Assembly: GCF_030219325.1 (NCBI RefSeq)
Contig: NZ_CP126625.1
Coordinates: 2,282,857 to 2,346,856, forward strand
Source of the DNA: Geothrix sp.
GTDB taxonomy: Bacteria; Acidobacteriota; Holophagae; Holophagales; Holophagaceae
DNA length: 64,000 nt
Direction of reading: 5' to 3'
Below, one piece after another: positions 1-64,000 of this stretch. The stretch's first letter is position 1. The number at the start of each line of letters is the position of its first letter. The notes below the pieces were generated by a model. The model did no database searches. It saw nothing but the letters and a program-made list of their open reading frames with translations, and was not told the DNA's origin. The translations under genes were made by a program, and so were the position numbers.

Positions 1-5
1 GTAGT

Positions 6-35
6 CCGGTTTCGGGATTCCCCAGGGCTCCGGTT
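6..35 (-). promoter_or_regulatory. Bipartite AACCGG element, copy E (points left)
   Basis: Read on the minus strand, an AACCGG box (35 to 30) is followed exactly 24 bp later by a second AACCGG box (11 to 6). This is the spacing seen in the four other copies in the window. It reads toward the left edge, so it should serve a minus-strand gene just outside the window. The TGCA that follows the first box elsewhere is degenerate here (AGCC). Confidence 0.5.
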
Positions 36-85
36 CGAGCGCAACGGCTTAGGATCGTGTCTACGTCCACACCTGGGGGTGGGGG

Positions 86-122
86 TGCACCGGTGCATGC
101 CAAAAACTGAAAACCGGAGCAT
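86..122 (+). promoter_or_regulatory. Bipartite AACCGG element, copy A (TonB receptor)
   Basis: The first box lies inside a perfect 12-bp palindrome, TGCACCGGTGCA (86-97). The second box AACCGG lies at 112-117, 24 bp from the first (88-93), and is followed by AGCAT. The receptor start lies 83 nt downstream. The geometry fits either an ECF-type -35/-10 pair or a tandem-repeat activator site. Related copies lie at 3134, 3563, 12649 (minus) and 35 (minus). Confidence 0.6.
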
Positions 123-200
123 CCCCTTGGGGGGAACCGCCACAAGCTTTCGGCAGATCTCTGAAACCCATCTCCCACCACCCCCATTCATGAGGTGTCC

Positions 201-3050
201 ATGCATCACTTCAAAGCACGATCCCTGTCCGGGCGCCTTTGCGCCCTGCTCATCGCCTCCTCCGGCGTCCTCGTCGCGCAGACCAGCGCCGTGGGCCACA
301 TCTCCGGCAAGGTGACCTACCCCGACGGAAAGCCTGCCGTCGGCCAGCTCGTCCTACTCGAGACCCCTCGTGGCAACCGGGAAATCCGCACGGACGCCAA
401 TGGCCAGTTCCTGGTCGCCAACCTGGTCCCCGGCAAGGTCCTCGTGAAGGTCAACATCAAGGACATGATGGACTTCAAGACCGAGGTCCTGGTGGCGGCC
501 TACCAGACTGCCGTCATGGCCATCCACCTCATGCCCCAGGCCGCGCAGACGATCGAGGTGATCGCTTATGCTTCCACGCTGGCGCTGAACACGACCGATC
601 CGAGCCAGGCGAAGATCGGCCTCACCACATCCATGGACCACGTCGACCTGCTTCCGATTCCTGTCACCACCACCATGGATCGGTTCACCACGATGATGAC
701 CCTGGTGCCCGGAACGAACTCCGGGTACGCCATCCATGGGGCCTCGACCATGGCCTTCCATGTGGACGGCGTGGACACCACCGATTCCAACTTTGGCAAC
801 ATGGGAACCGGTTTGAACAATGACCTCATGGACCAGATCCAGGTGCTCACAGGCGGGGTTTCCGCGAAATATGGCCGGTTTGATGGTGGCGTGTTCAGCG
901 TGACGACCAAAAGCGGATCGAACACCTTCGAAGGGTCGACGCGCATGACCCTTTCGAATCCCAAGTGGGGCGGCGTCGGCAAGACCCCCGAGATCTACAA
1001 GGCCCTTGGCATACCGTTGTCCAGGCCCTTGGACAACACCACGACCATCCAGTCGTACACCTTCATGGGCCCCATCATCAAGGACACGCTGTTCTTCTCC
1101 CTGGGTTACCAGACCTATTCTCCGAGCCAGAAGACGGCCCAGGCGACCAACGGCCTCACCTTCGGCAGCGTACCCTACGTGGCAACCAGCAGCGAAACCC
1201 GACAGGACTTCAAGCTGGACTGGTCCGTGGACACGTCCAACCGGCTCTCCTTCCAGTACAACGCGGTCAAGTCCGACAATACCAATCAGAGCACGAATTA
1301 CGGCAACCCCTCCTCTCTGGCGACCCTGAGCGGGCTCGACCACCAGGAGCGGGGCTACTACTCACTGGGTTGGACCAGTCAGCTCTCATCCAATCTCCTG
1401 CTGGACGTCAAGTACAACGACGCCTTCTACAAGAAGGGAGGCTCCGGAACGGGTTCGACTGGGGGCGACTCCGTCGTCACCTGGCTGGATGTGCCGGACT
1501 TCACCCTGTTCGACAACGGCGCCTTCACCAGTGTGAAGGAGGAAAGGCACCAGAAAGTCTTCAGCGTGGGCGTCACTGAGTATTTCAATGCCATGGGCGA
1601 GCACCAACTGGAAGCGGGCATCGAGAGCTACAAGTTCACGCTGGAATCCGGGGCCTTGGACTTCCCGTCGGGCTACCTCATCAGCTTCAATGGCTTCACC
1701 CCGGGGGCCAGCACCCCGGCCTTGTCCAACCGGATCCTCGAGGTCCAGAACCCCGCGCTGACCAGCCTGACCTGGCAGCAGGCCATGACCGGCAAGGCCA
1801 CGACCAAGAACCATTCGCTCTACGTGAACGACACCTGGACCATCAACAAGAACGTGTCCTTGAACCTGGGCTTGCGCTACGACAAGTTCACCAGCGACAC
1901 CACGCCCGAGAACAACCACTATGCCACGGACGCATATGCGCCCCGCCTGGCTTTCAACTATGACCTGAAGGGTGACCGGCAGGACGTGGTCACGCTCACG
2001 GCCGCGGTCTACACGGCCCAGATCCTCCAGGGCAACCTGGCCAACGCGACCGTCACCAAGACCCCGATCACCAAGAACTACGTCTACATCGGCACGGGCG
2101 GTCCCGCCCAGGGCACGGGCGCGGACGCCCTGACCTCCACCGGGGCCATCAACTGGGCGGCCTGGGGCAACCTCGCAGGCGCCACGGGCCAGGGCAACCC
2201 CGCGAGCACCCTTGATCCCATCCAGAACCGCACCACGTTCGTGGATCCGAACCTCAAGGCCCCGAGGACCCGGGAAATCACCCTCGGCTTCCACCATGAG
2301 ACCCAGAAGCAGGCCTTCGCCGCGACCCTGATCCGCCGCTGGATGGACCGGTTCGTGGACGACATCTGGTACGGAGACGGCATCGCTCCGGGCGTGGCCA
2401 AGGTCCTCATCTCCAACGACCCCGACGGGAAGCGTGACTACTATGGACTCGAGGTGACCTACCGCAACAACGCCATCGAGCACCTCTCCTTCGGAGGCAA
2501 CGTCACCTGGGGCCGCGCCATGGGCAATGATGGCGCCCAGGCCAACAACTTCGGCTCAGGCATCAGCCGGGACCGGCTGGCGCCCTATGGTCCTTCCTTC
2601 CCTCTCGACCGCCCCCTCATCGCCCATACCGACCTGGTCTACCGGAATTCGCTCGGCAAGGGGACCTACAACGTCTCCTTGTTGGGCAGTTACTTCGGGA
2701 AGGAGACCTACGGCTATCGCTGGGGAGTGGCCCTGACCGATCCGAGCCTGGTGGCCCAAGGCTATGCCTACACGTACCGGAAGTATTTCCCCGAACTTGG
2801 TCCCCACCACCAGCCTGCCTACTTCACCCTGGACATGCAGATTGGCTACGAGGCTCCCTTCGCCAAATGGGCCAAGGGGTTCGTGAAGTTCAATATCAAT
2901 AACATCCTGAACTACATGCCCAACACCATGAACACGTACTATGGGACCGCCTACACCGGGTCCTACGTGCCGTTCACGCTGGTCGATGGGTTGGGCACCG
3001 TGAACGTGCCCCCGCGCAGTGTCACCCTGGATCTCGGCATCCGGTTCTAG
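201..3050 (+). CDS. TonB-dependent outer membrane receptor with carboxypeptidase-regulatory-like domain
   Basis: This 949-aa protein is a predicted outer-membrane active transporter of unknown substrate. A signal peptide covers roughly residues 1-27. A CarboxypepD_reg-like beta domain (about 33-110, ISGKVTYPDGKPAVG) follows. Next come a TonB plug (about 115-250, with FHVDGVDTTD and GGVFSVTTKSG) and a long barrel ending in the typical aromatic C-terminus (LDLGIRF). The architecture is characteristic of Acidobacteriota Oar-like receptors, which often import plant or microbial oligomers. I chose ATG 201, which has GAGGTG just upstream; GTG 195 is an in-frame alternative. No TonB box was identified with confidence. 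It probably shares regulation with the genes at 3253, 3665 and 12546 through the bipartite element upstream. Confidence 0.9.
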   Translation: MHHFKARSLSGRLCALLIASSGVLVAQTSAVGHISGKVTYPDGKPAVGQLVLLETPRGNREIRTDANGQFLVANLVPGKVLVKVNIKDMMDFKTEVLVAAYQTAVMAIHLMPQAAQTIEVIAYASTLALNTTDPSQAKIGLTTSMDHVDLLPIPVTTTMDRFTTMMTLVPGTNSGYAIHGASTMAFHVDGVDTTDSNFGNMGTGLNNDLMDQIQVLTGGVSAKYGRFDGGVFSVTTKSGSNTFEGSTRMTLSNPKWGGVGKTPEIYKALGIPLSRPLDNTTTIQSYTFMGPIIKDTLFFSLGYQTYSPSQKTAQATNGLTFGSVPYVATSSETRQDFKLDWSVDTSNRLSFQYNAVKSDNTNQSTNYGNPSSLATLSGLDHQERGYYSLGWTSQLSSNLLLDVKYNDAFYKKGGSGTGSTGGDSVVTWLDVPDFTLFDNGAFTSVKEERHQKVFSVGVTEYFNAMGEHQLEAGIESYKFTLESGALDFPSGYLISFNGFTPGASTPALSNRILEVQNPALTSLTWQQAMTGKATTKNHSLYVNDTWTINKNVSLNLGLRYDKFTSDTTPENNHYATDAYAPRLAFNYDLKGDRQDVVTLTAAVYTAQILQGNLANATVTKTPITKNYVYIGTGGPAQGTGADALTSTGAINWAAWGNLAGATGQGNPASTLDPIQNRTTFVDPNLKAPRTREITLGFHHETQKQAFAATLIRRWMDRFVDDIWYGDGIAPGVAKVLISNDPDGKRDYYGLEVTYRNNAIEHLSFGGNVTWGRAMGNDGAQANNFGSGISRDRLAPYGPSFPLDRPLIAHTDLVYRNSLGKGTYNVSLLGSYFGKETYGYRWGVALTDPSLVAQGYAYTYRKYFPELGPHHQPAYFTLDMQIGYEAPFAKWAKGFVKFNINNILNYMPNTMNTYYGTAYTGSYVPFTLVDGLGTVNVPPRSVTLDLGIRF

Positions 3051-3070
3051 CCGGACAGACCCCACGGAAC

Positions 3071-3110
3071 AGGCCGGACGGAGTGAGCTGAGACTCGCAC
3101 CGTCCGGCCT
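3071..3110 (+). terminator. Hairpin after the TonB receptor
   Basis: AGGCCGGACGG at 3071-3081 pairs perfectly with CCGTCCGGCCT at 3100-3110. It begins 20 nt after the receptor stop. Only a weak pyrimidine tract follows, so termination strength is uncertain. Confidence 0.6.
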
Positions 3111-3133
3111 CTCTGACTGTCGGTTTACGCCGG

Positions 3134-3168
3134 AACCGGTGCAGTCGCCAATTCGGATTCCGGATCAT
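3134..3168 (+). promoter_or_regulatory. Bipartite AACCGG element, copy B
   Basis: Box 1 AACCGGTGCA begins at 3134 and box 2 TTCCGGATCAT at 3158, a spacing of 24 bp. The start of the small membrane protein lies 89 nt after box 2. Copies A and D are the closest matches. Confidence 0.6.
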
Positions 3169-3252
3169 GCCCATGCATGCGGCCTGGCCCAACCTGGAAC
3201 ATGCATCAACGGCGGCCCCGCCCTTGAAGCCCCCAAAGGAGGTCAATCGGTC

Positions 3253-3546
3253 ATGGGACTAATGATCCTTTCGGAATTCATCGGATGGCCCGTACCTTCT
3301 CCCCACGCAACTGAGTCTGGTCGCTACCTCCAGAGCCTTGTGGCGCCTTTGGCCCAGAAATTGGCCCAGGCGGCGTCCCCGGCGGGCGCCTTCCTCAGCG
3401 ATGTGCTGACGAAGCTCGCACGGACAGGGGACTTTCTCCTGGGCAGGGGCGACTTCTGGCTTTTGGTTCTGTTCCTGGTGGGGATCTGCACGATGTTCAC
3501 TTACCTGGCCCGCGCGAAAGGGCCGGAATCCGACCGATGCCGATGA
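3253..3546 (+). CDS. Small predicted membrane protein, 97 aa
   Basis: I do not recognise a family. The ATG at 3253 follows a strong ribosome-binding site (AAAGGAGGT, 3235-3243), which favours it over the longer in-frame reading that overlaps the receptor gene. The N-terminal part contains an amphipathic stretch rich in Ala and Leu. A single transmembrane helix lies near the C-terminus (about residues 70-88, FWLLVLFLVGICTMF), followed by a basic tail. It sits between the TonB receptor and a TlpA-like thioredoxin and carries its own copy of the bipartite element, so it probably belongs to the same envelope response. It may be an accessory subunit of a membrane complex, but that is a guess. Confidence 0.6.
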   Translation: MGLMILSEFIGWPVPSPHATESGRYLQSLVAPLAQKLAQAASPAGAFLSDVLTKLARTGDFLLGRGDFWLLVLFLVGICTMFTYLARAKGPESDRCR

Positions 3547-3562
3547 GCCGCGGTGGAATGTG

Positions 3563-3597
3563 CATTCGTGCAGTTACTACGTCCGGAGCCGGATCAT
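3563..3597 (+). promoter_or_regulatory. Bipartite AACCGG element, copy C
   Basis: This is the weakest copy. Box 1 reads CATTCGTGCA (3563) and box 2 AGCCGGATCAT (3587), 24 bp apart. Box 1 lies within the imperfect palindrome TGCATTCGTGCA (3561-3572), which matches the outer arms of the copy A palindrome. The thioredoxin start lies 72 nt after box 2. Confidence 0.5.
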
Positions 3598-3664
3598 CTC
3601 GGCGTCCGCAGGAGCAATGACGATCAACCGTCCGGACCATTCCGGCCTCTCACTGGAGCAACCC

Positions 3665-4795
3665 ATGCCTCACACCCCGCGGACCACTCGAATGGCCCTC
3701 CTCCTTGCCGCATCCTGGCTTGCCCTGCCCGCCTGTGCCGCGGCGCCGGCGCCTCCGCCTGCCCAGGTGGCAGAGGCACCGGCCATCACGCTCAAGGTCG
3801 GGGACGTGGCCCCGCCCTTTGTCCACGGAACGTGGCTGAAGGGGCAACCGGTTGCCGCGCTCGCCAAGGGACAGATCTACGTCGTGGAGTTCTGGGCGAC
3901 CTGGTGCGGCCCGTGCAAGGTCTCCATGCCACATCTGTCGGAACTGGCCAAGACGTACAAGGGCAAGGCCACGTTCATCGGCGTGGATATCTTGGAGAAG
4001 GGCAAGTCCCCCGAGGCCATCGAAAAGAACGTGGCTGCCTTCGTCAAGGCCAAGGGCGACGCCATGGCCTACTTGGTCTGTAGGGACACTCCAGACGGAG
4101 CCATGTACAAGACGTGGATGCAAGCTGCCGGCGAGGAAGGCATTCCACTGGCTTTCATCGTCGACGGTTCGGGCCGGATCGTGTGGAAGGGACACCCGAT
4201 GACCATGGAGAAGGTGGTCGAAGCCGTCGTCGCGGGAACCTTTGATGCCGCGGCCTTCACGAAGGCTGCGGAAATGGAGCAAAAGGTCCAGATGGACATC
4301 TACAAGTTGACCCTGGCCAAGGACTGGAAAGGCGTCCTCGGTGTTTTGGGCACCTTCCAACCCTCGACCAAGACGGGCAAGGAGCAAGCGGACATGTGGA
4401 CGCTGCAGGCCCAGCTGCACCTGGACGAAAAGGCCGCGGAGAGGGCCTATGCCAAAATCATTGAGGAGGATTCTGACATTCTCCTGAACCTCGGCATTCT
4501 CATCGTTGGCGAAGAAGGTCTCTCCAAGGTTTGGTACGCCAGGGCGGCCACCCTGCTCACACCTGAAGTGGAAAAGGAGCCCGCCCTGCTCGGGAAGCTG
4601 GCCCTGGCCCAGTTCAATGCGGGGGACACCAAGGCCGCCGTGGCAACCAAGGCCAGGGAATTGGCGTGGTGGCTCCCCTACTCCGCGGAAAAGCTCAAGG
4701 AGAACCCTGGAGCTGAAGGGGAGAAGTTCGTCAAGAATTACACCTCGAAAATCGAAGCCGAGCTGAAGCGGTACCAGACGGCGGCCAACCAGTAG
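3665..4795 (+). CDS. TlpA/ResA-like secreted thioredoxin with helical C-terminal domain
   Basis: This 376-aa protein has a signal peptide (about residues 1-26, ending near PACAAAPA). An AhpC/TSA-TlpA type thioredoxin domain follows with the redox motif WCGPCK at about residue 80 and the cis-Pro region IPLAFIVDGSG. The C-terminal half (about 200-376) is all-helical and resembles TPR-type packing. It should act in the periplasm on disulfides or as a thiol peroxidase-type reductant. ATG 3665 is chosen because GGAG lies 6 nt upstream; an in-frame start at 3560 would bury the signal peptide. It is a close paralogue of the protein at 11428-12546. Both carry the bipartite element. Confidence 0.85.
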   Translation: MPHTPRTTRMALLLAASWLALPACAAAPAPPPAQVAEAPAITLKVGDVAPPFVHGTWLKGQPVAALAKGQIYVVEFWATWCGPCKVSMPHLSELAKTYKGKATFIGVDILEKGKSPEAIEKNVAAFVKAKGDAMAYLVCRDTPDGAMYKTWMQAAGEEGIPLAFIVDGSGRIVWKGHPMTMEKVVEAVVAGTFDAAAFTKAAEMEQKVQMDIYKLTLAKDWKGVLGVLGTFQPSTKTGKEQADMWTLQAQLHLDEKAAERAYAKIIEEDSDILLNLGILIVGEEGLSKVWYARAATLLTPEVEKEPALLGKLALAQFNAGDTKAAVATKARELAWWLPYSAEKLKENPGAEGEKFVKNYTSKIEAELKRYQTAANQ

Positions 4796-4807
4796 GCCCT
4801 CGGGTCC

Positions 4808-4846
4808 GGTACGGCCGGATGCTGGGCATCTGGCCGTACCGTTTCT
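4808..4846. terminator. Bidirectional hairpin between convergent genes
   Basis: A 14-bp arm at 4808-4821 pairs with 4827-4840 around a 5-nt loop (one mismatch). It lies between the thioredoxin stop at 4795 and the convergent MocR gene stop at 4849. Confidence 0.7.
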
Positions 4847-4848
4847 GA

Positions 4849-6318
4849 CTACCCGGCCACCGGGCCCAATGTGCGGCGGGCCTTTTCCAGGCGTGTTACG
4901 GCCTCTTCAAGTTCACGTTCGTCCGCCTGTGCGAAACCCATCCTGAAGGCAGGTTCCGGCGTCCCCTCGTGGAAGAAGGACGGGGGATTCAGGATCAACC
5001 CGCTGGAGCGAGCGGCCTGGATCCAGGCTTCCAGATCGGTTCCTTCCCGTCCGCGCAGCCAGAGGCTCAGCCCTCCCTGGGGAGTCACCACCTCAAGATG
5101 GTCGCCCAGGTCCTTCTGCAGTCTGGCCACGAGGAAATCGCGCCGGGACGCGTAGATCTTTCGCACCTTCCGGAGGTGACGGACGAGCTCTCCATCCCGG
5201 ATGAGGTCTGCGACCGCCCATTCGAGCACCGGATCTCCCAGTTCCCCCCGGCTCCGGCGGAGCTTCGCCAGGTAGGGGATGAGGGGCGGCGGCAGAACCA
5301 TGTAGCCGAGCTTGAGACCCGGGGCCAGGAGGCGCGACAGGGAGCCAATGTGGATGACCTGCCCGGTGCCATCCATGGAGAGGAGCGGTTCGGTACGGGC
5401 CCCCTCGTAGCAGTACTCGCCGTCATAATCATCTTCGAGGACGGCCAGTCGGTAAGTCTCGGCCAGCTGCAGGATCGCCTTCTTCCGCTCCTGCGAGAGG
5501 ACGGCCGTAGTGGGAAACTGGCGCCGCGGCGTGAGGTAGAGCACCCGGATCCGGTCCTGTCGCAGGACGGCCTCCAGGGCGGAGGGCACCATGCCCTCGG
5601 CGTCCACCGTCACCGGGCGGAGTTCCATCTTCGCGATCTGCTGGAAGATATCCCAGGCCCTGCGGTTGCCAGGATTCTCCACCGCCGCGAGGCTCCCCGG
5701 CCGGAACAGGGCGCCCGCCAAAAGGACCAAGGCTTCACGGCTGCCCCGCGTGATCAGGATCCTTTCCGGGCCGACGGACACCCCGTGCCGTTCCGAAACC
5801 CAGGCCGCCACGATCTCCCGCAGCAGGGGCGTCCCCAGCGGATCGCGGTCGGAGAGAATGCGCGGACCGTGACGCCGGAGGGCCCGCTGGTAGCCCTTGG
5901 CCAGTTCCTCAGCCGGGGCCAGTCGTGGATCGGGCGCCCCATCCTCCAGCAAGAGGTCGCCGGCCACCGTCATGGAGGCCGGCTGAAGGATGCTGGGCAG
6001 GTCGAACCCGACCTGCGCCCCCGGCAGGGTCCCCGGGTGGGGGCCTACCCCCGCCCCCGAGGGGAGTTCGTCGGCCACGAAGGTCCCGCTGTTGGGCCGG
6101 GTGACGAGCCAGCCCTGGGCTTCCAGTTCCTGGAGGGCGGCGATGACCGTCCTCCGGTTGACCCCCAGCAGATCCGCAAGCACCCGGGACCCCGGCAGGG
6201 CCGTCTGGCGCGGCACACGGCCTTCCAGGATCGCATTCTGGAGGGTCAGGGCGATCCGCTGATAGAGGGGGGACCCGGGGGCGTCGGCAAGGGTGAGGAA
6301 GAGGCTCTGGGGGCGCAT
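4849..6318 (-). CDS. MocR/PdxR-type GntR regulator with aminotransferase-like domain lacking the PLP lysine
   Basis: This 489-aa protein has an N-terminal GntR winged helix (about 1-75, SPLYQRIALTLQNAILEGR and GVNRRTVIAALQELEAQGW). A fold-type I aminotransferase-like domain (about 110-480) follows. Family motifs are visible: the Asp region LEDDYDGEY, TPRRQFPTTA and the C-terminal FRMGFA. At the position where family members carry the PLP-binding lysine (consensus FSK), this protein reads GSLSRLLAPGLKLGY, with Arg encoded at 5332-5334. MocR proteins usually sense PLP or amino-acid aldimines and control neighbouring genes, so cofactor use here is doubtful. It follows the kinase gene by 10 nt on the same strand and may be cotranscribed with it. 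Confidence 0.85.
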   Translation of the reverse strand: MRPQSLFLTLADAPGSPLYQRIALTLQNAILEGRVPRQTALPGSRVLADLLGVNRRTVIAALQELEAQGWLVTRPNSGTFVADELPSGAGVGPHPGTLPGAQVGFDLPSILQPASMTVAGDLLLEDGAPDPRLAPAEELAKGYQRALRRHGPRILSDRDPLGTPLLREIVAAWVSERHGVSVGPERILITRGSREALVLLAGALFRPGSLAAVENPGNRRAWDIFQQIAKMELRPVTVDAEGMVPSALEAVLRQDRIRVLYLTPRRQFPTTAVLSQERKKAILQLAETYRLAVLEDDYDGEYCYEGARTEPLLSMDGTGQVIHIGSLSRLLAPGLKLGYMVLPPPLIPYLAKLRRSRGELGDPVLEWAVADLIRDGELVRHLRKVRKIYASRRDFLVARLQKDLGDHLEVVTPQGGLSLWLRGREGTDLEAWIQAARSSGLILNPPSFFHEGTPEPAFRMGFAQADERELEEAVTRLEKARRTLGPVAG

Positions 6319-6328
6319 GGGATGGGTT

Positions 6329-9300
6329 TCAGCTCCTGGAGAGGGTCCGGGCCTGGTCGAGGAGGGGGCGCAGGCGCCGTTCCCTGAAGGGGTCCTGCTT
6401 CAGAGTTTGTTCGAGTGCCGCCAGAGCCCTGCGGGCAAGATCGATCCGCACCGAAGGTTGCCGCTCGCGGGCTGCCATGGCCGTGAGGATTTCGGCTTTC
6501 AGGGGCCGGATCCTGGCAAGGGCGGCGGGATAGTCGGGGTAATTGTCCGGCCGTGGGCGAAGCGTTCTGGCATCTCCGGTGATCCTGGGGGGCAGGAGCT
6601 GTTCAAGGGCCTTGTCCGCCGCGGCCAGGGCCTGGGCCAGGAGGGCATCGGGATCCTCGGCCCGGCCCGCGCCCAAGAGGCAAAGGGTGGCTAGCTGCTC
6701 CTGGTAGCCGGGAGTCCAGACGTAATCCTTGAGCACGGGCTCCCGAAGGCAGGCCTGGGCCCCATCTAGGTAGGGCTGCGCCTCCGCCTTCGAGGTCTGG
6801 GCGTGACGAGCCAAGAGAAAGCTCAATTCAAGGGCATCGGGGAGATTGCGTGGCGGCATCCCGGCCCCCGCCTTGCCCAGGGCCACAAGGTCCTGACGCA
6901 GGTCCGCCCAGGAGGCTTCGTCCTCGAGCAATTGTGCCTTCTTGATGCGGATGCTCTTGGCAAGCCCGCTCTTGTAGATGTCATAGGAGTCCATTTTCGG
7001 CAGGGCGGCTTGCGCCCGTGCGATCCAGGGTGACGGGTCACCATGGTCAAGCCAGACATGCTCGGCGGCCAGCAGATCGAGGTTGGCGAGGGCGTACCAT
7101 TCCGGGACGGTCGCGGGATGGAAGACCTCATGGATGTCCTGGATGCAGGGAACGGGATTTGCCCCCGTTTCCGCAAGGGCCTGAGCCGCGGCGGCACACG
7201 CCATGAACCTTTCGGATGCGTTCCCCGTCCAGGCCTCCTTGGCGCACCCCGCGCAGGCATCGACCATGGACTGGGGCGGCCGGACTCCGTAATAGCTGCA
7301 TTTCCTCAGGAACACGGCTGCGGCTTCGAGAAACGCCCGCGGGCCCTGTCCGTCGAGGTTGGATGCACTGAGCGTGCGGAGACCCTGGAGATCCCGGGCC
7401 ACCGGCGCGGGATCCAGGCCGGAGGCCAGGTGGAGCGACAGCACGTGCTTGGTCAGGAACTGGGAATACTGCAGGATCAGGGTCGGATCATCGGGGCGGA
7501 TCTGGAGGCCTTCGTCCAGCAGAACCCGCGTCTGGGCGAGAAGCTCACGGGTGGGCTCGGTCTCCCTGGTCGGCAGGGAATTCTCCCTCATGTACTCCGT
7601 CGCCAGGGCGCCATAGACTTTGGGGAGACTGGGCGCGATGCGTTTGACTTCCCCCAGAAGCTCCCGGACGCGCTTCCGGCAGGATTCTGCCTCCTGGAGC
7701 CCGGGCGGAGAATACGTGGGCGACTTGAGGCTCGCCGTGGTCACCAGCAACTCGGCCTTGAAGGAAAGGGCTGCGGCCTCCTCGAACATGCCTTCCAGGT
7801 CGTTGGGAAACTGGGCCCGGTAGGCCTGGATCAGGCCCAGCAACCGGTCGGGGTTGCTCCCATCCAGGATCTTGGCATCGGCCAGATCCACGAGGAACCT
7901 CAACCGCGCCTGGTCGAGGCTGCCCCTGCCTTTGAGCAGGGTCCGCGCTGGGTCCAAGTACTGGCGCCGGACCTCCTCGGCGCGATCCGGGTTGGCGCTG
8001 TCGTGCAGCCCCGGAACGAAACTCCAGGTCGCCTTCCGGTAGGTGGCCAGCATGGCGACGGCCAACCAGGAACGCGCGCTTTCGGTCTGGTACCCCATGT
8101 CCCAGGCCTTCTGGAAGTACATCACGGCCTGGTCTTCATCGTCCTCAAGCAGGAAATGGGCTTGCCCCAGGGCGAGGCAGGCGGGCCCCTGGGCTGCGGG
8201 GCCCCCACGACGCCTGGCGTCCTCGAGCTTCTCGATGAAGACCGCGGCCTCCCGGAGTGCGGGGCGGAGGTCGTGGGCCGGAAGGCGGTAGCTCCGGTCC
8301 AGGTGCGCGCCAAGCTGGTCGACGAGGTTCTGAAAATGGTGGTCCCATTCCGCCTGTTGCGAAATGAAGGTCGAGTGGCGAACGAAGAACGCCAGCGAGC
8401 CCACCAGGAGTGCCAGGCTCAGGCCAATGACCCACTGAAGCTTGCGGTTTCGCTGGAACCATTTGGCAAGGCGGTAGGTCCCCGCCTTGCCCATGGCCCC
8501 CACGGCCTCGCCCCGCAGGAAGCGATCCAGGTCGTCCGCCAGGTCCCGGGCACTGGCGTAACGGTCCTGGGGGCGTTTTTCCATGCATTTGGCCACGATC
8601 CTCGCGAGGTCCGGGGCGACCTGCGGAACCCGCCGGCGCAGGGGAATGGGCGGCGCCTTGGCCATGGCCTCCAGGAGGCCCGGGAAGTCGTGGGCCTCGA
8701 AGGGAATGGCGCCGGCCAGCAGCACGTAGAGCATCACCCCGAGGGCATAGACATCCGCCCCGGGCCCGATCAAGGCCGGATCCCGGGCCAGCTGCTCCGG
8801 GCTGGTGTACGGCGGAGTCCCAAGGTTGCAGCCGCTGGAGGGTCTGGGGGAAGCTCCAGACACCATGCCGAAATCGCTGATGACGGGATGGAAGATCCCA
8901 TCCTCGTGCCTTTCCATGAGGACGTTGTTGAGCTTCAGGTCGAGGTGGATGAGGCCCTTCTGGTGCGCGACGTGGATGCCCTGCGCGATGTCCCGGATGA
9001 TCCGGGCCTTCTCGGCCAGATCGATGCTGGGCGCCATCTGCGCCAGGGTTGGGCCCTCCACGAGCTGCATGACCAGGTAGCCCTGGCCGACCTCATAGAC
9101 CCGACAGACGTTGGGGTGTTCGACCTTCGCTTGGGCGCGGGCCTCCTCCAGGATGGGCCCCCGCGGATCCTTGAGCGCCTTGATCGCCACGTGCCGCTGG
9201 AGCAGGGTGTCAAACCCCTTGTAGACGTAGGCGCTGGCCCCTTCCCCGACAGGGGTCAGGTCTTGGTAACGGTCCCCCAGGCCCTTGAGCTCGCCGATGG

Positions 9301-9610
9301 GAGCGGGACCCTTGAACAGTGGATCGGCCCAGGACCCGGCCTCGCCGCCGATGGCCTCCCAGGCCAGGGTGTTGACCATGGCCCCCGACAACCGGCCCGA
9401 AGCCACAAGGGAGGCCAGTTCCGCCCCCCAGTAGTCAGCCTCGCGGCCACCCTCGGTGGCGAGGGGCCCGTCGTCTTCCCGGCGCTCCTCCCCCACAAGT
9501 CCGTGGGACTGGGCCTCCTTAAGGACGCGGGATGTCAGGTTCAAGGAGAACATGGAGTGTGGATCTCGGTCTTCGCTGGGGCCGGGTGGAAGACAGGATA
9601 GCTTACGCAT
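6329..9610 (-). CDS. Membrane-anchored Ser/Thr protein kinase with helical-repeat tail
   Basis: This 1093-aa protein has a kinase domain at about 113-370: glycine loop GEGASAYVYKG (122-132), VAIK lysine K144, DFG 246-248 and TSPE near 272. The catalytic loop reads HLDLKLNN (222-229), so the arginine of the HRD motif is leucine; this is a non-RD kinase. One transmembrane helix (about 395-412) separates it from a roughly 650-residue helical region with TPR-like periodicity. That region is probably periplasmic or a scaffold for partners. The start is uncertain: ATG 9610 has GGAGG abutting it, and Met20 (9553) is the alternative. It lies downstream of the ABC pair and upstream of the MocR gene on one strand. 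Confidence 0.85.
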   Translation of the reverse strand: MRKLSCLPPGPSEDRDPHSMFSLNLTSRVLKEAQSHGLVGEERREDDGPLATEGGREADYWGAELASLVASGRLSGAMVNTLAWEAIGGEAGSWADPLFKGPAPIGELKGLGDRYQDLTPVGEGASAYVYKGFDTLLQRHVAIKALKDPRGPILEEARAQAKVEHPNVCRVYEVGQGYLVMQLVEGPTLAQMAPSIDLAEKARIIRDIAQGIHVAHQKGLIHLDLKLNNVLMERHEDGIFHPVISDFGMVSGASPRPSSGCNLGTPPYTSPEQLARDPALIGPGADVYALGVMLYVLLAGAIPFEAHDFPGLLEAMAKAPPIPLRRRVPQVAPDLARIVAKCMEKRPQDRYASARDLADDLDRFLRGEAVGAMGKAGTYRLAKWFQRNRKLQWVIGLSLALLVGSLAFFVRHSTFISQQAEWDHHFQNLVDQLGAHLDRSYRLPAHDLRPALREAAVFIEKLEDARRRGGPAAQGPACLALGQAHFLLEDDEDQAVMYFQKAWDMGYQTESARSWLAVAMLATYRKATWSFVPGLHDSANPDRAEEVRRQYLDPARTLLKGRGSLDQARLRFLVDLADAKILDGSNPDRLLGLIQAYRAQFPNDLEGMFEEAAALSFKAELLVTTASLKSPTYSPPGLQEAESCRKRVRELLGEVKRIAPSLPKVYGALATEYMRENSLPTRETEPTRELLAQTRVLLDEGLQIRPDDPTLILQYSQFLTKHVLSLHLASGLDPAPVARDLQGLRTLSASNLDGQGPRAFLEAAAVFLRKCSYYGVRPPQSMVDACAGCAKEAWTGNASERFMACAAAAQALAETGANPVPCIQDIHEVFHPATVPEWYALANLDLLAAEHVWLDHGDPSPWIARAQAALPKMDSYDIYKSGLAKSIRIKKAQLLEDEASWADLRQDLVALGKAGAGMPPRNLPDALELSFLLARHAQTSKAEAQPYLDGAQACLREPVLKDYVWTPGYQEQLATLCLLGAGRAEDPDALLAQALAAADKALEQLLPPRITGDARTLRPRPDNYPDYPAALARIRPLKAEILTAMAARERQPSVRIDLARRALAALEQTLKQDPFRERRLRPLLDQARTLSRS

Positions 9611-9659
9611 CCTCCGCCCGTTGCTATGAAGGCATACGGGAGAACCCAGGTCCGGCTTA

Positions 9660-10331
9660 TCAGATCGGTTTCTTCGAGAAACGGCGAGATGCCTCCAGGA
9701 TCAGCGTGGCAGTCGCGAAGAGCACCAAGGCAAGGTGCAGGATTTCGCCCGCCGCCGGGCTCCAGCCGAACCACCCTGAGACCTTGGTGGCGGCATAGTC
9801 CAAAGCGAAAGAAAGGACGCAGGTAAGGAACATGAACCCGGCCAAGCTGCTGGGAATGCCCTCACTCAGGACCCCGATGAGGAGGCCGCAGGCCATGGCC
9901 AGCAGGATCCCCGGGATCCGCATGAGCAGGAGGATCCTGAACAGGGCGGCGGCATCGAGGGGCAACCTTGCCAGGGCGGCGTTGACCAGGAACAGGGCCC
10001 CGACTCCAACGCACAGAGTGGCTGTCAGGATGATCGCCATTCCCGCGCCCCTGGCCAGGAGGAAGTAGGCCCTGGGCACGGGCCGGATGGCGAACAGGAT
10101 CGGTACGCCCTGCTGGAGGTCGGAGGTCAGGGAAGCCGTCACGACGGATCCCGTGAGGAGGGCAGTGAACAGAGCCGTCAACGTGAGCAGCATCGTCGCA
10201 ATCACTTGGACATGATCGCGGCTTGCCAGCAGGGCGATCGGCATCAGAAGTGCGACGCACACGAGCACCACTTGGATCAGCCGGCTGCGCCGGAGGTGTG
10301 TCAATTCATCAAGAATCAGCAGCGTCAGCAT
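9660..10331 (-). CDS. ABC transporter permease, ABC-2-like, 223 aa
   Basis: This hydrophobic protein has about six predicted membrane helices, starting DELTHLRRSRLIQVVLV and ending in a basic tail. It resembles small ABC-2 type permeases that span the inner membrane as homodimers. Its start overlaps the end of the upstream ATPase gene by 7 nt, so the two are translationally coupled and form one exporter. The substrate cannot be deduced. Its stop is about 50 nt from the kinase start. Confidence 0.75.
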   Translation of the reverse strand: MLTLLILDELTHLRRSRLIQVVLVCVALLMPIALLASRDHVQVIATMLLTLTALFTALLTGSVVTASLTSDLQQGVPILFAIRPVPRAYFLLARGAGMAIILTATLCVGVGALFLVNAALARLPLDAAALFRILLLMRIPGILLAMACGLLIGVLSEGIPSSLAGFMFLTCVLSFALDYAATKVSGWFGWSPAAGEILHLALVLFATATLILEASRRFSKKPI

Positions 10332-11326
10332 GCCATGCCCTCCTCTTCCTGCTCCCGGGCCCCCTCCGTGGGGCTCCCCGTCATCTGCCCCACGATGGCT
10401 TCCAGGGATGGGACGAGGGGCTTGACGAAACGGATCCCATGGCCGCTTGCGATGACCTGGCCGAGCAGGCCGGTCGCAACGGCGAGCAGGTCCGCACCAG
10501 CGACTGGGTGCAGGCGCATGACATTGGGCGCCATCAGTTCAAGTCGCGCCACGCCGGGGAGGGCGCTCAGCCGGGCATGGGGAAGGATGCCGGTGAAGCC
10601 GATTTCCACCGCTTCGGCATCCCTGTGCTCCGCTTTCAGCGCGTCGACCGTGCCATCGAAGATCAGGCGCCCGTTCCGGATGACCAGGAGCCGCTGCATC
10701 AATTCCTCGACGTCGGCGAGGATGTGGCTCGAGAAGATGATGGCGACGCCCTTGCGGTTCAGTTCGGCAAGCACGCCCTTGACGTGTTGGCGTCCACCCG
10801 GATCGAGGTGATTGAACGGTTCGTCCAGGATCATCAACTTTGGCTCGTTCAGCATGGCCTGGGCCAGACCCAACCGCTGCTTCATGCCCCGAGAAAAGGT
10901 GCCGACCCGGGTCTCGGCCTTCGGGCTTAGGCCCACCTGCTGCAGAACCTCCCGAATTCTCTGCCGGAGCGGCGCCTCTGAGATCCCCGAAAGCCTCCCG
11001 AACAACCACAGCGTCTCCCACGCCGTTCGCCAGGGGGCAAAGGCCACGTCCTGGGGGAGGTAGGAGATCTGTCCCAGGATGCTCTTCCGGTCCAGGGGCT
11101 GACGCATTCCCGAGATCCGGACGTCGCCTCCGAAGGCCGTCTCCATGCCGGTCAGGATCCGCATGGTCGTGGTCTTCCCAGCGCCGTTGGGGCCGACGTA
11201 GCCGATGATCTCGCCGGGGGAAATGGCAAAGGACACTTTGTCCAGAGCGGTGGTTTCGCCGAACCGCTTGGTCAGGCCCTCCGCCACGACAAGGGAAGGA
11301 GGGGAAGGCAGTGCATGGCTGATCAT
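10325..11326 (-). CDS. ABC transporter ATP-binding protein
   Basis: This 333-aa ATPase carries Walker A GPNGAGKTTT (about residues 49-58), the signature FSRGMKQRLGLA and Walker B LMILDEPFNHLDP, followed by the switch His (FSSHIL). The extra C-terminal 100 residues are typical of CcmA/NatA-like exporter ATPases (ABC-2 class). It pairs with the overlapping permease gene. The gene lies about 100 nt downstream of the second thioredoxin gene, beyond a strong hairpin. Readthrough from that gene's promoter could therefore drive it weakly. Confidence 0.88.
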   Translation of the reverse strand: MISHALPSPPSLVVAEGLTKRFGETTALDKVSFAISPGEIIGYVGPNGAGKTTTMRILTGMETAFGGDVRISGMRQPLDRKSILGQISYLPQDVAFAPWRTAWETLWLFGRLSGISEAPLRQRIREVLQQVGLSPKAETRVGTFSRGMKQRLGLAQAMLNEPKLMILDEPFNHLDPGGRQHVKGVLAELNRKGVAIIFSSHILADVEELMQRLLVIRNGRLIFDGTVDALKAEHRDAEAVEIGFTGILPHARLSALPGVARLELMAPNVMRLHPVAGADLLAVATGLLGQVIASGHGIRFVKPLVPSLEAIVGQMTGSPTEGAREQEEEGMAC

Positions 11327-11362
11327 GGTTCACCTGGATAGCTTCGTTCCGGTGGCCCTGAC

Positions 11363-11406
11363 GCAGGCCGGGGAGAGGGATCCCGTGACCCCTCTCCCCG
11401 GCCTGC
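11363..11406 (-). terminator. Strong hairpin after the second thioredoxin gene
   Basis: A perfect 17-bp inverted repeat (11363-11379 with 11390-11406) encloses a 10-nt loop, 22 nt beyond the thioredoxin stop and before the ABC ATPase start. No long T-tract follows, so it may reduce rather than abolish expression of the downstream genes. Confidence 0.7.
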
Positions 11407-11427
11407 ACCCAAGGGCCGGATCCTCGA

Positions 11428-12546
11428 TCAATGCTGCTTCGCGGCGGCGGACCGGTACTCTTTCAGCTTGGCTTCCTCTTCCGCCAACTTGGATTTGATC
11501 ATGGCGCCCGCATCGGGATGCTCCTTGAGAATTTCGGGGATCCTGGCGCGGAGCTGCTTGATGTCAGCGGCCTTGCTCTTCGCGGCACCCTTGAAATCGC
11601 CGGCCTTGGCCTGAACCTTGGCCAGCATCCCGTACCAGACTTTATCCTTCTTCACCAGCTCCTTCAGTTCCGTGGCCGCGTTGGTGTACCAGGACTTGGC
11701 CAGCCCATCCGCAGCGGCGATCTGGCCGAGGTAGGTGATGGTCAGGTCCGGCCGTTCTTTGTGCATCCGATCGAACATCTCCTGGGCGGCGTTGGGATCG
11801 AGGCGAAGCAGGGCCATGAATTTGAAATAGCCGCCCCAATCCTTTGAAACCGGATCAAGCGCCTTGTATTTCGGGAGCAGGTCCATGACCCCCTGCCAAT
11901 TGTTGGCCGCCATCTCCTTGCCGATGGCCCTCTCGACCTCGGCGTTGGCATCCGCGGCAGCCTTCTCCGCGACGGGGTCGAAGGTGCCCGCCGCCACCTT
12001 CTCAAGCACAGGCTCCATGGCCATGGGATGCCCCTGCCAGACCAGGCGGCCCGAGCCGTCCACGATGAAGGTCGCCGGAATGCCCTCCAGGCCTGCGGCC
12101 TTCATCCAGTTCGTGTTCATCTGCTCATCACGGGTGTCGCGGCAGACCAGGTAGTCCATGGTCGCGCCCTTCTCCTTGACGAAGTCTTTCACCTTCTGGT
12201 CCATGTCCTCGGGCGTCTTGCCGGTTTCGAGGACATTGACGCCGATGAACGTGATCTTGCCGGCGTACTTCTTCGCAAAGCCCGATACGTGGGGAATCGC
12301 GGCTTTGCAGGGTCCGCACCACGTCGCCCAGAATTCCAGGACGTACACCTGGCCCTTGGCCAGGGCGGACAGAGGCTCGCCCTTGATCCAGGTGCCAGGC
12401 GTGAAGGCCGGTGCCATATCGCCGACCTTGAGGTTGACGGCGGCCGCCTGGGCCGTCGGCGCCTGGGCGGCAGCGGGGACGGAGAGGGCGAGGCAGGACG
12501 TGGCGAGAAGGAGCACTGTCCCTCGCCACTGAGAAAGTCGGGGCAT
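11428..12546 (-). CDS. TlpA/ResA-like secreted thioredoxin, paralogue of the 3665 gene
   Basis: This 372-aa protein has the same plan as its paralogue: signal peptide (about 1-27, cleaved near VPAAAQA), thioredoxin domain with WCGPCK at about residue 78, and an all-helical C-terminal half. Shared blocks include NLKVGDMAP, EFWATWCGPCK, DYLVCRDT and FIVDGSGR. It should be a periplasmic thiol-disulfide protein. ATG 12546 is preceded by AGGAGG at good spacing; the longer frame to 12666 runs through the promoter element and is rejected. Two divergent paralogues under the same element suggest duplication with different partners. Confidence 0.87.
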   Translation of the reverse strand: MPRLSQWRGTVLLLATSCLALSVPAAAQAPTAQAAAVNLKVGDMAPAFTPGTWIKGEPLSALAKGQVYVLEFWATWCGPCKAAIPHVSGFAKKYAGKITFIGVNVLETGKTPEDMDQKVKDFVKEKGATMDYLVCRDTRDEQMNTNWMKAAGLEGIPATFIVDGSGRLVWQGHPMAMEPVLEKVAAGTFDPVAEKAAADANAEVERAIGKEMAANNWQGVMDLLPKYKALDPVSKDWGGYFKFMALLRLDPNAAQEMFDRMHKERPDLTITYLGQIAAADGLAKSWYTNAATELKELVKKDKVWYGMLAKVQAKAGDFKGAAKSKAADIKQLRARIPEILKEHPDAGAMIKSKLAEEEAKLKEYRSAAAKQH

Positions 12547-12614
12547 GAAGTCCTCCTGGGGATAAACCGATTCTGTTTCGGCTGCCAAGTATTCGCCCCA
12601 CCCCCTAGCGGGTC

Positions 12615-12649
12615 CTACTCCGGTTTCGGACTTTGGACATGCACCGGTT
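12615..12649 (-). promoter_or_regulatory. Bipartite AACCGG element, copy D
   Basis: On the minus strand box 1 AACCGGTGCA begins at 12649 and box 2 AACCGGAGTAG at 12625, 24 bp apart. The thioredoxin start lies 73 nt after box 2. From box 1 through box 2 it closely resembles copy A, including CATG directly after the first ACCGGTG. Confidence 0.6.
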
Positions 12650-12844
12650 TCAAAGCCGGCCATCACCCGGCCGATTCCACCCGCGGGGCGGGGCCCCGGA
12701 GGAGAAGGGGCTCACCGAGGGCCCCGGCCCGGTCCAGGCGGGTCTCCCACCGCCAGGCCAGCGAAAGTCAAGCGATCCGGATCGCGAAAAGTATTCTGGA
12801 GTGGAGTATCGTCTGGGTCATCTCCACCCAGTGAGCGAGCCGCC

Positions 12845-14086
12845 ATGATCCTCCAGGCCGACCTCCGACATCTGATCTGCACGCTCTCCGACGCGCTCGA
12901 TCTGGTGGGCGTGGACGACGTGGGCCACGGCAAGCGGGTGGGCGTCATGGCCGCGGAGTGCGGAAGGCGGGCCGGGCTGGCCCCGGAAGAGGTCACCTTC
13001 CTCTTCGACCTCGGCATGCTCCACGACATCGGCGTGTCGTCCACCCAGGTCCACCACAACATCATCACCACCTTCGCCGCACCGGACGTCCAGGCCCACT
13101 GCGATACCGGCGCCGGGCTGCTAGCCAGCTTCCAGCCCCTGGCCTCCCTCGCCCCGGCGGTGAAGCGCCACCACACCCCCTGGACGCGGCTCATGGAGGA
13201 GGGGATCGACCCCGCCCTCGCCTGGCAGGCCAACCTGGTCTTCCTGGTGGACCGGGTGGACGCCCTGGCCGTCACCCACCATTCCCAGGGCTCGCCCATC
13301 CTCCATGCCCCGGAGATCCGGGAGCGGATCCGGCAGCATTCGGGTACTGATTTCAACCCGGAGCTGGTGGACCTGTTCCTGGAGACGTCGGGCTCAGAGG
13401 CCTTCTGGCTGATGCTGGAACCCCGGCCCATGAACGACTTCATCCAGGAGGTGCACAGCCAGCGGCTGGGCTACGCGGCCAGCATGGGCGACCTCAGGCA
13501 GCTGGCGGAGATCTTCTCGCGCATCGTCGATGCCAAGAGCCCCTTCACCGCCGAGCACTCCCTGGGCGTGGCCGAGCTGTCACGGTTCCTGGCCCGGAAG
13601 ATGGAGCTGGGGGAGAGCAGCCAGCGGAAGCTCGAGATCGCGGGGCTGCTGCACGACGTGGGGAAGCTCCGCGTGCCGGACGAGATCCTGGACAAGCCGG
13701 GCCAGCTGGACTGGCAGGAACGGCAGGTCATCAACACCCACAGCTTCGAGACCTACCAGATCCTGCGCCACCTCCACGGGTTCGAGGAGATCGCCCAGTG
13801 GACCGCCCACCACCACGAGGCTCCGGGCGGCGGCGGCTACCCCTTCCACCTCGATGCCAGCCTCCTGCCCCTGGAGGCCCGCATCCTCCGCATCGCGGAC
13901 ATCTTCCAGGCCATGGTGCAGGACCGGCCCTACCGGAGGGGGCTCAACCAGACCCAGGCCCTGGCCTTCATGACGAACCTCTCGGCCCGGGGACTGGCGG
14001 AGCCGGAGATCGTGGCCCACCTCGTCTCCTGCGGCGGCGAGGCCATGGCCGCGGCCCATGCCGGCGTCCGCCGCGACCAGGCCTGA
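12845..14086 (+). CDS. Tandem HD / HD-GYP domain protein
   Basis: This 413-aa cytoplasmic protein has two phosphohydrolase folds. The first, degenerate HD unit (about 20-130) has LGMLHDIGVSS and an RHH segment. The second (about 215-400) has EHSLGVAELS, AGLLHDVGKLRVP, HSFETYQIL, HHHEAPGGGGYP and ILRIADIFQAM, which are the metal-binding and GYP motifs of cyclic-di-GMP phosphodiesterases. It probably lowers cyclic-di-GMP, with the N-terminal HD as a regulatory unit. There is no membrane segment or receiver domain, so the input is unknown. The gene stands alone and faces the HIT gene end-to-end with a 9-nt gap. Confidence 0.85.
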   Translation: MILQADLRHLICTLSDALDLVGVDDVGHGKRVGVMAAECGRRAGLAPEEVTFLFDLGMLHDIGVSSTQVHHNIITTFAAPDVQAHCDTGAGLLASFQPLASLAPAVKRHHTPWTRLMEEGIDPALAWQANLVFLVDRVDALAVTHHSQGSPILHAPEIRERIRQHSGTDFNPELVDLFLETSGSEAFWLMLEPRPMNDFIQEVHSQRLGYAASMGDLRQLAEIFSRIVDAKSPFTAEHSLGVAELSRFLARKMELGESSQRKLEIAGLLHDVGKLRVPDEILDKPGQLDWQERQVINTHSFETYQILRHLHGFEEIAQWTAHHHEAPGGGGYPFHLDASLLPLEARILRIADIFQAMVQDRPYRRGLNQTQALAFMTNLSARGLAEPEIVAHLVSCGGEAMAAAHAGVRRDQA

Positions 14087-14095
14087 GGGACCCTC

Positions 14096-14455
14096 CTACT
14101 GGCAGAGTTTCCCGCCCAGCGGCTTCCCGCCCAGCAGGTGGAAGTGCAGGTGGAAGACCGTCTGACCACCATCGGCGCCGCAGTTGCTGATGAGGCGCCA
14201 GCCGCTGGCCTGGATCCCGTGCTCCGCAGCCAGCTTCGCGGCCAGGCGGGGCACCCGGGCGGCCGCGGCCTCGGCCTCCGGGGTCAGGTCCCCCAGGCCC
14301 TCGCAGTGGACCTTCGGAATGATCAACAGGTGGACCGGCGCCTGCGGGAAGATGTCCTTGAAGGCGATGAGAGTATCGTCTTCGTACACGATGGCCGAAG
14401 GGATCTCCTTCCGTGCGATCTTGCAGAACAGGCACTCGCTCGTAGGGGCGCTCAT
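14096..14455 (-). CDS. HIT-family nucleotide hydrolase (HinT-like)
   Basis: This 119-aa protein is full length for the HinT branch. It starts with a CLFCKIARKEIP segment (potential zinc-binding Cys pair). The active site is the histidine triad VFHLHFHLLGG near residue 105. HinT proteins hydrolyse purine nucleoside phosphoramidates such as aminoacyl-AMP by-products. Its start lies only 11 bp from the divergent trmL start, so both promoters must overlap or sit inside the neighbouring gene. Confidence 0.92.
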   Translation of the reverse strand: MSAPTSECLFCKIARKEIPSAIVYEDDTLIAFKDIFPQAPVHLLIIPKVHCEGLGDLTPEAEAAAARVPRLAAKLAAEHGIQASGWRLISNCGADGGQTVFHLHFHLLGGKPLGGKLCQ

Positions 14456-14466
14456 CAGGACCTCCG

Positions 14467-14922
14467 ATGTTTCACATCATCTTGCACCAGCCTGAGATTC
14501 CGCAGAACACGGGAAGCATCGGCCGCCTCTGCGTGAACAACGGGGCGAAGCTCCACCTCGTGCATCCGCTGGGCTTCGAGACCACGGACGCCCAGGTGCG
14601 CCGGGCCGGCCTGGACTACTGGGAGAAGCTGGACCCCACCCACTATGAGAACTGGGAGGACTTCCTGGCGCGGAATCCCGCGAAGCGGCTCTGGTTCTTC
14701 AGCACCAAGGGGGCCCGGCGCCACACCCAGGTGCCCTGGGCCTACGGCGATGGCCTGGTCTTCGGCCGCGAGACGGTGGGCCTGCCCGATGACCTGCTTG
14801 AGGCCAACCGGGACCACCTCGTGCGCATCCCCATGCTGGGCGACCACCATCGCAGCCTCAACCAGGCCCAGGCCGCGGCCATTGGCCTTTACGAGGCCCT
14901 GAGGCAGACTGAGAACTGGTAA
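14467..14922 (+). CDS. trmL: tRNA (cytidine/uridine-34-2'-O)-methyltransferase TrmL
   Basis: This 151-aa SPOUT-class enzyme methylates the 2'-O of the wobble nucleotide in leucine tRNAs. It has the family start [20 protein letters not shown], the central [11 protein letters not shown] loop that forms the SAM-binding knot, and the C-terminal [15 protein letters not shown]. The length equals that of characterised TrmL enzymes. It is 14 nt upstream of the B12-binding protein gene and probably cotranscribed with it and radA. Confidence 0.93.
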
Positions 14923-14936
14923 ACCCGGGAGTCCCC

Positions 14937-15335
14937 ATGAGCCAAGCGCCGATCCGCGTCGTCATCGCCAAGCCCGGCCTCGACGGCCATGACCGCGGCG
15001 CCAAGGTCGTGGCCCGGGCTCTGCGGGATGCCGGCATGGAGGTGATCTACACCGGCCTGCGCCAGACGCCTCAGCAGATCGCCGCCGCCGTGGTGCAGGA
15101 AGATGCCCGCGTGCTGGGCATGAGCATTCTCAGCGGCGCCCACAACCAGATCTTCCCCGAGGTGCTGCGGCTGCTCAAGGAACAGGGCGCGGACGACGTG
15201 CTGGTCTTCGCCGGCGGCATCATCCCCGACGAGGACATCCCCGCACTCAAGGCCGCGGGCATCCGCGAGATCTTCCAGCCCGGCACCAACACCGACGACA
15301 TCGTGGCCTTCATCCGCAGCGCGATCCACGACTGA
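14937..15335 (+). CDS. Stand-alone cobalamin (B12)-binding domain protein
   Basis: This 132-aa protein matches the C-terminal B12-binding domain of methylmalonyl-CoA mutase: [12 protein letters not shown] carries the axial DxHxxG ligand, SILSGAH lines the nucleotide-tail pocket and [10 protein letters not shown] is the glycine-rich loop. As a separate polypeptide it would be the small subunit of an acyl-CoA mutase whose catalytic subunit is encoded elsewhere. A B12 carrier or sensor role is also possible. The TGA stop overlaps the radA ATG by one base, so the two are coupled although functionally unrelated. Confidence 0.88.
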
Positions 15336-16699
15336 TGGCCAAGACCAGCCCGCTTTACGAATGCACGGCCTGCGGCGCGCGCCACCCCAAGGCCATGGGG
15401 AAGTGCACGGCCTGCGGCTCCTGGGATACCGTGCAGGAAGTCCGCGGTGCCCTGAAGCGCGACCTCCAACGGGCGGGCTCGGCCTACGCGCAAAGCCATT
15501 ACTCAGGCCCCATCGCCCTCCCCGATGTGGATGTCTCCGACACCCAGCGCATCCCCACGGGCCTGCGCGAGCTGGACCGCGTCCTGGGCGGCGGCGTGGT
15601 GCCCGGCATGGTGGCCCTGCTGGGCGGCGAGCCGGGCATCGGCAAGTCGACGCTGCTGCTGCAGTGGGCCGCCACGACCTCGGGCACGGTGCTCTACGCC
15701 AGCGGCGAGGAGAGCGAGCGCCAGATCAAGCTGCGGGCCCAGCGCCTGGGCGCGGAGAACCCGGGCATCCATCTGCTGGCCGAAACGGACGTGCGGCGCA
15801 TCCTCGAGGAGGCCGAGCGCATGAAACCGGGCCTGCTGCTGGTGGACAGCATCCAGACCCTCTTCGATCCCGACTTCGAAAGCAGCGCGGGCAGCGTGAG
15901 CCAGGTGCGGGGCTGCGCCGCCCTGCTCACCCGCTGGGCCAAGACCACGGGTACGCCCCTGGTCCTGGTGGGCCACGTCACCAAGGACGGCAGCCTCGCC
16001 GGCCCCAAGGTGCTCGAACATCTCGTGGACACCGTGCTGGCCTTCGAGGGTGACCGGCACCACCACCACCGCCTGCTGCGAGCCCTCAAGAACAGATTCG
16101 GCGCCGCCTTCGAGCTGGGCGTCTTCGCCATGACGGAAAAGGGCCTGGTGCCCGCCGAGGGCAATCCCTTCTTCCTGGATGCCGAGCCGCGGCCCGGCTG
16201 CGCGGCCACCGTGGTGCTCAGCGGCACGCGGCCCATGGTGGTGGAGATCCAGGCCCTGGTGGCTTCCGCGGGCCTGGGCATCCCCCGCCGCACGGCCCTG
16301 GGCATCGATGGCCAGCGGCTGGCCATGCTCTGCGCCGTGGCCGAGCGCCGCGGCGGCGTGCAGCTGCACGACCGCGACGTCTACGTGAACGTCGCCGGCG
16401 GCCTGGAGATCGAGGATCCCGCCGCGGACCTGGCCGTCATCGCCGCGCTGTGCAGCAGTGCAGGCGGCCGGCTGTTGGCGGAGAAGTGCCTCTTCATGGG
16501 CGAGGTGGGCCTCACGGGCGAGGTGCGTCCCGTGGCCCAGCTGCCCCTGCGCCTCCAGGAGGGCGCCCGCCTGGGTTTCGCCTGCGCCGCCGTGCCCAGG
16601 CTGGGCTTCGAAGGCAAGAGCCCCCTGGAGCTGTTCCTGGAGACCAGCGTCGAGCGCCTGCGCGGCAAGGCTTGGCTCAAGGGCGTGGTGGAGGAGTAG
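15335..16699 (+). CDS. radA: DNA repair protein RadA
   Basis: This 454-aa protein is a RecA-like branch-migration helicase that processes recombination intermediates. It has the N-terminal zinc finger (CTACGARHPKAMGKCTACGS), Walker A GGEPGIGKST at about 88-97, Walker B LLLVDSIQT, the RadA-specific LKNRFGAAFELG motif and a C-terminal Lon-protease-like domain. Length and order are standard. Its stop codon marks the left edge of an AT-rich island. Confidence 0.96.
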   Translation: MAKTSPLYECTACGARHPKAMGKCTACGSWDTVQEVRGALKRDLQRAGSAYAQSHYSGPIALPDVDVSDTQRIPTGLRELDRVLGGGVVPGMVALLGGEPGIGKSTLLLQWAATTSGTVLYASGEESERQIKLRAQRLGAENPGIHLLAETDVRRILEEAERMKPGLLLVDSIQTLFDPDFESSAGSVSQVRGCAALLTRWAKTTGTPLVLVGHVTKDGSLAGPKVLEHLVDTVLAFEGDRHHHHRLLRALKNRFGAAFELGVFAMTEKGLVPAEGNPFFLDAEPRPGCAATVVLSGTRPMVVEIQALVASAGLGIPRRTALGIDGQRLAMLCAVAERRGGVQLHDRDVYVNVAGGLEIEDPAADLAVIAALCSSAGGRLLAEKCLFMGEVGLTGEVRPVAQLPLRLQEGARLGFACAAVPRLGFEGKSPLELFLETSVERLRGKAWLKGVVEE

Positions 16700-16753
16700 G
16701 AACGGTTCCAGGTGAGTTAATTCGAACTTCGATCAAATAATGACGAATTAAAT

Positions 16754-17269
16754 CTATGATTGGTAATTAGACCTACGAGGCTTTGGAAGTCGTGAGGAGG
16801 CTCGTGCACGATCTTGCAACCCTTGGTCAGAGGTGAGAATTTCTACTTCGAACCGACGATCCATATAAAATTGTGCGATCAATTCAATTGTAAAATCCCC
16901 AAAAGAGACCCCGTGCTTAATGCTATCAGGCCATTCGGCAACTATACGCTCGATGTTTGGTGGCTCCCAAATGATGCTCTGCTCATTGAATATTCCCCAA
17001 GGTGAATCTCCATTAATTGCTTGTTTCAATAATTCCATAAGCAAGTTTGCACATTTTACATTTGAGGTTTGAGCGATATGGTTCCCGGTTTCAATTAAAG
17101 CGGCGATCGGCAGAATAAAAATGAACCCTTTTGTTTTTTTTACATCAATAAGGTTTTGAATCCTTCCTTGGTCCCAAGGATCAGATTTTGGGCCCGTAAC
17201 ATCCATACCCGGCACACCCAGCCAAGTACAAACCATACTAGAGTCCAGGATCAATACTTGCTTATTCAT
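16754..17269 (-). CDS. PIN-like nuclease domain protein, 171 aa
   Basis: The fold is inferred from an N-terminal LILDSS strand and four well-spaced acidic residues in PIN order: D9, E60 (in ALIETGNHI), D125 (in SFGDFTIELIAQ) and D148 (in ILTSDQGLQD). PIN enzymes are metal-dependent RNases or structure-specific nucleases. The start codon overlaps the stop of the upstream ATPase gene (ATGA), so the two are translationally coupled and probably form one complex. Codon use is AT-rich. No named defence family was recognised with certainty. The likely role is an ATPase-controlled toxic effector. Confidence 0.65.
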   Translation of the reverse strand: MNKQVLILDSSMVCTWLGVPGMDVTGPKSDPWDQGRIQNLIDVKKTKGFIFILPIAALIETGNHIAQTSNVKCANLLMELLKQAINGDSPWGIFNEQSIIWEPPNIERIVAEWPDSIKHGVSFGDFTIELIAQFYMDRRFEVEILTSDQGLQDRARASSRLPKPRRSNYQS

Positions 17270-18555
17270 GCTTGGCTACCATTTAACTTAGACAAAGCAT
17301 TTTCAATTACTCCACGGCTAGACAATTTCCCAACTGAATTACTTGCAAGGAGCTTTGCTAGCGGTTCAATGTCATCAAGCAAAGAAATATGGCTATTCCC
17401 AGTAATTGAATCTCTATGCGCTATCGCTATAAAGGCTAGCATTTCTGGCCCCATCTCATCCAACAGCGTTGCATTATGAGTTGTGATCAGGAGGTCAATA
17501 TGTCGCTTTGCACTCAGTTTTTTCAACATGTTAATTAGAATTTTTGCTCGTGATGGATGGAGCCCATTATCTACTTCTTCGATCACGAGTAGACTCTGAA
17601 TTGGTCGAGTAAGCAGTGCTGTGACAATCGCAATAAATCTTAAAGTTCCATCCGACATTCCTCTTGCATCTACAATTTGGTTTTTTGAGTCTGCATTCCA
17701 ACCCTCTTCACAGTAAAGCATTGCATCGCTATTATATTTTCCGACAGCCTCGGCGAATACATGCTTAATGTCTTTTTCAGGGAGTGCCCTCGTAAATTCA
17801 GTTATTTGAGCTTCAATCTCAGCTTTTTCTTTGGGCGGAAAAGCTGCCAAAACACCAGCCACATTATTTGCATCCGGTTCTAATTCATCGGATAACTTTC
17901 GATAATCTCTCATATGACTTGGAATGGGATCGAGTATAAATATTTTCTTAAAATCAGATACCAGTAGAGAGACCCCTTCAGATATATCTAATGCTAGTTC
18001 AGTATTATTCAATTGAAATAATAATGAACTAGAACGAGTCATAAATCTTACCGTACCACTCTTTCCATTATAGAGCCGCGCAGTTATTGTTGGAGATCCA
18101 ATCGCACACAGATCTGTTCTTAATAATCCAACTTCAGCATTTTGAATAAATTTTCTCGTTCCATTTTTACTTACTTTATATTTTTTTCTAATAATTGATT
18201 CCGAATTGACTTCACATCGATTCGCATTAATCACACATTCAATAGTGTATGTATATTCACTGATAATTTCCAATTGATCTTGTTGAAAAGGTTCTACTGT
18301 TACACCAATTCGAAATTTATTTCCTGGGGACCTGGCAGCCCAATCCAATCCACCTCGAACGGCCGGCAGGTTTTGTTCGCCCCTTATGGACGATGTCAAA
18401 TTAGTACCGCTAACACTTCGATAAAGGAACATTAATGCATCAAGTGCGTTACTTTTCCCACTCGCATTTGTGCCAATTAATACTGTCATTGGATCGAAAT
18501 GTAATTCGCCTTTTTCAAAACTTTTCCAATTTTCTAAACTCAGCTTAGTAATCAA
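17266..18555 (-). CDS. AAA (AAA_15/AAA_21, SMC/RecF-like) ATPase
   Basis: This 429-aa ATPase has Walker A GTNASGKS at residues 28-35, a signature-like GMSDGTLRFIAI, Walker B LLVIEEVDNGLHPS and the switch LLITTHNATLLDEM. This order is typical of the OLD/RecF-like predicted ATPases found in Septu, PARIS and many other defence systems. I place the start at TTG 18555: it follows GGAGG and yields the usual family N-terminus ITKLSLENWKSF. A farther TTG at 18588 is possible. It is coupled to the PIN gene. DNA or phage-component sensing is inferred from the family only. Confidence 0.8.
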   Translation of the reverse strand: MITKLSLENWKSFEKGELHFDPMTVLIGTNASGKSNALDALMFLYRSVSGTNLTSSIRGEQNLPAVRGGLDWAARSPGNKFRIGVTVEPFQQDQLEIISEYTYTIECVINANRCEVNSESIIRKKYKVSKNGTRKFIQNAEVGLLRTDLCAIGSPTITARLYNGKSGTVRFMTRSSSLLFQLNNTELALDISEGVSLLVSDFKKIFILDPIPSHMRDYRKLSDELEPDANNVAGVLAAFPPKEKAEIEAQITEFTRALPEKDIKHVFAEAVGKYNSDAMLYCEEGWNADSKNQIVDARGMSDGTLRFIAIVTALLTRPIQSLLVIEEVDNGLHPSRAKILINMLKKLSAKRHIDLLITTHNATLLDEMGPEMLAFIAIAHRDSITGNSHISLLDDIEPLAKLLASNSVGKLSSRGVIENALSKLNGSQA

Positions 18556-18632
18556 GAAGCCTCCAGAAAATTTTGTACTGCAAGGCAAACTCCAGGTCTA
18601 ATCCAGAATTGAAGGCTGCGAGGGAGGACAGC

Positions 18633-19526
18633 ATGAAGCTAGGTTATTCTCTTACGGCCATTACGACAATTCTGTTTGCGACAAATTCGTTTGATGGCTA
18701 TGTAACCATCCGCTCTGTATTACTGCAGAGAACGGTGCGTCTGGTTGTTCATGTGCCCACTGCGGCCGTCCAAGGCGGATGGCGGTCCACCCATCCCGAG
18801 TCCCCCATGCAGCTGGTGCTCTTCCTTCCGGGTGCCTGGGACGGCCCCGAGGACTTCCTGCGCGAAGGCCTGGAGACCTTCCTGACTGACCAGGAATCGA
18901 AAGGCGAGCTGCCGCCCAGCCTCTGGGTGGCGGTCACCCACTTCCAGAGCTGGTACGCGGATCGCCTGGATGGCTCCTTTCCCTACGAGCGCTTCCTCAT
19001 GGACGAGCTGCTGCCCCTGCTGGAGGCCCAGCATCCGGGCTTTGGCGGAACGCCGAGGGCCCGCTCCATCGCGGGCCTGAGCATGGGCGGCTTCGGGGCC
19101 CTGAACCTCGCGGCCCGCACCAAGGCCTTCTCCCGCTGCCTCGCCCTGTCCCCGGCTTTCGTGAAGGCCCCCTTCACCAGCTACCAGTGGTTCATCCGAC
19201 GCAGCCTGCGCCGGACCTTCCCCCAGGATCCCGCCCTTTTCGCCCCGTGGAATCCCTGGACGCACCTTGGAGGTGAGACCGAGCTGGTGATCGGCGCCGG
19301 GACCGAGGACCGGTACCACCTGGCCGGAGCCTGCCGCGACTTCGCGCAGCGCTGCGAGGAGCGGGGCCGTCCGGTCCACCTGGACCTGCGCCCAGGTGGT
19401 CATGACTGGACCTACTGGACCCCCACCTTCAAGGACTGGATGCCGTGGCTCATCCGCGTGCCGGACAGTGGCACGGGCAGGAATCCCGGCCCCGGCACCC
19501 CGGCCCCCAGCCTGGTCAGGGAATAA
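18633..19526 (+). CDS. Esterase D-like alpha/beta hydrolase
   Basis: This 297-aa protein matches the putative esterase family (feruloyl esterase/EsteraseD-like): oxyanion region LFLPGAWDG, nucleophile elbow AGLSMGGFGAL, acid in GAGTEDRY and catalytic His in RPGGHDWTYW. ATG 18633 follows GGGAGGA; a weak hydrophobic leader follows. The first 40-50 codons are AT-rich like the island next to it, whereas the rest is GC-rich, so the 5' end seems to have been replaced or joined at island insertion. The substrate is unknown. Confidence 0.82.
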   Translation: MKLGYSLTAITTILFATNSFDGYVTIRSVLLQRTVRLVVHVPTAAVQGGWRSTHPESPMQLVLFLPGAWDGPEDFLREGLETFLTDQESKGELPPSLWVAVTHFQSWYADRLDGSFPYERFLMDELLPLLEAQHPGFGGTPRARSIAGLSMGGFGALNLAARTKAFSRCLALSPAFVKAPFTSYQWFIRRSLRRTFPQDPALFAPWNPWTHLGGETELVIGAGTEDRYHLAGACRDFAQRCEERGRPVHLDLRPGGHDWTYWTPTFKDWMPWLIRVPDSGTGRNPGPGTPAPSLVRE

Positions 19527-19590
19527 CGAGGGACGCCACAGCCGTGATTCTCCAGGTGCCTTCCGGGCCGATTGGATCTAGGCTCGACCG

Positions 19591-20586
19591 ATGACCTGGA
19601 AGCCGCGTCCCCGGGCAGGGGTGGATCACCTCGCCCTGCCCCTCGATCCCCGCCAGGGCTACCTGCTCTCGCTGCTGGATGGCGCCCTCGACGTGCCGAC
19701 CCTCGCCGCCCTCATGAACCTGGGTGAGGATGAGGTCACCAGCCTGCTTGATGACTTGGTACGCATGGGCGCCGTGGCGTCGCTGAACCAAGCGCCCGCG
19801 GCGCGCCCTGCGATGGAGGCCGACCCAGAGCCGGTCCCAGCGCCGGAGGCCACAGTGGATCCAGAAGCCACGGATCCGACGGAAGAGGATCCCCTCGCCG
19901 CCGGCAGGGCCACGACCCACCGCCAGCTCTTCGAGTTGCACCTGCACGGCCGGCCCCAGGATGAGCGGGTGGCCCAGGCGAAGGTGGCGGTGGAGCCCGA
20001 TCTCTGCGCCTGGTGCTTCGACCCCACAGCGGAGGTCATCCGGGCCGTGCTGGAGAACCCCCGGGTGGGCGGCCTCCACGCCCGGCTCATCGCGGCCCAC
20101 CACCGCACCACGGCCGGGCTGGAGGCCCTCGGCGGGCGCCCGGCCTTCACCCAGGATGGCGGCGTGCGCCGCGCCCTGCTGCAGAACCCCCTCCTGCCTC
20201 CGGGGCTCTACCGCCGCCTCTGGTCCACCAGGCGCCTGCTGGACCAGTACCTGGTGGCCATCTCCCGGGAGGCGCCGGAGCAGGTCCGCGCCATGGCCCG
20301 CGACGTATTGCGGGCCAGCTTCACCCAGCGGGCGGGCGAGGAGCGCGCGGAGCTCATCCTCTCCACGGAGGGCCGCTGCCTGGCCAGCCTCGTGGGCCTC
20401 ACCATCGACAGCCACGCCACGGCCATCCTCTGCCGGCGCACCTACACCTCCACCCTGCTGGTCCAGAACATCGCCCGCTGGAGCGCGGCCCCGCCCCAGC
20501 TCATCGCCCACCTCCGCCGCCAGGACCTGGTGAAACGGAACCCAGTCCTGCGACAGATGCTGGAGCGGCATCCGAACGCAAGCTGA
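19591..20586 (+). CDS. Uncharacterised helical-repeat protein with winged-helix-like N-terminus
   Basis: No family is recognised with confidence. Residues 1-65 resemble a small winged helix (LALPLDPRQGYLLSLLDG and LMNLGEDEVTSLLDDLVRMGAV). An acidic, Pro/Glu-rich linker (about 68-105) follows. The remaining part (about 110-331) is all-helical with HEAT/ARM-like repeats (AVLENPRVGG, ALLQNPLLPP, NPVLRQMLERHP). No signal peptide or catalytic motif is visible. Such proteins tend to be protein-interaction platforms. It stands alone between two hydrolase genes. Confidence 0.65.
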   Translation: MTWKPRPRAGVDHLALPLDPRQGYLLSLLDGALDVPTLAALMNLGEDEVTSLLDDLVRMGAVASLNQAPAARPAMEADPEPVPAPEATVDPEATDPTEEDPLAAGRATTHRQLFELHLHGRPQDERVAQAKVAVEPDLCAWCFDPTAEVIRAVLENPRVGGLHARLIAAHHRTTAGLEALGGRPAFTQDGGVRRALLQNPLLPPGLYRRLWSTRRLLDQYLVAISREAPEQVRAMARDVLRASFTQRAGEERAELILSTEGRCLASLVGLTIDSHATAILCRRTYTSTLLVQNIARWSAAPPQLIAHLRRQDLVKRNPVLRQMLERHPNAS

Positions 20587-20733
20587 GCGAGGGCCGTTCT
20601 GAGGCCGATGGATCCCGCCCCGGGCTAATCCAGGCGGCCTGACCAACCGTAGCAAATGCACCCACCTCATGATCGCAGTCGGCCCCGCCTTTGCGCCAAG
20701 CCATGAGACCGTGCACCCCGTGAGGTTCTCGCC

Positions 20734-22242
20734 ATGACAAGCCATTGCTTCCTCGGCAAGCCGGATCGAGTGGGCCGCAGCCTCCTGCCGATGCTTCTGG
20801 CCGCGATGCTGAGCGCGGAAACGCCCATCACGCGGATCGAGTGGTCGGACCTCCCTGCGGCCATCGTCGACAAGGCTCCCGACCTGCGCACGGGCTACCT
20901 CGTCGTCCCGGAGCGCCGCTTCCCCACCCCGGGCCAGCGCACGGTGAGGCTGCCGTTCATCATCATGAAGAGCCGGAGCGCATCCCCCCGGGCGGACCCG
21001 GTCCTCTTCACCGCGGGCGGTCCCGGGGGGAGCTCGCTCGGCGCGGCCAGGAACCGGCAGCGCAACCCGCTCCTCGATGAGCGCGACGTGATCCTCATCG
21101 AGCAGCGGGGCACGCACTGGGCCGAGCCGAGCCTCATGTCGCCTGCGATTGATGCCGCCCTGCGCTCCGGCTGGGGAAAGCGTCTCAACGGAGACCCCGA
21201 ACCCGCCGCCGTCCGCCAGGCCATGGCCTCGACACTGCGGCAGTTCCGAAGCCAGGGCATCGACCTGGCGGGCTACACCACCCGGGAGAGCGCCGCCGAC
21301 ATCGCGGAACTGCGCCGGCTGCTCGCGATCCCCTCCTGGAACCTCTATGGCGTCTCCTACAGCACGAAGCTGATGCTGACGGTCCTGCGGGATCACCCCG
21401 AAGGCGTCCGTTCCGCCATCCTGGATTCGGTGCTGCCGCTGGAGGCCGACTGGGACGAGTCGGCCCCGGCCAACATCCTGGCCGTCCTGGAGCGCGTGCT
21501 GCAGGTCTGCACCGAGGACGCCTCCCTGCGAGAGCACTGTCCCGACCTGCGGAACCGCTTCCGGGGCCTGCTGACTGCGGCCAACCTGCACCCGGTCCCC
21601 ATCGCGATCAAGAACCCCATGGATGGCACGCCGCTCACGGTGCGGCTCGACGGAGCGGGCATCATGAACTGCGTCTATGCGGCGCTCGAGTCCGCCGGCG
21701 GCATCCGCCGCCTGCCCCTGGTCCTCGATGCGGCTTGTCGCGGCGAGACCCAGGCCCTGGGGCCCTTCCTGGAGGAGTACCTGGGCTCCACCCAGGGCTC
21801 TGCCATCGGCATGCGGCTGGCCATCTGGTGCAACGAGGAATTCCCCTTCGAGCGGCCCGACCGGATGCTCCGCCCCTTGGGGCTGCCCCCCGAGTTGAAG
21901 ACCTTCGTCCAGACGGCGGTCCATCCCGCGGCGCTGACCGATTGGCCACAGGGGCGACCTGATCCCGCCGAGAACCGGCCCGTGTCCAGCACCCTGCCAG
22001 TGCTCATCGCCGCCGGCGAATTCGACCCGGACACGCCCATCGCCTGGGCGCGCAGCACCTCAGCTCGGCTCCCCGGCGCGCACCTGATCGCGTTCGCCGG
22101 CATGTCCCACGTGCCCCTGTTCAGCCATCCCGAAGCGGCCCGCATCATGAAGGCCTTCCTGGCGGATCCCGCGCGTCGTCCGGAGCCGGGCACCATCGGA
22201 ACCCGGCCCTCGTTCCTGCACGCGCTCCCATCGGCGAAATAA
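20734..22242 (+). CDS. Secreted S33-type alpha/beta hydrolase (tripeptidyl aminopeptidase-like)
   Basis: This 502-aa protein starts with a basic stretch and a short hydrophobic leader ending near LSAETPI, so export is likely. The alpha/beta fold contains TAGGPGGSS (oxyanion loop), LYGVSYSTKLML with the catalytic Ser, PVLIAAGEFDPDTP with the acid and MSHVPLF with the His. The C-terminal TAP-like segment and the length fit bacterial tripeptidyl or prolyl aminopeptidases. A role in periplasmic peptide scavenging is inferred. Confidence 0.82.
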   Translation: MTSHCFLGKPDRVGRSLLPMLLAAMLSAETPITRIEWSDLPAAIVDKAPDLRTGYLVVPERRFPTPGQRTVRLPFIIMKSRSASPRADPVLFTAGGPGGSSLGAARNRQRNPLLDERDVILIEQRGTHWAEPSLMSPAIDAALRSGWGKRLNGDPEPAAVRQAMASTLRQFRSQGIDLAGYTTRESAADIAELRRLLAIPSWNLYGVSYSTKLMLTVLRDHPEGVRSAILDSVLPLEADWDESAPANILAVLERVLQVCTEDASLREHCPDLRNRFRGLLTAANLHPVPIAIKNPMDGTPLTVRLDGAGIMNCVYAALESAGGIRRLPLVLDAACRGETQALGPFLEEYLGSTQGSAIGMRLAIWCNEEFPFERPDRMLRPLGLPPELKTFVQTAVHPAALTDWPQGRPDPAENRPVSSTLPVLIAAGEFDPDTPIAWARSTSARLPGAHLIAFAGMSHVPLFSHPEAARIMKAFLADPARRPEPGTIGTRPSFLHALPSAK

Positions 22243-22243
22243 A

Positions 22244-22262
22244 AGCGGGGCCTAGACCCGCT
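22244..22262. terminator. Short hairpin between convergent genes
   Basis: AGCGGG (22244-22249) pairs with CCCGCT (22257-22262) around a 7-nt loop in the 23-bp gap between two convergent genes. It is small, so efficiency is uncertain. Confidence 0.45.
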
Positions 22263-22265
22263 GTT

Positions 22266-24236
22266 CTATTGGAACTCGGCGGCCTTCCTCCCCACGTTGG
22301 CCAGGGCGGTGGCGTTGGTGCCATTGATGTTCACGGTGAGGTCCGGCGTGAACCAGGACTGGTAAGTGGCCTCGTCGATGAGCAGGTTCAGGACGGGGCT
22401 GGCGGGGTGGTTCTTCACGACCTGGTTGTAGGGGTCGTCGCCGTGATCCAGGTAGAGCTTCTCGGAGGGGAAGTAGGCCAGCTCGTGGCCGCAGATCCAG
22501 ACGGGCTGCACCGGCACGTTGAGCACCCGGAGCACAGCATGGAGGAAGCCCACGCTGCCGTGGCAGCCGGCGGTCCAGTGCTGCGTCCCAAGGCCAGGGT
22601 TGTTCGCATCGACGGTGCCATTCACGATCTTCGAGAGCGGCACGTGGCCCCGGTACTGCCACACGGCCTGGTGGTTACCGAAGGTGTCGGCACCATAGAA
22701 GTGCCACATGTTGCCGCGCATCCACTCCATGACCTTGCCGATGGTCTCCTGCCGCGTGGCGCCGATGAGCCCCGCCTGCTGCAGCCAGGGGTAGGTCCAC
22801 ATGGGCGGCGCGAAGGTCGTGTGGGGCCGCGTGTCGGCGCGCAGGGCCGGCGGATAGGCCCCCGCGTAGGTGCCCATCCAGAAGTTCCCGTTCGGCAGGT
22901 ACCAGGCCATCACGCTGCTGTCGAGGAGGTAGCGCAGGGTCTCGTCCGTGTCGTCCACCAGGCTCCAGGGCAGCGGGTGGCTGAGCTCCTGGGCCAGGGC
23001 GAAGGCCACGTGGGCGACGTAGAGCTTCCACATGTGCGCGGGCGTCACCCACTGGAGGGTCGTGAGGGTGTCGATGTTGGTCTGAGGGTGCTGGTTGACG
23101 GGCTCGTCCGTGAGCCCCGCGGAATCCATGGCGACCTGGTGGGCCCCCTGGGCGAACCAGGCCTTGGCATCCAGGAAGGCCTGGTTGAGGTCGGCCTGCT
23201 GCTGGGGCGACCAGGCGGTCCAGGCCACCTTGTCCGCGTCCGCGGGGGCCTGGTAGAGGTTTCCGAGGTTTGCTGGCCGGAACTGCCAGCGGATGGCCGA
23301 GGCCACCCGCGGATGCGCCACCAGCCAGGTGGCCAGCTCGGGCCGCACCGTCACGTGGACGGTGGCGCTCGTGACGCTGCCGCCATAGGCATCGCTGACC
23401 ACCGCGTGGAAGGCCGCCCCGTCATCGACCGTCGTCAGGGATGCCGAGGTGTAGGTGGGACCCGTGGCCCCGGCGATGGGAGCGCCATCCCGCCACCACT
23501 GGTATCCCAGCGTTCCCGTGCCCGTGGCGGACACCGTGAAGACGGCCGCCGCCTGGTAGTCCACGGTGGCATCGACGGGCTGGAGGCTGATACTGGGCGG
23601 GAGCGGGTTCACGGTGAGCTGGGGCGACACCGACGAGCTGCCGCCCGAGTTGGTGGCGGTGATGAGGTAGCTCGCGGTGGCGCTGAGGGTCGTGGGCGTC
23701 CCGCTGAGGGTGCCGTCCGAGGTGCTGAAGACCAGCCCCGCCGGGGCCGCGGGCGCGATCGACCAGGACACGGCGGGACCGCCGCTGTTCGTCGGCAGGA
23801 GCGTGGTGATGGCCTGGCCCGTGGTGAAGGTGTAGCTGCCGCTGCCGTAGCTGATGGCCGGAGGGACGTCCACTACGGTCAGCTGGACCTGGGCCTGGGT
23901 GGATCCGCCGGGGCCGGTGCCGGTGATCGTATAGACAGCCGCAGGCTTGAGGGCGGTCGGTGTCCCGGTGAGGACACCGCTGGCCGGATCCAGGACCAGG
24001 CCTGCCGGCAGGACGGGCGCGACGCTGAAGGTGCGGATCTCGCCACCGGACCAGGTAGGGCGGTTCGCCGGGGCCGCCTGGGCCAGGGTGTAGACCGCCG
24101 GGTTGCTGCCGTAGACCAGTGCCGATGGGGCGGGCGGCGGCGCGGAGCCGCCCCCTCCGCCGCAACCCAGGAGCGCTCCGAGGACCAGAAGGAGAGATCG
24201 CCAGCTGGGTCCAGTCCCGCGCGCTTCGATCCCCAT
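22266..24236 (-). CDS. Lipoprotein with putative Ig domains and transglutaminase-like domain
   Basis: This 656-aa secreted protein has a lipobox LLGC near residue 24 followed by a Gly-rich spacer. Next come two putative-Ig (He_PIG) repeats (PAGLVLDPASGVLTGTPT and PAGLVFSTSDGTLSGTPT) and an Ig-like domain (GYQWWRDGAPIAGATG). The C-terminal region contains GCHGSVGFLHAVLRVLNVP, then WICGHELAYF and YLDHGDD. This Cys-His-Asp order is that of transglutaminase-like cysteine hydrolases. The start is ATG 24236; the open frame continuing upstream overlaps the neighbouring gene and is rejected. It may process cell-surface peptides or polysaccharide-linked substrates. Confidence 0.72.
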   Translation of the reverse strand: MGIEARGTGPSWRSLLLVLGALLGCGGGGGSAPPPAPSALVYGSNPAVYTLAQAAPANRPTWSGGEIRTFSVAPVLPAGLVLDPASGVLTGTPTALKPAAVYTITGTGPGGSTQAQVQLTVVDVPPAISYGSGSYTFTTGQAITTLLPTNSGGPAVSWSIAPAAPAGLVFSTSDGTLSGTPTTLSATASYLITATNSGGSSSVSPQLTVNPLPPSISLQPVDATVDYQAAAVFTVSATGTGTLGYQWWRDGAPIAGATGPTYTSASLTTVDDGAAFHAVVSDAYGGSVTSATVHVTVRPELATWLVAHPRVASAIRWQFRPANLGNLYQAPADADKVAWTAWSPQQQADLNQAFLDAKAWFAQGAHQVAMDSAGLTDEPVNQHPQTNIDTLTTLQWVTPAHMWKLYVAHVAFALAQELSHPLPWSLVDDTDETLRYLLDSSVMAWYLPNGNFWMGTYAGAYPPALRADTRPHTTFAPPMWTYPWLQQAGLIGATRQETIGKVMEWMRGNMWHFYGADTFGNHQAVWQYRGHVPLSKIVNGTVDANNPGLGTQHWTAGCHGSVGFLHAVLRVLNVPVQPVWICGHELAYFPSEKLYLDHGDDPYNQVVKNHPASPVLNLLIDEATYQSWFTPDLTVNINGTNATALANVGRKAAEFQ

Positions 24237-24295
24237 CTCCCACCCCCTGGGTCCCTTATCGACCCGGGGTCGGGATCCGTTGATCCCCGATTCCC

Positions 24296-26023
24296 CTAGG
24301 CGTAGAGCCGCTGGAGTCCGGGGTCCTGGGTGAGTTCTTCGATGAGGTCGCGGACGCTCACCAGCTCGCGGAGCTTGGCGCCGTTGCTGCCCGTGAAGAA
24401 GAGGCCGCTCTCCTCGTTGCCCTGCATGGCGTCGGCCAGGCGGTCGGCGATGCAGTAGCCCACGGCCATGGCGCCCTTGCCGTGGCCGCAGGGGCTGAGG
24501 CAGTTGCTCACGCAGCGCACCAGCGGCGCGGTGCCGGCCTCGATGTTCCGCTGCAGGCTGGTGCGGACGCCCCGGGCCGGCAGGCCCACGGGGGATTTCA
24601 TGAGGCCGATGTCCTCGGCCTTGGCGCGGAGGATGACCTCCTTGAAGATCGGCGAGGCATCGCACTCAAAGGTGCCGATGAAGCGGGTGCCCATCTGCAC
24701 GCCATCGGCACCCAGGGCCAGGAAGCGCTGGATGTCCGCGTGATCCCAGACGCCGCCGGCCACCAGGATGGGGAACTCGCCCCACTTGTTCCGCTCCTCG
24801 ATCACTTCGGGGAGGATGTTCTCCAGCGTGTGGGCCGGATCCAGGCAGCCGTCGTGGCTGAAGCCCTGGTGGCCGCCGCTTTCCGGGCCTTCCAGCACCA
24901 CCGCGTCGGGCAGGCGGTTGAACTTCCGCTGCCACTGCTTGCAGATGACCTGGAGGGCGCGGCCGGAGGACACGATGGGCACCAGGGCCACATCCGCGTC
25001 GCCCACGTAGCCAGGCAGCGCCAGAGGCAGCCCAGCGCCGGACACGATCATCTGGGCGCCGCCGGCGAGGGAGGCCCGCACGGCCTCCTCGTAGCCCTCG
25101 ATGGCGCAGAGGATGTTCACGCCCACGGCACCACGGCCGCCGGAGCGCTCACGGGCCGCGCGGACGATCCATTCCAGGGCCTTGGGGGGGTTCAGCGCGT
25201 CGGTGCCGTCGGGACGGCCCAGGCGCATCTTGGGGTTGGCCGAGCCGTGGTAGCCCGTGCCGATGGCGGACACCAGGCCCACGCAGCCGGCGCTGGCCAC
25301 GGCGCCCGCGAGGCCTTCCCAGGAGACGCCCACGCCCATGCCGCCCTGCTGGATGGGGTAGGCCAGATCGAGGTTGCGGATCTTGAGCCGGGGCAGCGTG
25401 CAGGCCCCGCGGCGCACGAAAGCCTGGGCCATGGAATCCAGACCGGCCATGAGACGGGTCCGGAAGGCCGCCAGGGGCGAAGCATCCAGCAGACCAGGGG
25501 TCCGGGGCTGCAGCCCGATGGCGCCGTCCGCCATGGCCTGCCGCGCTTCGGCTTCGGTATCGGCCACGGCCATCACGGGCAGGCCGAGGCTGCGCAAGGA
25601 GGCCACATCGCAGGCCCGAGCCAGCAGGGCGGCGGCGCCACCGGCCTTGGCCCGGGCGCCCTCTTCGGGGTTCTGCACGGCCACTAGGCGGGGCATGTTG
25701 GTGTGGCGGAGCATGGCCAGGGATGGCGGCAGCTCGGCCGTGTGGAGCAGGAAGGCCACGCCGGCTTCGCGGGCGGCGGTCATCACGCTGTCGGCGCTGT
25801 CCCGCAGGCCCCGGAGGTCCAGGCCGATCTTGGCGCCATCGCGCATGGAGGCCTTGAGCTCCTCCAGCCGGGCGCGGAGCTTGGCGGCATCCGGAAAGGC
25901 GTCGGTGCGGGGCAGCGCCCAGCCTCCGGCACGGAGGAAGGCGGCCTGGAAGTCCAAGGAACCGGGCGCCTGCCAGCCCTGGAGGGTGGGCGAGGTGGCG
26001 GTCTTGAAGAAGGACTCGGCCAT
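24296..26023 (-). CDS. Nitronate monooxygenase / PfaD-like FMN oxidoreductase
   Basis: This 575-aa TIM-barrel flavoprotein has a core from about residue 215 to 520: PIQQGGMGVGVSWEGLAGAV, EGPESGGHQGF (FMN phosphate/catalytic region) and LVAGGVWDHADIQRFLALGADGVQMGTRF. An extra N-terminal 200 residues form a second, barrel-like half without obvious catalytic residues. The length matches the large PfaD-like/NMO subgroup. The reaction is flavin-dependent oxidation of nitronates or a trans-acting enoyl reduction; the exact substrate is not evident. A nested hairpin separates it from ilvC. Confidence 0.82.
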   Translation of the reverse strand: MAESFFKTATSPTLQGWQAPGSLDFQAAFLRAGGWALPRTDAFPDAAKLRARLEELKASMRDGAKIGLDLRGLRDSADSVMTAAREAGVAFLLHTAELPPSLAMLRHTNMPRLVAVQNPEEGARAKAGGAAALLARACDVASLRSLGLPVMAVADTEAEARQAMADGAIGLQPRTPGLLDASPLAAFRTRLMAGLDSMAQAFVRRGACTLPRLKIRNLDLAYPIQQGGMGVGVSWEGLAGAVASAGCVGLVSAIGTGYHGSANPKMRLGRPDGTDALNPPKALEWIVRAARERSGGRGAVGVNILCAIEGYEEAVRASLAGGAQMIVSGAGLPLALPGYVGDADVALVPIVSSGRALQVICKQWQRKFNRLPDAVVLEGPESGGHQGFSHDGCLDPAHTLENILPEVIEERNKWGEFPILVAGGVWDHADIQRFLALGADGVQMGTRFIGTFECDASPIFKEVILRAKAEDIGLMKSPVGLPARGVRTSLQRNIEAGTAPLVRCVSNCLSPCGHGKGAMAVGYCIADRLADAMQGNEESGLFFTGSNGAKLRELVSVRDLIEELTQDPGLQRLYA

Positions 26024-26083
26024 TCAAGGCTCCTGGGCGCGGATGGGTCTCCGCGCATAGACACCATTCTGAGGCCAAAACCT

Positions 26084-26135
26084 GTGACGGGGCTCAAGCA
26101 TTTGACCCGCGGTCAAGGTGCCCAAACCCCGTCAC
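26084..26135 (-). terminator. Nested hairpin ending the ilv operon
   Basis: Outer arms GTGACGGGG (26084-26092) and CCCCGTCAC (26127-26135) enclose an inner hairpin, TTGACC-cgc-GGTCAA (26102-26116). It lies 10 nt downstream of the ilvC stop. Confidence 0.7.
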
Positions 26136-26144
26136 GGAAATTCC

Positions 26145-27747
<1,603 letters not shown>

Positions 27748-27758
27748 GTGACCTCCTT

Positions 27759-29483
27759 TCATACGGGATCCGAACCGGTTTCGGCCAGAGCACTGGGTCG
27801 GCGGATCATCTCGTGGAGCGCCGCGCCGGCGGGCACCATGGGATAGACGCTGTCCTCCTGCTCGACCTTGAACTCGATGAGGGCCGCGCCCTGGGCCTCC
27901 CGGGCCCGGGCCACGGCCGCGGCCACCTCGCCGCGGGTCTCCACTCGCTGGCCGGGGATGCCGAAGGCCTCCGCCAGTTTCACGAAGTCCGGCGACAGGA
28001 TGGGCGTGGCGGCATAGCGGCCCTCGTAGAACATGGCCTGCCACTGGCGGACCATGCCGAGGTAGCCGTTGTTGATGATGGCGATGTTCACCTTCACCCC
28101 TTCCTGCACGGCGGTCATCAGCTCGGCGAAGGTCATCTGGAAGCCACCATCGCCCGCCACCACCCAGACCTCAGCCTCCGGCCGGGCGATCTTCGCGCCG
28201 ATGGCCGCGGGCAGGGCGAAGCCCATGGTGCCGGCGCCGCCGCTGGTGATGAGGCTGCGCTCTCCGTCGTGCTTGTAGTACTGGGCCTCCCACATCTGGT
28301 GCTGGCCCACGTCCGTCACCACCACGGCTTCGCCCTTGGTGAGGCGCCACAAATCATGCATGACGTGCGCCGCGTAGAGGTGGCCGTCGTCCGGCAGGTT
28401 CTTGATGTCGCGCACGGCGGAATCGCCGCGCCACTCGCGGATGGTGTCCAGCCAGGCGGAGCGGTCCGCCACGGGTACCTCGGGCAGCAGGGCCCGCAGC
28501 ACGGCGCCCAGGTCGGCCGCGATGGCCACGTCCACGGGCACGTTCTTGTTCAGCTCGCTGGCGTCGATGTCGATGTGGATCTTCCTCGCGTGGGGTGCGT
28601 ACTCCTTGAGCTTGCCGGTCACGCGGTCGTCGAAGCGCATGCCGAAGGCCAGCAGGAGGTCCGCCTCCTGGATGGCCCGGTTCACCCAGGCCTCGCCGTG
28701 CATGCCCATCATGCCGAGGCTCAGCGGGTGCGTGGCGGGCACGGCGCCCAGGCCCAGCAGGGTCAGGGCGAAGGGGATGTCGGCGCGCTCGGCGAGGGCG
28801 ATGACCTCGGCCCGGGCGCCGGACAGCTGGATGCCGTGGCCGGCGAGGATGACGGGCCGCTTGGCCTGGCGGATGAGCTCCAGGGCCTGGGCCAGGTCGG
28901 CCGGCCTCGGCGTGGGCGGGATGTGGCGCAGGTGGCGCTGGGGCACGGCGGCGTCCCAATCCAGGCTGGCGCGGGACTGCTGGGCGTCCTTCGTGATGTC
29001 CACCAGCACGGGGCCGGGGCGCCCGCTGCGGGCCACGGCGAAGGCCTCACGGATGGCGGGGACGATGTCCTCGGCCCGGGTCACCAGGTAGTTGTGCTTG
29101 GTGACGGGGATGGTGATGCCCGTGATGTCCACTTCCTGGAAGGCGTCCGTGCCCAGCAGTGCCGAGCCCACCTGCCCGGTGATGGCCACCAGCGGCGTGG
29201 AGTCCAGCATGGCCGTGGCCAGGCCCGTCACCAGGTTCGTGGCGCCGGGGCCCGAGGTGGCCACCACCACGCCCACGCGCCCGCTGGCCCGGGCGTAGCC
29301 GTCCGCCATGTGCACGGCGCTCTGCTCGTGGCGCACCAGCACGTGCCGGACGGTGTACTCAGTCATGGCGTCGTAGGTGGGCAGGATGGCCCCGCCGGGA
29401 TAGCCGAAGACCGTGTCCACGCCCTCGCGGATGAGGCTCTCCCAGATGAGCTGGGCGCCGGTGAAGGATCCTGGTTCGGACAT
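27759..29483 (-). CDS. ilvB: Acetolactate synthase large (catalytic) subunit
   Basis: This 574-aa ThDP- and FAD-dependent enzyme condenses pyruvate into acetolactate. Visible are the catalytic glutamate in RHEQSAVHMADGYARAS, the FAD-binding middle domain and the ThDP/Mg motif GDGGFQMTFAELMTA to NN. The start is ATG 29483 with AAGGAGG upstream. It forms a complex with the adjacent small subunit. The order ilvD-ilvB-ilvN-ilvC with gaps of 11-40 nt argues for a single transcript controlled by the attenuator at 31.2-31.4 kb. Confidence 0.97.
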   Translation of the reverse strand: MSEPGSFTGAQLIWESLIREGVDTVFGYPGGAILPTYDAMTEYTVRHVLVRHEQSAVHMADGYARASGRVGVVVATSGPGATNLVTGLATAMLDSTPLVAITGQVGSALLGTDAFQEVDITGITIPVTKHNYLVTRAEDIVPAIREAFAVARSGRPGPVLVDITKDAQQSRASLDWDAAVPQRHLRHIPPTPRPADLAQALELIRQAKRPVILAGHGIQLSGARAEVIALAERADIPFALTLLGLGAVPATHPLSLGMMGMHGEAWVNRAIQEADLLLAFGMRFDDRVTGKLKEYAPHARKIHIDIDASELNKNVPVDVAIAADLGAVLRALLPEVPVADRSAWLDTIREWRGDSAVRDIKNLPDDGHLYAAHVMHDLWRLTKGEAVVVTDVGQHQMWEAQYYKHDGERSLITSGGAGTMGFALPAAIGAKIARPEAEVWVVAGDGGFQMTFAELMTAVQEGVKVNIAIINNGYLGMVRQWQAMFYEGRYAATPILSPDFVKLAEAFGIPGQRVETRGEVAAAVARAREAQGAALIEFKVEQEDSVYPMVPAGAALHEMIRRPSALAETGSDPV

Positions 29484-29494
29484 GCGCGCCTCCT

Positions 29495-31183
29495 TCACTG
29501 GGCGACCGTGATGGCGCCTTCGGAGGCGCTGGCCACGGTGGCGGCGTACTTGGCGAAGACGCCGGTGCGGTAGCGCGGGGCCGGGGCCTTCCACTCGGCC
29601 CGGCGCCGGGCCAGCTCGTCGTCGGGGATCTTCAGATCCAGGCGCCGCGTGGGCACGTCGAAGACCACCGTGTCCCCCTCGCGCACCAGGGCGATGGGGC
29701 CGCCCACGGCGGCCTCGGGCGCCACGTGGCCCGCCATGAGGCCGCGGGTGGCGCCGGAGAAGCGGCCGTCCGTGAGCAGGGCCACGGTCTCGCCCAGGCC
29801 CGCGCCCATGAGGGCCGCGGTGACGCCCAGCATCTCGCGCATGCCAGGCCCGCCGCGGGGGCCCTCGTAGCGGATGACCAGCACGTCGCCATGGTCGATG
29901 CGCCCTTCCTGGACAGCGGCGAAGGCCTCGTCCTCAGTCTCGAAGACCCGCGCCGGGCCCGTGTGGTGCAGCCGCTCATGGCCGGCCACCTTGATGACGC
30001 AGCCCTCCGGAGCCAGGCTGCCCTTGAGGATGACGAGGCCACCGCTGGCCTTGATGGGGTTCGCGAAAGGACGCACCACCTGCTGGCCCGGGGTTTCCTG
30101 GGCCGAGGCGAGCTCTTCGGCCACGGTGCGCCCGGTGACGGTGAGGGCAGCCCCGTGGAGCTTGCCGCCCTCCAGCAGGCGCTGGGCCACCAGGCGGATG
30201 CCGCCGGCCGCGTGCAGGTCGGGCGCCGTGAAGCGGCCGCCGGGCTTGAGGTCCGCCAACAGCGGCGTGCGGGCGCTGACCTGGTCGAAGTCGTCGATGC
30301 TGAGGGGCACGCCGGCCTCCCGGGCCAGGGCCAGGTAGTGCAGCACCGCGTTGGTGGAACCGCCCGTGGCGGCCACGGCGGCGATGGCGTTCTCGAAGGC
30401 CTGGCGGGTGAGGATGGCGCTGGGCCGCAGGTCGCTGCGGAGCAGGTCCATGATGATGCGGCCACAGGTCTCGGCCGCGTCGCCCTTGCGGGGGTCCTCC
30501 GCCGGGATGCCGTTGAGGCCCATGGGGCTGAGGCCGATGAGCTCCAGGCTGGCCGCCATGGTGTTGGCCGTGAACTGGCCGCCGCAGGCACCGGCGCCGG
30601 GACAGGCGGCGTCCTCCACCTTCTTCAGGCCCGCATCGTCGAGCTTGCCCGAGCTGTGGGCGCCTACCGCCTCGAAGACGTCCTGCACGGTGAGGTCCCT
30701 GCCATCGCACTCGCCCGGCGCCGTGGATCCCCCGTAGAGGATCAGGCCCGGAATATCGAGACGAGCCAGCGCCATGGCCACGCCGGGGTTGGTCTTGTCG
30801 CAGCCCGAGAGGCAGACCAGGCCGTCGAAGGCGTTGCCGCGGGCCACCAGCTCGATGGAATCCGCGATGACCTCGCGGCTCACCAGGGAGGCCTTCATGC
30901 CCTCGGTGCCCATGGTGATGCCGTCGCTGATGGAGACCGTGCAGAACTCCATGGGGGTGCCACCGGCGGCGCGGACGCCCGCCTTCACGCGCTCGGCCAG
31001 CTCGCGCAGGTGGTAGTTGCAGGGGCCGATTTCGGTCCAGGTGTTCGCGATGCCGATGATGGGCTTGGCCAGATCCTCGTCCGTGAAGCCGATGGCCTTC
31101 AGCATGGCCCGGGCGGGGGCGCGGTGGGCGCCCTGGGTGATGACCCGGCTGTGGCGGTTCAGAGGCTGGTCACTGGCGGTCAT
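29495..31183 (-). CDS. ilvD: Dihydroxy-acid dehydratase
   Basis: This 562-aa Fe-S enzyme dehydrates the dihydroxy acid to the 2-keto acid in Ile/Val synthesis. Cluster cysteines appear in FCTVSISDG-flanking sequence, [10 protein letters not shown] and [17 protein letters not shown]; the C-terminal [13 protein letters not shown] is the family signature. It is the first structural gene after the leader peptide and terminator hairpin, with GAGGA upstream of ATG 31183. Confidence 0.97.
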
Positions 31184-31210
31184 GGTGGTCCTCGTGGTTC
31201 AGAAAGTCAG

Positions 31211-31236
31211 CGGCCCCGCTGGTAGGTGCGGGGCCG
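31211..31236 (-). terminator. Attenuator terminator hairpin upstream of ilvD
   Basis: On the minus strand, arm 3 (31236-31228, CGGCCCCGC) and arm 4 (31219-31211, GCGGGGCCG) form a 9-bp GC stem around an 8-nt loop, about 30 nt before ilvD. The following sequence is only moderately U-rich (GACTTTCTG). An alternative partner for arm 3, GGGGCC at 31266-31261, overlaps the stop codon of the leader peptide. Pairing of 2 with 3 would prevent the terminator. Confidence 0.7.
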
Positions 31237-31265
31237 TCGTCGAAGTGGTTTCGATCGGGTGGCCC

Positions 31266-31376
31266 CTAGTCCGTCAGCCGCAGCACGATGCCCAGCCCGA
31301 CGGGTCGAATCAGGGAAAGTCCCTCCGTCGAGGCGGACGCAACGGGTGACGGGGTGTTGGCGGGGAGCTGGATCAT
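31266..31376 (-). CDS. ilv leader peptide (attenuator), 36 aa
   Basis: A short ORF begins at ATG 31376, with GAGGA 7 nt upstream and only 18 nt after the leuB stop. Its C-terminal part reads LSLIRPVGLGIVLRL: nine of fifteen residues (20-34) are Leu, Ile or Val. The stop codon overlaps the GGGGCC segment that can pair with the 5' arm of the terminator hairpin. This is the classic transcription-attenuation layout. Ribosomes stalling on scarce Leu/Ile/Val-tRNA would free segment 2 and allow readthrough into ilvDBNC. It lies within the operon, downstream of leuAB. Confidence 0.75.
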   Translation of the reverse strand: MIQLPANTPSPVASASTEGLSLIRPVGLGIVLRLTD

Positions 31377-31394
31377 CAAGGGTCCTCGGTCAGG

Positions 31395-32534
31395 TCAGAG
31401 CTTCGAGTGATGGCCTTCGGGGGATCCGCAGAAGGAGTAGGCGGAATCCACCAGCCGGGGCGTGTTCGCCCGCGGCGGCCGGATGGCCTCGCGGATGCGG
31501 GCGCCCATGAAGCGGGTGCCGTGGATGTACTTCGCCCCGCCCCGGAGGTCGCCGGTGCCGTGCCCGGACTTGACCACGCGGTGCACAGCCTGTTCCAGGG
31601 CCAGGGCCTCGTCCTTGAGGCCGAGGGCGTGGCGGAGCAGCATGGCCGCCGAGAGGATGGTGCCGATGGGGTTGGCCACGTCCTGGCCGGCGATGTCCGG
31701 TGCGGAGCCGTGGATGGGTTCGTAGAGGCCCACGGAGCCGCCCAGGCTCGCAGAGGGGAGCATGCCCAGGGAACCGGCCAGCACGGCCGCCTCGTCGCTG
31801 AGGATGTCGCCGAACAGGTTCTCGGTGAGCACCACGTCGAAGTCCCGGGGCCGGGTGATCAGGGCCATGGCGAAGCTGTCCACATAGTGGTGCTGCACCT
31901 TCACCTCCGGGTAGCTGGGGGCGAGATCGTTCACCACCTGGCGCCAGAGGCGGGAGGTCTCCAGCACGTTGGCCTTGTCCACGGACACCAGGTTCCGGCG
32001 CCGGGAGCCGGCCAGCTCGAAGGCCACCCTGGCTACGCGCTCAATCTCGACGCGGGTGTAGGGCAGCGTGTTGACCGCGGCCTCGTCGGAATAGGACCGG
32101 GGCTCACCGAAGTAGAGCCCGCCGCTGAGCTCGCGCACGAACATCAGGTCGGTCCCGCGCACGACCTCGGGCTTCAGGGGGGAGGCGTCCTCCAGGGCGG
32201 GATGGACGGTCACGGGCCGGAGGTTCGCGAAGAGGCCCAGGCCCTTGCGCAGCCGCAGCAGCCCCGACTCCGGGCGCTGATCGCGGGCGTGGCCATCCCA
32301 GGCGGGTCCGCCCACGGCACCGAGCAGCACGGCATCGGCGCAGCGGCAGAGCTCCAGGGTCGCGTCCGGCAGGGGATCGCCGGTGGCGTCCACAGCGGCC
32401 CCGCCGATGAGCGCCTCCTGGAAGGCGAACTGGTGACCGAAGCGCTCGGCCACGCTGGCGAGGCAGGCCACGGCCTCCGCCGTGACCTCGGGCCCCACGC
32501 CGTCGCCGGGGAGGACGGTGATGCGGGCTTCCAT
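31395..32534 (-). CDS. leuB: 3-isopropylmalate dehydrogenase
   Basis: This 379-aa NAD-dependent decarboxylating dehydrogenase produces 2-ketoisocaproate precursor in leucine synthesis. It has [14 protein letters not shown] at the N-terminus, [13 protein letters not shown] in the substrate site, [13 protein letters not shown] with the catalytic Lys, and [14 protein letters not shown] for NAD binding. ATG 32534 is preferred; GTG 32540, six bases upstream, overlaps the stop of the 41-aa ORF and is possible. The ilv leader peptide starts 18 nt downstream of its stop. Confidence 0.96.
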
Positions 32535-32536
32535 GC

Positions 32537-32662
32537 TCACACCCCCCAGCCGTAGGCATCCGCCCCGTCGAGCAGGTCCGGTGCCGGGGCCGCCGCGGCC
32601 AGCGCCGCCTCGGCCGCGCGTTCCGGGCTATCGGGCTGGGGTGCGGGCCTGGGATCCGTCAT
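32537..32662 (-). CDS. Small ORF between leuA and leuB, 41 aa
   Basis: ATG 32662 lies 3 nt after the leuA stop, and its ribosome-binding site (GAGGTG) is formed by the last bases of leuA. The TGA overlaps the alternative leuB GTG and ends 2 nt before the leuB ATG. The peptide is Ala/Pro-rich (about 40 percent Ala plus Pro) and ends [13 protein letters not shown]. It is not enriched in Leu codons, so it does not look like an attenuation peptide. It may be a genuine small protein or a coupling device for leuB translation. Confidence 0.5.
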
Positions 32663-32665
32663 GCA

Positions 32666-34210
32666 TCACCTCGTTTCAGCCGCCGCCGGCGCAGCCGCGC
32701 GGCGGGCGAAGAGAACCTTGTTCGTGGCGTTGAGGTAGGCCCGGACGCTGGCCTCGACGATGTCGGTGCTGGCCCCCTTCCCGCCCTGGGTCACACCCTC
32801 GAACTCCACCTGGACGAACACCTCGCCCACCGCATCGGCACCGCCGGTGATGGCGTGGATGCGGAAATCCAGCAGCCTCCCCTTGAGCCCCGTGAGCTTG
32901 TCCACGGCCGCGAACACCGCGTTGACGGGACCATCGCCCATGGCGGTCTCGGTGGCCTCGCCCTCATCGGAAAGGAGGGTGACCAGGGCCGTGGCGAACA
33001 TGGAGGTGCCGGCCGTGGCCTGGAGGGCGCGGAGCTTGAAGGTCTCGGGAATGTGCGTGAGGCCGTCACGGACGATGGCCAGCAGGTCCTCGTCGAAGAT
33101 CTCCTTCTTCTGGTCGCTGAGCTTCGTGAACAGCTTGTAGGCCTTGTCCAGCTCGGTGCGGCCGAGCGGATAGCCCAGCTCCTCGAAGCGCTTGGCAAGC
33201 GCGTGCCGGCCCGAGTGCTTGCCCAGCACCAGGTTGGTCTGGCGCACGCCCACCGATTCCGGCGTCATGATCTCGTAGGTGGAGCGGTGGCTCAGCATGC
33301 CGTGCTGGTGGATGCCGCTCTCGTGGGCGAAGGCGTTGCGGCCCACGATGGCCTTGTTGGGCTGGACCTCGTTGCCCGTGATGTTGGCCAGGGTCTGGCT
33401 GGTGCGGTAGATGGCCTCCTGGTTCACGCCGGTGGTGAAGGGCATGGCGTCCCGCCGCACCGACAGGGCCATGACCACTTCCTCCAGCGCCGCGTTGCCG
33501 GCCCGCTCGCCGATGCCGTTCACCGTGCATTCCACCTGCCGGGCGCCAGCCGAGATGGCGGCGAGGGAGTTGGCCACCGCCAACCCCAGGTCGTTGTGGC
33601 AGTGGACGCTGATGGTGACGCCGTCGATGCCGGGGACCTTCGCCTTCAGGTGGCCGATGAGGCGACCGTACTCGTCGGGCACGGTGTAGCCCACGGTATC
33701 AGGCACGTTGAGCACGGTGGCCCCGGCCTCGATGGCCACGGTGAATACCTCCACGAGGTAGTCCCAGTCGCTGCGGGTGGCGTCCTCGGCGGAGAACTCC
33801 ACGTCGGGGCAGTGGCCCTTGGCGCGGGACACCCCTTCGCGGATCATCACCAGCGCCTCGGCCCGCGATTTCTGCAGTTTGTATTCCAGGTGGATGTCGG
33901 AGGTCGCGAGGAAAGTGTGGATGCGGGGATGGGCCGCTTCCTGGAGTGCCTCCCAGGCGCGATCGATGTCCTTCGGAATGGCGCGGCACAGGGCGGCGAT
34001 GACGGGCTTCCGGCACTCGCGGGCGATGGCCTGCACGGACGCGAAGTCGTCCTCCGAGGCCACGGGGAATCCCGCCTCGATGACGTCCACCCCCAGGGCC
34101 TCCAGCTGGCGGGCCATCTGCAGCTTCTCGTCCAGATTCATGCTGCAGCCCGGGGACTGCTCGCCGTCGCGAAGGGTGGTGTCGAAGATGGTGATCCGCT
34201 CGGTGCCCAT
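32666..34210 (-). CDS. leuA: 2-isopropylmalate synthase
   Basis: This 514-aa enzyme condenses acetyl-CoA with 2-ketoisovalerate, the first committed step of leucine synthesis. The TIM barrel begins [17 protein letters not shown] (metal/catalytic residues) and carries the [17 protein letters not shown] and [11 protein letters not shown] signatures. The C-terminal LeuA dimer domain (about 390-500) is the leucine feedback site. It is the first gene of the minus-strand leu-ilv operon, divergent from the LysR regulator across a 138-bp AT-rich promoter region. Confidence 0.97.
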
Positions 34211-34267
34211 GGGTCGAGATGCTCCTTCACCCGGCCGGAGCCGGAGGGATCACCAAACGATGGCGCG

Positions 34268-34323
34268 TTCCAACTCATAAATGTATTTAATTTTTTTTAT
34301 GATTCCATAAGTTATTCTTGGAA
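34268..34323. promoter_or_regulatory. Divergent leuA / lysR promoter region with LysR-type operator
   Basis: This is a short AT-rich patch in otherwise GC-rich DNA. It holds TTATG-ATTC-CATAA (34297-34310) and the overlapping palindrome TTCCA-N11-TGGAA (34303-34323). The latter fits the T-N11-A geometry of LysR-family binding sites. A further CATAA occurs at 34276. The divergent LysR protein is the obvious candidate ligand. Confidence 0.6.
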
Positions 34324-34348
34324 ACCTACACTTCACACGGGAGTGGTC

Positions 34349-35269
34349 ATGGACCTCGGGCAGCTGGAAACCTTCCTGGTGGTGGCGCGGGAGAAGAGCT
34401 TCTCGCGGGCCGCGGAGCGCCTGTACCGCACGCAGCCCGCCGTGAGCCTGGCCCTCAAGCGCCTGGAGGAGGAACTGGGCGAGACCCTGCTGGACCGCAC
34501 CACCAAGGGCGGCACCCTCACGGACGCCGGGGCGACGCTGCTGCCCCTGGCCCAGCGCATGCTCGACCTGCGCAAGCAGATCATCGACACCTTCGGCTCG
34601 CTCAAAGGGCTCCAGCAGGGGCGGCTGAACATCGGCGCCAACGAGAGCGTGTCGGAGTTCCTGCTGCCGGGCGTCCTGCTGGCCTACCAGCAGGCCCATC
34701 CGGCCATCCGCATCCAGGCCTACCGCCAGAGCTCCGAGCGCATCCCCGCCGAGGTGCTCGAGCGCCGGCTGGACGTGGGCTTCGTCTCCTACGACCCCAT
34801 GCATCCCGAACTCCAGAGCGAGGTCATCCTCCGCGATCACATGGTGCTCGTGGTGCCCCCGGGGCACAAGCTGGCCCGCAAGAAGGAGATCAACCTGGAG
34901 GCGCTGGGCCGCGAGACCTTCGTGGCCCACAACGCCATCACGCCCACCCGCAACGCCATCATCGACCTCTTCGCCCGCCTCGGCACGCCGCTGCGCATCA
35001 CCATGGAGCTGGGCTCGCTGGCCACCATCCAGGAGTTCGTGGCCCTCGGCGCCGGACTGGCCATCCTGCCGAGGATGACCGTGCTGGAGGGCATCCGGCA
35101 GGGCCGCCTGGTGGAGGTCGCCGTCAAGGAGCTCCAGGTCGAGAAGCTCATCCGCATCGTCACCCGCCGGGAGGAGGCCCTGTCCCACGCGGCCAAGGCC
35201 TTCCTGCAGCTGATCCGGGCCACCGACTTCACCCGCACGGCCCCGCAAGCCAGGAGGAAGCAGCCATGA
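34349..35269 (+). CDS. LysR-family transcriptional regulator of the leucine genes
   Basis: This 306-aa regulator has an N-terminal helix-turn-helix ([25 protein letters not shown], split across residues 9-33) and a type 2 periplasmic-binding-like effector domain (about 90-295). It is divergent from leuA, and its stop overlaps the leuC start (ATGA), so regulator and leuC are translationally coupled. By analogy with LeuO/CysB-type regulators it probably senses a pathway intermediate such as isopropylmalate. That effector is inferred. Confidence 0.88.
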
Positions 35270-36675
35270 GTCCCCGCACCCTCTACGACAAGATCTGGGA
35301 CGAACACCTGGTGGCCGTACGCTCGGATGGCACCAGCCTCCTCTACATCGACCGGCATCTGGTCCACGAGGTCACCAGCCCCCAGGCCTTCGAGGGCCTG
35401 CGGGAGGCCGGGCGCCCCCTCCGCCGGCCCAATGCAATCCTTTCGGTGGCGGACCACAACGTCCCCACCATCGACCGCGAGCAGGGCATCGCCGACGAGA
35501 CCTGCCGCCTGCAGGTGGAGGCCCTGGAAGCCAACGTGAAGGCCTACGGCGTGCCCTACCTGCCCCTGCTCGACGACCGCCAGGGCATCGTCCACGTGGT
35601 GGGTCCGGAACAGGGCTTCACCCTGCCCGGCACCACCATCGTCTGCGGCGACAGCCATACCAGCACCCACGGCGCCTTCGGGGCCCTGGCCTTCGGCATC
35701 GGCACCAGCGAGGTCGAGCACGTGATGGCCACCCAGACGCTGCCGCAGCGCAAATCGAAGAACCTGCGCGTCCGTTTCGAGGGCACCCTGCCCCCGGGCC
35801 TCGGCGCCAAGGATCTGGCCCTCGCCCTCATCGGGAAGATCGGCACCGCCGGCGGCACCGGCCACGTCATGGAGTTCACGGGCGCCGCGGTCCGCGCGCT
35901 GTCCATGGAAGGCCGCATGACCCTCTGCAACATGAGCATCGAGGGCGGCGCGCGCTCGGGCCTCGTGGCGCCGGACGAGACCACCTTCGCCTACCTCAAA
36001 GGGCGCTCCATGGCCCCCCAGGGTGCCCTCTGGGACCAGGCCCTCGCCCACTGGCGCACGCTGGTGTCGGATGAGGGCGCGGCCTTCGACACCGACGTGG
36101 TCCTCGACGTCTCGACCCTGGCCCCGCAGGTGACCTGGGGCACCAGCCCCCAGTGGGTGACAGACATCGCCGGACGCGTGCCGGATCCCGGCCAGGCCGC
36201 CACGGAAGACGACCGGCAGGCCATGCTCCGGGCCCTCGAATACATGGATCTGCGGCCTGGCACGCCCATCGCGGACATCGCCCTGCAGGCGGTGTTCATC
36301 GGCTCCTGCACCAATGGCCGCATCGAGGATCTGCGGGAAGCCGCCGCCGTGGCCCGGGGCCGCAAGGTCGCCTCCGGCATCCGCGCCCTGGTGGTGCCGG
36401 GTTCGGGCCTCGTGAAGCGGCAGGCCGAGGCCGAGGGACTGGACCGCATCTTCCTGGAGGCCGGCTTCGAGTGGCGCCAGCCTGGGTGCAGCATGTGCCT
36501 GGGCATGAACGACGACCGGCTCGCCGAGGGCGTCCGCTGCGCCAGCACCAGCAACCGCAACTTCGAAGGCCGCCAGGGGCGCGGCAGCCGCACCCACCTG
36601 GTGAGCCCCGGCATGGCCGCCGCCGCTGCCGTGACGGGCCACTTCACCGATGTCCGCCGCCTGATGGGAGCCTGA
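35266..36675 (+). CDS. leuC: 3-isopropylmalate dehydratase large subunit
   Basis: This 469-aa aconitase-family subunit isomerises 2- to 3-isopropylmalate with a [4Fe-4S] cluster. It opens with [11 protein letters not shown], and the cluster cysteines lie in [13 protein letters not shown] and [30 protein letters not shown] and [10 protein letters not shown] are substrate-site signatures. It overlaps lysR by 4 nt and is followed after 1 nt by leuD. Confidence 0.97.
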
Positions 36676-36676
36676 G

Positions 36677-37279
36677 ATGGAACCCTTTACCGTCCACACC
36701 GGCATCGCCGCCCCGCTTCTCCGCGCCAACATCGACACCGACCTCATCATCCCGAAGCAGTTCCTGAAGACGCTGGTCCGCTCGGGCCTGGGGCGGAACC
36801 TCTTCCATGAGATCCGCTACGACTCGGATGGCCGGGAGCGGGCGGAGTTCGTCCTCAACCAGGACCGCTTCCGCCAGGCCTCCATCCTGCTCGCTGGACC
36901 GAACTTCGGCTGCGGCTCCAGCCGCGAGCACGCGCCCTGGGCCCTGAAGGATTTCGGCATCCGCGCCGTCCTCGCGCCCAGCTTCGCCGACATCTTCTAC
37001 ACCAACTGCTTCGCCAACGGACTGCTGCCGGTGCAGCTGCCCATGGAGGCCATCGAGGCCCTCGGGGCCGTGGCGGCACCGCTCACCGTGGACCTCCCGG
37101 CCCAGCAGGTGCGCGGCGGCGGCCTCAGCTTCGCCTTCGACCTCGAGCCCGCCCGCAAGGCCGTGCTGCTGGAGGGCCTCGACGAGATCAAGCGCACCGA
37201 GGCGAACCTGCCGGACATCGCCAAGTACGAGGCCCGCCGACGGTCGGAAGCGCCCTGGCTGGAGATCCGCACCTCCTGA
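36677..37279 (+). CDS. leuD: 3-isopropylmalate dehydratase small subunit
   Basis: This 200-aa swivelling-domain partner of LeuC has [13 protein letters not shown] near the start and the signature [17 protein letters not shown]. The start is one base after the leuC stop, and the complex is made in equal amounts. A small hairpin (37299-37318) follows the gene and overlaps the region before yicC. Confidence 0.97.
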
Positions 37280-37327
37280 TCGCCGAGCCGCGCGCTACCC
37301 TGGGATTTCAGCCCCAGGATCACCCCC

Positions 37328-38203
37328 ATGAAATCCATGACCGCCTTTGCCGAGATCGTCCGCCCCCTGGAGGCCGGCCAGCTGCGGCTCACCCTGCGGA
37401 GCGTCAACTCGAAGGCCCTGGACCTGAGCCTCCGCTTGCCCCCGGCGCTCTTCCCCCTGGAGGCGGGCATCCGCGCCCAGGTGCGCACGGCCGCCAGCCG
37501 CGGCAAGCTCGACCTCAGCATCGAGGTGCAGGACGAGCCCTCCCTGGAGCCCCGGATGAACCGCGCCCTGCTCCGGGCCGTGGCCAAGGGCTGGCAGGAG
37601 GACGCGGAGTGGCTGCAGCTCCCGCCCCTCACGGCCGAGGCCTTCTTCCGGCTGCCGGGGGCCTTCCAGGCGCCGGCCTCGGACCTGGGCGAGCGCCTGG
37701 AGGCCCCCGTCCGGGAGGCCGTGACGGCCCTCCTGGAGGCCTGGAACGCCGGGCGGGCCCGGGAGGCGGAGCGCCTCCGCCCCTTCTTCGAAGACGGCCT
37801 GAGGCGCCTGAAGGCGCTGCGGGAAAAACTCAAGGCCGAGGCCGAAACGCAGGCGGTGGAGCTACCAGGCCTCTACCGCCAGCGCATCGAGCAGATCCTG
37901 GAGGACGCCCGCCTGGCGGGCCAGCTCCCGGCCGAGCGACTGCTGGCGGAGGCCGGCGTCTTGGCCGAGCGGCAGGATGTGCGGGAGGAGCTCATCCGAC
38001 TGGCGGCCCACCTCGACGACTTCGCTGAGCGCATGGACAGGGGCCGTCTGGAAGGCAAGGCCATCGATGTCTGGTGCCAGGAGGTGCTGCGGGAGCTCAA
38101 CACCACCGGCAGCAAGTGCAAGCGCATCGACATGACCCGCGCGGTCATGGAGGCCAAGGGCGTGCTGGACCAGATCCGGGAGCAGTCCGCGAACCTCGAG
38201 TGA
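37328..38203 (+). CDS. yicC: YicC-family endoribonuclease
   Basis: This 291-aa member of the YicC/YloC family starts with the family signature MKSMTAFAE and has [15 protein letters not shown]. It ends in the DUF1732 segment [13 protein letters not shown] followed by [19 protein letters not shown]. Characterised members cleave or help degrade small regulatory RNAs. In many bacteria yicC precedes gmk, but here a chemotaxis gene follows. A hairpin (37299-37318) sits close to its ribosome-binding site. Confidence 0.92.
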
Positions 38204-38225
38204 CGGGGCCCGGCTTTCACCGAAC

Positions 38226-38253
38226 TTAACTCCAGGTATATTCCCACCGATCA
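38226..38253 (+). promoter_or_regulatory. Possible sigma-28 (FliA-type) promoter for the chemotaxis receptor
   Basis: TTAA (38226-38229), 16 nt, then ACCGATCA (38246-38253) resembles the TAAA-N15-GCCGATAA consensus. It lies about 110 nt before the methyl-accepting protein start. Chemoreceptor genes are often sigma-28 dependent. Confidence 0.35.
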
Positions 38254-38363
38254 GGGGGGGGCAATCCGTCGAGGGTTCCAGCGGAATCAGGCCTCTTCCG
38301 GCCCGAGTCCCTCTCTGCGGTCCGGCCGGACGGACTGCTCCCCTCGCAGCGGGGAGGGCGATC

Positions 38364-40532
38364 ATGGCATTGAACCTGCGGAACCTGAAGCTGATGACCC
38401 GGCTCTCCCTCACGGTGGCCGCGGCGTTCCTCGTCATGCTCGCCATCGTCTACCAGTCGATCACCACGATGCATCAGCAGCTCTACGAGGATCGTCAGCT
38501 CAAGACCAGGCACCTCGTGGAGACCGCCCATGGCGTCCTCGCCGGCTTCCAGGACATGCAGCGGACCGGCACCCTGACCGAGGAGGAGGCGAAGCGGCAG
38601 GCCATCCAGGCCGTCAAGCGGCTCCGGTACGAGGAGAAGGAGTATTTCTGGATCCAGGACCTGGGAAAGCCCGTCCCGCGCATGGTGATGCACGCCACGG
38701 TGCCCGCCCTGGACGGGAAGGTGCTGGACGAGCCGCGCTTCAACAAGGCCACCTCCATGAGCGAGGGGCTCCACGGCAAACCCGTGCCGCTCGACAACCG
38801 GAACCTGTTCGTGGCCTTCAACGACGTGGTCGAGCGGACGGGCCACGGCTTCGTCGAGTACCAGTGGCCGAAACCCATCGCCGGGGGCGGCACGACCAAG
38901 GAACTCTTCATGAAGCTGTCCTATGTGAAGAAGTTCGAGCCCTGGGGGTGGGTGATCGGCTCCGGCATCTACATCGACGACGTGGATGCCCTCTTCCGCC
39001 AGCATGCCAAGCGCACGGGGACCCTGGCCATCCTCGGGACCCTGGGCCTCCTGGCCATCTCCCTGTTCGTGCGGCGCAGCATCTTCCGGGACTTCGGCTG
39101 CGAGCCCCAGGCCGCGGAGGGCTTCACCTCCCGCATCGCGCAGGGGGACCTCACCGGGGAGATCCCGCTCAGGGAGGGCGACGAGAGCAGCATCCTCTTC
39201 GTGCTCAGCCGCATGCAGGGCAACCTTCGCGAGATGCTCGGCGGCGTGTCCCAGAACGCCTTCAAGATCCAGCGGAACCTCGAGAGCCTGTCCTCCCAGT
39301 CCAATGAGATCAACCTGGCCACCCAGCTCCAGGCGGGCGTGATCGAACAGACCCGCTCCGCCATCACGGAGGTCTCCGCCACCGTGGCGGTCGTGAACCA
39401 GCTGGCCCAGGAGACGGTGGACCGCTCCCAGGGGGTGGTGAACCGGGCCCAGGAGGGCGCCAAGGTCGCCGGCGAAGTCACGGTCGGGATGCGGGCCATC
39501 TCGGACACCATCTCGGCCTCTTCGGCCCAGGTCACCCGGCTGGTCGAGCGGACCCGCGAGATCGAATCCATGGCCACCGTCATCAAGGACATCGCCGATC
39601 AGACCAACCTCCTGGCCCTCAACGCAGCCATCGAGGCGGCCCATGCCGGCCACCTCGGCAAGGGCTTCGCCGTGGTCGCGGACGAGGTGAGGAAGCTTTC
39701 CGAACGCACGGGCCGCGCCACCGGCGAGATCAGCCAGACCCTCCAGGCCATCCAGGCCGATACCGAGAAGCTCGTCCAGGGCATGGAAACCGCCACGCCC
39801 CTGATCGAGTCGGGCGTGCTGCGGGCGGGGGACGCCGCCGACTCCCTGCGCGCCATCGAGCGGGAGGCCGAGGCGACCCTCGGGAAGATGGGCGACCTGG
39901 CCCAGGCGACCGGAACCCAGTCCCGGCGCATCGAGGAGATCGTGGGCAATGTCCGGGACGTGATGGCGGCCTCCTCGAAGACCGAGGCGGTGATCGACCA
40001 CTCCCTGGCCACGGCTTCCGAACTGGGCGTCGCCGCCAACGACCTGTTCGGCATGGTCAAGCGGTTCCAGATCGGGGACCTCCAGACGGCGGACGGCCCT
40101 TCCAGCCATGCCGGATCGGCCGTCCGGCCCCTCATGGAGTGGACCCCGGCCCTTCAGGTCGGGCATTCGGAGATCGACCGCCAGCACCAGAAGCTCATTG
40201 ACCTCGCCAACCGGCTCAACGCAGCCATGCAGGCGGGCCATGGGCGGGCCATCTCCGGGGAGATCCTCCAGGAGCTGGTCGACTACACCGTGTCCCACTT
40301 CGGCTTCGAAGAGGGGCTCATGCATACGCACGCCTACTCCGACCGGGAGGCGCACCTAGAGGAGCACCGCAAGCTCATCCAGAGCGTCACGGAGTTCAAG
40401 CGGCAGTTCGACGCGGGCCAGGCCTCCGTCTCCATCGAGCTCATGGGCTTCATCCGCGACTGGCTGGTGAACCACATCCTGAAGGTGGACAAGGCCCTGG
40501 CCCGGGAGCTTGCCTCGCGCGGACTGGCCTGA
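38364..40532 (+). CDS. Methyl-accepting chemotaxis protein with cache sensor and C-terminal bacteriohemerythrin
   Basis: This 722-aa membrane receptor has TM1 at about 12-31 and an sCache-type periplasmic domain ([17 protein letters not shown] and [13 protein letters not shown]). TM2 follows at about 213-232, then the coiled-coil signalling domain with the conserved tip [17 protein letters not shown]. The last 125 residues form a hemerythrin domain: [27 protein letters not shown] and [11 protein letters not shown] supply the di-iron ligands. Fusion of small-molecule sensing with an O2-binding di-iron domain suggests aerotaxis or redox taxis. Confidence 0.93.
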
Positions 40533-40548
40533 GCCGTTCCTTCCCGGC

Positions 40549-41418
40549 TCACATCCCCAGGGAGTCGTAGGGCAGGTCCATGCCCCCCTTCCACACGCCG
40601 AAGAGCCGGGTGCGGGTCCAGTCCTCCTGGTCCGGCCGCAGCCGGCGCAGGCGCCGGGACAGGAACCAGACGCTGCCGTCCTTCATGCGCAGCTCATCGT
40701 AGGGCGCCAGCCGCACCCGGGCCATGTCCTCCGGCGTCACCTGACCCGGGAACACGGCCCAAGCCCAGCGGGCCGAGACCAGCCCGTCGGCCCAGGCCCG
40801 GCTTTCGAGAAGCGCAGGATCGGTCCGTACTTCCACGGCTGCGAAGCCTGCCCTGCCCGGAGTGAAGCCTTCGAAGCGCGTCAGCACACCCCCCTGACGG
40901 ATGAAGGGGCCACTGCCTGCCACCGGCCACTGGGCCAGCAGGCCGGGCATGCCCTGGGGGCGCACCTTGAATCGGAGGTCCAGAGTCATGGCGTCCACCA
41001 CCTGGCATTCACCCCCGAGGGGCAGCACCCTTGGGCCCAGGGACGCGGCGAGTCTGGCGGCATTGAGCTGCGATCCGTCCTGCAGGCGCCAGCCCTGGAT
41101 CACGGTGAGGCGCCAGCGCCGGCCATGGCGGGAAACCTCCAGAGCCGTGACGAGCTGGCCGGAGAAGATGCCGACCGGCTGTTCTTCAAGAACGGTCAGG
41201 GCCGCCTGGCCGGTGAGAAAGGCCTCGGTCTTGGGCCCTGGAAGCATCAGGGCTTCGATCCGGGCCTGGTCCTCTCCATACTCGGGTTTCCCTGGCACGA
41301 AGCGCATGAGCCGCTCAGCCAGGGGCACCGGCACCAGCCCATCCTGGAAGAAGAAGTAGCCTCCGACGCCAAGGGCCGTGGCCAGGAGGACGGCAAGGGC
41401 GACCAGGGTCTTCTTCAT
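40549..41418 (-). CDS. Exported protein resembling part of a family-5 solute-binding protein
   Basis: This 289-aa protein has an N-terminal membrane/signal segment (about 5-24). The central sequence LVTALEVSRHGRRWRLTVIQGWRLQDGS (in two parts) echoes the opening of family-5 peptide-binding proteins, as do DAMTLDLRFK and VAGSGPFI. It is about half the usual length (500 or more residues), and the large C-terminal lobe is missing. It could be a reduced periplasmic sensor or a decayed transporter component. It ends 2 nt after threonine aldolase in the same direction, so the two are cotranscribed. Confidence 0.5.
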   Translation of the reverse strand: MKKTLVALAVLLATALGVGGYFFFQDGLVPVPLAERLMRFVPGKPEYGEDQARIEALMLPGPKTEAFLTGQAALTVLEEQPVGIFSGQLVTALEVSRHGRRWRLTVIQGWRLQDGSQLNAARLAASLGPRVLPLGGECQVVDAMTLDLRFKVRPQGMPGLLAQWPVAGSGPFIRQGGVLTRFEGFTPGRAGFAAVEVRTDPALLESRAWADGLVSARWAWAVFPGQVTPEDMARVRLAPYDELRMKDGSVWFLSRRLRRLRPDQEDWTRTRLFGVWKGGMDLPYDSLGM

Positions 41419-41420
41419 GC

Positions 41421-42449
41421 TCAGACTCCGCGGAGGGCCGGCACCAGGGGCTCGATGCGGCGGAGGGCCTCCTCGATGTCGGCCATGGCGAGGTCACGGT
41501 GCGGGATGAACCGGACGGCCGACCCCACCGGCAGGGCGCGGACGCCCACGGATTCCAGGGCAGCCAGAGTGGCCGCCGCATCGGGCACGGGCACCAGCAG
41601 GATGTTGGTCTCGGGCACGGGGGCGGCGAGGCCGAAGCCGCGCAGGCCATCCGCCAGGCGCCGGGTCTTGGCGTGGTCCTCCGCGATTCGGGGCAGGTAG
41701 TCCAGGGCCACCAGGCCCGCGGCACCCACCACGCCGCCCTGGCGCACGCCGCCCCCCAACATCTTGCGCAGGCGCCGGGCTTCAGCGATGTGGGCCTTCG
41801 AGCCGCCCAGCAGGGAGCCCATGGGCGCACCCAGGCCCTTGCTGAGGCAGACCTGCACGGTGTCCACGCCCTCGGTCAGGGCCGAGGGGGCGAGCCCCAG
41901 GGCCGCTGCGGCATGCCAAAGCCGCGCGCCGTCCAGGTGCACCGCGAGCTTCGCGGCCTTCGCCGCAGCCATCAGGCCGCGGTGCTCGACCAGGGGCGTG
42001 GCCGTGCCACCGGCGAAGTTGTGGGTGTTCTCCAGGCACAGCAGCGTGGTGCGCAAGGTGTAGTAGGGGCCGGGCGATCCGGCCGCACGCGTCACCTGGG
42101 CGGGGGTGGGGCGCCCTGGGCCACCCTCCCAGGCCAGGGCCTCGGGCATGCCACCGGCCAGCCAGGCTCCCGTGCCCAGCTCCGAACCCAGCACATGGGC
42201 CTGGGCGGGGGCCAGGAACCGATCGCCGCGCTTGAGGTGCAGCATCAGCGCGATGAGGTTGCCCATGCAGCCGGAGGGCACCCACAGGGCCGCCTCCATG
42301 CCCAGCAGCTCCGCCACGCGGTCCTCGAGCCGGGCGAGGGAGGGATCGCGCTCCAGCACGTCGTCGCCCACCTCAGCGGAGGCCATGGCCGCGCGCATCT
42401 CAGGGGAGGGCTGGGTGACAGTGTCGGAGCGGAGGTCGATGGGGCGCAT
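41421..42449 (-). CDS. ltaE: Low-specificity L-threonine aldolase
   Basis: This 342-aa fold-type I PLP enzyme cleaves threonine or allo-threonine to glycine and acetaldehyde. It has [19 protein letters not shown] at the start, [22 protein letters not shown] with the PLP-contacting Asp and the Schiff-base Lys in [15 protein letters not shown] 42449 is chosen; TTG 42461 is in frame. Both lack a clear ribosome-binding site. It is divergent from uppP. Confidence 0.93.
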
Positions 42450-42497
42450 GAAGAGATTCAATCACGCATGGCACACTAAGTGTTCAAGGGAGCCCGA

Positions 42498-43379
42498 ATG
42501 AATCTGCTGCACGCCATCCTCCTGGGCCTGATCCAGGGCTTGACGGAATTCCTGCCGGTCTCGTCCACGGCGCACCTCACGCTGGCGGAGCACCTGATGT
42601 TCGGGGGCCGTCCCATGCCCCTGGCCTTCGACGTGCTGCTGCACGTGGGCACCCTGGTGGCCCTGATGGTCTATTTCCGGCGCGAGCTGGTACAGGTGGT
42701 CATGGGCTGCCTCGGCATGGACAAGGAGGGACGGAGGCTGGCCCTCTGGCTGCTCCTGGCCATGATCCCCACGGCCATCTTCGGGCTGGCCACCAGGGGC
42801 GTGAAGGAGGCGGCCAAGGAGCACCTGTGGGTCTATGGCATCGGCCTGCTCGTGACCTCCCTGCTGCTGTTCCTGGCCAACCGCCTCAGCCGCGAGCGGG
42901 TGAACCAGCATGAGCAGGATCTGGCGGGCCGGGATCTCCAGGACCTGCGGGCCATGGATGCCCTGGCGGTGGGTGCCATCCAGGGCATCGGCGGCGGCTT
43001 CGGGCTGTCGCGCTCAGGCTCCACCATTTCCGTGGGCGTGTTCCGCGGCCTGAAGCTGCCGGCCTCGGCGCGGTTCAGCTTCCTCCTGGGCATGCCCACC
43101 ATCGCCGCCGCCGCCGTGGTGGAGTTGCGGGGACTCCTGAAGCCCCTCCTGAAGCATCAGCCCCTGCCGCCGGACATGGCCTTCCCGCCCGGCTCGCTGT
43201 CCCCGATGGTGCTCTGCGCCGTGGGCGTGCTGGCGGCCGCCGTCTCCGGCTACTTCGCCATCGGCCTGCTTGACCGCTTCACCCGCAAGCCCCGGCTCAA
43301 CGGCTTCGCCCTCTACTGCGTGGCCATGGGCCTGGTGCTGCTGGCGCTGGGGACGACGGGCGTCCTCGGCCACCGCTGA
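42498..43379 (+). CDS. uppP: Undecaprenyl-diphosphate phosphatase
   Basis: This 293-aa integral membrane enzyme recycles undecaprenyl diphosphate for peptidoglycan synthesis and gives bacitracin tolerance. The two inverted active-site motifs are QGLTEFLPVSSTAHL (about 13-27) and IQGIGGGFGLSRSGSTIS. Seven or eight hydrophobic helices are visible. ATG 42498 follows AGGGAG; GTG 42480 is the alternative. The gene stands alone. Confidence 0.96.
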   Translation: MNLLHAILLGLIQGLTEFLPVSSTAHLTLAEHLMFGGRPMPLAFDVLLHVGTLVALMVYFRRELVQVVMGCLGMDKEGRRLALWLLLAMIPTAIFGLATRGVKEAAKEHLWVYGIGLLVTSLLLFLANRLSRERVNQHEQDLAGRDLQDLRAMDALAVGAIQGIGGGFGLSRSGSTISVGVFRGLKLPASARFSFLLGMPTIAAAAVVELRGLLKPLLKHQPLPPDMAFPPGSLSPMVLCAVGVLAAAVSGYFAIGLLDRFTRKPRLNGFALYCVAMGLVLLALGTTGVLGHR

Positions 43380-43393
43380 AGCCTTGAGGGGTT

Positions 43394-43424
43394 CCGTTCA
43401 CCGGTTCCCCGGCCCCGTTCACCG
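43394..43424 (+). promoter_or_regulatory. Direct repeat upstream of the ABC operon
   Basis: CCGTTCACCG occurs twice, at 43394-43403 and 43415-43424, a period of 21 bp or two helical turns. It lies about 60 nt before the ATPase start and could be a tandem operator. Confidence 0.3.
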
Positions 43425-43484
43425 ATGGGTCGAACGGCCCCCGGGGGCGCCCCCTAGACTGGGGCCTTCCATGCGGAGGCCCTG

Positions 43485-44246
43485 GTGATCCAACTGAACG
43501 AGGTCCACAAATCCTTCACCGTGAAGGACCGCAAGACGCGAACGACCAAGCGCATCGACGCCGTGCGGGGCATCTCCCTCACGGTGAAGCCGGGCGAGAT
43601 CTACGGGCTGCTGGGTCCCAACGGCGCCGGCAAGTCCACGACGCTGCGGATGATCGCCGGGCTGATGGACCCGGACGTCGGGACCATCGACGTCTGCGGG
43701 TTCGACACGCGGCAGAAGCCGGAATCCGTGCGGGGCTGCCTGGGCTACCTGAGCACGGACATGGGGGTCTACACCCGCTTCACGCCCCGCGAGCTCCTGC
43801 GGCTCTTCGGAGAGTTCCAGGACGTGGATCCGGGCACCGCCGAGCGCCGGGGCCTGCACCTGCTGGAGAAGCTCCAGCTGGCGGACTTCGCCGACGTGAA
43901 GATGGAGGGCTTCTCCTCGGGCCAGAAGCAGAAGGTGAGCATCGCCCGGGCCCTGCTGCACGATCCGAAGGTGGTGATCTTCGACGAACCCACCACGGGC
44001 CTCGACGTGCTCACGGCCAAGACCGTGCTCGACCTGCTGCGCATCATGCGCGAGGAGGGCCGCACCGTCATCGTGTCGACCCACGTCATGCCCATGGTCG
44101 AGGACATCTGCGACCGCGTGGGCATCATCTTCGACGGCAAGCTCCACGGCGATGCCCCGCCCCGGGACATTCTGCAATCCAGACATGCCAAGAGCCTGGA
44201 TGAGGTCTTCTTCCAGCTCGCGGCCGAATCCGAGGGAGGCAACTGA
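43485..44246 (+). CDS. ABC transporter ATP-binding protein (NatA-like)
   Basis: This 253-aa ATPase has Walker A GPNGAGKSTT (about 46-55), signature FSSGQKQKVSIA, Walker B VVIFDEPTTGLD and switch His VSTHVMPM. The start is GTG 43485. It overlaps the permease gene (TGATG), so the two subunits are coupled. The pair resembles NatAB-type exporters, which extrude Na+ or drugs. The substrate is not fixed by sequence. Confidence 0.92.
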   Translation: MIQLNEVHKSFTVKDRKTRTTKRIDAVRGISLTVKPGEIYGLLGPNGAGKSTTLRMIAGLMDPDVGTIDVCGFDTRQKPESVRGCLGYLSTDMGVYTRFTPRELLRLFGEFQDVDPGTAERRGLHLLEKLQLADFADVKMEGFSSGQKQKVSIARALLHDPKVVIFDEPTTGLDVLTAKTVLDLLRIMREEGRTVIVSTHVMPMVEDICDRVGIIFDGKLHGDAPPRDILQSRHAKSLDEVFFQLAAESEGGN

Positions 44247-45433
44247 TGCGCGGCGCCCTGCTCATCGCCAAGAAGGAATTCCTCGAGCTGTCGAAGGACC
44301 GCAAGACGATGTTCTTCGCCTTCGTCCTGCCCTTCCTGCTCTATCCGGCCATCTTCGGCATGATGGCCAAGATGGGGAAGCGGGACGAGGCCCAGAACCG
44401 CAACAAGGCCAGCCGGGTCTACGTGGCAGACGCCTCCGGCGTGCTGAATGGCATCCTGACGGACCCCAAGCTGTTCGAGCGCGTGGCCAAGCCCGAGGGC
44501 GACCTCAAGCAGGCCATCCGGGACCAGAAGCTGGAGATGGCCCTGGAAGCGGATGCCAACGCCGCCGAGGCCCTCCAGAAGCACCAGACCTTCACCCTCA
44601 CAGTCACCATGGACGAGAGTGAGCGTGCTTCGGAAGTCGCCCTCAAGCGGCTGAGGGAGTCCCTCAAGGGCCAGGAGAAGACCTGGGTGCAGGGGCGGCT
44701 CCAGGTGCTCGGCGCCTCCTCCCAGCTGGCCGAGCCGGTGAAGCTGGAGGTCAAGAACGCCGCCGACGTGGCGCTCGAAGTGGGCAAGGCCATGGGCAAG
44801 TTCCTGCCCTACCTGCTGATGATCATGATGTACACCGGCGCCATGCAGCATGGCATCTACGCCACGGCCGGGGAGAAGGAGCGCCAGACCCTGCTCAGCC
44901 TCATGGCCACCCGCCTGCCGCGCAACCAGATCATCCTCGGGAAGCTGCTCTACATCTTCTGCATGGGCGTCATCGCCGCCCTGCTGAACCTGCTGAGCAT
45001 GGGCCTCTCCATCGGCTTCATGACCGGGGGTTCGGCCAACTCGATGCAGGCCATGTCGGCCATCGCCAACCCCATGACCCTGGGCCTCACCTTCCTGATC
45101 ATGGTGCCCCTGGGCCTCTTCTTCTCGAACTTCATCCTGCTCATGGGCATCCAGGCCAAGAACACCATCGAGGCCGGCAGCGCCATCACCCCCGGCATCT
45201 TCCTGGTGGTGTTCCTGGGGGTCTTCACCATGGCGCCGGGCGTGGACAAGATGGCCTTCCTGTCCTACGTGCCCGTGGTGAACGTCTGCATCGCCCTCCG
45301 CAAGATGTTCAGCCAGCAGCCAAACTGGCTGGAATACGCCATTGCCTTCACCATGACCGTGGGGCTGGCGGGGCTCATGACCCTGGTCTCGACCCGGGTC
45401 CTGAACCGGGAAAAGGCCCTGTTCAAGATGTGA
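44246..45433 (+). CDS. ABC-2 transporter permease (NatB-like)
   Basis: This 395-aa permease starts with IAKKEFLELSKDRKTMFFAFVLPF, a hallmark of ABC-2/NatB proteins. One helix at 25-40 is followed by a roughly 150-residue extracytoplasmic domain and five more helices from about residue 190. GEKERQTLLSLMATRLPR is the family's conserved cytoplasmic loop. It partners the preceding ATPase. Confidence 0.92.
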   Translation: MRGALLIAKKEFLELSKDRKTMFFAFVLPFLLYPAIFGMMAKMGKRDEAQNRNKASRVYVADASGVLNGILTDPKLFERVAKPEGDLKQAIRDQKLEMALEADANAAEALQKHQTFTLTVTMDESERASEVALKRLRESLKGQEKTWVQGRLQVLGASSQLAEPVKLEVKNAADVALEVGKAMGKFLPYLLMIMMYTGAMQHGIYATAGEKERQTLLSLMATRLPRNQIILGKLLYIFCMGVIAALLNLLSMGLSIGFMTGGSANSMQAMSAIANPMTLGLTFLIMVPLGLFFSNFILLMGIQAKNTIEAGSAITPGIFLVVFLGVFTMAPGVDKMAFLSYVPVVNVCIALRKMFSQQPNWLEYAIAFTMTVGLAGLMTLVSTRVLNREKALFKM

Positions 45434-45464
45434 TCGCCGCCCCTATCGCCATGCGGACCCGGAT

Positions 45465-45499
45465 TTGCCGGAGAAACCCTGTCACTCTATAGTTTCTCC
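45465..45499 (+). promoter_or_regulatory. Sigma-70-type promoter with overlapping inverted repeat
   Basis: TTGCCG (45465-45470) and TATAGT (45488-45493) are separated by 17 nt. GGAGAAAC (45470-45477) and GTTTCTCC (45492-45499) form an 8-bp inverted repeat flanking the spacer and the -10 element. It could be an operator or the terminator of the preceding ABC operon. The next gene starts at 45521. Confidence 0.55.
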
Positions 45500-45520
45500 A
45501 ACGCATCCCGAGGATCCCGC

Positions 45521-46054
45521 ATGGCGACCAAGGCCAAGACTGAACCCGCATCCAAGTCCACCTCCGCACCTTCCCATCCAGCCCCCTCGGCGCTGGCCGT
45601 AGCCTTCTCCAAGGCCGTGAAGCTCGTGGACTCGGGCAAGTTCCCCGAGGCCGCGAAGGCCCTGGAAACCCTCCGGGATGAGGCCCAGGCAGCCGGCGAG
45701 TGGTCCATGAAGCGCCGCGCCCAGGTCTACCTGTCCCTGGCCAATGAGAAGATCCACCCGCCCAAGGCCGTCGCCCCTGACGCCATCACCGAGATCCAGG
45801 CCTGCCTCAACCGCCACGAAACGGACGAGGCCCTCAAGCTGAGCGAAAAGGCCATCAAGAGCCATCCCACCAAGGGGGCCCTCCACTACCTGCGTGCCGT
45901 CGCCTTCGCCCAGAACGAGAACACCGAGGCGGCCGCCGAGAGCCTGAAGAAGGCCGTGGAACTGGAGGCGGACTTCGTCTTCCAGTGGCACATGGAACCT
46001 GACTTCAACCCCATCCGGAAGTCCCCCCTCTTCGCCTTCACGGAAGGCCGCTGA
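45521..46054 (+). CDS. TPR-like protein, 177 aa
   Basis: This small soluble protein has a Lys/Ala/Pro/Ser-rich N-terminal 25 residues. A helical-repeat region follows: AVKLVDSGKFPEAAKALETL, ALKLSEKAIKSHPTKGALHYLRAVA and NTEAAAESLKKAVELEADF have TPR spacing. No enzymatic motif is visible. TPR proteins mediate protein contacts. It is 17 nt upstream of yvcK and probably shares its promoter at 45465. Confidence 0.7.
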   Translation: MATKAKTEPASKSTSAPSHPAPSALAVAFSKAVKLVDSGKFPEAAKALETLRDEAQAAGEWSMKRRAQVYLSLANEKIHPPKAVAPDAITEIQACLNRHETDEALKLSEKAIKSHPTKGALHYLRAVAFAQNENTEAAAESLKKAVELEADFVFQWHMEPDFNPIRKSPLFAFTEGR

Positions 46055-46071
46055 GCCAGGACCCCCACGCC

Positions 46072-47058
46072 ATGGCCGGCCCGAACCTCGATGCCGACAA
46101 GCCCCTGCGGGTGGTGGCCCTGGGTGGGGGCACTGGCTTGGCCGCCCTGCTCCGCGCCCTCAAGCGGGAGGCGGGGCGGAGCCGCGATCCCTGGAAGCTG
46201 ACGGGCATCGTCACCGTCTCCGACAACGGGGGTTCCTCAGGCCGCCTGCGGGACGAGCTTGGCGGCATTCCCCCGGGCGACCTCCGCAACTGCCTGGCAG
46301 CCCTCACCCTGGAGGATTCGGCCCTCTCGGATCTCCTGAACTACCGCTTCCGTGGCGAAGGCAGCCTCGCCGGCCACTCCCTCGGCAACCTGATGCTGTG
46401 GGCCCTGGCGGACCTCACGGGCGACTGGGTGCGGGCCATCCGCCAGCTGTCGGGCGTGCTGGTGACCCTGGGGCGCCTGTTCCCCTCCACGGTGGTGCCC
46501 GTCACCCTCTGCGCCGAGGACATGGCGGGGCGCGCCTACGTGGGGGAGACCGCCGTGGGATCCTGCCAGCCACCCCTCGCTAGGCTCTGGCTGGAACCCC
46601 GCGAGGCCGAGCCGCTCCCGGAGGCGGTCCTGGCTCTGCTCCGGTCCGACCTGATCCTCCTCTCGCCCGGCAGCCTCTACACCTCGACCATCTCGAACCT
46701 CCTGCTCCAGGAGCTCCAGGAGGCCGTGGAGTCCTCCCGGTCCCCGGTGATCTACGTGGCGAACCTCATGACCGAGCCGGGCGAGACCGCCGGCCTGGAC
46801 CTCGAAAACCACGTGGCCGCCATCTCGGCCTTCGGGCGGACCCGGATCTCGGCCATCATCGCCAACGCGGCCCCCCTGCAACCTGACATGCTGGCCAGGT
46901 ACCAGGTCGAAGGCGGTGAACCACTTATGACCGAATCCGACACGATCCTGGGCATCCCGGTCCACCGGTTCCCCCTCCTGGATCCCGAGGCCCCCATGGC
47001 CCGGCACCATCCCGACCTGCTGAATAGGGCCATCCGGGAAGTGCTTTCAAGGCTCTGA
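46072..47058 (+). CDS. yvcK: YvcK/CofD-like gluconeogenesis factor
   Basis: This 328-aa protein belongs to the CofD-like YvcK family, which binds UDP-sugars and supports cell-wall synthesis on gluconeogenic carbon sources. It starts with the nucleotide-binding VVALGGGTGLAALLRAL, has SDNGGSSGRLRDELGGIPPG and LSPGSLYTSTISNLL, and ends with ANLMTEPGET. Length and motif order are normal. Confidence 0.94.
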   Translation: MAGPNLDADKPLRVVALGGGTGLAALLRALKREAGRSRDPWKLTGIVTVSDNGGSSGRLRDELGGIPPGDLRNCLAALTLEDSALSDLLNYRFRGEGSLAGHSLGNLMLWALADLTGDWVRAIRQLSGVLVTLGRLFPSTVVPVTLCAEDMAGRAYVGETAVGSCQPPLARLWLEPREAEPLPEAVLALLRSDLILLSPGSLYTSTISNLLLQELQEAVESSRSPVIYVANLMTEPGETAGLDLENHVAAISAFGRTRISAIIANAAPLQPDMLARYQVEGGEPLMTESDTILGIPVHRFPLLDPEAPMARHHPDLLNRAIREVLSRL

Positions 47059-47184
47059 GCTCCTATTGGATCGCGGGGGCATGCCGATACGGAGATGGAG
47101 CGCCCCGGTGGGCCTTGTAAAATTCGATGAAGATTGTTTTTCTGACAACCATTGGAGTAGGCTTGTCTTCGTGGGAGGCGGCAA

Positions 47185-48309
47185 GTGGCGCTGAGCGGTG
47201 ATCTGGCGACCATGGGCCTGGAGGACATCTTCCAGTGGCTGGCCGTGGGCAAGAAGACCGGCGTCCTGGAGCTCAAGGGCCCCCTGCACACCAAGCGCGT
47301 CGCCTTCCATGAGGGCCGCATCACCAGCATCTGGTCCTCCGATCCGCGGGAGTACCTGGGCCAGTACCTGCTGGCCTTCAACCGCATCACCGAGGAGCAG
47401 CTCCGCGACGCCCTGGCCACCCAGGAGGACGAGCAGCAGCTGCTGGGCCGGATCCTCATCAACCGGCAGCTGGTCACGGAAGCGGAAATCCGCCGCATCG
47501 TGCAGCTGAAGGTGGAGGAGAGCATCTTCGACACCTTCCTCTGGAACGTGGGCAGCTTCGAGTTCCACGACGGGGCCGCCTCGCACCAGAAGTCCATGCT
47601 GCTCAGCCTGGACGTGACCGGGATCGTGCTGGAAGGCGCCCGACGCCTGGATGACTGGAAGCGCATCCGCCGGGTCATCAAGGGTGGCGACGCCGTGCTC
47701 TCGGCCATCTCCGAGGCCATCGCCGAGCGGCTGCCCCTGGCCCCGGAGGACGCGGACATCCTGGCCAGGCTGGACGGGACCAAGCGCGTGGATCAGCTCG
47801 TGATCGACATGCGGACGCCCGAGTACAAGATCAACAAGCTGCTCTTCGACCTTCACGAAAAGGGCCTGGTCCGCATCGTGAATGCCGGCGGCAACCTCGG
47901 CGAGAATCCGAGCCTGCAGCTCCAGCGGGCCCGCGCCCTGGTGGAGAAACAGAAGCTCCAGGAGGCCCAGGAGGAACTCCGGCGCATCCTCAAGGATCAG
48001 CCCCGCCACCTCGACGCGAACAAGATGATGGCCGTGGTCCAGGATCTCCTCGAGGAGAAGAAGCTGGACCAGGACCTGGTTCCGGAACTGGCCGTCAGCC
48101 TGGACGAGCTGATGACCACCAACCTGGGTCCCAACGAGGCCTTCCTTGCCAGCCGGGTGAACGGCCTCTGGACCATCCGCGACATCCTCTCCATCGCACC
48201 TTTCGAACCGAACGAGTGCCTCGGCATCTTCTCCAAGCTCCTGAAGCGTGGGATTCTCAAGACCACGAAACCCGCCCAGGGAGGCGACCAGCTGGGCTTC
48301 CAGCGCTAG
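47185..48309 (+). CDS. DUF4388 (PATAN-like) domain protein
   Basis: This 374-aa protein has an N-terminal DUF4388 domain (LSGDLATMGLEDIFQWLAVG, TGVLELKG and ITSIWSSDPREYLGQYLL). PATAN-type domains occur in regulators of motility and predation-type behaviour. The central part carries a type II secretion E-N-terminal-like segment (LGRILINRQLVTEAEIRRIV). A helical tail rich in Leu/Glu/Arg follows, and a second wHTH-like region lies at the end. The start is GTG 47185, after GGGAGG. It is followed after 21 nt by the gene at 48331. Confidence 0.8.
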   Translation: MALSGDLATMGLEDIFQWLAVGKKTGVLELKGPLHTKRVAFHEGRITSIWSSDPREYLGQYLLAFNRITEEQLRDALATQEDEQQLLGRILINRQLVTEAEIRRIVQLKVEESIFDTFLWNVGSFEFHDGAASHQKSMLLSLDVTGIVLEGARRLDDWKRIRRVIKGGDAVLSAISEAIAERLPLAPEDADILARLDGTKRVDQLVIDMRTPEYKINKLLFDLHEKGLVRIVNAGGNLGENPSLQLQRARALVEKQKLQEAQEELRRILKDQPRHLDANKMMAVVQDLLEEKKLDQDLVPELAVSLDELMTTNLGPNEAFLASRVNGLWTIRDILSIAPFEPNECLGIFSKLLKRGILKTTKPAQGGDQLGFQR

Positions 48310-48330
48310 GGCCTCCGATCCGGAGGAACG

Positions 48331-49038
48331 ATGCGCATCGCCCTGTCCCTGCTGCTGATCGCCCTGCCCCTCGCGGCTGCCAGGAAACCCACGGCCGCCC
48401 AGCTGCAGGCGCAGGTGAAGCGGCTCACCGAGGAGCGGGACGACCTCAAGCAGCGCCTGGCGGCCACCGAGGACCTGCAGAAGGACATCGGCAGCGCCCG
48501 GAAGGCCCGGGACTTGGCCAAGGCCGAAGCCGAGACGGCCCGCAAAGAGACCGAGCAGCTCCGGGCCACCCTGAGGGAGAACCAGGGCGGCAGCGATGCC
48601 ATCCTCAAGGACCTCCAGGACGCGAAGCAGGCCGCCGCCGAGGCCAGGGCCGAGGCCGCCCGCCTGAAGACCGAGAACGAGGCGCTCCAGCTTAAGACCG
48701 CCGCCGTCCCCGGCGAGGGGGACCTGGTGCAGCTCTCCGAGGACATCCGGCCTGCCCGGGCCATCAACCTCAACCGCGCGACGCCCCGGCTGAAGGCTGC
48801 GAGCTTCTTCGCGGGCCGCCCGAAAGGGGTGGTGGTCGTCCACGTGCTCATCAGCGAGAAGGGGGACGTTCTCGCCGCCCGGCTCATCCAGGGGCTTCCC
48901 GGCGACTCGGCCGAGGCCCGGGAGGCCGGCGAGGCCTGCGTCGAGGCGGCCAAGCACCTGGTCTTCGATGCGGCCGCATCCAAGGACGGCAAGACGAAGT
49001 TCAAGGTCTGGCAGGGCGTGGGGTTCTATTTGGACTGA
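48331..49038 (+). CDS. Exported coiled-coil protein with TonB-like C-terminal domain
   Basis: This 235-aa protein has a cleavable signal peptide (RIALSLLLIALPLAAA). A charged coiled coil at about 20-120 is rich in Glu, Lys and Arg. The C-terminal domain (about 135-235) reads GVVVVHVLISEKGDVLAARLIQG, the pattern of energy-transducer TonB C-terminal domains. It lacks a retained N-terminal membrane anchor, so a classical TonB role is unlikely. It overlaps the truA 3' end by 13 nt. Confidence 0.7.
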   Translation: MRIALSLLLIALPLAAARKPTAAQLQAQVKRLTEERDDLKQRLAATEDLQKDIGSARKARDLAKAEAETARKETEQLRATLRENQGGSDAILKDLQDAKQAAAEARAEAARLKTENEALQLKTAAVPGEGDLVQLSEDIRPARAINLNRATPRLKAASFFAGRPKGVVVVHVLISEKGDVLAARLIQGLPGDSAEAREAGEACVEAAKHLVFDAAASKDGKTKFKVWQGVGFYLD

Positions 49039-49829
49039 GCCGTCCGCTCGCCGAAGGGGCTGGGCTCACCGATGCCCCACTGCGCCCCGTACCAGACTTT
49101 CTCCAGGCACAACCCCTCGGGGGGAGCGGTGAGCCCCGCGCGGGTGCGGTCCCTTGCCGCCAGCACGCCCGCCAGGGAATCCGCGGCGCGCCTGCCCCGC
49201 CCCACCTCCACGAGCGTCCCCGCCATGATCCGCACCTGGTGCATGAGGAAGCTGGTGCCCTCGAAGACCAGGTCCACCCCACCTTCAGCCGGCTCGATGC
49301 GGATGTCGTGGATGGTGCGGACGGGCGTCTTGGCGACGCAGTCCACGCAACGGAAGCTCGTGAAATCGTGGGTGCCGACCAGGGGCCGCAGGGCCTCCGC
49401 CATGGCCTCCAGGGCGAGCGGGGCCGACTGGTGGACGTGCCACCGGAAGGCCGCCTGCAGCGGATCCGGGGCCGGCCCCAGGTCCAGCCGGTAGACGTAG
49501 CGCTTGGCCACCGCGTGCTGCCGGGGGAAGAATCCCTCCGGCGCGGGTTGGACCGCCATGACCCGGATGTCGGGCGCGAGGTGGGCATTCAGGGCCATGA
49601 GCAGGCGGTAGGGGTCCCAGTCCCGGCTCGCCTGGAGCAGCACGCCCTGCCCCCGGGCATGCACGCCCGCATCCGTCCGCCCGGTGCCCTGCGGCATGGG
49701 TGCCTCGGGATCGAAGGCCCGGAGGGCCTTCCAGAGGTCCCCCTGGCTGCTGCGGAGCGTGGACTGGATCTGCCAGCCATGGAAGGCGGTCCCGGCGTAG
49801 GCCACGGTGAGGAAGAAGGGGTGGGACAT
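49026..49829 (-). CDS. truA: tRNA pseudouridine(38-40) synthase TruA
   Basis: This 267-aa enzyme isomerises uridines at positions 38-40 in the anticodon stem. It has VAYAGTAFHGWQIQ near the start, the catalytic Asp in GTGRTDAGVHARGQ (about residue 53), VAKRYVYRL and MHQVRIMAGTLVEVG. The length is standard. It converges on the preceding gene with a 13-nt tail-to-tail overlap. Confidence 0.95.
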   Translation of the reverse strand: MSHPFFLTVAYAGTAFHGWQIQSTLRSSQGDLWKALRAFDPEAPMPQGTGRTDAGVHARGQGVLLQASRDWDPYRLLMALNAHLAPDIRVMAVQPAPEGFFPRQHAVAKRYVYRLDLGPAPDPLQAAFRWHVHQSAPLALEAMAEALRPLVGTHDFTSFRCVDCVAKTPVRTIHDIRIEPAEGGVDLVFEGTSFLMHQVRIMAGTLVEVGRGRRAADSLAGVLAARDRTRAGLTAPPEGLCLEKVWYGAQWGIGEPSPFGERTAQSK

Positions 49830-50179
49830 CGCTCCATCATAGGCCGGGCCGGGGCCGGGCGTGTCCTAGAGGGCGGAATGTCCCGTTCTACGGGGATCTC
49901 TGCGATCCATGGCACTTACAGTCGAGCATTTCCGGCCATTCAGCTGTTCCATGACCTCCCAGATGACGCAACGGTGCCACTCTCCGTTTTTTTTTGAAAG
50001 AAATTCCTTGACCACGCTGCATCTGCGGCGTAGCTTTTGTGCAGTTTAGGAAACCTAGGATTCATGGGCCTCTTGGGGCCAATGATGTTCGAAAACCCAG
50101 CAAATACGGTCGTTCCAATTCCGGGGCGATTCCGTTTCTCTCAACCCGGGGACGCAGTTCCCCAATTTCGGAGGTTCTC
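49830..50179 (+). promoter_or_regulatory. HU upstream region with sigma-70-type promoter and T-tract
   Basis: This 350-bp region has no gene. TTGACC (50008-50013) and TAGCTT (50031-50036) are separated by 17 nt. A run of nine Ts lies at 49987-49995, just upstream of the -35 box, as an UP-element-like tract. The predicted untranslated leader is about 140 nt long and contains a small GGGCC/GGCC-type inverted repeat. I see nothing else in it. Confidence 0.5.
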
Positions 50180-50476
50180 ATGAACAAGGCTGAACTGGTC
50201 AGCGCCGTCGCCGACAAGGCCGGCATCACCAAGGCCCAGGCCGCTGCCGCCCTGGATCAGGTCCTCGGCGGGATCGGCGCCGCCCTGCGCACGGGCGACA
50301 AGGTCACCCTCGTGGGCTTCGGCACCTTCTCGGTTGCCAGCCGCGGTGCCCGCACCGGCCGCAATCCCCGCGACAACAAGCCCATCAAGATCGCCGCCAA
50401 GAAGGTCGCCAAGTTCAAGCCCGGCAAGAAGCTGGCCGACGAAGTCAACGGCAAGGGCGGCAAGAAGCGCAAGTAG
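50180..50476 (+). CDS. hup: HU-family DNA-binding protein
   Basis: This 98-aa nucleoid protein bends DNA non-specifically. It starts MNKAELVSAVADKAGITKAQ, has VGFGTFSVASRGARTGRNPR and the DNA-arm sequence leading to FKPGKKLADEVN, and ends with a short Lys-rich tail. ATG 50180 follows GGAGGT; the in-frame extension to 50039 is the untranslated leader. A strong intrinsic terminator follows. Confidence 0.96.
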   Translation: MNKAELVSAVADKAGITKAQAAAALDQVLGGIGAALRTGDKVTLVGFGTFSVASRGARTGRNPRDNKPIKIAAKKVAKFKPGKKLADEVNGKGGKKRK

Positions 50477-50513
50477 GATTTAGCCGTCCGGATTGATTCC
50501 GGATCGAGCATCC

Positions 50514-50546
50514 ACGGGGCCTGTTTCGACAGGCCCCGTTTTTTTT
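50514..50546 (+). terminator. Intrinsic terminator of the HU gene
   Basis: ACGGGGCCTG (50514-50523) pairs with CAGGCCCCGT (50530-50539) around a 6-nt loop and is followed by eight Ts (50539-50546). It is the only textbook intrinsic terminator in the window. Confidence 0.93.
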
Positions 50547-50738
50547 CAACTTTCATTTTTCATGGGTTAGTCGGCGTACAGACACAGAAACGGGAGAAAT
50601 GGGCTGTCAGGGCCTCTCCACGCCATCGGCCCTGGAAAACCCCCATTCCGTTGATGCTCAGATGACCTGGCCCCGGTCGTCACGCTATTCAGGCTCTTCC
50701 GGAAGGCATCCGATGAAGGGGCATCTGACGAGGTTTCC

Positions 50739-51401
50739 ATGTCCGACGACGCTGCCGGCCCCAAGAAGAGCCCCATGAAACTGATCATCATCATCGTGGT
50801 CGCCCTGGCGGTCCTAGGTGGTGGTGGCTTCGGCACCATGCTGTTCCTCAAGAAACGCGCAGCCGCCAAGGCCGCTGAAGCCGTTGAAGCCGTTGAAGCC
50901 GAAAAGGCCAAGACCGAAGGTTCGGCCGCCGAGGGCGCCCCGGGCGGCGAGGCTGCCCACGGCGCCGAGGAATCCGACGATTGCGGAGACACGGGCGAGA
51001 AGAAGGAGGGCGGCGGGCACGGCGGCCCCGAGGCGGCTCCGGTCATGGTCCTGACGCGCACCGTGAACCTGATGGGGCCGCGGAGGAACGCCTTCCTCCG
51101 CTGCGAGCTGAACATCCTGTTCTGCGATACCGAGCTGGGCAAGCTGGTGTCCGGGGAGAAGCCTTCGCCTGAAAAGAGCCTCATCCAGTCCATCGTGCTC
51201 GGAACCCTGTCGGGCAAGAGCGTGGAGGAGGCCTCCGATGCCGAGTCCCGGGAAGCCCTGGCCAAGGAGATGAAGGACAAGCTGAACGAGCAGTTCAAGC
51301 CCCATCCCCCCAAACCGGGCGAGAAAGAAGATCCCAAGCACAAGAAACCCAAGCGGCCCATCAAGAGCGTGCTCATTGTGGACTGGGCCATCCAGCAATG
51401 A
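50739..51401 (+). CDS. fliL: Flagellar basal body-associated protein FliL
   Basis: This 220-aa inner-membrane protein surrounds the stator and supports motor torque. A cytoplasmic N-terminus with KKSPMKLIIIIVVALAVLGG (TM about 13-35) leads to an Ala/Glu/Gly-rich linker. The stomatin-like periplasmic domain (about 105-220) ends IKSVLIVDWAIQQ. The linker is longer than usual and the periplasmic domain carries a Pro/Lys-rich insert. It precedes fliN by 72 nt. Confidence 0.85.
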   Translation: MSDDAAGPKKSPMKLIIIIVVALAVLGGGGFGTMLFLKKRAAAKAAEAVEAVEAEKAKTEGSAAEGAPGGEAAHGAEESDDCGDTGEKKEGGGHGGPEAAPVMVLTRTVNLMGPRRNAFLRCELNILFCDTELGKLVSGEKPSPEKSLIQSIVLGTLSGKSVEEASDAESREALAKEMKDKLNEQFKPHPPKPGEKEDPKHKKPKRPIKSVLIVDWAIQQ

Positions 51402-51410
51402 CCGGCCATC

Positions 51411-51426
51411 TGGCACGGGCGTTGCG
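51411..51426 (+). promoter_or_regulatory. Sigma-54-type promoter upstream of fliN
   Basis: TGGCACG (51411-51417), 4 nt, then TTGCG (51422-51426) matches the -24/-12 consensus TGGCACG-N4-TTGCA, with GG and GC separated by exactly 10 nt. It lies in the short fliL-fliN gap, about 48 nt before the fliN start. Confidence 0.7.
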
Positions 51427-51473
51427 ATGACGGTGGCCTGGGTCCATGCTTTGACAGGACTTCGGGGAGGTAC

Positions 51474-51779
51474 ATGGCCAAGCGGGGAGAGCGGATCGAG
51501 GGCGATCGCGTGCTCAGTTTCGAGCAGGTGGTGGCTGAGGTCATGCCCTTCATCGACACGCCCCTCCGGCTGGAGATCCAGCTGGGCCAGGCGCGGATGA
51601 CCATCCGCGACCTGCTGGACCTGGAACCCGGTTCCCTGGTGGAACTCAAGAAGAGCGCCGGTGAACCCATGGATGTGCTCTGCAAGGACCGGGTGCTCAT
51701 CCGGGGTGAGGTGACGGTCCTGGAGGACAGCCTTGGTCTCCGGGTCACTGAGATCGTGGATTCCGACCGCAGGGTCTGA
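51474..51779 (+). CDS. fliN: Flagellar motor switch protein FliN
   Basis: This 101-aa protein is a minimal SpoA/FliN domain: VMPFIDTPLRLEIQLGQARM, TIRDLLDLEPGSLVELKKSAG, and the conserved VLIRGEVTVLEDSLGLRVTEIV. FliN forms the bottom of the C-ring and contacts CheY and the export ATPase complex. GGGAGG lies 7 nt upstream of ATG 51474. A sigma-54-type promoter precedes it, so it can be expressed apart from fliL. No other flagellar genes lie nearby. Confidence 0.9.
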   Translation: MAKRGERIEGDRVLSFEQVVAEVMPFIDTPLRLEIQLGQARMTIRDLLDLEPGSLVELKKSAGEPMDVLCKDRVLIRGEVTVLEDSLGLRVTEIVDSDRRV

Positions 51780-51783
51780 TGTT

Positions 51784-52010
51784 CTCCGGGGGTTCCGCGC
51801 TGCGCGCACACCCCCGGACCCCCGCGCTCAGCCCGGCGGAGCCGGCCCTCGCTTGATCCTCTCCGGGAGTTCTGTGCTGCGCGCACACCTCGGACCCCCG
51901 TGCCCCGCCCGGCGGAGCCGGCCCTCGCTTGATCCTCTCCGGGAGTTCTGTGCTGCGCGCACACCTCGGACCCCCACGCTCAGCCCGGCGGAGCCGGCCT
52001 TCGCTGAACC
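51784..52010 (+). repeat. Three tandem 76-77-bp repeats
   Basis: Copies start at 51784, 51861 and 51937, each beginning CTCCGGG and including GCTGCGCGCACAC and CCCGGCGGAGCCGGCC. Copies 2 and 3 are nearly identical; copy 1 has several substitutions. The block fills the whole fliN-thiD gap. A related, shorter sequence (CTCTCCGGAGGTTCCACGCT) occurs at 63016 within a terminator, so the unit belongs to a dispersed intergenic repeat family. Confidence 0.8.
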
Positions 52011-52037
52011 GCAACCTATGGCATCCTGGGAGTTCCC

Positions 52038-52871
52038 ATGGATGCCACCCGCCCCAGCGCTGTCCCGCTCGCCCTCTGCCTGGGCGGGATGGATCCGTCC
52101 GGAGGGGCGGGCCTGCTCAGGGATGCCCTGACCCTGGCCGAGCTGGGCTGCCAGCCCATGGCGGTGAGCCTGGCGGAGACCCTCCAGAACGGGTTGGGCT
52201 GCACCCGCATCGATCCCCCGTCCATGGATCCCGTGGCACGCCTTGAAACCCTCGCGCCCCACTTGGCTGGCCGCTGGGGCGTGAAGCTGAGTCTCTGCGC
52301 CCTCGAGGCGACGGAATTCCGGCGCCTCTGCGCCACCCTGCGGCATCTGGCGCCACCTCTGCGCATCTGGGACCCCATCCTCGCCCCCAGCGCCGGCGTG
52401 GGCCTGCACGATGGCGGGGACCTCCGCCGCATGGCCGCGGATCTGCTCCCCATGGGCGGGTGGGTGGTCAGCCCCAACCGGGGCGAGGCCGCCGCCTTCG
52501 CGGGCCTGCCTCCAGAGGCCATCCGCTCCGCCCGCATCGAGGTTCTGACGACCCCCTGGCTGGAGGCCGGTGCCGTGGCTGTCTGGCTCAAGGGCGGCCA
52601 CGCCCCGGGCGACCAGGTCCAGGACGCCTGGGTCACCGCGGATGGCATCCAGTTGCTGGAGGCCGCTCCACGGCTTCCCGGCGAGCGCCGGGGGACCGGT
52701 TGCCTCCTGTCGGCCAGTTGGCTGGGCCTGCGCCTGCAGGGCCGCGACGACCTGATGGCCGCCCTGGAATCAGCCCGGCGGCTCCGGCACCGGTGGGAGC
52801 GGGCCTGCACCCCCGGCGGCGTCGGCCGGCCCATGTTCATGCCCCTGGCACTCTTCCAGGAGGCCCGGTGA
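52038..52871 (+). CDS. thiD: Phosphomethylpyrimidine / hydroxymethylpyrimidine kinase
   Basis: This 277-aa ribokinase-fold enzyme phosphorylates the HMP moiety of thiamine. It has LGGMDPSGGAGLLRDALTLA at the start, WDPILAPSAG, SPNRGEAAAFAG and the C-terminal GERRGTGCLLSASW with the anion-hole GTGC motif. It is isolated from other thiamine genes, and no TPP riboswitch was seen upstream. Its stop overlaps the next gene's GTG start, so they are coupled. Confidence 0.9.
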   Translation: MDATRPSAVPLALCLGGMDPSGGAGLLRDALTLAELGCQPMAVSLAETLQNGLGCTRIDPPSMDPVARLETLAPHLAGRWGVKLSLCALEATEFRRLCATLRHLAPPLRIWDPILAPSAGVGLHDGGDLRRMAADLLPMGGWVVSPNRGEAAAFAGLPPEAIRSARIEVLTTPWLEAGAVAVWLKGGHAPGDQVQDAWVTADGIQLLEAAPRLPGERRGTGCLLSASWLGLRLQGRDDLMAALESARRLRHRWERACTPGGVGRPMFMPLALFQEAR

Positions 52872-54055
52872 CTGGGATCGAGGGACGCGGTTTCCTCCTG
52901 CGCTCGGCGCCCGACGGTCCCTGGGCCGGCTGGGCCGGATCCCGATTCCTGGAAGAGGGCCTGGCCTCGGTCCATGCGGCCCCGGGAAGGGCCCTGGCCC
53001 GTCTGATGAACCTGGTCTCCCTGCTCCCGGGTGGCTTCGGCCTGATCTGGGACCATCCACCCGCCTGGATGCAGGCGCTCCCCTCCGAATCGCGCCAGGG
53101 CTGGTGGGAGGCCATCACGGCCATCCCCCGGCTGAGCCTCCACCTGGGACCCGACGCGGCTCAGCAGCTGCCCGGCGGCGCCTTCCGGGGCTGGCTGCAC
53201 GCTCCGGACATGCCCGAAGGTCCCCTGGGGGAGCACTGGCGCCAGGGCGTGGTCGGTTGGGTCCCCCGGGAGGGGCCCTCCTGGCGGCTGCCCGATCTCG
53301 GCGTGACCGCCTCCGGTGAGGAGGTGCCTCCCGGCTGGCTGTGGGGCGAGGTGACCCTCGTCCTGGGCGCCCTGCCCACCCTCGCCTCGGGCGAGGCCCT
53401 GATCGCGGCCATGTCCGAGGCCCAGGGTGCCGCGGAGCGGGGCCTCGCCCAGCGCCTGGCCTCCAGCGCCTGGGTGGACCTGCCCTTCTCCCGCCGGGCC
53501 GTGGGCTGGCGGGTCTCCCTCGTCGGCGGCACGGAATTCCAGCGGGCCGGCGGCACCTGGCCCGCCGCCCTGGGCCAGCTGCGGGCCCTCAAGGCGCTGC
53601 TGCAGGAGCGCCTTCGCACACCCATCCACCTGGGCGCCAGCTCGGATCTCCAGGTCGCCGCCCTCCTGGGTCGCCAGGCCCTGCGGGAGGGCCACCCCTG
53701 GCGCGCCAGCCTGGCCCTGCCGCCGGCGCCTGGAGCCTTCACCCCCGGCCTCGCCGCGGATCCCAGGGACCCCGTGCCTCTGGAGGCCCGGGCCATGCAG
53801 CCCGCGGCCTGGCCCGACACCCTGGATCATCCGCCCATCGCGCTGCTGCGGGTGCCCGCCATCCCGCCCGAGGCCGGGGCCCAGACGCTCCTTGGCCAGA
53901 TCCAGCCACCCCCTGCGCTGCGCTGGCTGCCCCCCGAGCTGCCGCCGCCCGGGCGCTTCGATCCGGATCGCCCCTGGGCCCCTGCCGCCGCCTACCCCTT
54001 CCCGGCCGATCCCGGCAACGGGGTTCAGCGGGGACTCTTCGAGGACCTCGGCTGA
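52868..54055 (+). CDS. Uncharacterised protein coupled to thiD, 395 aa
   Basis: No family is recognised. The start GTG 52868 overlaps the thiD stop (GTGA), and the open frame upstream of it is only a shadow of thiD. The composition is rich in Trp, Pro, Gly, Ala and Leu. No signal peptide, membrane helix or catalytic motif is visible. Two repeated beta-type halves are suggested by LPGGFGLIWDHPPAWMQALP early and ALRWLPPELPPPGRFDPDRP late. The context suggests an accessory to cofactor metabolism, but I do not assign a function. Confidence 0.6.
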   Translation: MTGIEGRGFLLRSAPDGPWAGWAGSRFLEEGLASVHAAPGRALARLMNLVSLLPGGFGLIWDHPPAWMQALPSESRQGWWEAITAIPRLSLHLGPDAAQQLPGGAFRGWLHAPDMPEGPLGEHWRQGVVGWVPREGPSWRLPDLGVTASGEEVPPGWLWGEVTLVLGALPTLASGEALIAAMSEAQGAAERGLAQRLASSAWVDLPFSRRAVGWRVSLVGGTEFQRAGGTWPAALGQLRALKALLQERLRTPIHLGASSDLQVAALLGRQALREGHPWRASLALPPAPGAFTPGLAADPRDPVPLEARAMQPAAWPDTLDHPPIALLRVPAIPPEAGAQTLLGQIQPPPALRWLPPELPPPGRFDPDRPWAPAAAYPFPADPGNGVQRGLFEDLG

Positions 54056-54077
54056 TAACCTGATGGGTGGAGCCACC

Positions 54078-55067
54078 ATGTCCGCCGAACACGCCGAACA
54101 GAACCACCGGATCCGCATCGCGCTCCTGTCCATCACCGCAGGCATCTGCATCCTGGGCCTGAAGTACGTGGCCTACGTGCTGTCCGGTTCGGTGGCCCTG
54201 AAGTCCGACGCCATCGAAAGCATCGTGAACGTCGTGGCGGCCGTGTTCGCGCTGGGGGCCGTGATCTTCGCGGGCAAGCCCGCAGACCGGGAGCACCCGT
54301 ACGGCCACGGCAAGATCGAGCACTTCAGCGCCGTCTTCGAGGGCGGGCTCATCTCGCTCGCCGCGGTGTTCATCCTCCTCGAAGCCGCCAAGGGCCTCAT
54401 CTACGGCGTCGACCTGAAGGACCTGGGCAAGGGCCTGCTGGTGAACCTGCTCGCAGGAGCCCTCAACGGCCTGCTGGGCTGGTTCCTCCTCACCCAGGGG
54501 CGCAAGACCCGCTCGAAAGCCCTGGAAGCCGACGGCCACCACATCCTGTCGGACTTCTGGACCACCATCGGGATCGCCGCCGGTCTGCTGGCCGTGAAGC
54601 TCACGGGCATCAAGTGGTTCGACCCGGTCATGGCCATGATCGTCGGCCTGCTCCTCGCCCGCACGGGCTTCCGGCTGGTGAAGGAGTCGTCCCAGGCCCT
54701 CCTGGACATGGAGGACCCCGAGGTGCTCGGCAAGGTGCTCGCCGCCATGAACGCGGTGCGCACCTGGGACATCATCGCCATCCACGAGCTGCGCACCTTC
54801 CGCAGCGGCCGCTACACCCACGTGGACGTCCACATCGTGGTGCCCGAATTCTACCCGGTGCGCCAGGCCCACGACCTCTGCGAGTCCTTCGGCGTGAAGG
54901 CCCTCAAGGAGGGTGCCATCGAAGGCGAAGTCCATACCCACGTGGATCCCTGCGGGCGGCTCTACTGCGACCGCTGCCCGGCGGTGGAGTGCGCCATCCG
55001 GCAGGTTCCGAAGAGCGCCGGCGCGGCCTTCGTCCTGGAAGAGGCCATCGCCGAGGGGCCGGCCTAG
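54078..55067 (+). CDS. Cation diffusion facilitator (zinc/iron/cobalt efflux) with Cys-rich tail
   Basis: This 329-aa member of the CDF family exchanges divalent metal for protons across the inner membrane. It has SDAIESIVNVVAAV (first metal helix), HPYGHGKIEHFSA, DGHHILSDFWTT (second metal helix) and the cytoplasmic ferredoxin-like domain with RTFRSGRYTHVDVHIVV. After HTHVDP it carries an unusual cluster of four Cys (CGRLYCDRCPAVEC) that could bind metal. GGAG lies upstream of ATG 54078; ATG 54063 is the alternative. Confidence 0.92.
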   Translation: MSAEHAEQNHRIRIALLSITAGICILGLKYVAYVLSGSVALKSDAIESIVNVVAAVFALGAVIFAGKPADREHPYGHGKIEHFSAVFEGGLISLAAVFILLEAAKGLIYGVDLKDLGKGLLVNLLAGALNGLLGWFLLTQGRKTRSKALEADGHHILSDFWTTIGIAAGLLAVKLTGIKWFDPVMAMIVGLLLARTGFRLVKESSQALLDMEDPEVLGKVLAAMNAVRTWDIIAIHELRTFRSGRYTHVDVHIVVPEFYPVRQAHDLCESFGVKALKEGAIEGEVHTHVDPCGRLYCDRCPAVECAIRQVPKSAGAAFVLEEAIAEGPA

Positions 55068-55073
55068 CGGGTA

Positions 55074-56054
55074 CTAGGCCGCCTGATGCCTCAAGGCGTC
55101 GATGGCGGCCATGAGGGCCTGGGGATCGCTGGCCGCGTGCAGGTTCTGGCGGAAGCCATGGCCGCCGGGCACGCCCTTGGTGAACCAGGCGCCGATCTTC
55201 TTGATCTTGTGCAGGGCCTCCCGGGGTTCCAGCAGGTCGAGCAGGATCTGGAAGAGCCGCAGCGTGGCGTCGATGCGCATCTCCGTGGTCACCGCGAAGC
55301 CCGGCTCCAGGATCTGGCGGAACAGGAAGGGGTTGTAGAGGGCCCCGCGACCGATCATCACGGCGGCGCAGCCGGTCTCTTCCACCATGCGGAAGGCATC
55401 CTCGCGCCCATTCACGTCGCCGTTGCCGATGATGGGGTACGACGTGGCTGCTTCCACGGCCCGGGCGATGATGCTCCAGTCCGCATTGCCTTCGTACTGC
55501 TGTGCGCGCGTGCGCGGATGGATGGCCAGGGCCTGCACGCCGGCGGCCTCGAACATGCGCAGGAAATCGAGGAACTCGCCCCGGTCCTTCTGGGAGGCAT
55601 CCCAGCCCGCCCGCATCTTGACGGTGACGGGCACCTTCACGGCCTTCACCATCGCCGTGACGCAGCGCTCGGCCAGCCGGATGTCGCGCAGGAGGGCAGA
55701 GCCCGCGCCGCCCTTGGTGACGTTGCTGGCCGGGCAGCCCATGTTGAGGTCCACCAGGTCCGCGCCCGCGGCCTCGCAAAGCACCGCGCCCTCCGCCAGG
55801 GCCTCGGGACGGCCCCCGGAGATCTGCATGGACAGGGGCCGTTCCCCCGTGGCCGCCATCATCTTCTCCGCCTTCACCGCATGCCGGATCAGCGCCTCGC
55901 TGCTGATCATCTCCGACACCACCAGACCGACGCCGCCGATCTCCCGGATGAACTTCCGGAAAGGCTGGTCCGTGATTTCGTGGAGCGGCGCCATGACGAG
56001 GCGGTTGGGCACCTCGATGTCGCGGATCCGGAATGGGCTGTGGGGAAAGGTCAC
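55074..56054 (-). CDS. dusB: tRNA-dihydrouridine synthase (DusB type)
   Basis: This 326-aa FMN enzyme reduces uridines in tRNA D-loops. It has VMAPLHEITDQPFRKF, DLNMGCPASNVTKGGAGSAL with the catalytic Cys, VKMRAGW, HPRTRAQQYEG and IGRGALYNPFL. The start is GTG 56054 without a clear ribosome-binding site. The gene converges on the CDF gene with a 6-nt gap. Confidence 0.93.
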   Translation of the reverse strand: MTFPHSPFRIRDIEVPNRLVMAPLHEITDQPFRKFIREIGGVGLVVSEMISSEALIRHAVKAEKMMAATGERPLSMQISGGRPEALAEGAVLCEAAGADLVDLNMGCPASNVTKGGAGSALLRDIRLAERCVTAMVKAVKVPVTVKMRAGWDASQKDRGEFLDFLRMFEAAGVQALAIHPRTRAQQYEGNADWSIIARAVEAATSYPIIGNGDVNGREDAFRMVEETGCAAVMIGRGALYNPFLFRQILEPGFAVTTEMRIDATLRLFQILLDLLEPREALHKIKKIGAWFTKGVPGGHGFRQNLHAASDPQALMAAIDALRHQAA

Positions 56055-56093
56055 GGTTGGGCTTTCATACGACCTTCCAGTTTAGCCGGGGCT

Positions 56094-56120
56094 CTGAAAT
56101 TGGCCTGCGGCCAATTTCAG
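56094..56120 (-). terminator. Hairpin downstream of the sensor kinase gene
   Basis: CTGAAATTGGCC (56094-56105) and GGCCAATTTCAG (56109-56120) form a perfect 12-bp stem with a 3-nt loop. It lies about 95 nt after the kinase stop and before dusB on the same strand. Confidence 0.65.
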
Positions 56121-56175
56121 GGCCGTGCGGCCTGGGCCCCTGACTCCATTTGATTGCGGTGCGGAGTCCGGCCGT

Positions 56176-56233
56176 ACTGCCGGATGTCAGCCCCAGCCGA
56201 GCCGACTGCCGGATGTCAGCCCCAGCCGAGCCG
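56176..56233. repeat. 29-bp tandem duplication at the sensor kinase 3' end
   Basis: Two identical 29-bp units (56176-56204 and 56205-56233) abut. The right-hand one includes the last codons and stop of the sensor kinase gene; the left-hand one is a non-coding copy just downstream. It looks like a recent slippage duplication. Confidence 0.85.
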
Positions 56234-58516
56234 CTCGAGGTTCTCCTGGAGTTCCTTCTTCCCGAAGGGCTTGAGCAACAGGGTGACGTCCTTGTGGGCC
56301 TCCACGAGGCTGACCGCCGCCTGATCCGCTCGCCCGGTGGCGAGCAGGATGGGCACCTCTGGAAGCCGGATGCGAAGCCGAGGCAGGGTGCCGACCCCAC
56401 CAAGTCCTGGCATGTTCATGTCGAGAATCACGACATCCGGCTCGAACCCGGCCTCGATGATCGCAAGGGCGGATTCACCGTCCGGGGTCGTGAACGTGTC
56501 ATGGCCCAGGGTCTGAAGAATGGCCTTGGTGGAGCTCTGGATCAGTTCGTCATCGTCCACCAACAGCACCTTCAACGCCAGCCGGGCAACCTGAACCCGG
56601 CTCTCGGCGCCCGTTTCGATGGCCTCGCTCGCCGGCTCGCAGGCTGGGAACCGCATGCTCACCTGGGTGCCCTGGCCGATCTCGCTATGGATGTCCACCT
56701 GGCCATGGTGGGCCTTCACGATGCTGTAGACCATGGACAGACCCAGCCCCGTGCCTTTGCCAACGGCCTTCGTGGTGAAGAAGGGTTCCAGTGCCCGCTC
56801 CAGAACCTCCGCCGTCATCCCCGCCCCCGTGTCCTCGACCACGACCTCGATCCATCCGTGCCCGTGATTGCGCGTCCGGAGCGTGAGGGTGCCCTGGGCG
56901 GGCATGGCGTCCACGGCATTGACGCACAGGTTCATGATCGCCTGGGTCAAGGCACTGGCATCTCCGAGAATGGGCCGCAGTCCGGGCTCCAGTTCCATCT
57001 CCAGGTGAACTCTGGAGAGGGTGGTCCGTTCCAGAAGTTCAACCTCTTCCCGGATGATCACGTTCAGGTCCAACTGCCGCCTCTCGGCCGGGCTCTGGCG
57101 GGCAAAGCTCAGCAGGGACTTGACCATCTTGCCGCCGCGCTCGGCGGCCTTGATGATGATTGCGAATGCCCGATGGGTGTGGCCCCCTTCCGGATGGTCC
57201 TCGATGCTGGCCGAGGCCATGCCCAGAATGGCCCCCAGCACGTTGTTCATGTCGTGGGCGATGCCGCCCGCGAGGCTGCCGAGGCTTTCCATCTTCCGGG
57301 CCTGCTGGAGCTGCTCCTCCAGCCTGGCCTTCCCCTCGTGCTCCAGGCGCATGGCCTCCTCGGCTTTCTCCCGGGACACGATCTCCCGCCTCAGCCGCAT
57401 GGACATTCTGAACAGGACCAGGGCGACGCCGCCGAGCAGGACTCCCAGGCCGACCAGCAGGACGATAACCGTCACCAGCCGACGGTTGACCTGGCGAACA
57501 CCGGCCTCCGGTTCATAGAGGAAACCCTCCATGCCGAAGCCCTTCGGGAGAAGACCCAGCTCGACATAGGTGTCGATGATGTGCTGCCAGCGCCCGGGGT
57601 ACATGTAACCCAACTCCACCATGCCCGGCTGGATGAGCGTGTTCATCTTCTGGGCTTCGTAGAGGAGGTATTCGCGGCCCCGGCGCGGGCCATAGCGGGA
57701 AATGATCAGGTCGGCCAGCTCCTCCGGGTGCTGCATGGCGTACTTCCAGCCCTTCATGCTCGCTTCGCGAAACGCCTTCACCTGCTCGGGCCGTGCTTTC
57801 AGCTCCTCTTCGGAGGTGAAGAGGTTGTCACCATAGAAGTCGATCCCGGCCATACGGGGCGTGAAAGTCAGATAGGGGAACCGGGCCTTGTCCAGGAAGT
57901 AGGGTTCGTCGATCAAGTAGGCGCTCATGCAATCCACCTTCCCCTGGATCAGATCGTCGGGGTTGAAGGTGTGTTCCACGAGGGCCACAGTGTTCTCCGA
58001 CACGCCCTCCTTGCGCAGGTAGGCGAAGAGTTCATCCGACTGTTTCTCGATCATCAGGCGCTTGCCCGGCAGATCCTGGACCGAGATGATGCCGGAGCCC
58101 GCCCGGGCGACGAGGATGATGGGGGAATGCTGGAAGACCGCTGCCAGCACCACCACGGGCTGCCGCCGGAACCGGGAGAGCAGCAGCGCGCTGGTGCCCA
58201 CGCCGAACTGGGCCCGGCCGGAGACCACTTCCTGGACCACGTCGATGCCCGGTTCGGCCTCGATGATCTTCACCTCGAGTCCGGCGTCCCGGTAGTAGCC
58301 CTGCTGCTGGGCGGCGTAGTAGCCCGCGAACTGGAATTGATGGTGCCATTTGAGCTGGAGGGTCACCGGCTTCAGCGGAGCCTGGGTCGCGCCCAGAGCA
58401 AAGGCCAGGGTCCATGGAAGGACGCACTGGAGGGCGGAGTGGGCCATTCGCACGAGTGTCGTGGTCGATTGCGCTCCGGCCTTGCCAGCCATCAGGCAGC
58501 GCCGGAGCGTGAACAT
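56216..58516 (-). CDS. NMT1/THI5-like sensor histidine kinase with receiver domain
   Basis: This 766-aa hybrid has a membrane/signal segment at about 25-43. A periplasmic NMT1-type substrate-binding domain (about 52-330) starts LQLKWHHQFQFAGYYAA. A second TM follows at 347-369, then a HisKA domain with phospho-His H421 in GGIAHDMNN and an HATPase with VEDTGAGM and GKGTGLGLSMVYS. The C-terminal receiver (about 647-764) has LLVDDDE, LDMNMPG and KPF. NMT1 domains bind pyrimidine or related small molecules in transporters; here one serves as sensor. The start is 5 nt after the rho stop, so it is probably in the rho operon. Confidence 0.9.
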   Translation of the reverse strand: MFTLRRCLMAGKAGAQSTTTLVRMAHSALQCVLPWTLAFALGATQAPLKPVTLQLKWHHQFQFAGYYAAQQQGYYRDAGLEVKIIEAEPGIDVVQEVVSGRAQFGVGTSALLLSRFRRQPVVVLAAVFQHSPIILVARAGSGIISVQDLPGKRLMIEKQSDELFAYLRKEGVSENTVALVEHTFNPDDLIQGKVDCMSAYLIDEPYFLDKARFPYLTFTPRMAGIDFYGDNLFTSEEELKARPEQVKAFREASMKGWKYAMQHPEELADLIISRYGPRRGREYLLYEAQKMNTLIQPGMVELGYMYPGRWQHIIDTYVELGLLPKGFGMEGFLYEPEAGVRQVNRRLVTVIVLLVGLGVLLGGVALVLFRMSMRLRREIVSREKAEEAMRLEHEGKARLEEQLQQARKMESLGSLAGGIAHDMNNVLGAILGMASASIEDHPEGGHTHRAFAIIIKAAERGGKMVKSLLSFARQSPAERRQLDLNVIIREEVELLERTTLSRVHLEMELEPGLRPILGDASALTQAIMNLCVNAVDAMPAQGTLTLRTRNHGHGWIEVVVEDTGAGMTAEVLERALEPFFTTKAVGKGTGLGLSMVYSIVKAHHGQVDIHSEIGQGTQVSMRFPACEPASEAIETGAESRVQVARLALKVLLVDDDELIQSSTKAILQTLGHDTFTTPDGESALAIIEAGFEPDVVILDMNMPGLGGVGTLPRLRIRLPEVPILLATGRADQAAVSLVEAHKDVTLLLKPFGKKELQENLERLGWG

Positions 58517-58521
58517 GGCTG

Positions 58522-59814
58522 CTATCTCCGGGCCGGCGGTTCCTGCAGGTTCGCCAGGAACTCATCGTTGGTCTTGGCCTTGCCCAAACGATCGACGAGC
58601 AACTCCATGCTTTCGCTGGGGCCGCTGGCACTGAGGATCTTGCGGAGCACCCAGATCTTGGCGAGCTTGGCGGGCTCGATGAGCAGGTCCTCCTTGCGGG
58701 TGCCGGACTTCTGGATGTCCATGGCGGGGAAGATGCGCTTGTCGCTGAGCTTGCGGTCCAGCACGATCTCGCTGTTGCCGGTGCCCTTGAACTCCTCGAA
58801 GATCACGTCGTCCATGCGGCTGCCAGTCTCGATCAGCGCCGTGGCGATGATGGTGAGGCTGCCGCCCGCCTCGATGTTGCGTGCCGCGCCGAAGAACCGC
58901 TTGGGCCGCTGCAGCGCATTGGAATCCACACCGCCGGACAGCACCTTGCCGCTGGGGGGCACCACGGTGTTGTAGGCCCGGCCCAGGCGCGTGATGGAAT
59001 CCAGTAGGATCACCACGTCCTTCTTGTGTTCCACCAGGCGCTTGGCCTTCTCGATGACCATCTCGGCCACCTGGACGTGGCGAGTGGCAGGCTCGTCGAA
59101 GGTGCTCGAGACCACCTCTCCCTTCACGCTGCGCTCCATGTCCGTGACTTCTTCAGGCCGCTCGTCGATGAGCAGCACGATGAGGAAGACTTCCGGATGG
59201 TTCGCGGTGATGGAGTTGGCGATGTTCTGCAGCAGCACGGTCTTGCCGGTGCGCGGCGGGGCCACGATGAGGGCGCGCTGGCCCTTGCCCAGCGGCGTCA
59301 TCAGGTCCATGACGCGGGTGCTCAGCTCCTGGGCGTCCCGCTCCATGCGCAGATGGTGCTTGGGGTAGAGGGGCACCAGGTCATCGAAGTGCAGCCGCTC
59401 CTTGGCCTGCTCGGGCGGGTCGAAATTGACGGCGTCCACCCGCAGCATGGCGAAGAATTTCTCGCCTTCTTTCGGCGCGCGGATCATGCCCGACAGCGTG
59501 TCGCCGGTGCGCAGGTTGAACTTGCGGATCTGGCTGGGGGAGATGTAGATGTCCTCGGGCCCGGCCAGGTAGTTCTGGTCGGGGCTCCGCAGGAAGCCAA
59601 AGCCCTCGGGCAGCACTTCAAGCACGCCTTCGGAGAAGAACTGGCCTTCGCGCTCAGCCTGGGCCTGCAGCACCCGGAACACCAGCTCCTGCTTGCGCAT
59701 GGCCAGGGGATTCTCGATCTCGAGTTCCTTCGCCAGGTCGGCGAGCTTGCCGATGGAGAGTTCCTTGAGCCCTTGCAGGCTCAGGACGGGCGGCGGCTGA
59801 GAAGGGGTGGCCAT
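58522..59814 (-). CDS. rho: Transcription termination factor Rho
   Basis: This 430-aa hexameric RNA helicase terminates transcripts at unstructured C-rich RNA. It has an N-terminal Rho_N segment ([20 protein letters not shown]), the cold-shock RNA-binding domain ([15 protein letters not shown]), Walker A APPRTGKT, Walker [12 protein letters not shown] and the R-loop [17 protein letters not shown] precedes ATG 59814. Sparse intrinsic terminators in the window agree with a Rho-reliant genome. Confidence 0.97.
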
Positions 59815-59871
59815 AGGTCACCTCGGGGGTAGGGCGAGTCAGGAGTGGCTCGGGAATGCAGACAGGATAGG

Positions 59872-60717
59872 TCAGAATTCGCGATCGGCCAAATCCCCCT
59901 GCACTTCGTCAACAAAGGCCCGCACCCGGGCCACGAAACCCTTGGGATCCTCCACTGGGTAGGCATGACCGATCCCGGGCACCACCTCGAAGCGGCTGTG
60001 GGGGATCCGCCGCGCGGTCTCCAGGCACTTCCAGGGCGGGGTCAGCAGGTCCTCGGCCCCGCTCAGCAGCAGTACGGGGGTCTTGATCCGGTCCAGGCGC
60101 TCCCGGATGTCCCAGCCCAGGGTGCCGCGGATCTGGTGCAGATTCCCGTGCTGGGGACGGTCGCCGCCGCCAGTCACGACTTGATGGTAGGCCCGCAGGA
60201 CCCCATGCCGGGCCTCCAGGAAGGCGTCGCCCCACAGGAAGGGGGCCACGGCGTCGAACTGCATGAGCGGGCCGCCCACCTCCAGGCAGCGGGCCCAGTG
60301 CTCGGCCTTCAGGCTCATGGCGAAGTCGAAGCGGGGCATGGCGCTGGTGAGCACGGCCCCGGCGAAGGCCCCGGGATGCGCACTCAGCAGTTCCAGGCTC
60401 ATGGCGCTGCCGTTGGAGAGGCCGATGAGCCAGGGGTTTTCGATGCCCAGGGCGTGGAAGAGCTCCCAGGCATCCTCCGCCAGCTGGGCGGTGGCATAGG
60501 GCCCTTCCAGGGGCGCATCCGACCTGCCCTGTCCCCGGCTGTCGAAGGTGAGGATGCGGTAGCGGTCTGCCAGTCCCGGCAGCACGCCGGCCCACATGGT
60601 GGTATCCGACAGCAGGCCGTTGAGCAGCACCAGCCAGGGGCCGGCCGGATTCCCCTGCACGCGGTAGTGCAGCTTCAGGCCCGAGGCGAGGGTGGCGAGG
60701 GTGGGCTGGGGACGCAT
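59872..60717 (-). CDS. Alpha/beta hydrolase, 281 aa
   Basis: This soluble alpha/beta hydrolase resembles 3-oxoadipate enol-lactonases and haloperoxidase-like esterases. It has LVLLNGLLSDTTMW (oxyanion), FDSRGQGRSDAPLEG, nucleophile elbow LIGLSNGSAMSLELL (Ser), acid in LLSGAEDLLTP and His in PGIGHAYPVED. ATG 60717 overlaps the sixA stop by one base; the long open frame upstream of it is a shadow. The substrate is unknown. Confidence 0.88.
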   Translation of the reverse strand: MRPQPTLATLASGLKLHYRVQGNPAGPWLVLLNGLLSDTTMWAGVLPGLADRYRILTFDSRGQGRSDAPLEGPYATAQLAEDAWELFHALGIENPWLIGLSNGSAMSLELLSAHPGAFAGAVLTSAMPRFDFAMSLKAEHWARCLEVGGPLMQFDAVAPFLWGDAFLEARHGVLRAYHQVVTGGGDRPQHGNLHQIRGTLGWDIRERLDRIKTPVLLLSGAEDLLTPPWKCLETARRIPHSRFEVVPGIGHAYPVEDPKGFVARVRAFVDEVQGDLADREF

Positions 60718-61193
60718 CAACCCCTCAGCTCGGAGGGCTGGTACTGCCGCTCGAAGCGCCACGTGCCGCCTTCCCACTGGATGATCGTGCAGCTGGCCTT
60801 CTTCACCTCCACGTCCCGGCCCGTCAGATGGAAGACCAGGTCGCTGAGGAAGGGCTGGTGGCCGATGAGGACGAGAACCTCTCCAGGTCCCGCCTCGGCC
60901 GTGAGTCCCCGCAGCCAGAGGTCCACCTGGGGGGGCTGCCCGTCCGGCCTCAGGTCCACCCGCGACTCCATGGGAAAGGCCCCCGCCGCCTCCTGGAGGC
61001 AGGTCATGGTTTCCGCCGCGCGCCGGTAGGGACTGTGGAAGCCACGGGTGGGCCGATGGCCCCGGGCCACGAGGCCCTTCATCGCCGCCCGCGTCCTCAC
61101 CCAGCCCTCTTCCGTGAGGGCGCGGTCCGCATCCCGCTGGCCGGGGCGAGGATCCTCGGCGATGCCGTGGCGGATGAGCAGGAGCGTCGTCAT
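60717..61193 (-). CDS. sixA: Phosphohistidine phosphatase SixA
   Basis: This 158-aa histidine phosphatase has the catalytic LLLIRHGIAED at the start, HSPYRRAAETM and VLIGHQPFLSDL with the second catalytic His. SixA removes phosphate from phosphohistidine in phosphotransfer proteins. The gene is coupled to the hydrolase gene (TGATG). Confidence 0.92.
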   Translation of the reverse strand: MTTLLLIRHGIAEDPRPGQRDADRALTEEGWVRTRAAMKGLVARGHRPTRGFHSPYRRAAETMTCLQEAAGAFPMESRVDLRPDGQPPQVDLWLRGLTAEAGPGEVLVLIGHQPFLSDLVFHLTGRDVEVKKASCTIIQWEGGTWRFERQYQPSELRG

Positions 61194-61351
61194 CCGATGA
61201 TGGTAACGCCCTGGGTCGAGCGCAGCATTTCTCCTTGTTTTTCAAGGCATTTCGAGAGATGATAGCCGTTTGGGCCCCTCCCGGCTGGCGCTGTCCGCCA
61301 ATTGAGTTGCCACTTGGCACACTCGCGCAGGGATAGCCCCGGGAGATACCA

Positions 61352-63013
61352 GTGAGTGAGATGACCTTCGCAGCCCTCGGCTGCAGCGAAGCCCTTTTGG
61401 CCGCCCTGGCCAAGCGCGGTTTCGAAACCCCCATGCCCGTCCAGGCCCAGACCATCCAGCCCGGCCTCGAAGGCCGCGACCTGCTGGTGCAGAGCCGCAC
61501 TGGTTCGGGCAAGACCCTGGCCTTCGGCCTGCCGCTGCTGCAGCGGCTCTCCGACGCGCGCCACCCCCAGGCCCTGATCCTCGCGCCCACGCGGGAGCTG
61601 GCCCAGCAGGTGGGCGCCGAGCTGCACACCCTCGTGCCCAAGCTGCCCATCGCCTCCCTGGTCGGTGGCGTGGCCTACCCGCCCCAGCTCAAGGCCCTGC
61701 AGCAGGGCGCCCAGGTCATCGTGGGCACGCCGGGCCGCGTGATGGACCACCTGGAGCGCGGCACCCTGGATCTCAGCCGCGTGAGCATGATCGTGCTCGA
61801 CGAGTGCGACGAGATGCTGAATATGGGCTTCCTCGAGGACGTGGAGACCATCCTCGCCAAGGTGCCCGCGGGCCCGCAGACCTACCTGTTCTCGGCCACC
61901 CTGCCCGCCCCCATCGCCAAGCTGGCGAAGCGGTTCCTGAAGGATCCGGTCCAGATCACCCTGGCCGAGGCGGGTGAGCACGCCGTCCACGCCGACATCG
62001 CCCACACCCCCGTGCTGGCGCCCGACCACCAGCACGTGCGCGCCCTCGTGAACCTGCTGCTGAAGGACCAGCCCAGCTCCGCCCTGATCTTCACCAAGAC
62101 CAAGGCCCAGACCGAGGAGGTCGCCGAGGAGCTGACCGTCTCCGGCCTGCCCGCGGCCTTCCTCCACGGCGACCTCGCCCAGGCCACGCGCACCCGCATC
62201 CTGGGCCAGTTCAAGGAGGGCAAGCTGCGCTACCTGGTGGCCACGGACGTAGCCGCCCGAGGTCTTGATATCGAGGGCCTGCCCCTGGTGGTCCACATGG
62301 GCATCCCCACCCAGCTGGAGAGCTACATCCACCGCAGCGGCCGCACCGGCCGCGCCGGCGCCAAGGGCACCAGCATGGCCCTGGTGGGCTGGAAGGAAAG
62401 CCGCATCCTGCTGGCCTGGAGCCGCCGCGGCGGCCTCAAGCTCGACTGGCGCGCCGTGCCCACGCCCGCGGAGATCCGCGAGACCCAGGCCACCAAGCTC
62501 CTCGACGGCATCCAGGGCTCCGTGAGCCCTGCCCTGCTGCACCAGGCCGCCCAGCTGCTGAAGGATGCCGATCCCGTTCGCCTCGTGGCGGGCCTGCTGG
62601 GCCTCGTCCAGGCCGACCAGGCCTCCGGCTTTGACCTGCCCAACGAGCCCGAGAAGAAGCCCAAGTCCCGCTTCGACTCCCCCCGCGATCGCAAGGAGGG
62701 CGGCCCCCGCCCCCAGCGCACCTACGCCGAGCGCGCTGCCGCGCGTGGAAACGAGCGTCCGGATTCCGCCTTCTCCAAGACCCGCCCCGACGGCAGCTTC
62801 AAGCCCCGCAGCGACTTCGAGGATCGGCCCCGGCCCTACGCCAAGCCCAAGCCCGAGGGCGCCGAACGGCCCCGCAAGACCTGGGAGGATCGCCCGGCCA
62901 AGCCCGAGGTGAAGGACACCCCGCGCCCCTGGAAGCCCAGCGTCAAGCCTGCGGGTAAGCCCGGCCCCAAGTACGGCGAAGGCCCCGCCAAGCCCTGGAA
63001 GAAGAAGGGCTGA
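61352..63013 (+). CDS. DEAD-box RNA helicase (DECD variant) with basic C-terminal tail
   Basis: This 553-aa helicase has a Q motif GFETPMPVQAQTI, Walker A SRTGSGKT, PTRELAQQ and GTPGR. Motif II reads LDECDEM, so the usual DEAD alanine is cysteine. SAT, DVAARGLD and HRSGRTGRAG complete the two RecA lobes. The last 140 residues are low-complexity, rich in Pro, Arg, Lys, Asp and Gly, typical of RNA-annealing tails. GTG 61352 follows GGGAG. It may act in ribosome assembly or RNA turnover at low temperature. Confidence 0.94.
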   Translation: MSEMTFAALGCSEALLAALAKRGFETPMPVQAQTIQPGLEGRDLLVQSRTGSGKTLAFGLPLLQRLSDARHPQALILAPTRELAQQVGAELHTLVPKLPIASLVGGVAYPPQLKALQQGAQVIVGTPGRVMDHLERGTLDLSRVSMIVLDECDEMLNMGFLEDVETILAKVPAGPQTYLFSATLPAPIAKLAKRFLKDPVQITLAEAGEHAVHADIAHTPVLAPDHQHVRALVNLLLKDQPSSALIFTKTKAQTEEVAEELTVSGLPAAFLHGDLAQATRTRILGQFKEGKLRYLVATDVAARGLDIEGLPLVVHMGIPTQLESYIHRSGRTGRAGAKGTSMALVGWKESRILLAWSRRGGLKLDWRAVPTPAEIRETQATKLLDGIQGSVSPALLHQAAQLLKDADPVRLVAGLLGLVQADQASGFDLPNEPEKKPKSRFDSPRDRKEGGPRPQRTYAERAAARGNERPDSAFSKTRPDGSFKPRSDFEDRPRPYAKPKPEGAERPRKTWEDRPAKPEVKDTPRPWKPSVKPAGKPGPKYGEGPAKPWKKKG

Positions 63014-63030
63014 TTCTCTCCGGAGGTTCC

Positions 63031-63070
63031 ACGCTGCGCCGGCCCGCCTTCAGCGACGCCGGCGCAGCGT
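63031..63070. terminator. Bidirectional hairpin at convergent 3' ends
   Basis: ACGCTGCGCCGGC (63031-63043) pairs perfectly with GCCGGCGCAGCGT (63058-63070). The right arm lies inside the last codons of the porin gene. The preceding CTCTCCGGAGGTTCC resembles the start of the 76-77-bp repeats at 51784. Confidence 0.75.
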
Positions 63071-64000
63071 GTAGATGGCCTCCACCCGGAAGAACCTTCC
63101 CGCATCCCGGCCCGTGTAGAAGGTGCCCGGATCCAGGCGCTCGTAGAGCACGTGGCCCTGCCACTGCCCGGAGAAGGTGACGTCCGCCCGCAGTTCCGCA
63201 AGTCGTCCCCGGCTCAGCCCCGACGCGAAGAGCGGCCCCTTGCCGGTCACCGGCTCGACGGCGCGCAACCAGAAGAGGCTGGCCCGCAGGCCGACCTTGG
63301 CGTGGGGCTTGGCCTGCACCGTGGCCTCCCAGGTCCGCAGGTTGGACCAGGTGGCCACGCCTGCTTCGGGCACCTGGCTGTAGACGTACAGCTCACTCCA
63401 CTTCGGCCAGCGGCTGAACAGCGGATCCCAGCCCTCCTTCGCCGGAGTCGTGGGATCGTCGCCGGAGAGCCCCACCCACCCCAGGCTCAGGGAAGGCTCA
63501 CAGGCCACCTGGAAGACCTGGGTGAGCCTGGCCTGCCCGCCCCAGGCGCGGATGGCCGAAGCGGATTCGGAGCTCCCCGGGCGGCCCTGCTGGCGGCCCG
63601 ATTGGACGGCGAACTCGCCGGTGGCGCTGAGCCCCCTTCCCAGGTCCTCTGCAAGCCGCGCCCCCAGCGTCTCCACCCGGCGATCCGGCACGAACAGCGG
63701 ATCGGTCGGGATGCGGCTGTCATGGCGTTCCGTTTTGTGGAAGGCGTAGGCCTGCAGATCGTGGCCCTCTCGCCGCCAGGTCCCGTAGACCGCCAGCGCC
63801 GCCTCGTCGCGCTCGTTGAGCAGCTGGCGCTCCTTCGGATTGTCCGTCGCGTTCAGGCGGGGGAGGTACTTGTCCCTGAAGGGGTCGGAGATGGCCAGGA
63901 GCTCCACCTTGGCCTCGCCGCCGGTCCAGGCGAGATCCAGCGCGTTGACATAGCCCGTGCGGCTGCCGTCCAGGGCGCCACCATCCATGAGCACGAAGCC
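63050..64000 (-). CDS. Alginate-export-family outer membrane porin, C-terminal part
   Basis: This reading frame is open to the window edge, so the N-terminus lies outside. The visible 316 residues are rich in beta-strand alternation with an aromatic girdle pattern (VYGTWRREGHDLQAYAFHKT and ELRADVTFSGQWQGHVLYE). The last part, ERLDPGTFY followed by FRVEAIYTLRRR, is typical of the AlgE-like alginate_exp family of outer-membrane channels. It would export or pass an anionic polymer or small solutes; the substrate is unknown. Confidence 0.75.
   Translation of the reverse strand, partial: GFVLMDGGALDGSRTGYVNALDLAWTGGEAKVELLAISDPFRDKYLPRLNATDNPKERQLLNERDEAALAVYGTWRREGHDLQAYAFHKTERHDSRIPTDPLFVPDRRVETLGARLAEDLGRGLSATGEFAVQSGRQQGRPGSSESASAIRAWGGQARLTQVFQVACEPSLSLGWVGLSGDDPTTPAKEGWDPLFSRWPKWSELYVYSQVPEAGVATWSNLRTWEATVQAKPHAKVGLRASLFWLRAVEPVTGKGPLFASGLSRGRLAELRADVTFSGQWQGHVLYERLDPGTFYTGRDAGRFFRVEAIYTLRRRR

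Follow-up and report, generated by a model that had tools for sequence, protein, structure and literature searches.

The window, by which the whole stretch of DNA analyzed is meant (64 kb; G000:C1:2282857-2346856), contains a fliL-fliN pair on the forward strand. The fliL gene (positions 50739 to 51401, + strand) encodes 220 amino acids and was assigned through PF03748 (E value, 2.2e−11) as the sole FliL match in the genome; no clear dip in synonymous change was seen by eye along it. The fliN gene (51474 to 51779, + strand) encodes 101 amino acids and matched PF01052 (E value, 1.3e−20), with a score against TIGR02480 of 82.7 bits, just below the cut-off of 84.05. A putative ribosome-binding site, GGGGAGG, precedes it at 51464 to 51470 (+ strand), and relatives of this FliN at 97 to 98% identity were from Geothrix sp. 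and Holophagaceae. FliMN_C matches in the genome numbered three in all, and fliM and a gene for a 308-amino-acid FliY-like protein were located in the main flagellar cluster, 1.5 Mb from the orphan fliL-fliN pair. Between fliN and a phosphomethylpyrimidine-kinase gene, a GC-rich 76-bp tandem repeat of 2.9 copies was found (51783 to 52005).

Nine nucleotides past the fliL stop codon and 47 nt ahead of the fliN ATG lies TGGCACGGGCGTTGCG (51411 to 51426, + strand), which reads as a −24/−12 sigma-54 element, TGGCACG-GGCG-TTGCG, and is predicted to drive fliN. It matches TGGCACG-N4-TTGC exactly, with the GG-N10-GC spacing. An earlier note on this DNA had placed such a near-consensus promoter between fliL and fliN; its sequence and coordinates proved exact, and the Pfam matches confirmed both flanking genes. 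From the usual sigma-54 geometry, transcription would start approximately 12 nt past the −12 C, at 51437 (+ strand), and one PF04552 match identified rpoN in the genome. The exact TGGCACG-N4-TTGC occurred once in the window, compared with a mean of 0.06 in 100 dinucleotide shuffles (six with at least one match) and a base-composition expectation of 0.04 per window. The same expectation gives ∼2.5 per 3.73-Mb genome, and because that many chance matches are expected, the exact match was treated as suggestive and conservation as the deciding test. With three mismatches allowed there was no excess (68 matches in the window against 90 expected), and a loose-consensus scan was set aside as uninformative at 67% G+C (281 matches, fewer than the 359 of the reversed control).

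A search for relatives returned 63 loci, and the window was aligned with 40 Holophagaceae loci (41 rows); L046 (partial), the insect-gut Holophagales loci L041 to L043, the more distant L045 and L047, and loci from other phyla were left out. The pattern TGGCA[CT][GAT]-N4-TTGC (TGGCA-N6-TTGC) was present in 39 of the 41 fliL-fliN gaps, and the two deviating gaps (L038 and L039) retained GG-N10-GC, which is thus found in all 41. Position 6 of the site was always C or T, and position 7, with one exception among the 39, was G or A, variation of the kind that a sigma-54 element is expected to tolerate. Fitch changes on the fliN tree, column by column along the site, were 2, 0, 0, 0, 1, 10, 8, 13, 4, 4, 10, 0, 0, 0, 0, and 10. 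The core columns therefore changed 0 to 2 times, compared with a mean of 10.1 (range, 2 to 17) at 16 fourfold-degenerate fliN sites and 10 to 21 just upstream of the site. Five of the left-out loci were inspected (L041 to L043, L045, and L047), and no such element was found at fliN. The insect-gut loci (L041 to L043, from G075, G074, and G073, respectively) kept the fliL-fliN arrangement without the sigma-54 site and without the downstream box described below.

Downstream of the site, a second conserved block, GTCCATGCTTTGAC (51442 to 51455, + strand), forms the pseudo-palindrome GTC-N8-GAC and is proposed, from its conservation and spacing, to be the site of an activator (an enhancer-binding protein). 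The earlier note had missed this box, its near-fixed spacing, and the likely activator. Counted from the −12 C, the box began at 17 in 36 of 39 gaps (at 18 in two and at 16 in one), and the start codon lay 60 to 81 from the site in the same gaps. A single match to GTCNNTNNNTTGAC occurred in the window, at the box (0.19 expected). Among 44 distinct box sequences, GTC was invariant and GAC nearly so (G in 44, A in 42, C in 42); inner positions 5 and 10 were complementary in 34, or in 40 counting G-T pairs. The box ends changed 0 to 1 times on the fliN tree, the spacer 6 to 18 times, and the five bases 3′ of the box, fairly conserved, 4 to 5 times each. Of the 13 defined positions in the published FleQ consensus GTCaNTAAAtTGAC of Pseudomonas aeruginosa (PMC6120874), the box agreed at 9, for which a single random 14-mer has a chance of 0.0003. 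Since that source describes matches to the consensus as unreliable predictors, the resemblance is taken only as a lead. In genus g7 the box lay at +27 (G060), +29 (G061), and +18 (G063, locus L034); an exact shift of one helical turn, considered for G060, was dropped given the position in G061, and the shift is better described as roughly one turn. A mini-ORF inside the box (ATG-CTT-TGA) was also rejected, its ATG not being kept in divergent genera.

Site and box were then combined in a strict pattern (TGGC-N7-TTGC-N15..17-GTC-N8-GAC) and scanned in 77 family genomes, which overlap with the 41 gaps and are not an independent sample (L033, L038, L039, and L041 to L043 are from G053, G064, G050, G075, G074, and G073, respectively). 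The pattern was found in 49 genomes, in 45 of them at fliN. A short FliN was encoded in 55 of the 77, and comparison of coordinates placed the strict pattern at fliN in 45 of these 55. Among the ten other short-FliN genomes, G050, G051, G053, and G064 retained a relaxed layout, G060 and G061 had a good site with the box further away, and G073 to G075 lacked the element despite having fliN; the tenth, G026, fell outside the comparison, as its short FliN starts at residue 51 (locus L046, matching from base 1). In FliN-less genomes strict-pattern matches were chance-like only (G008 and G049). Second site-plus-box matches in G066 and G070 were rejected, as they overlapped the 3′ end of an unrelated coding gene, beyond which lies a terminator-like hairpin. 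A looser pattern (spacing, 6 to 30) identified fliN and one chance-like match in the genome of the window, and two matches in the reversed control; it was blind to the flhA promoter, as TTGC was required.

Comparison of the flagellar clusters of G000, G011, G035, and G033 revealed a related arrangement at flhA, where TGGCAY-N5-TCGC is followed by GTCGGTATGTTGAC at the spacing of 17 seen at fliN. Layout and spacing recurred in 18 of 18 genomes, comprising these 4 and 14 hand-picked additions from five genera (G053 reads CGGCAC), with a scoring that slightly favored a spacing of 17. By gene order, flhA is the first gene of an operon flhA-flhF-flhG-fliA-fliM-fliY. The flhA ATG lies inside the box, the 3′ half of which overlaps codons M-L-T, so half of the box could reflect coding constraint. 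The leucine codon was TTG in 13 of the 18 genomes although their G+C is high, a hint that more than coding constrains it; even so, the flhA box is weaker evidence than the flhA site. With the ATG within the box, the leader of the predicted flhA transcript would be only ∼10 to 12 nt (L142:14822, − strand, and 17 relatives). No other conserved block was seen by eye in the 230 bp 5′ of flhA in four genomes.

A further sigma-54-like site, CGGCA[CT]G-N4-CTGCA, was present in four of four genomes before a flgB-like rod gene (PF00460) located upstream of fliE and fliF. Its dyad, CCGGG-N-CCCGG, occupies the same place as the fliN box but differs from it, which means that the flagellar promoters do not share a single box. 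An invariant tail, CATTCTGCAGGGTG, was observed between this dyad and the start codon (L142:1293-1358, − strand; L248, L244, and L247). Weaker sigma-54-like sites were found in the genome of the window before flgH (TGGCACTGTCCTCGCC; L134:9366-9381, + strand) and a flagellin gene (CGGCACGGATGCTGCC; L132:16219-16234, + strand), with another weaker candidate ahead of flgD. TGGCCC-N5-TTGCT before fliA was discarded, as its conservation is explicable by the Leu-Ala-Arg-Gln-Leu codons of flhG. The earlier note had proposed looking for similar sites before flagellar genes; across the flagellar clusters compared, they were recovered at flhA (18/18) and flgB (4/4), which supports its idea of a flagellar regulon. 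Its class-II reading likewise gains support, given that flhA shares the fliN layout and flgB has a sigma-54-like site. The genome also encodes a FliA/WhiG-family sigma factor, above the cut-off. In one genome TAAAGTTT-N11-GTCCGAAG was found upstream of one flagellin gene, which by likeness to the sigma-28 consensus may be a sigma-28 element for a late gene. A conserved ATTCAGGC...TCCGATGA (also ATTCAGGC...CCGATGAA) lies 5′ of fliL (50687 to 50716, + strand) and recurs, by eye, in most of 23 fliL upstream regions (23 of the 41 rows); by likeness to the same consensus it is a sigma-28-like promoter candidate. A late fliL next to an early fliN would account for fliN needing a promoter of its own.

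The near-invariance of its key letters across most of the family, a second box at a near-fixed distance, and a sister promoter before another flagellar gene leave little doubt that the element at 51411 to 51426 is a functional RpoN (sigma-54) promoter that serves fliN apart from fliL. This reading comes from comparative sequence data, and both RpoN dependence and the start site are predictions.

Of the 21 PF00158 matches listed for the genome, 17 were full AAA+ activator domains. The best activator candidate for the fliN box was a REC-AAA+-HTH_8 protein of 505 amino acids with a Fis-type HTH and a GAFTG loop, encoded at G000:C1:753731-755245, 1.58 Mb from the fliN promoter. Its receiver domain was clear (Response_reg; E value, 3.3e−31), and no FleQ domain was detected by Pfam at an E value of 0.001. 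It scored 388 bits against the FlbD model and 317 against FlgR, neither reaching the cut-off of 750, and scored higher against the AtoC and NtrC models, likewise below cut-off. The candidate may thus work like an FlrC- or FlbD-type activator, though it is not filed as one. No histidine kinase, FlrB-like or other, was found among the six neighboring ORFs searched. Just upstream on the same strand (L253:8284-9000, − strand; G000:C1, ∼755284-756000), a 238-amino-acid protein with a Fis-type HTH (PF02954) is encoded, in which a P-loop-like stretch was also seen by eye. Binding of the candidate to the fliN box is presumed from the comparisons that follow.

Here, "flagella-less" denotes the absence of both FliN and FliY matches, the two proteins on which the label is based. 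When the activators of G000 were compared with those of the flagella-less G006 and G012, four had no orthologue in either (L104, L107, L114, and L115), and L106 was left unpaired as its best match was shared with L102. Eleven of the twelve paired activators kept loop 1, and the exception was the REC-AAA+-HTH_8 candidate. The candidate was then tabulated in 43 of 71 genomes with a match, chosen by hand so as to include the FliN-less genomes that had a complete close orthologue and to cover a range of genera. Fourteen of the 20 genomes without FliN or FliY were included; of the others, G001 to G003 had no match, G047 and G054 had distant paralogues, and G076 a partial copy. All 29 tabulated flagellated genomes, among them G025 with a FliY but no FliN match, retained the AFTG loop together with the FREDL arginine (G033 reads SAFTG). 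The activator of one flagellated genome bin (G063, L284) had an odd Walker A motif, GTGPE instead of GTGKE. Both features were gone in 13 of the 14 FliN-less genomes. The exception, G045, has an intact activator and no FliN match; it is an assembly of 530 contigs near-identical to the flagellated G038.

Among the 13 decayed activators, the receiver aspartate was missing from 8, the Walker B glutamate from 8, and the Walker A lysine from 5, and these losses fell differently in two groups that formed separate clades (FastTree support of 1.0 each). In eight Geothrix-like FliN-less genomes, the Walker B glutamate was lost throughout, the Walker A lysine was kept, and the receiver aspartate was kept in five. 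In five FliN-less genomes of genus g6, the Walker A lysine and receiver aspartate were lost and the Walker B glutamate was kept. Identity to G000 in the Geothrix-like clade was 0.96 in the HTH and 0.75 in the AAA+ domain, compared with a similar HTH value and 0.96 for AAA+ in flagellated relatives; in g6 it was 0.75 and 0.45, compared with 0.89 and 0.87 in flagellated members of other genera. The HTH is therefore near-unchanged in decayed activators of the Geothrix-like clade and less strictly retained in g6. It is possible, at slightly less than even odds, that after two separate flagellar losses the decayed protein became a sigma-54-independent DNA-binding regulator. Such a change, with the HTH kept, would imply that the intact activator also serves a purpose outside the flagellar system, like FleQ, which is reported to act on non-flagellar genes as well.

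Taken together, we consider it likely that the orphan fliN has a sigma-54 promoter opened by an AAA+ protein bound at the downstream box, tied to flhA and flgB by their sites, with the REC-AAA+-HTH protein as the candidate. RpoN-RNA polymerase would sit as a closed complex on the −24/−12 element, and a dimeric enhancer-binding protein would occupy GTC-N8-GAC, at approximately +6 to +19, and open the complex from downstream, in the manner of FlrC in Vibrio and of FleQ at some Pseudomonas promoters. The flhA layout and flgB site would link the orphan fliN, whose product shares the C-ring with FliM and FliY, to early flagellar operons. Points against the proposal include the intact activator of FliN-less G045, the fliN genes without the element in G073 to G075, the receiver aspartate kept in five of the eight Geothrix-like genomes, and the lack of a histidine kinase among the six ORFs searched around the activator gene.

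The main rival accepts the sigma-54 promoter and assigns the box to a different protein (a repressor, a coactivator, or another enhancer-binding protein), with the candidate acting elsewhere in the flagellar regulon. The 17 full activator domains leave room for this, as do the four activators of G000 lacking orthologues in G006 and G012, which could be flagellar too; the box is also FleQ-like, yet the candidate has Response_reg and no FleQ domain, and the flgB dyad differs. However, none of the 11 other paired activators decays with flagella, and we regard this rival as possible but distinctly less probable than binding by the candidate. It is doubtful, more so than a different binding protein, that the conserved block downstream acts as an RNA hairpin of the 5′ untranslated region, for stability or translation, rather than as a DNA site. 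The longest stem across the box averaged 5.05 bp, compared with 3.85 bp in flank shuffles (0 of 300 reached it), and L038 and G065 folded with stems of 10 and 11 bp. Against this, the mean folding z over 48 leaders was only −0.87, the position of the box is tied to the promoter rather than to the start codon, and in the two displaced g7 genomes it moved by roughly one helical turn. The flhA region keeps the GTC-N8-GAC core but has no GGAC at the position corresponding to that in the fliN leader. Four Rfam matches were returned at E values of 2 to 8, all far under the gathering scores. Some room for an RNA role is left by the rather conserved five bases after the box and by flank pairing above the shuffled controls. 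That the consensus is a functionless chance match, with fliN read through from fliL, is very hard to credit: some 2.5 exact matches are indeed expected per genome, and no terminator-like hairpin was seen by eye between fliL and the site, but the core columns are conserved against a saturated background and the strict pattern recurs at fliN in 45 of 55 short-FliN genomes.

The sequence evidence points to a sigma-54 flagellar tier in Acidobacteriota (Holophagaceae). No description of such a tier was recognized among the best matches of full-text literature searches, and "Acidobacteria" was absent from the main texts of two sigma-54 surveys. The fliN promoter is likewise undescribed in the excerpted text of PMC6120874, PMC10723142, PMC6424431, PMC12316311, PMC3930126, PMC3162934, PMC6504787, PMC10274813, and PMC9927559. 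Site plus box provides a simple signature for regulon finding in genomes without transcript data, and one testable activator is named, whose decay in relatives without flagella offers a natural experiment on sigma-54 activators changing jobs. The promoter is of a known type, and the decay of the activator is the more novel part.

One close likeness, in protein architecture and site position, is to the FlrC system of Vibrio cholerae, a response-regulator AAA+ activator of sigma-54 with downstream sites; according to PMC6504787, FlrC usually binds 3′ of the start, its sites are nonetheless true enhancers, and its targets include FliMN and FlgBCF. In contrast, the arrangement in this different phylum has one 14-bp dyad at a near-fixed 17-nt spacing and no FlrB-like kinase among the searched neighbors of the candidate. 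The box also resembles GTCaNTAAAtTGAC of the FleQ class-II promoters of Pseudomonas; certain FleQ sites are reported to be close to the RpoN site or 3′ of it (Jyot 2002), and a flhA promoter is reported to be sigma-54 dependent and FleQ activated (PMC6424431). The candidate departs from FleQ in carrying a canonical receiver domain and lacking the FleQ domain. The decayed activators recall the GAFTGA-less proteins Caulobacter NtrC, Rhodobacter NtrC, and Vibrio VspR, reported in part of PMC10274813 to act at sigma-70 promoters, in that the sigma-54 loop is lost and DNA binding is apparently kept, judging here from HTH conservation. They differ in that further catalytic residues have gone (Walker B glutamate in the Geothrix-like clade, Walker A lysine in g6) and in that the loss tracks that of flagella, in two clades within a single family.
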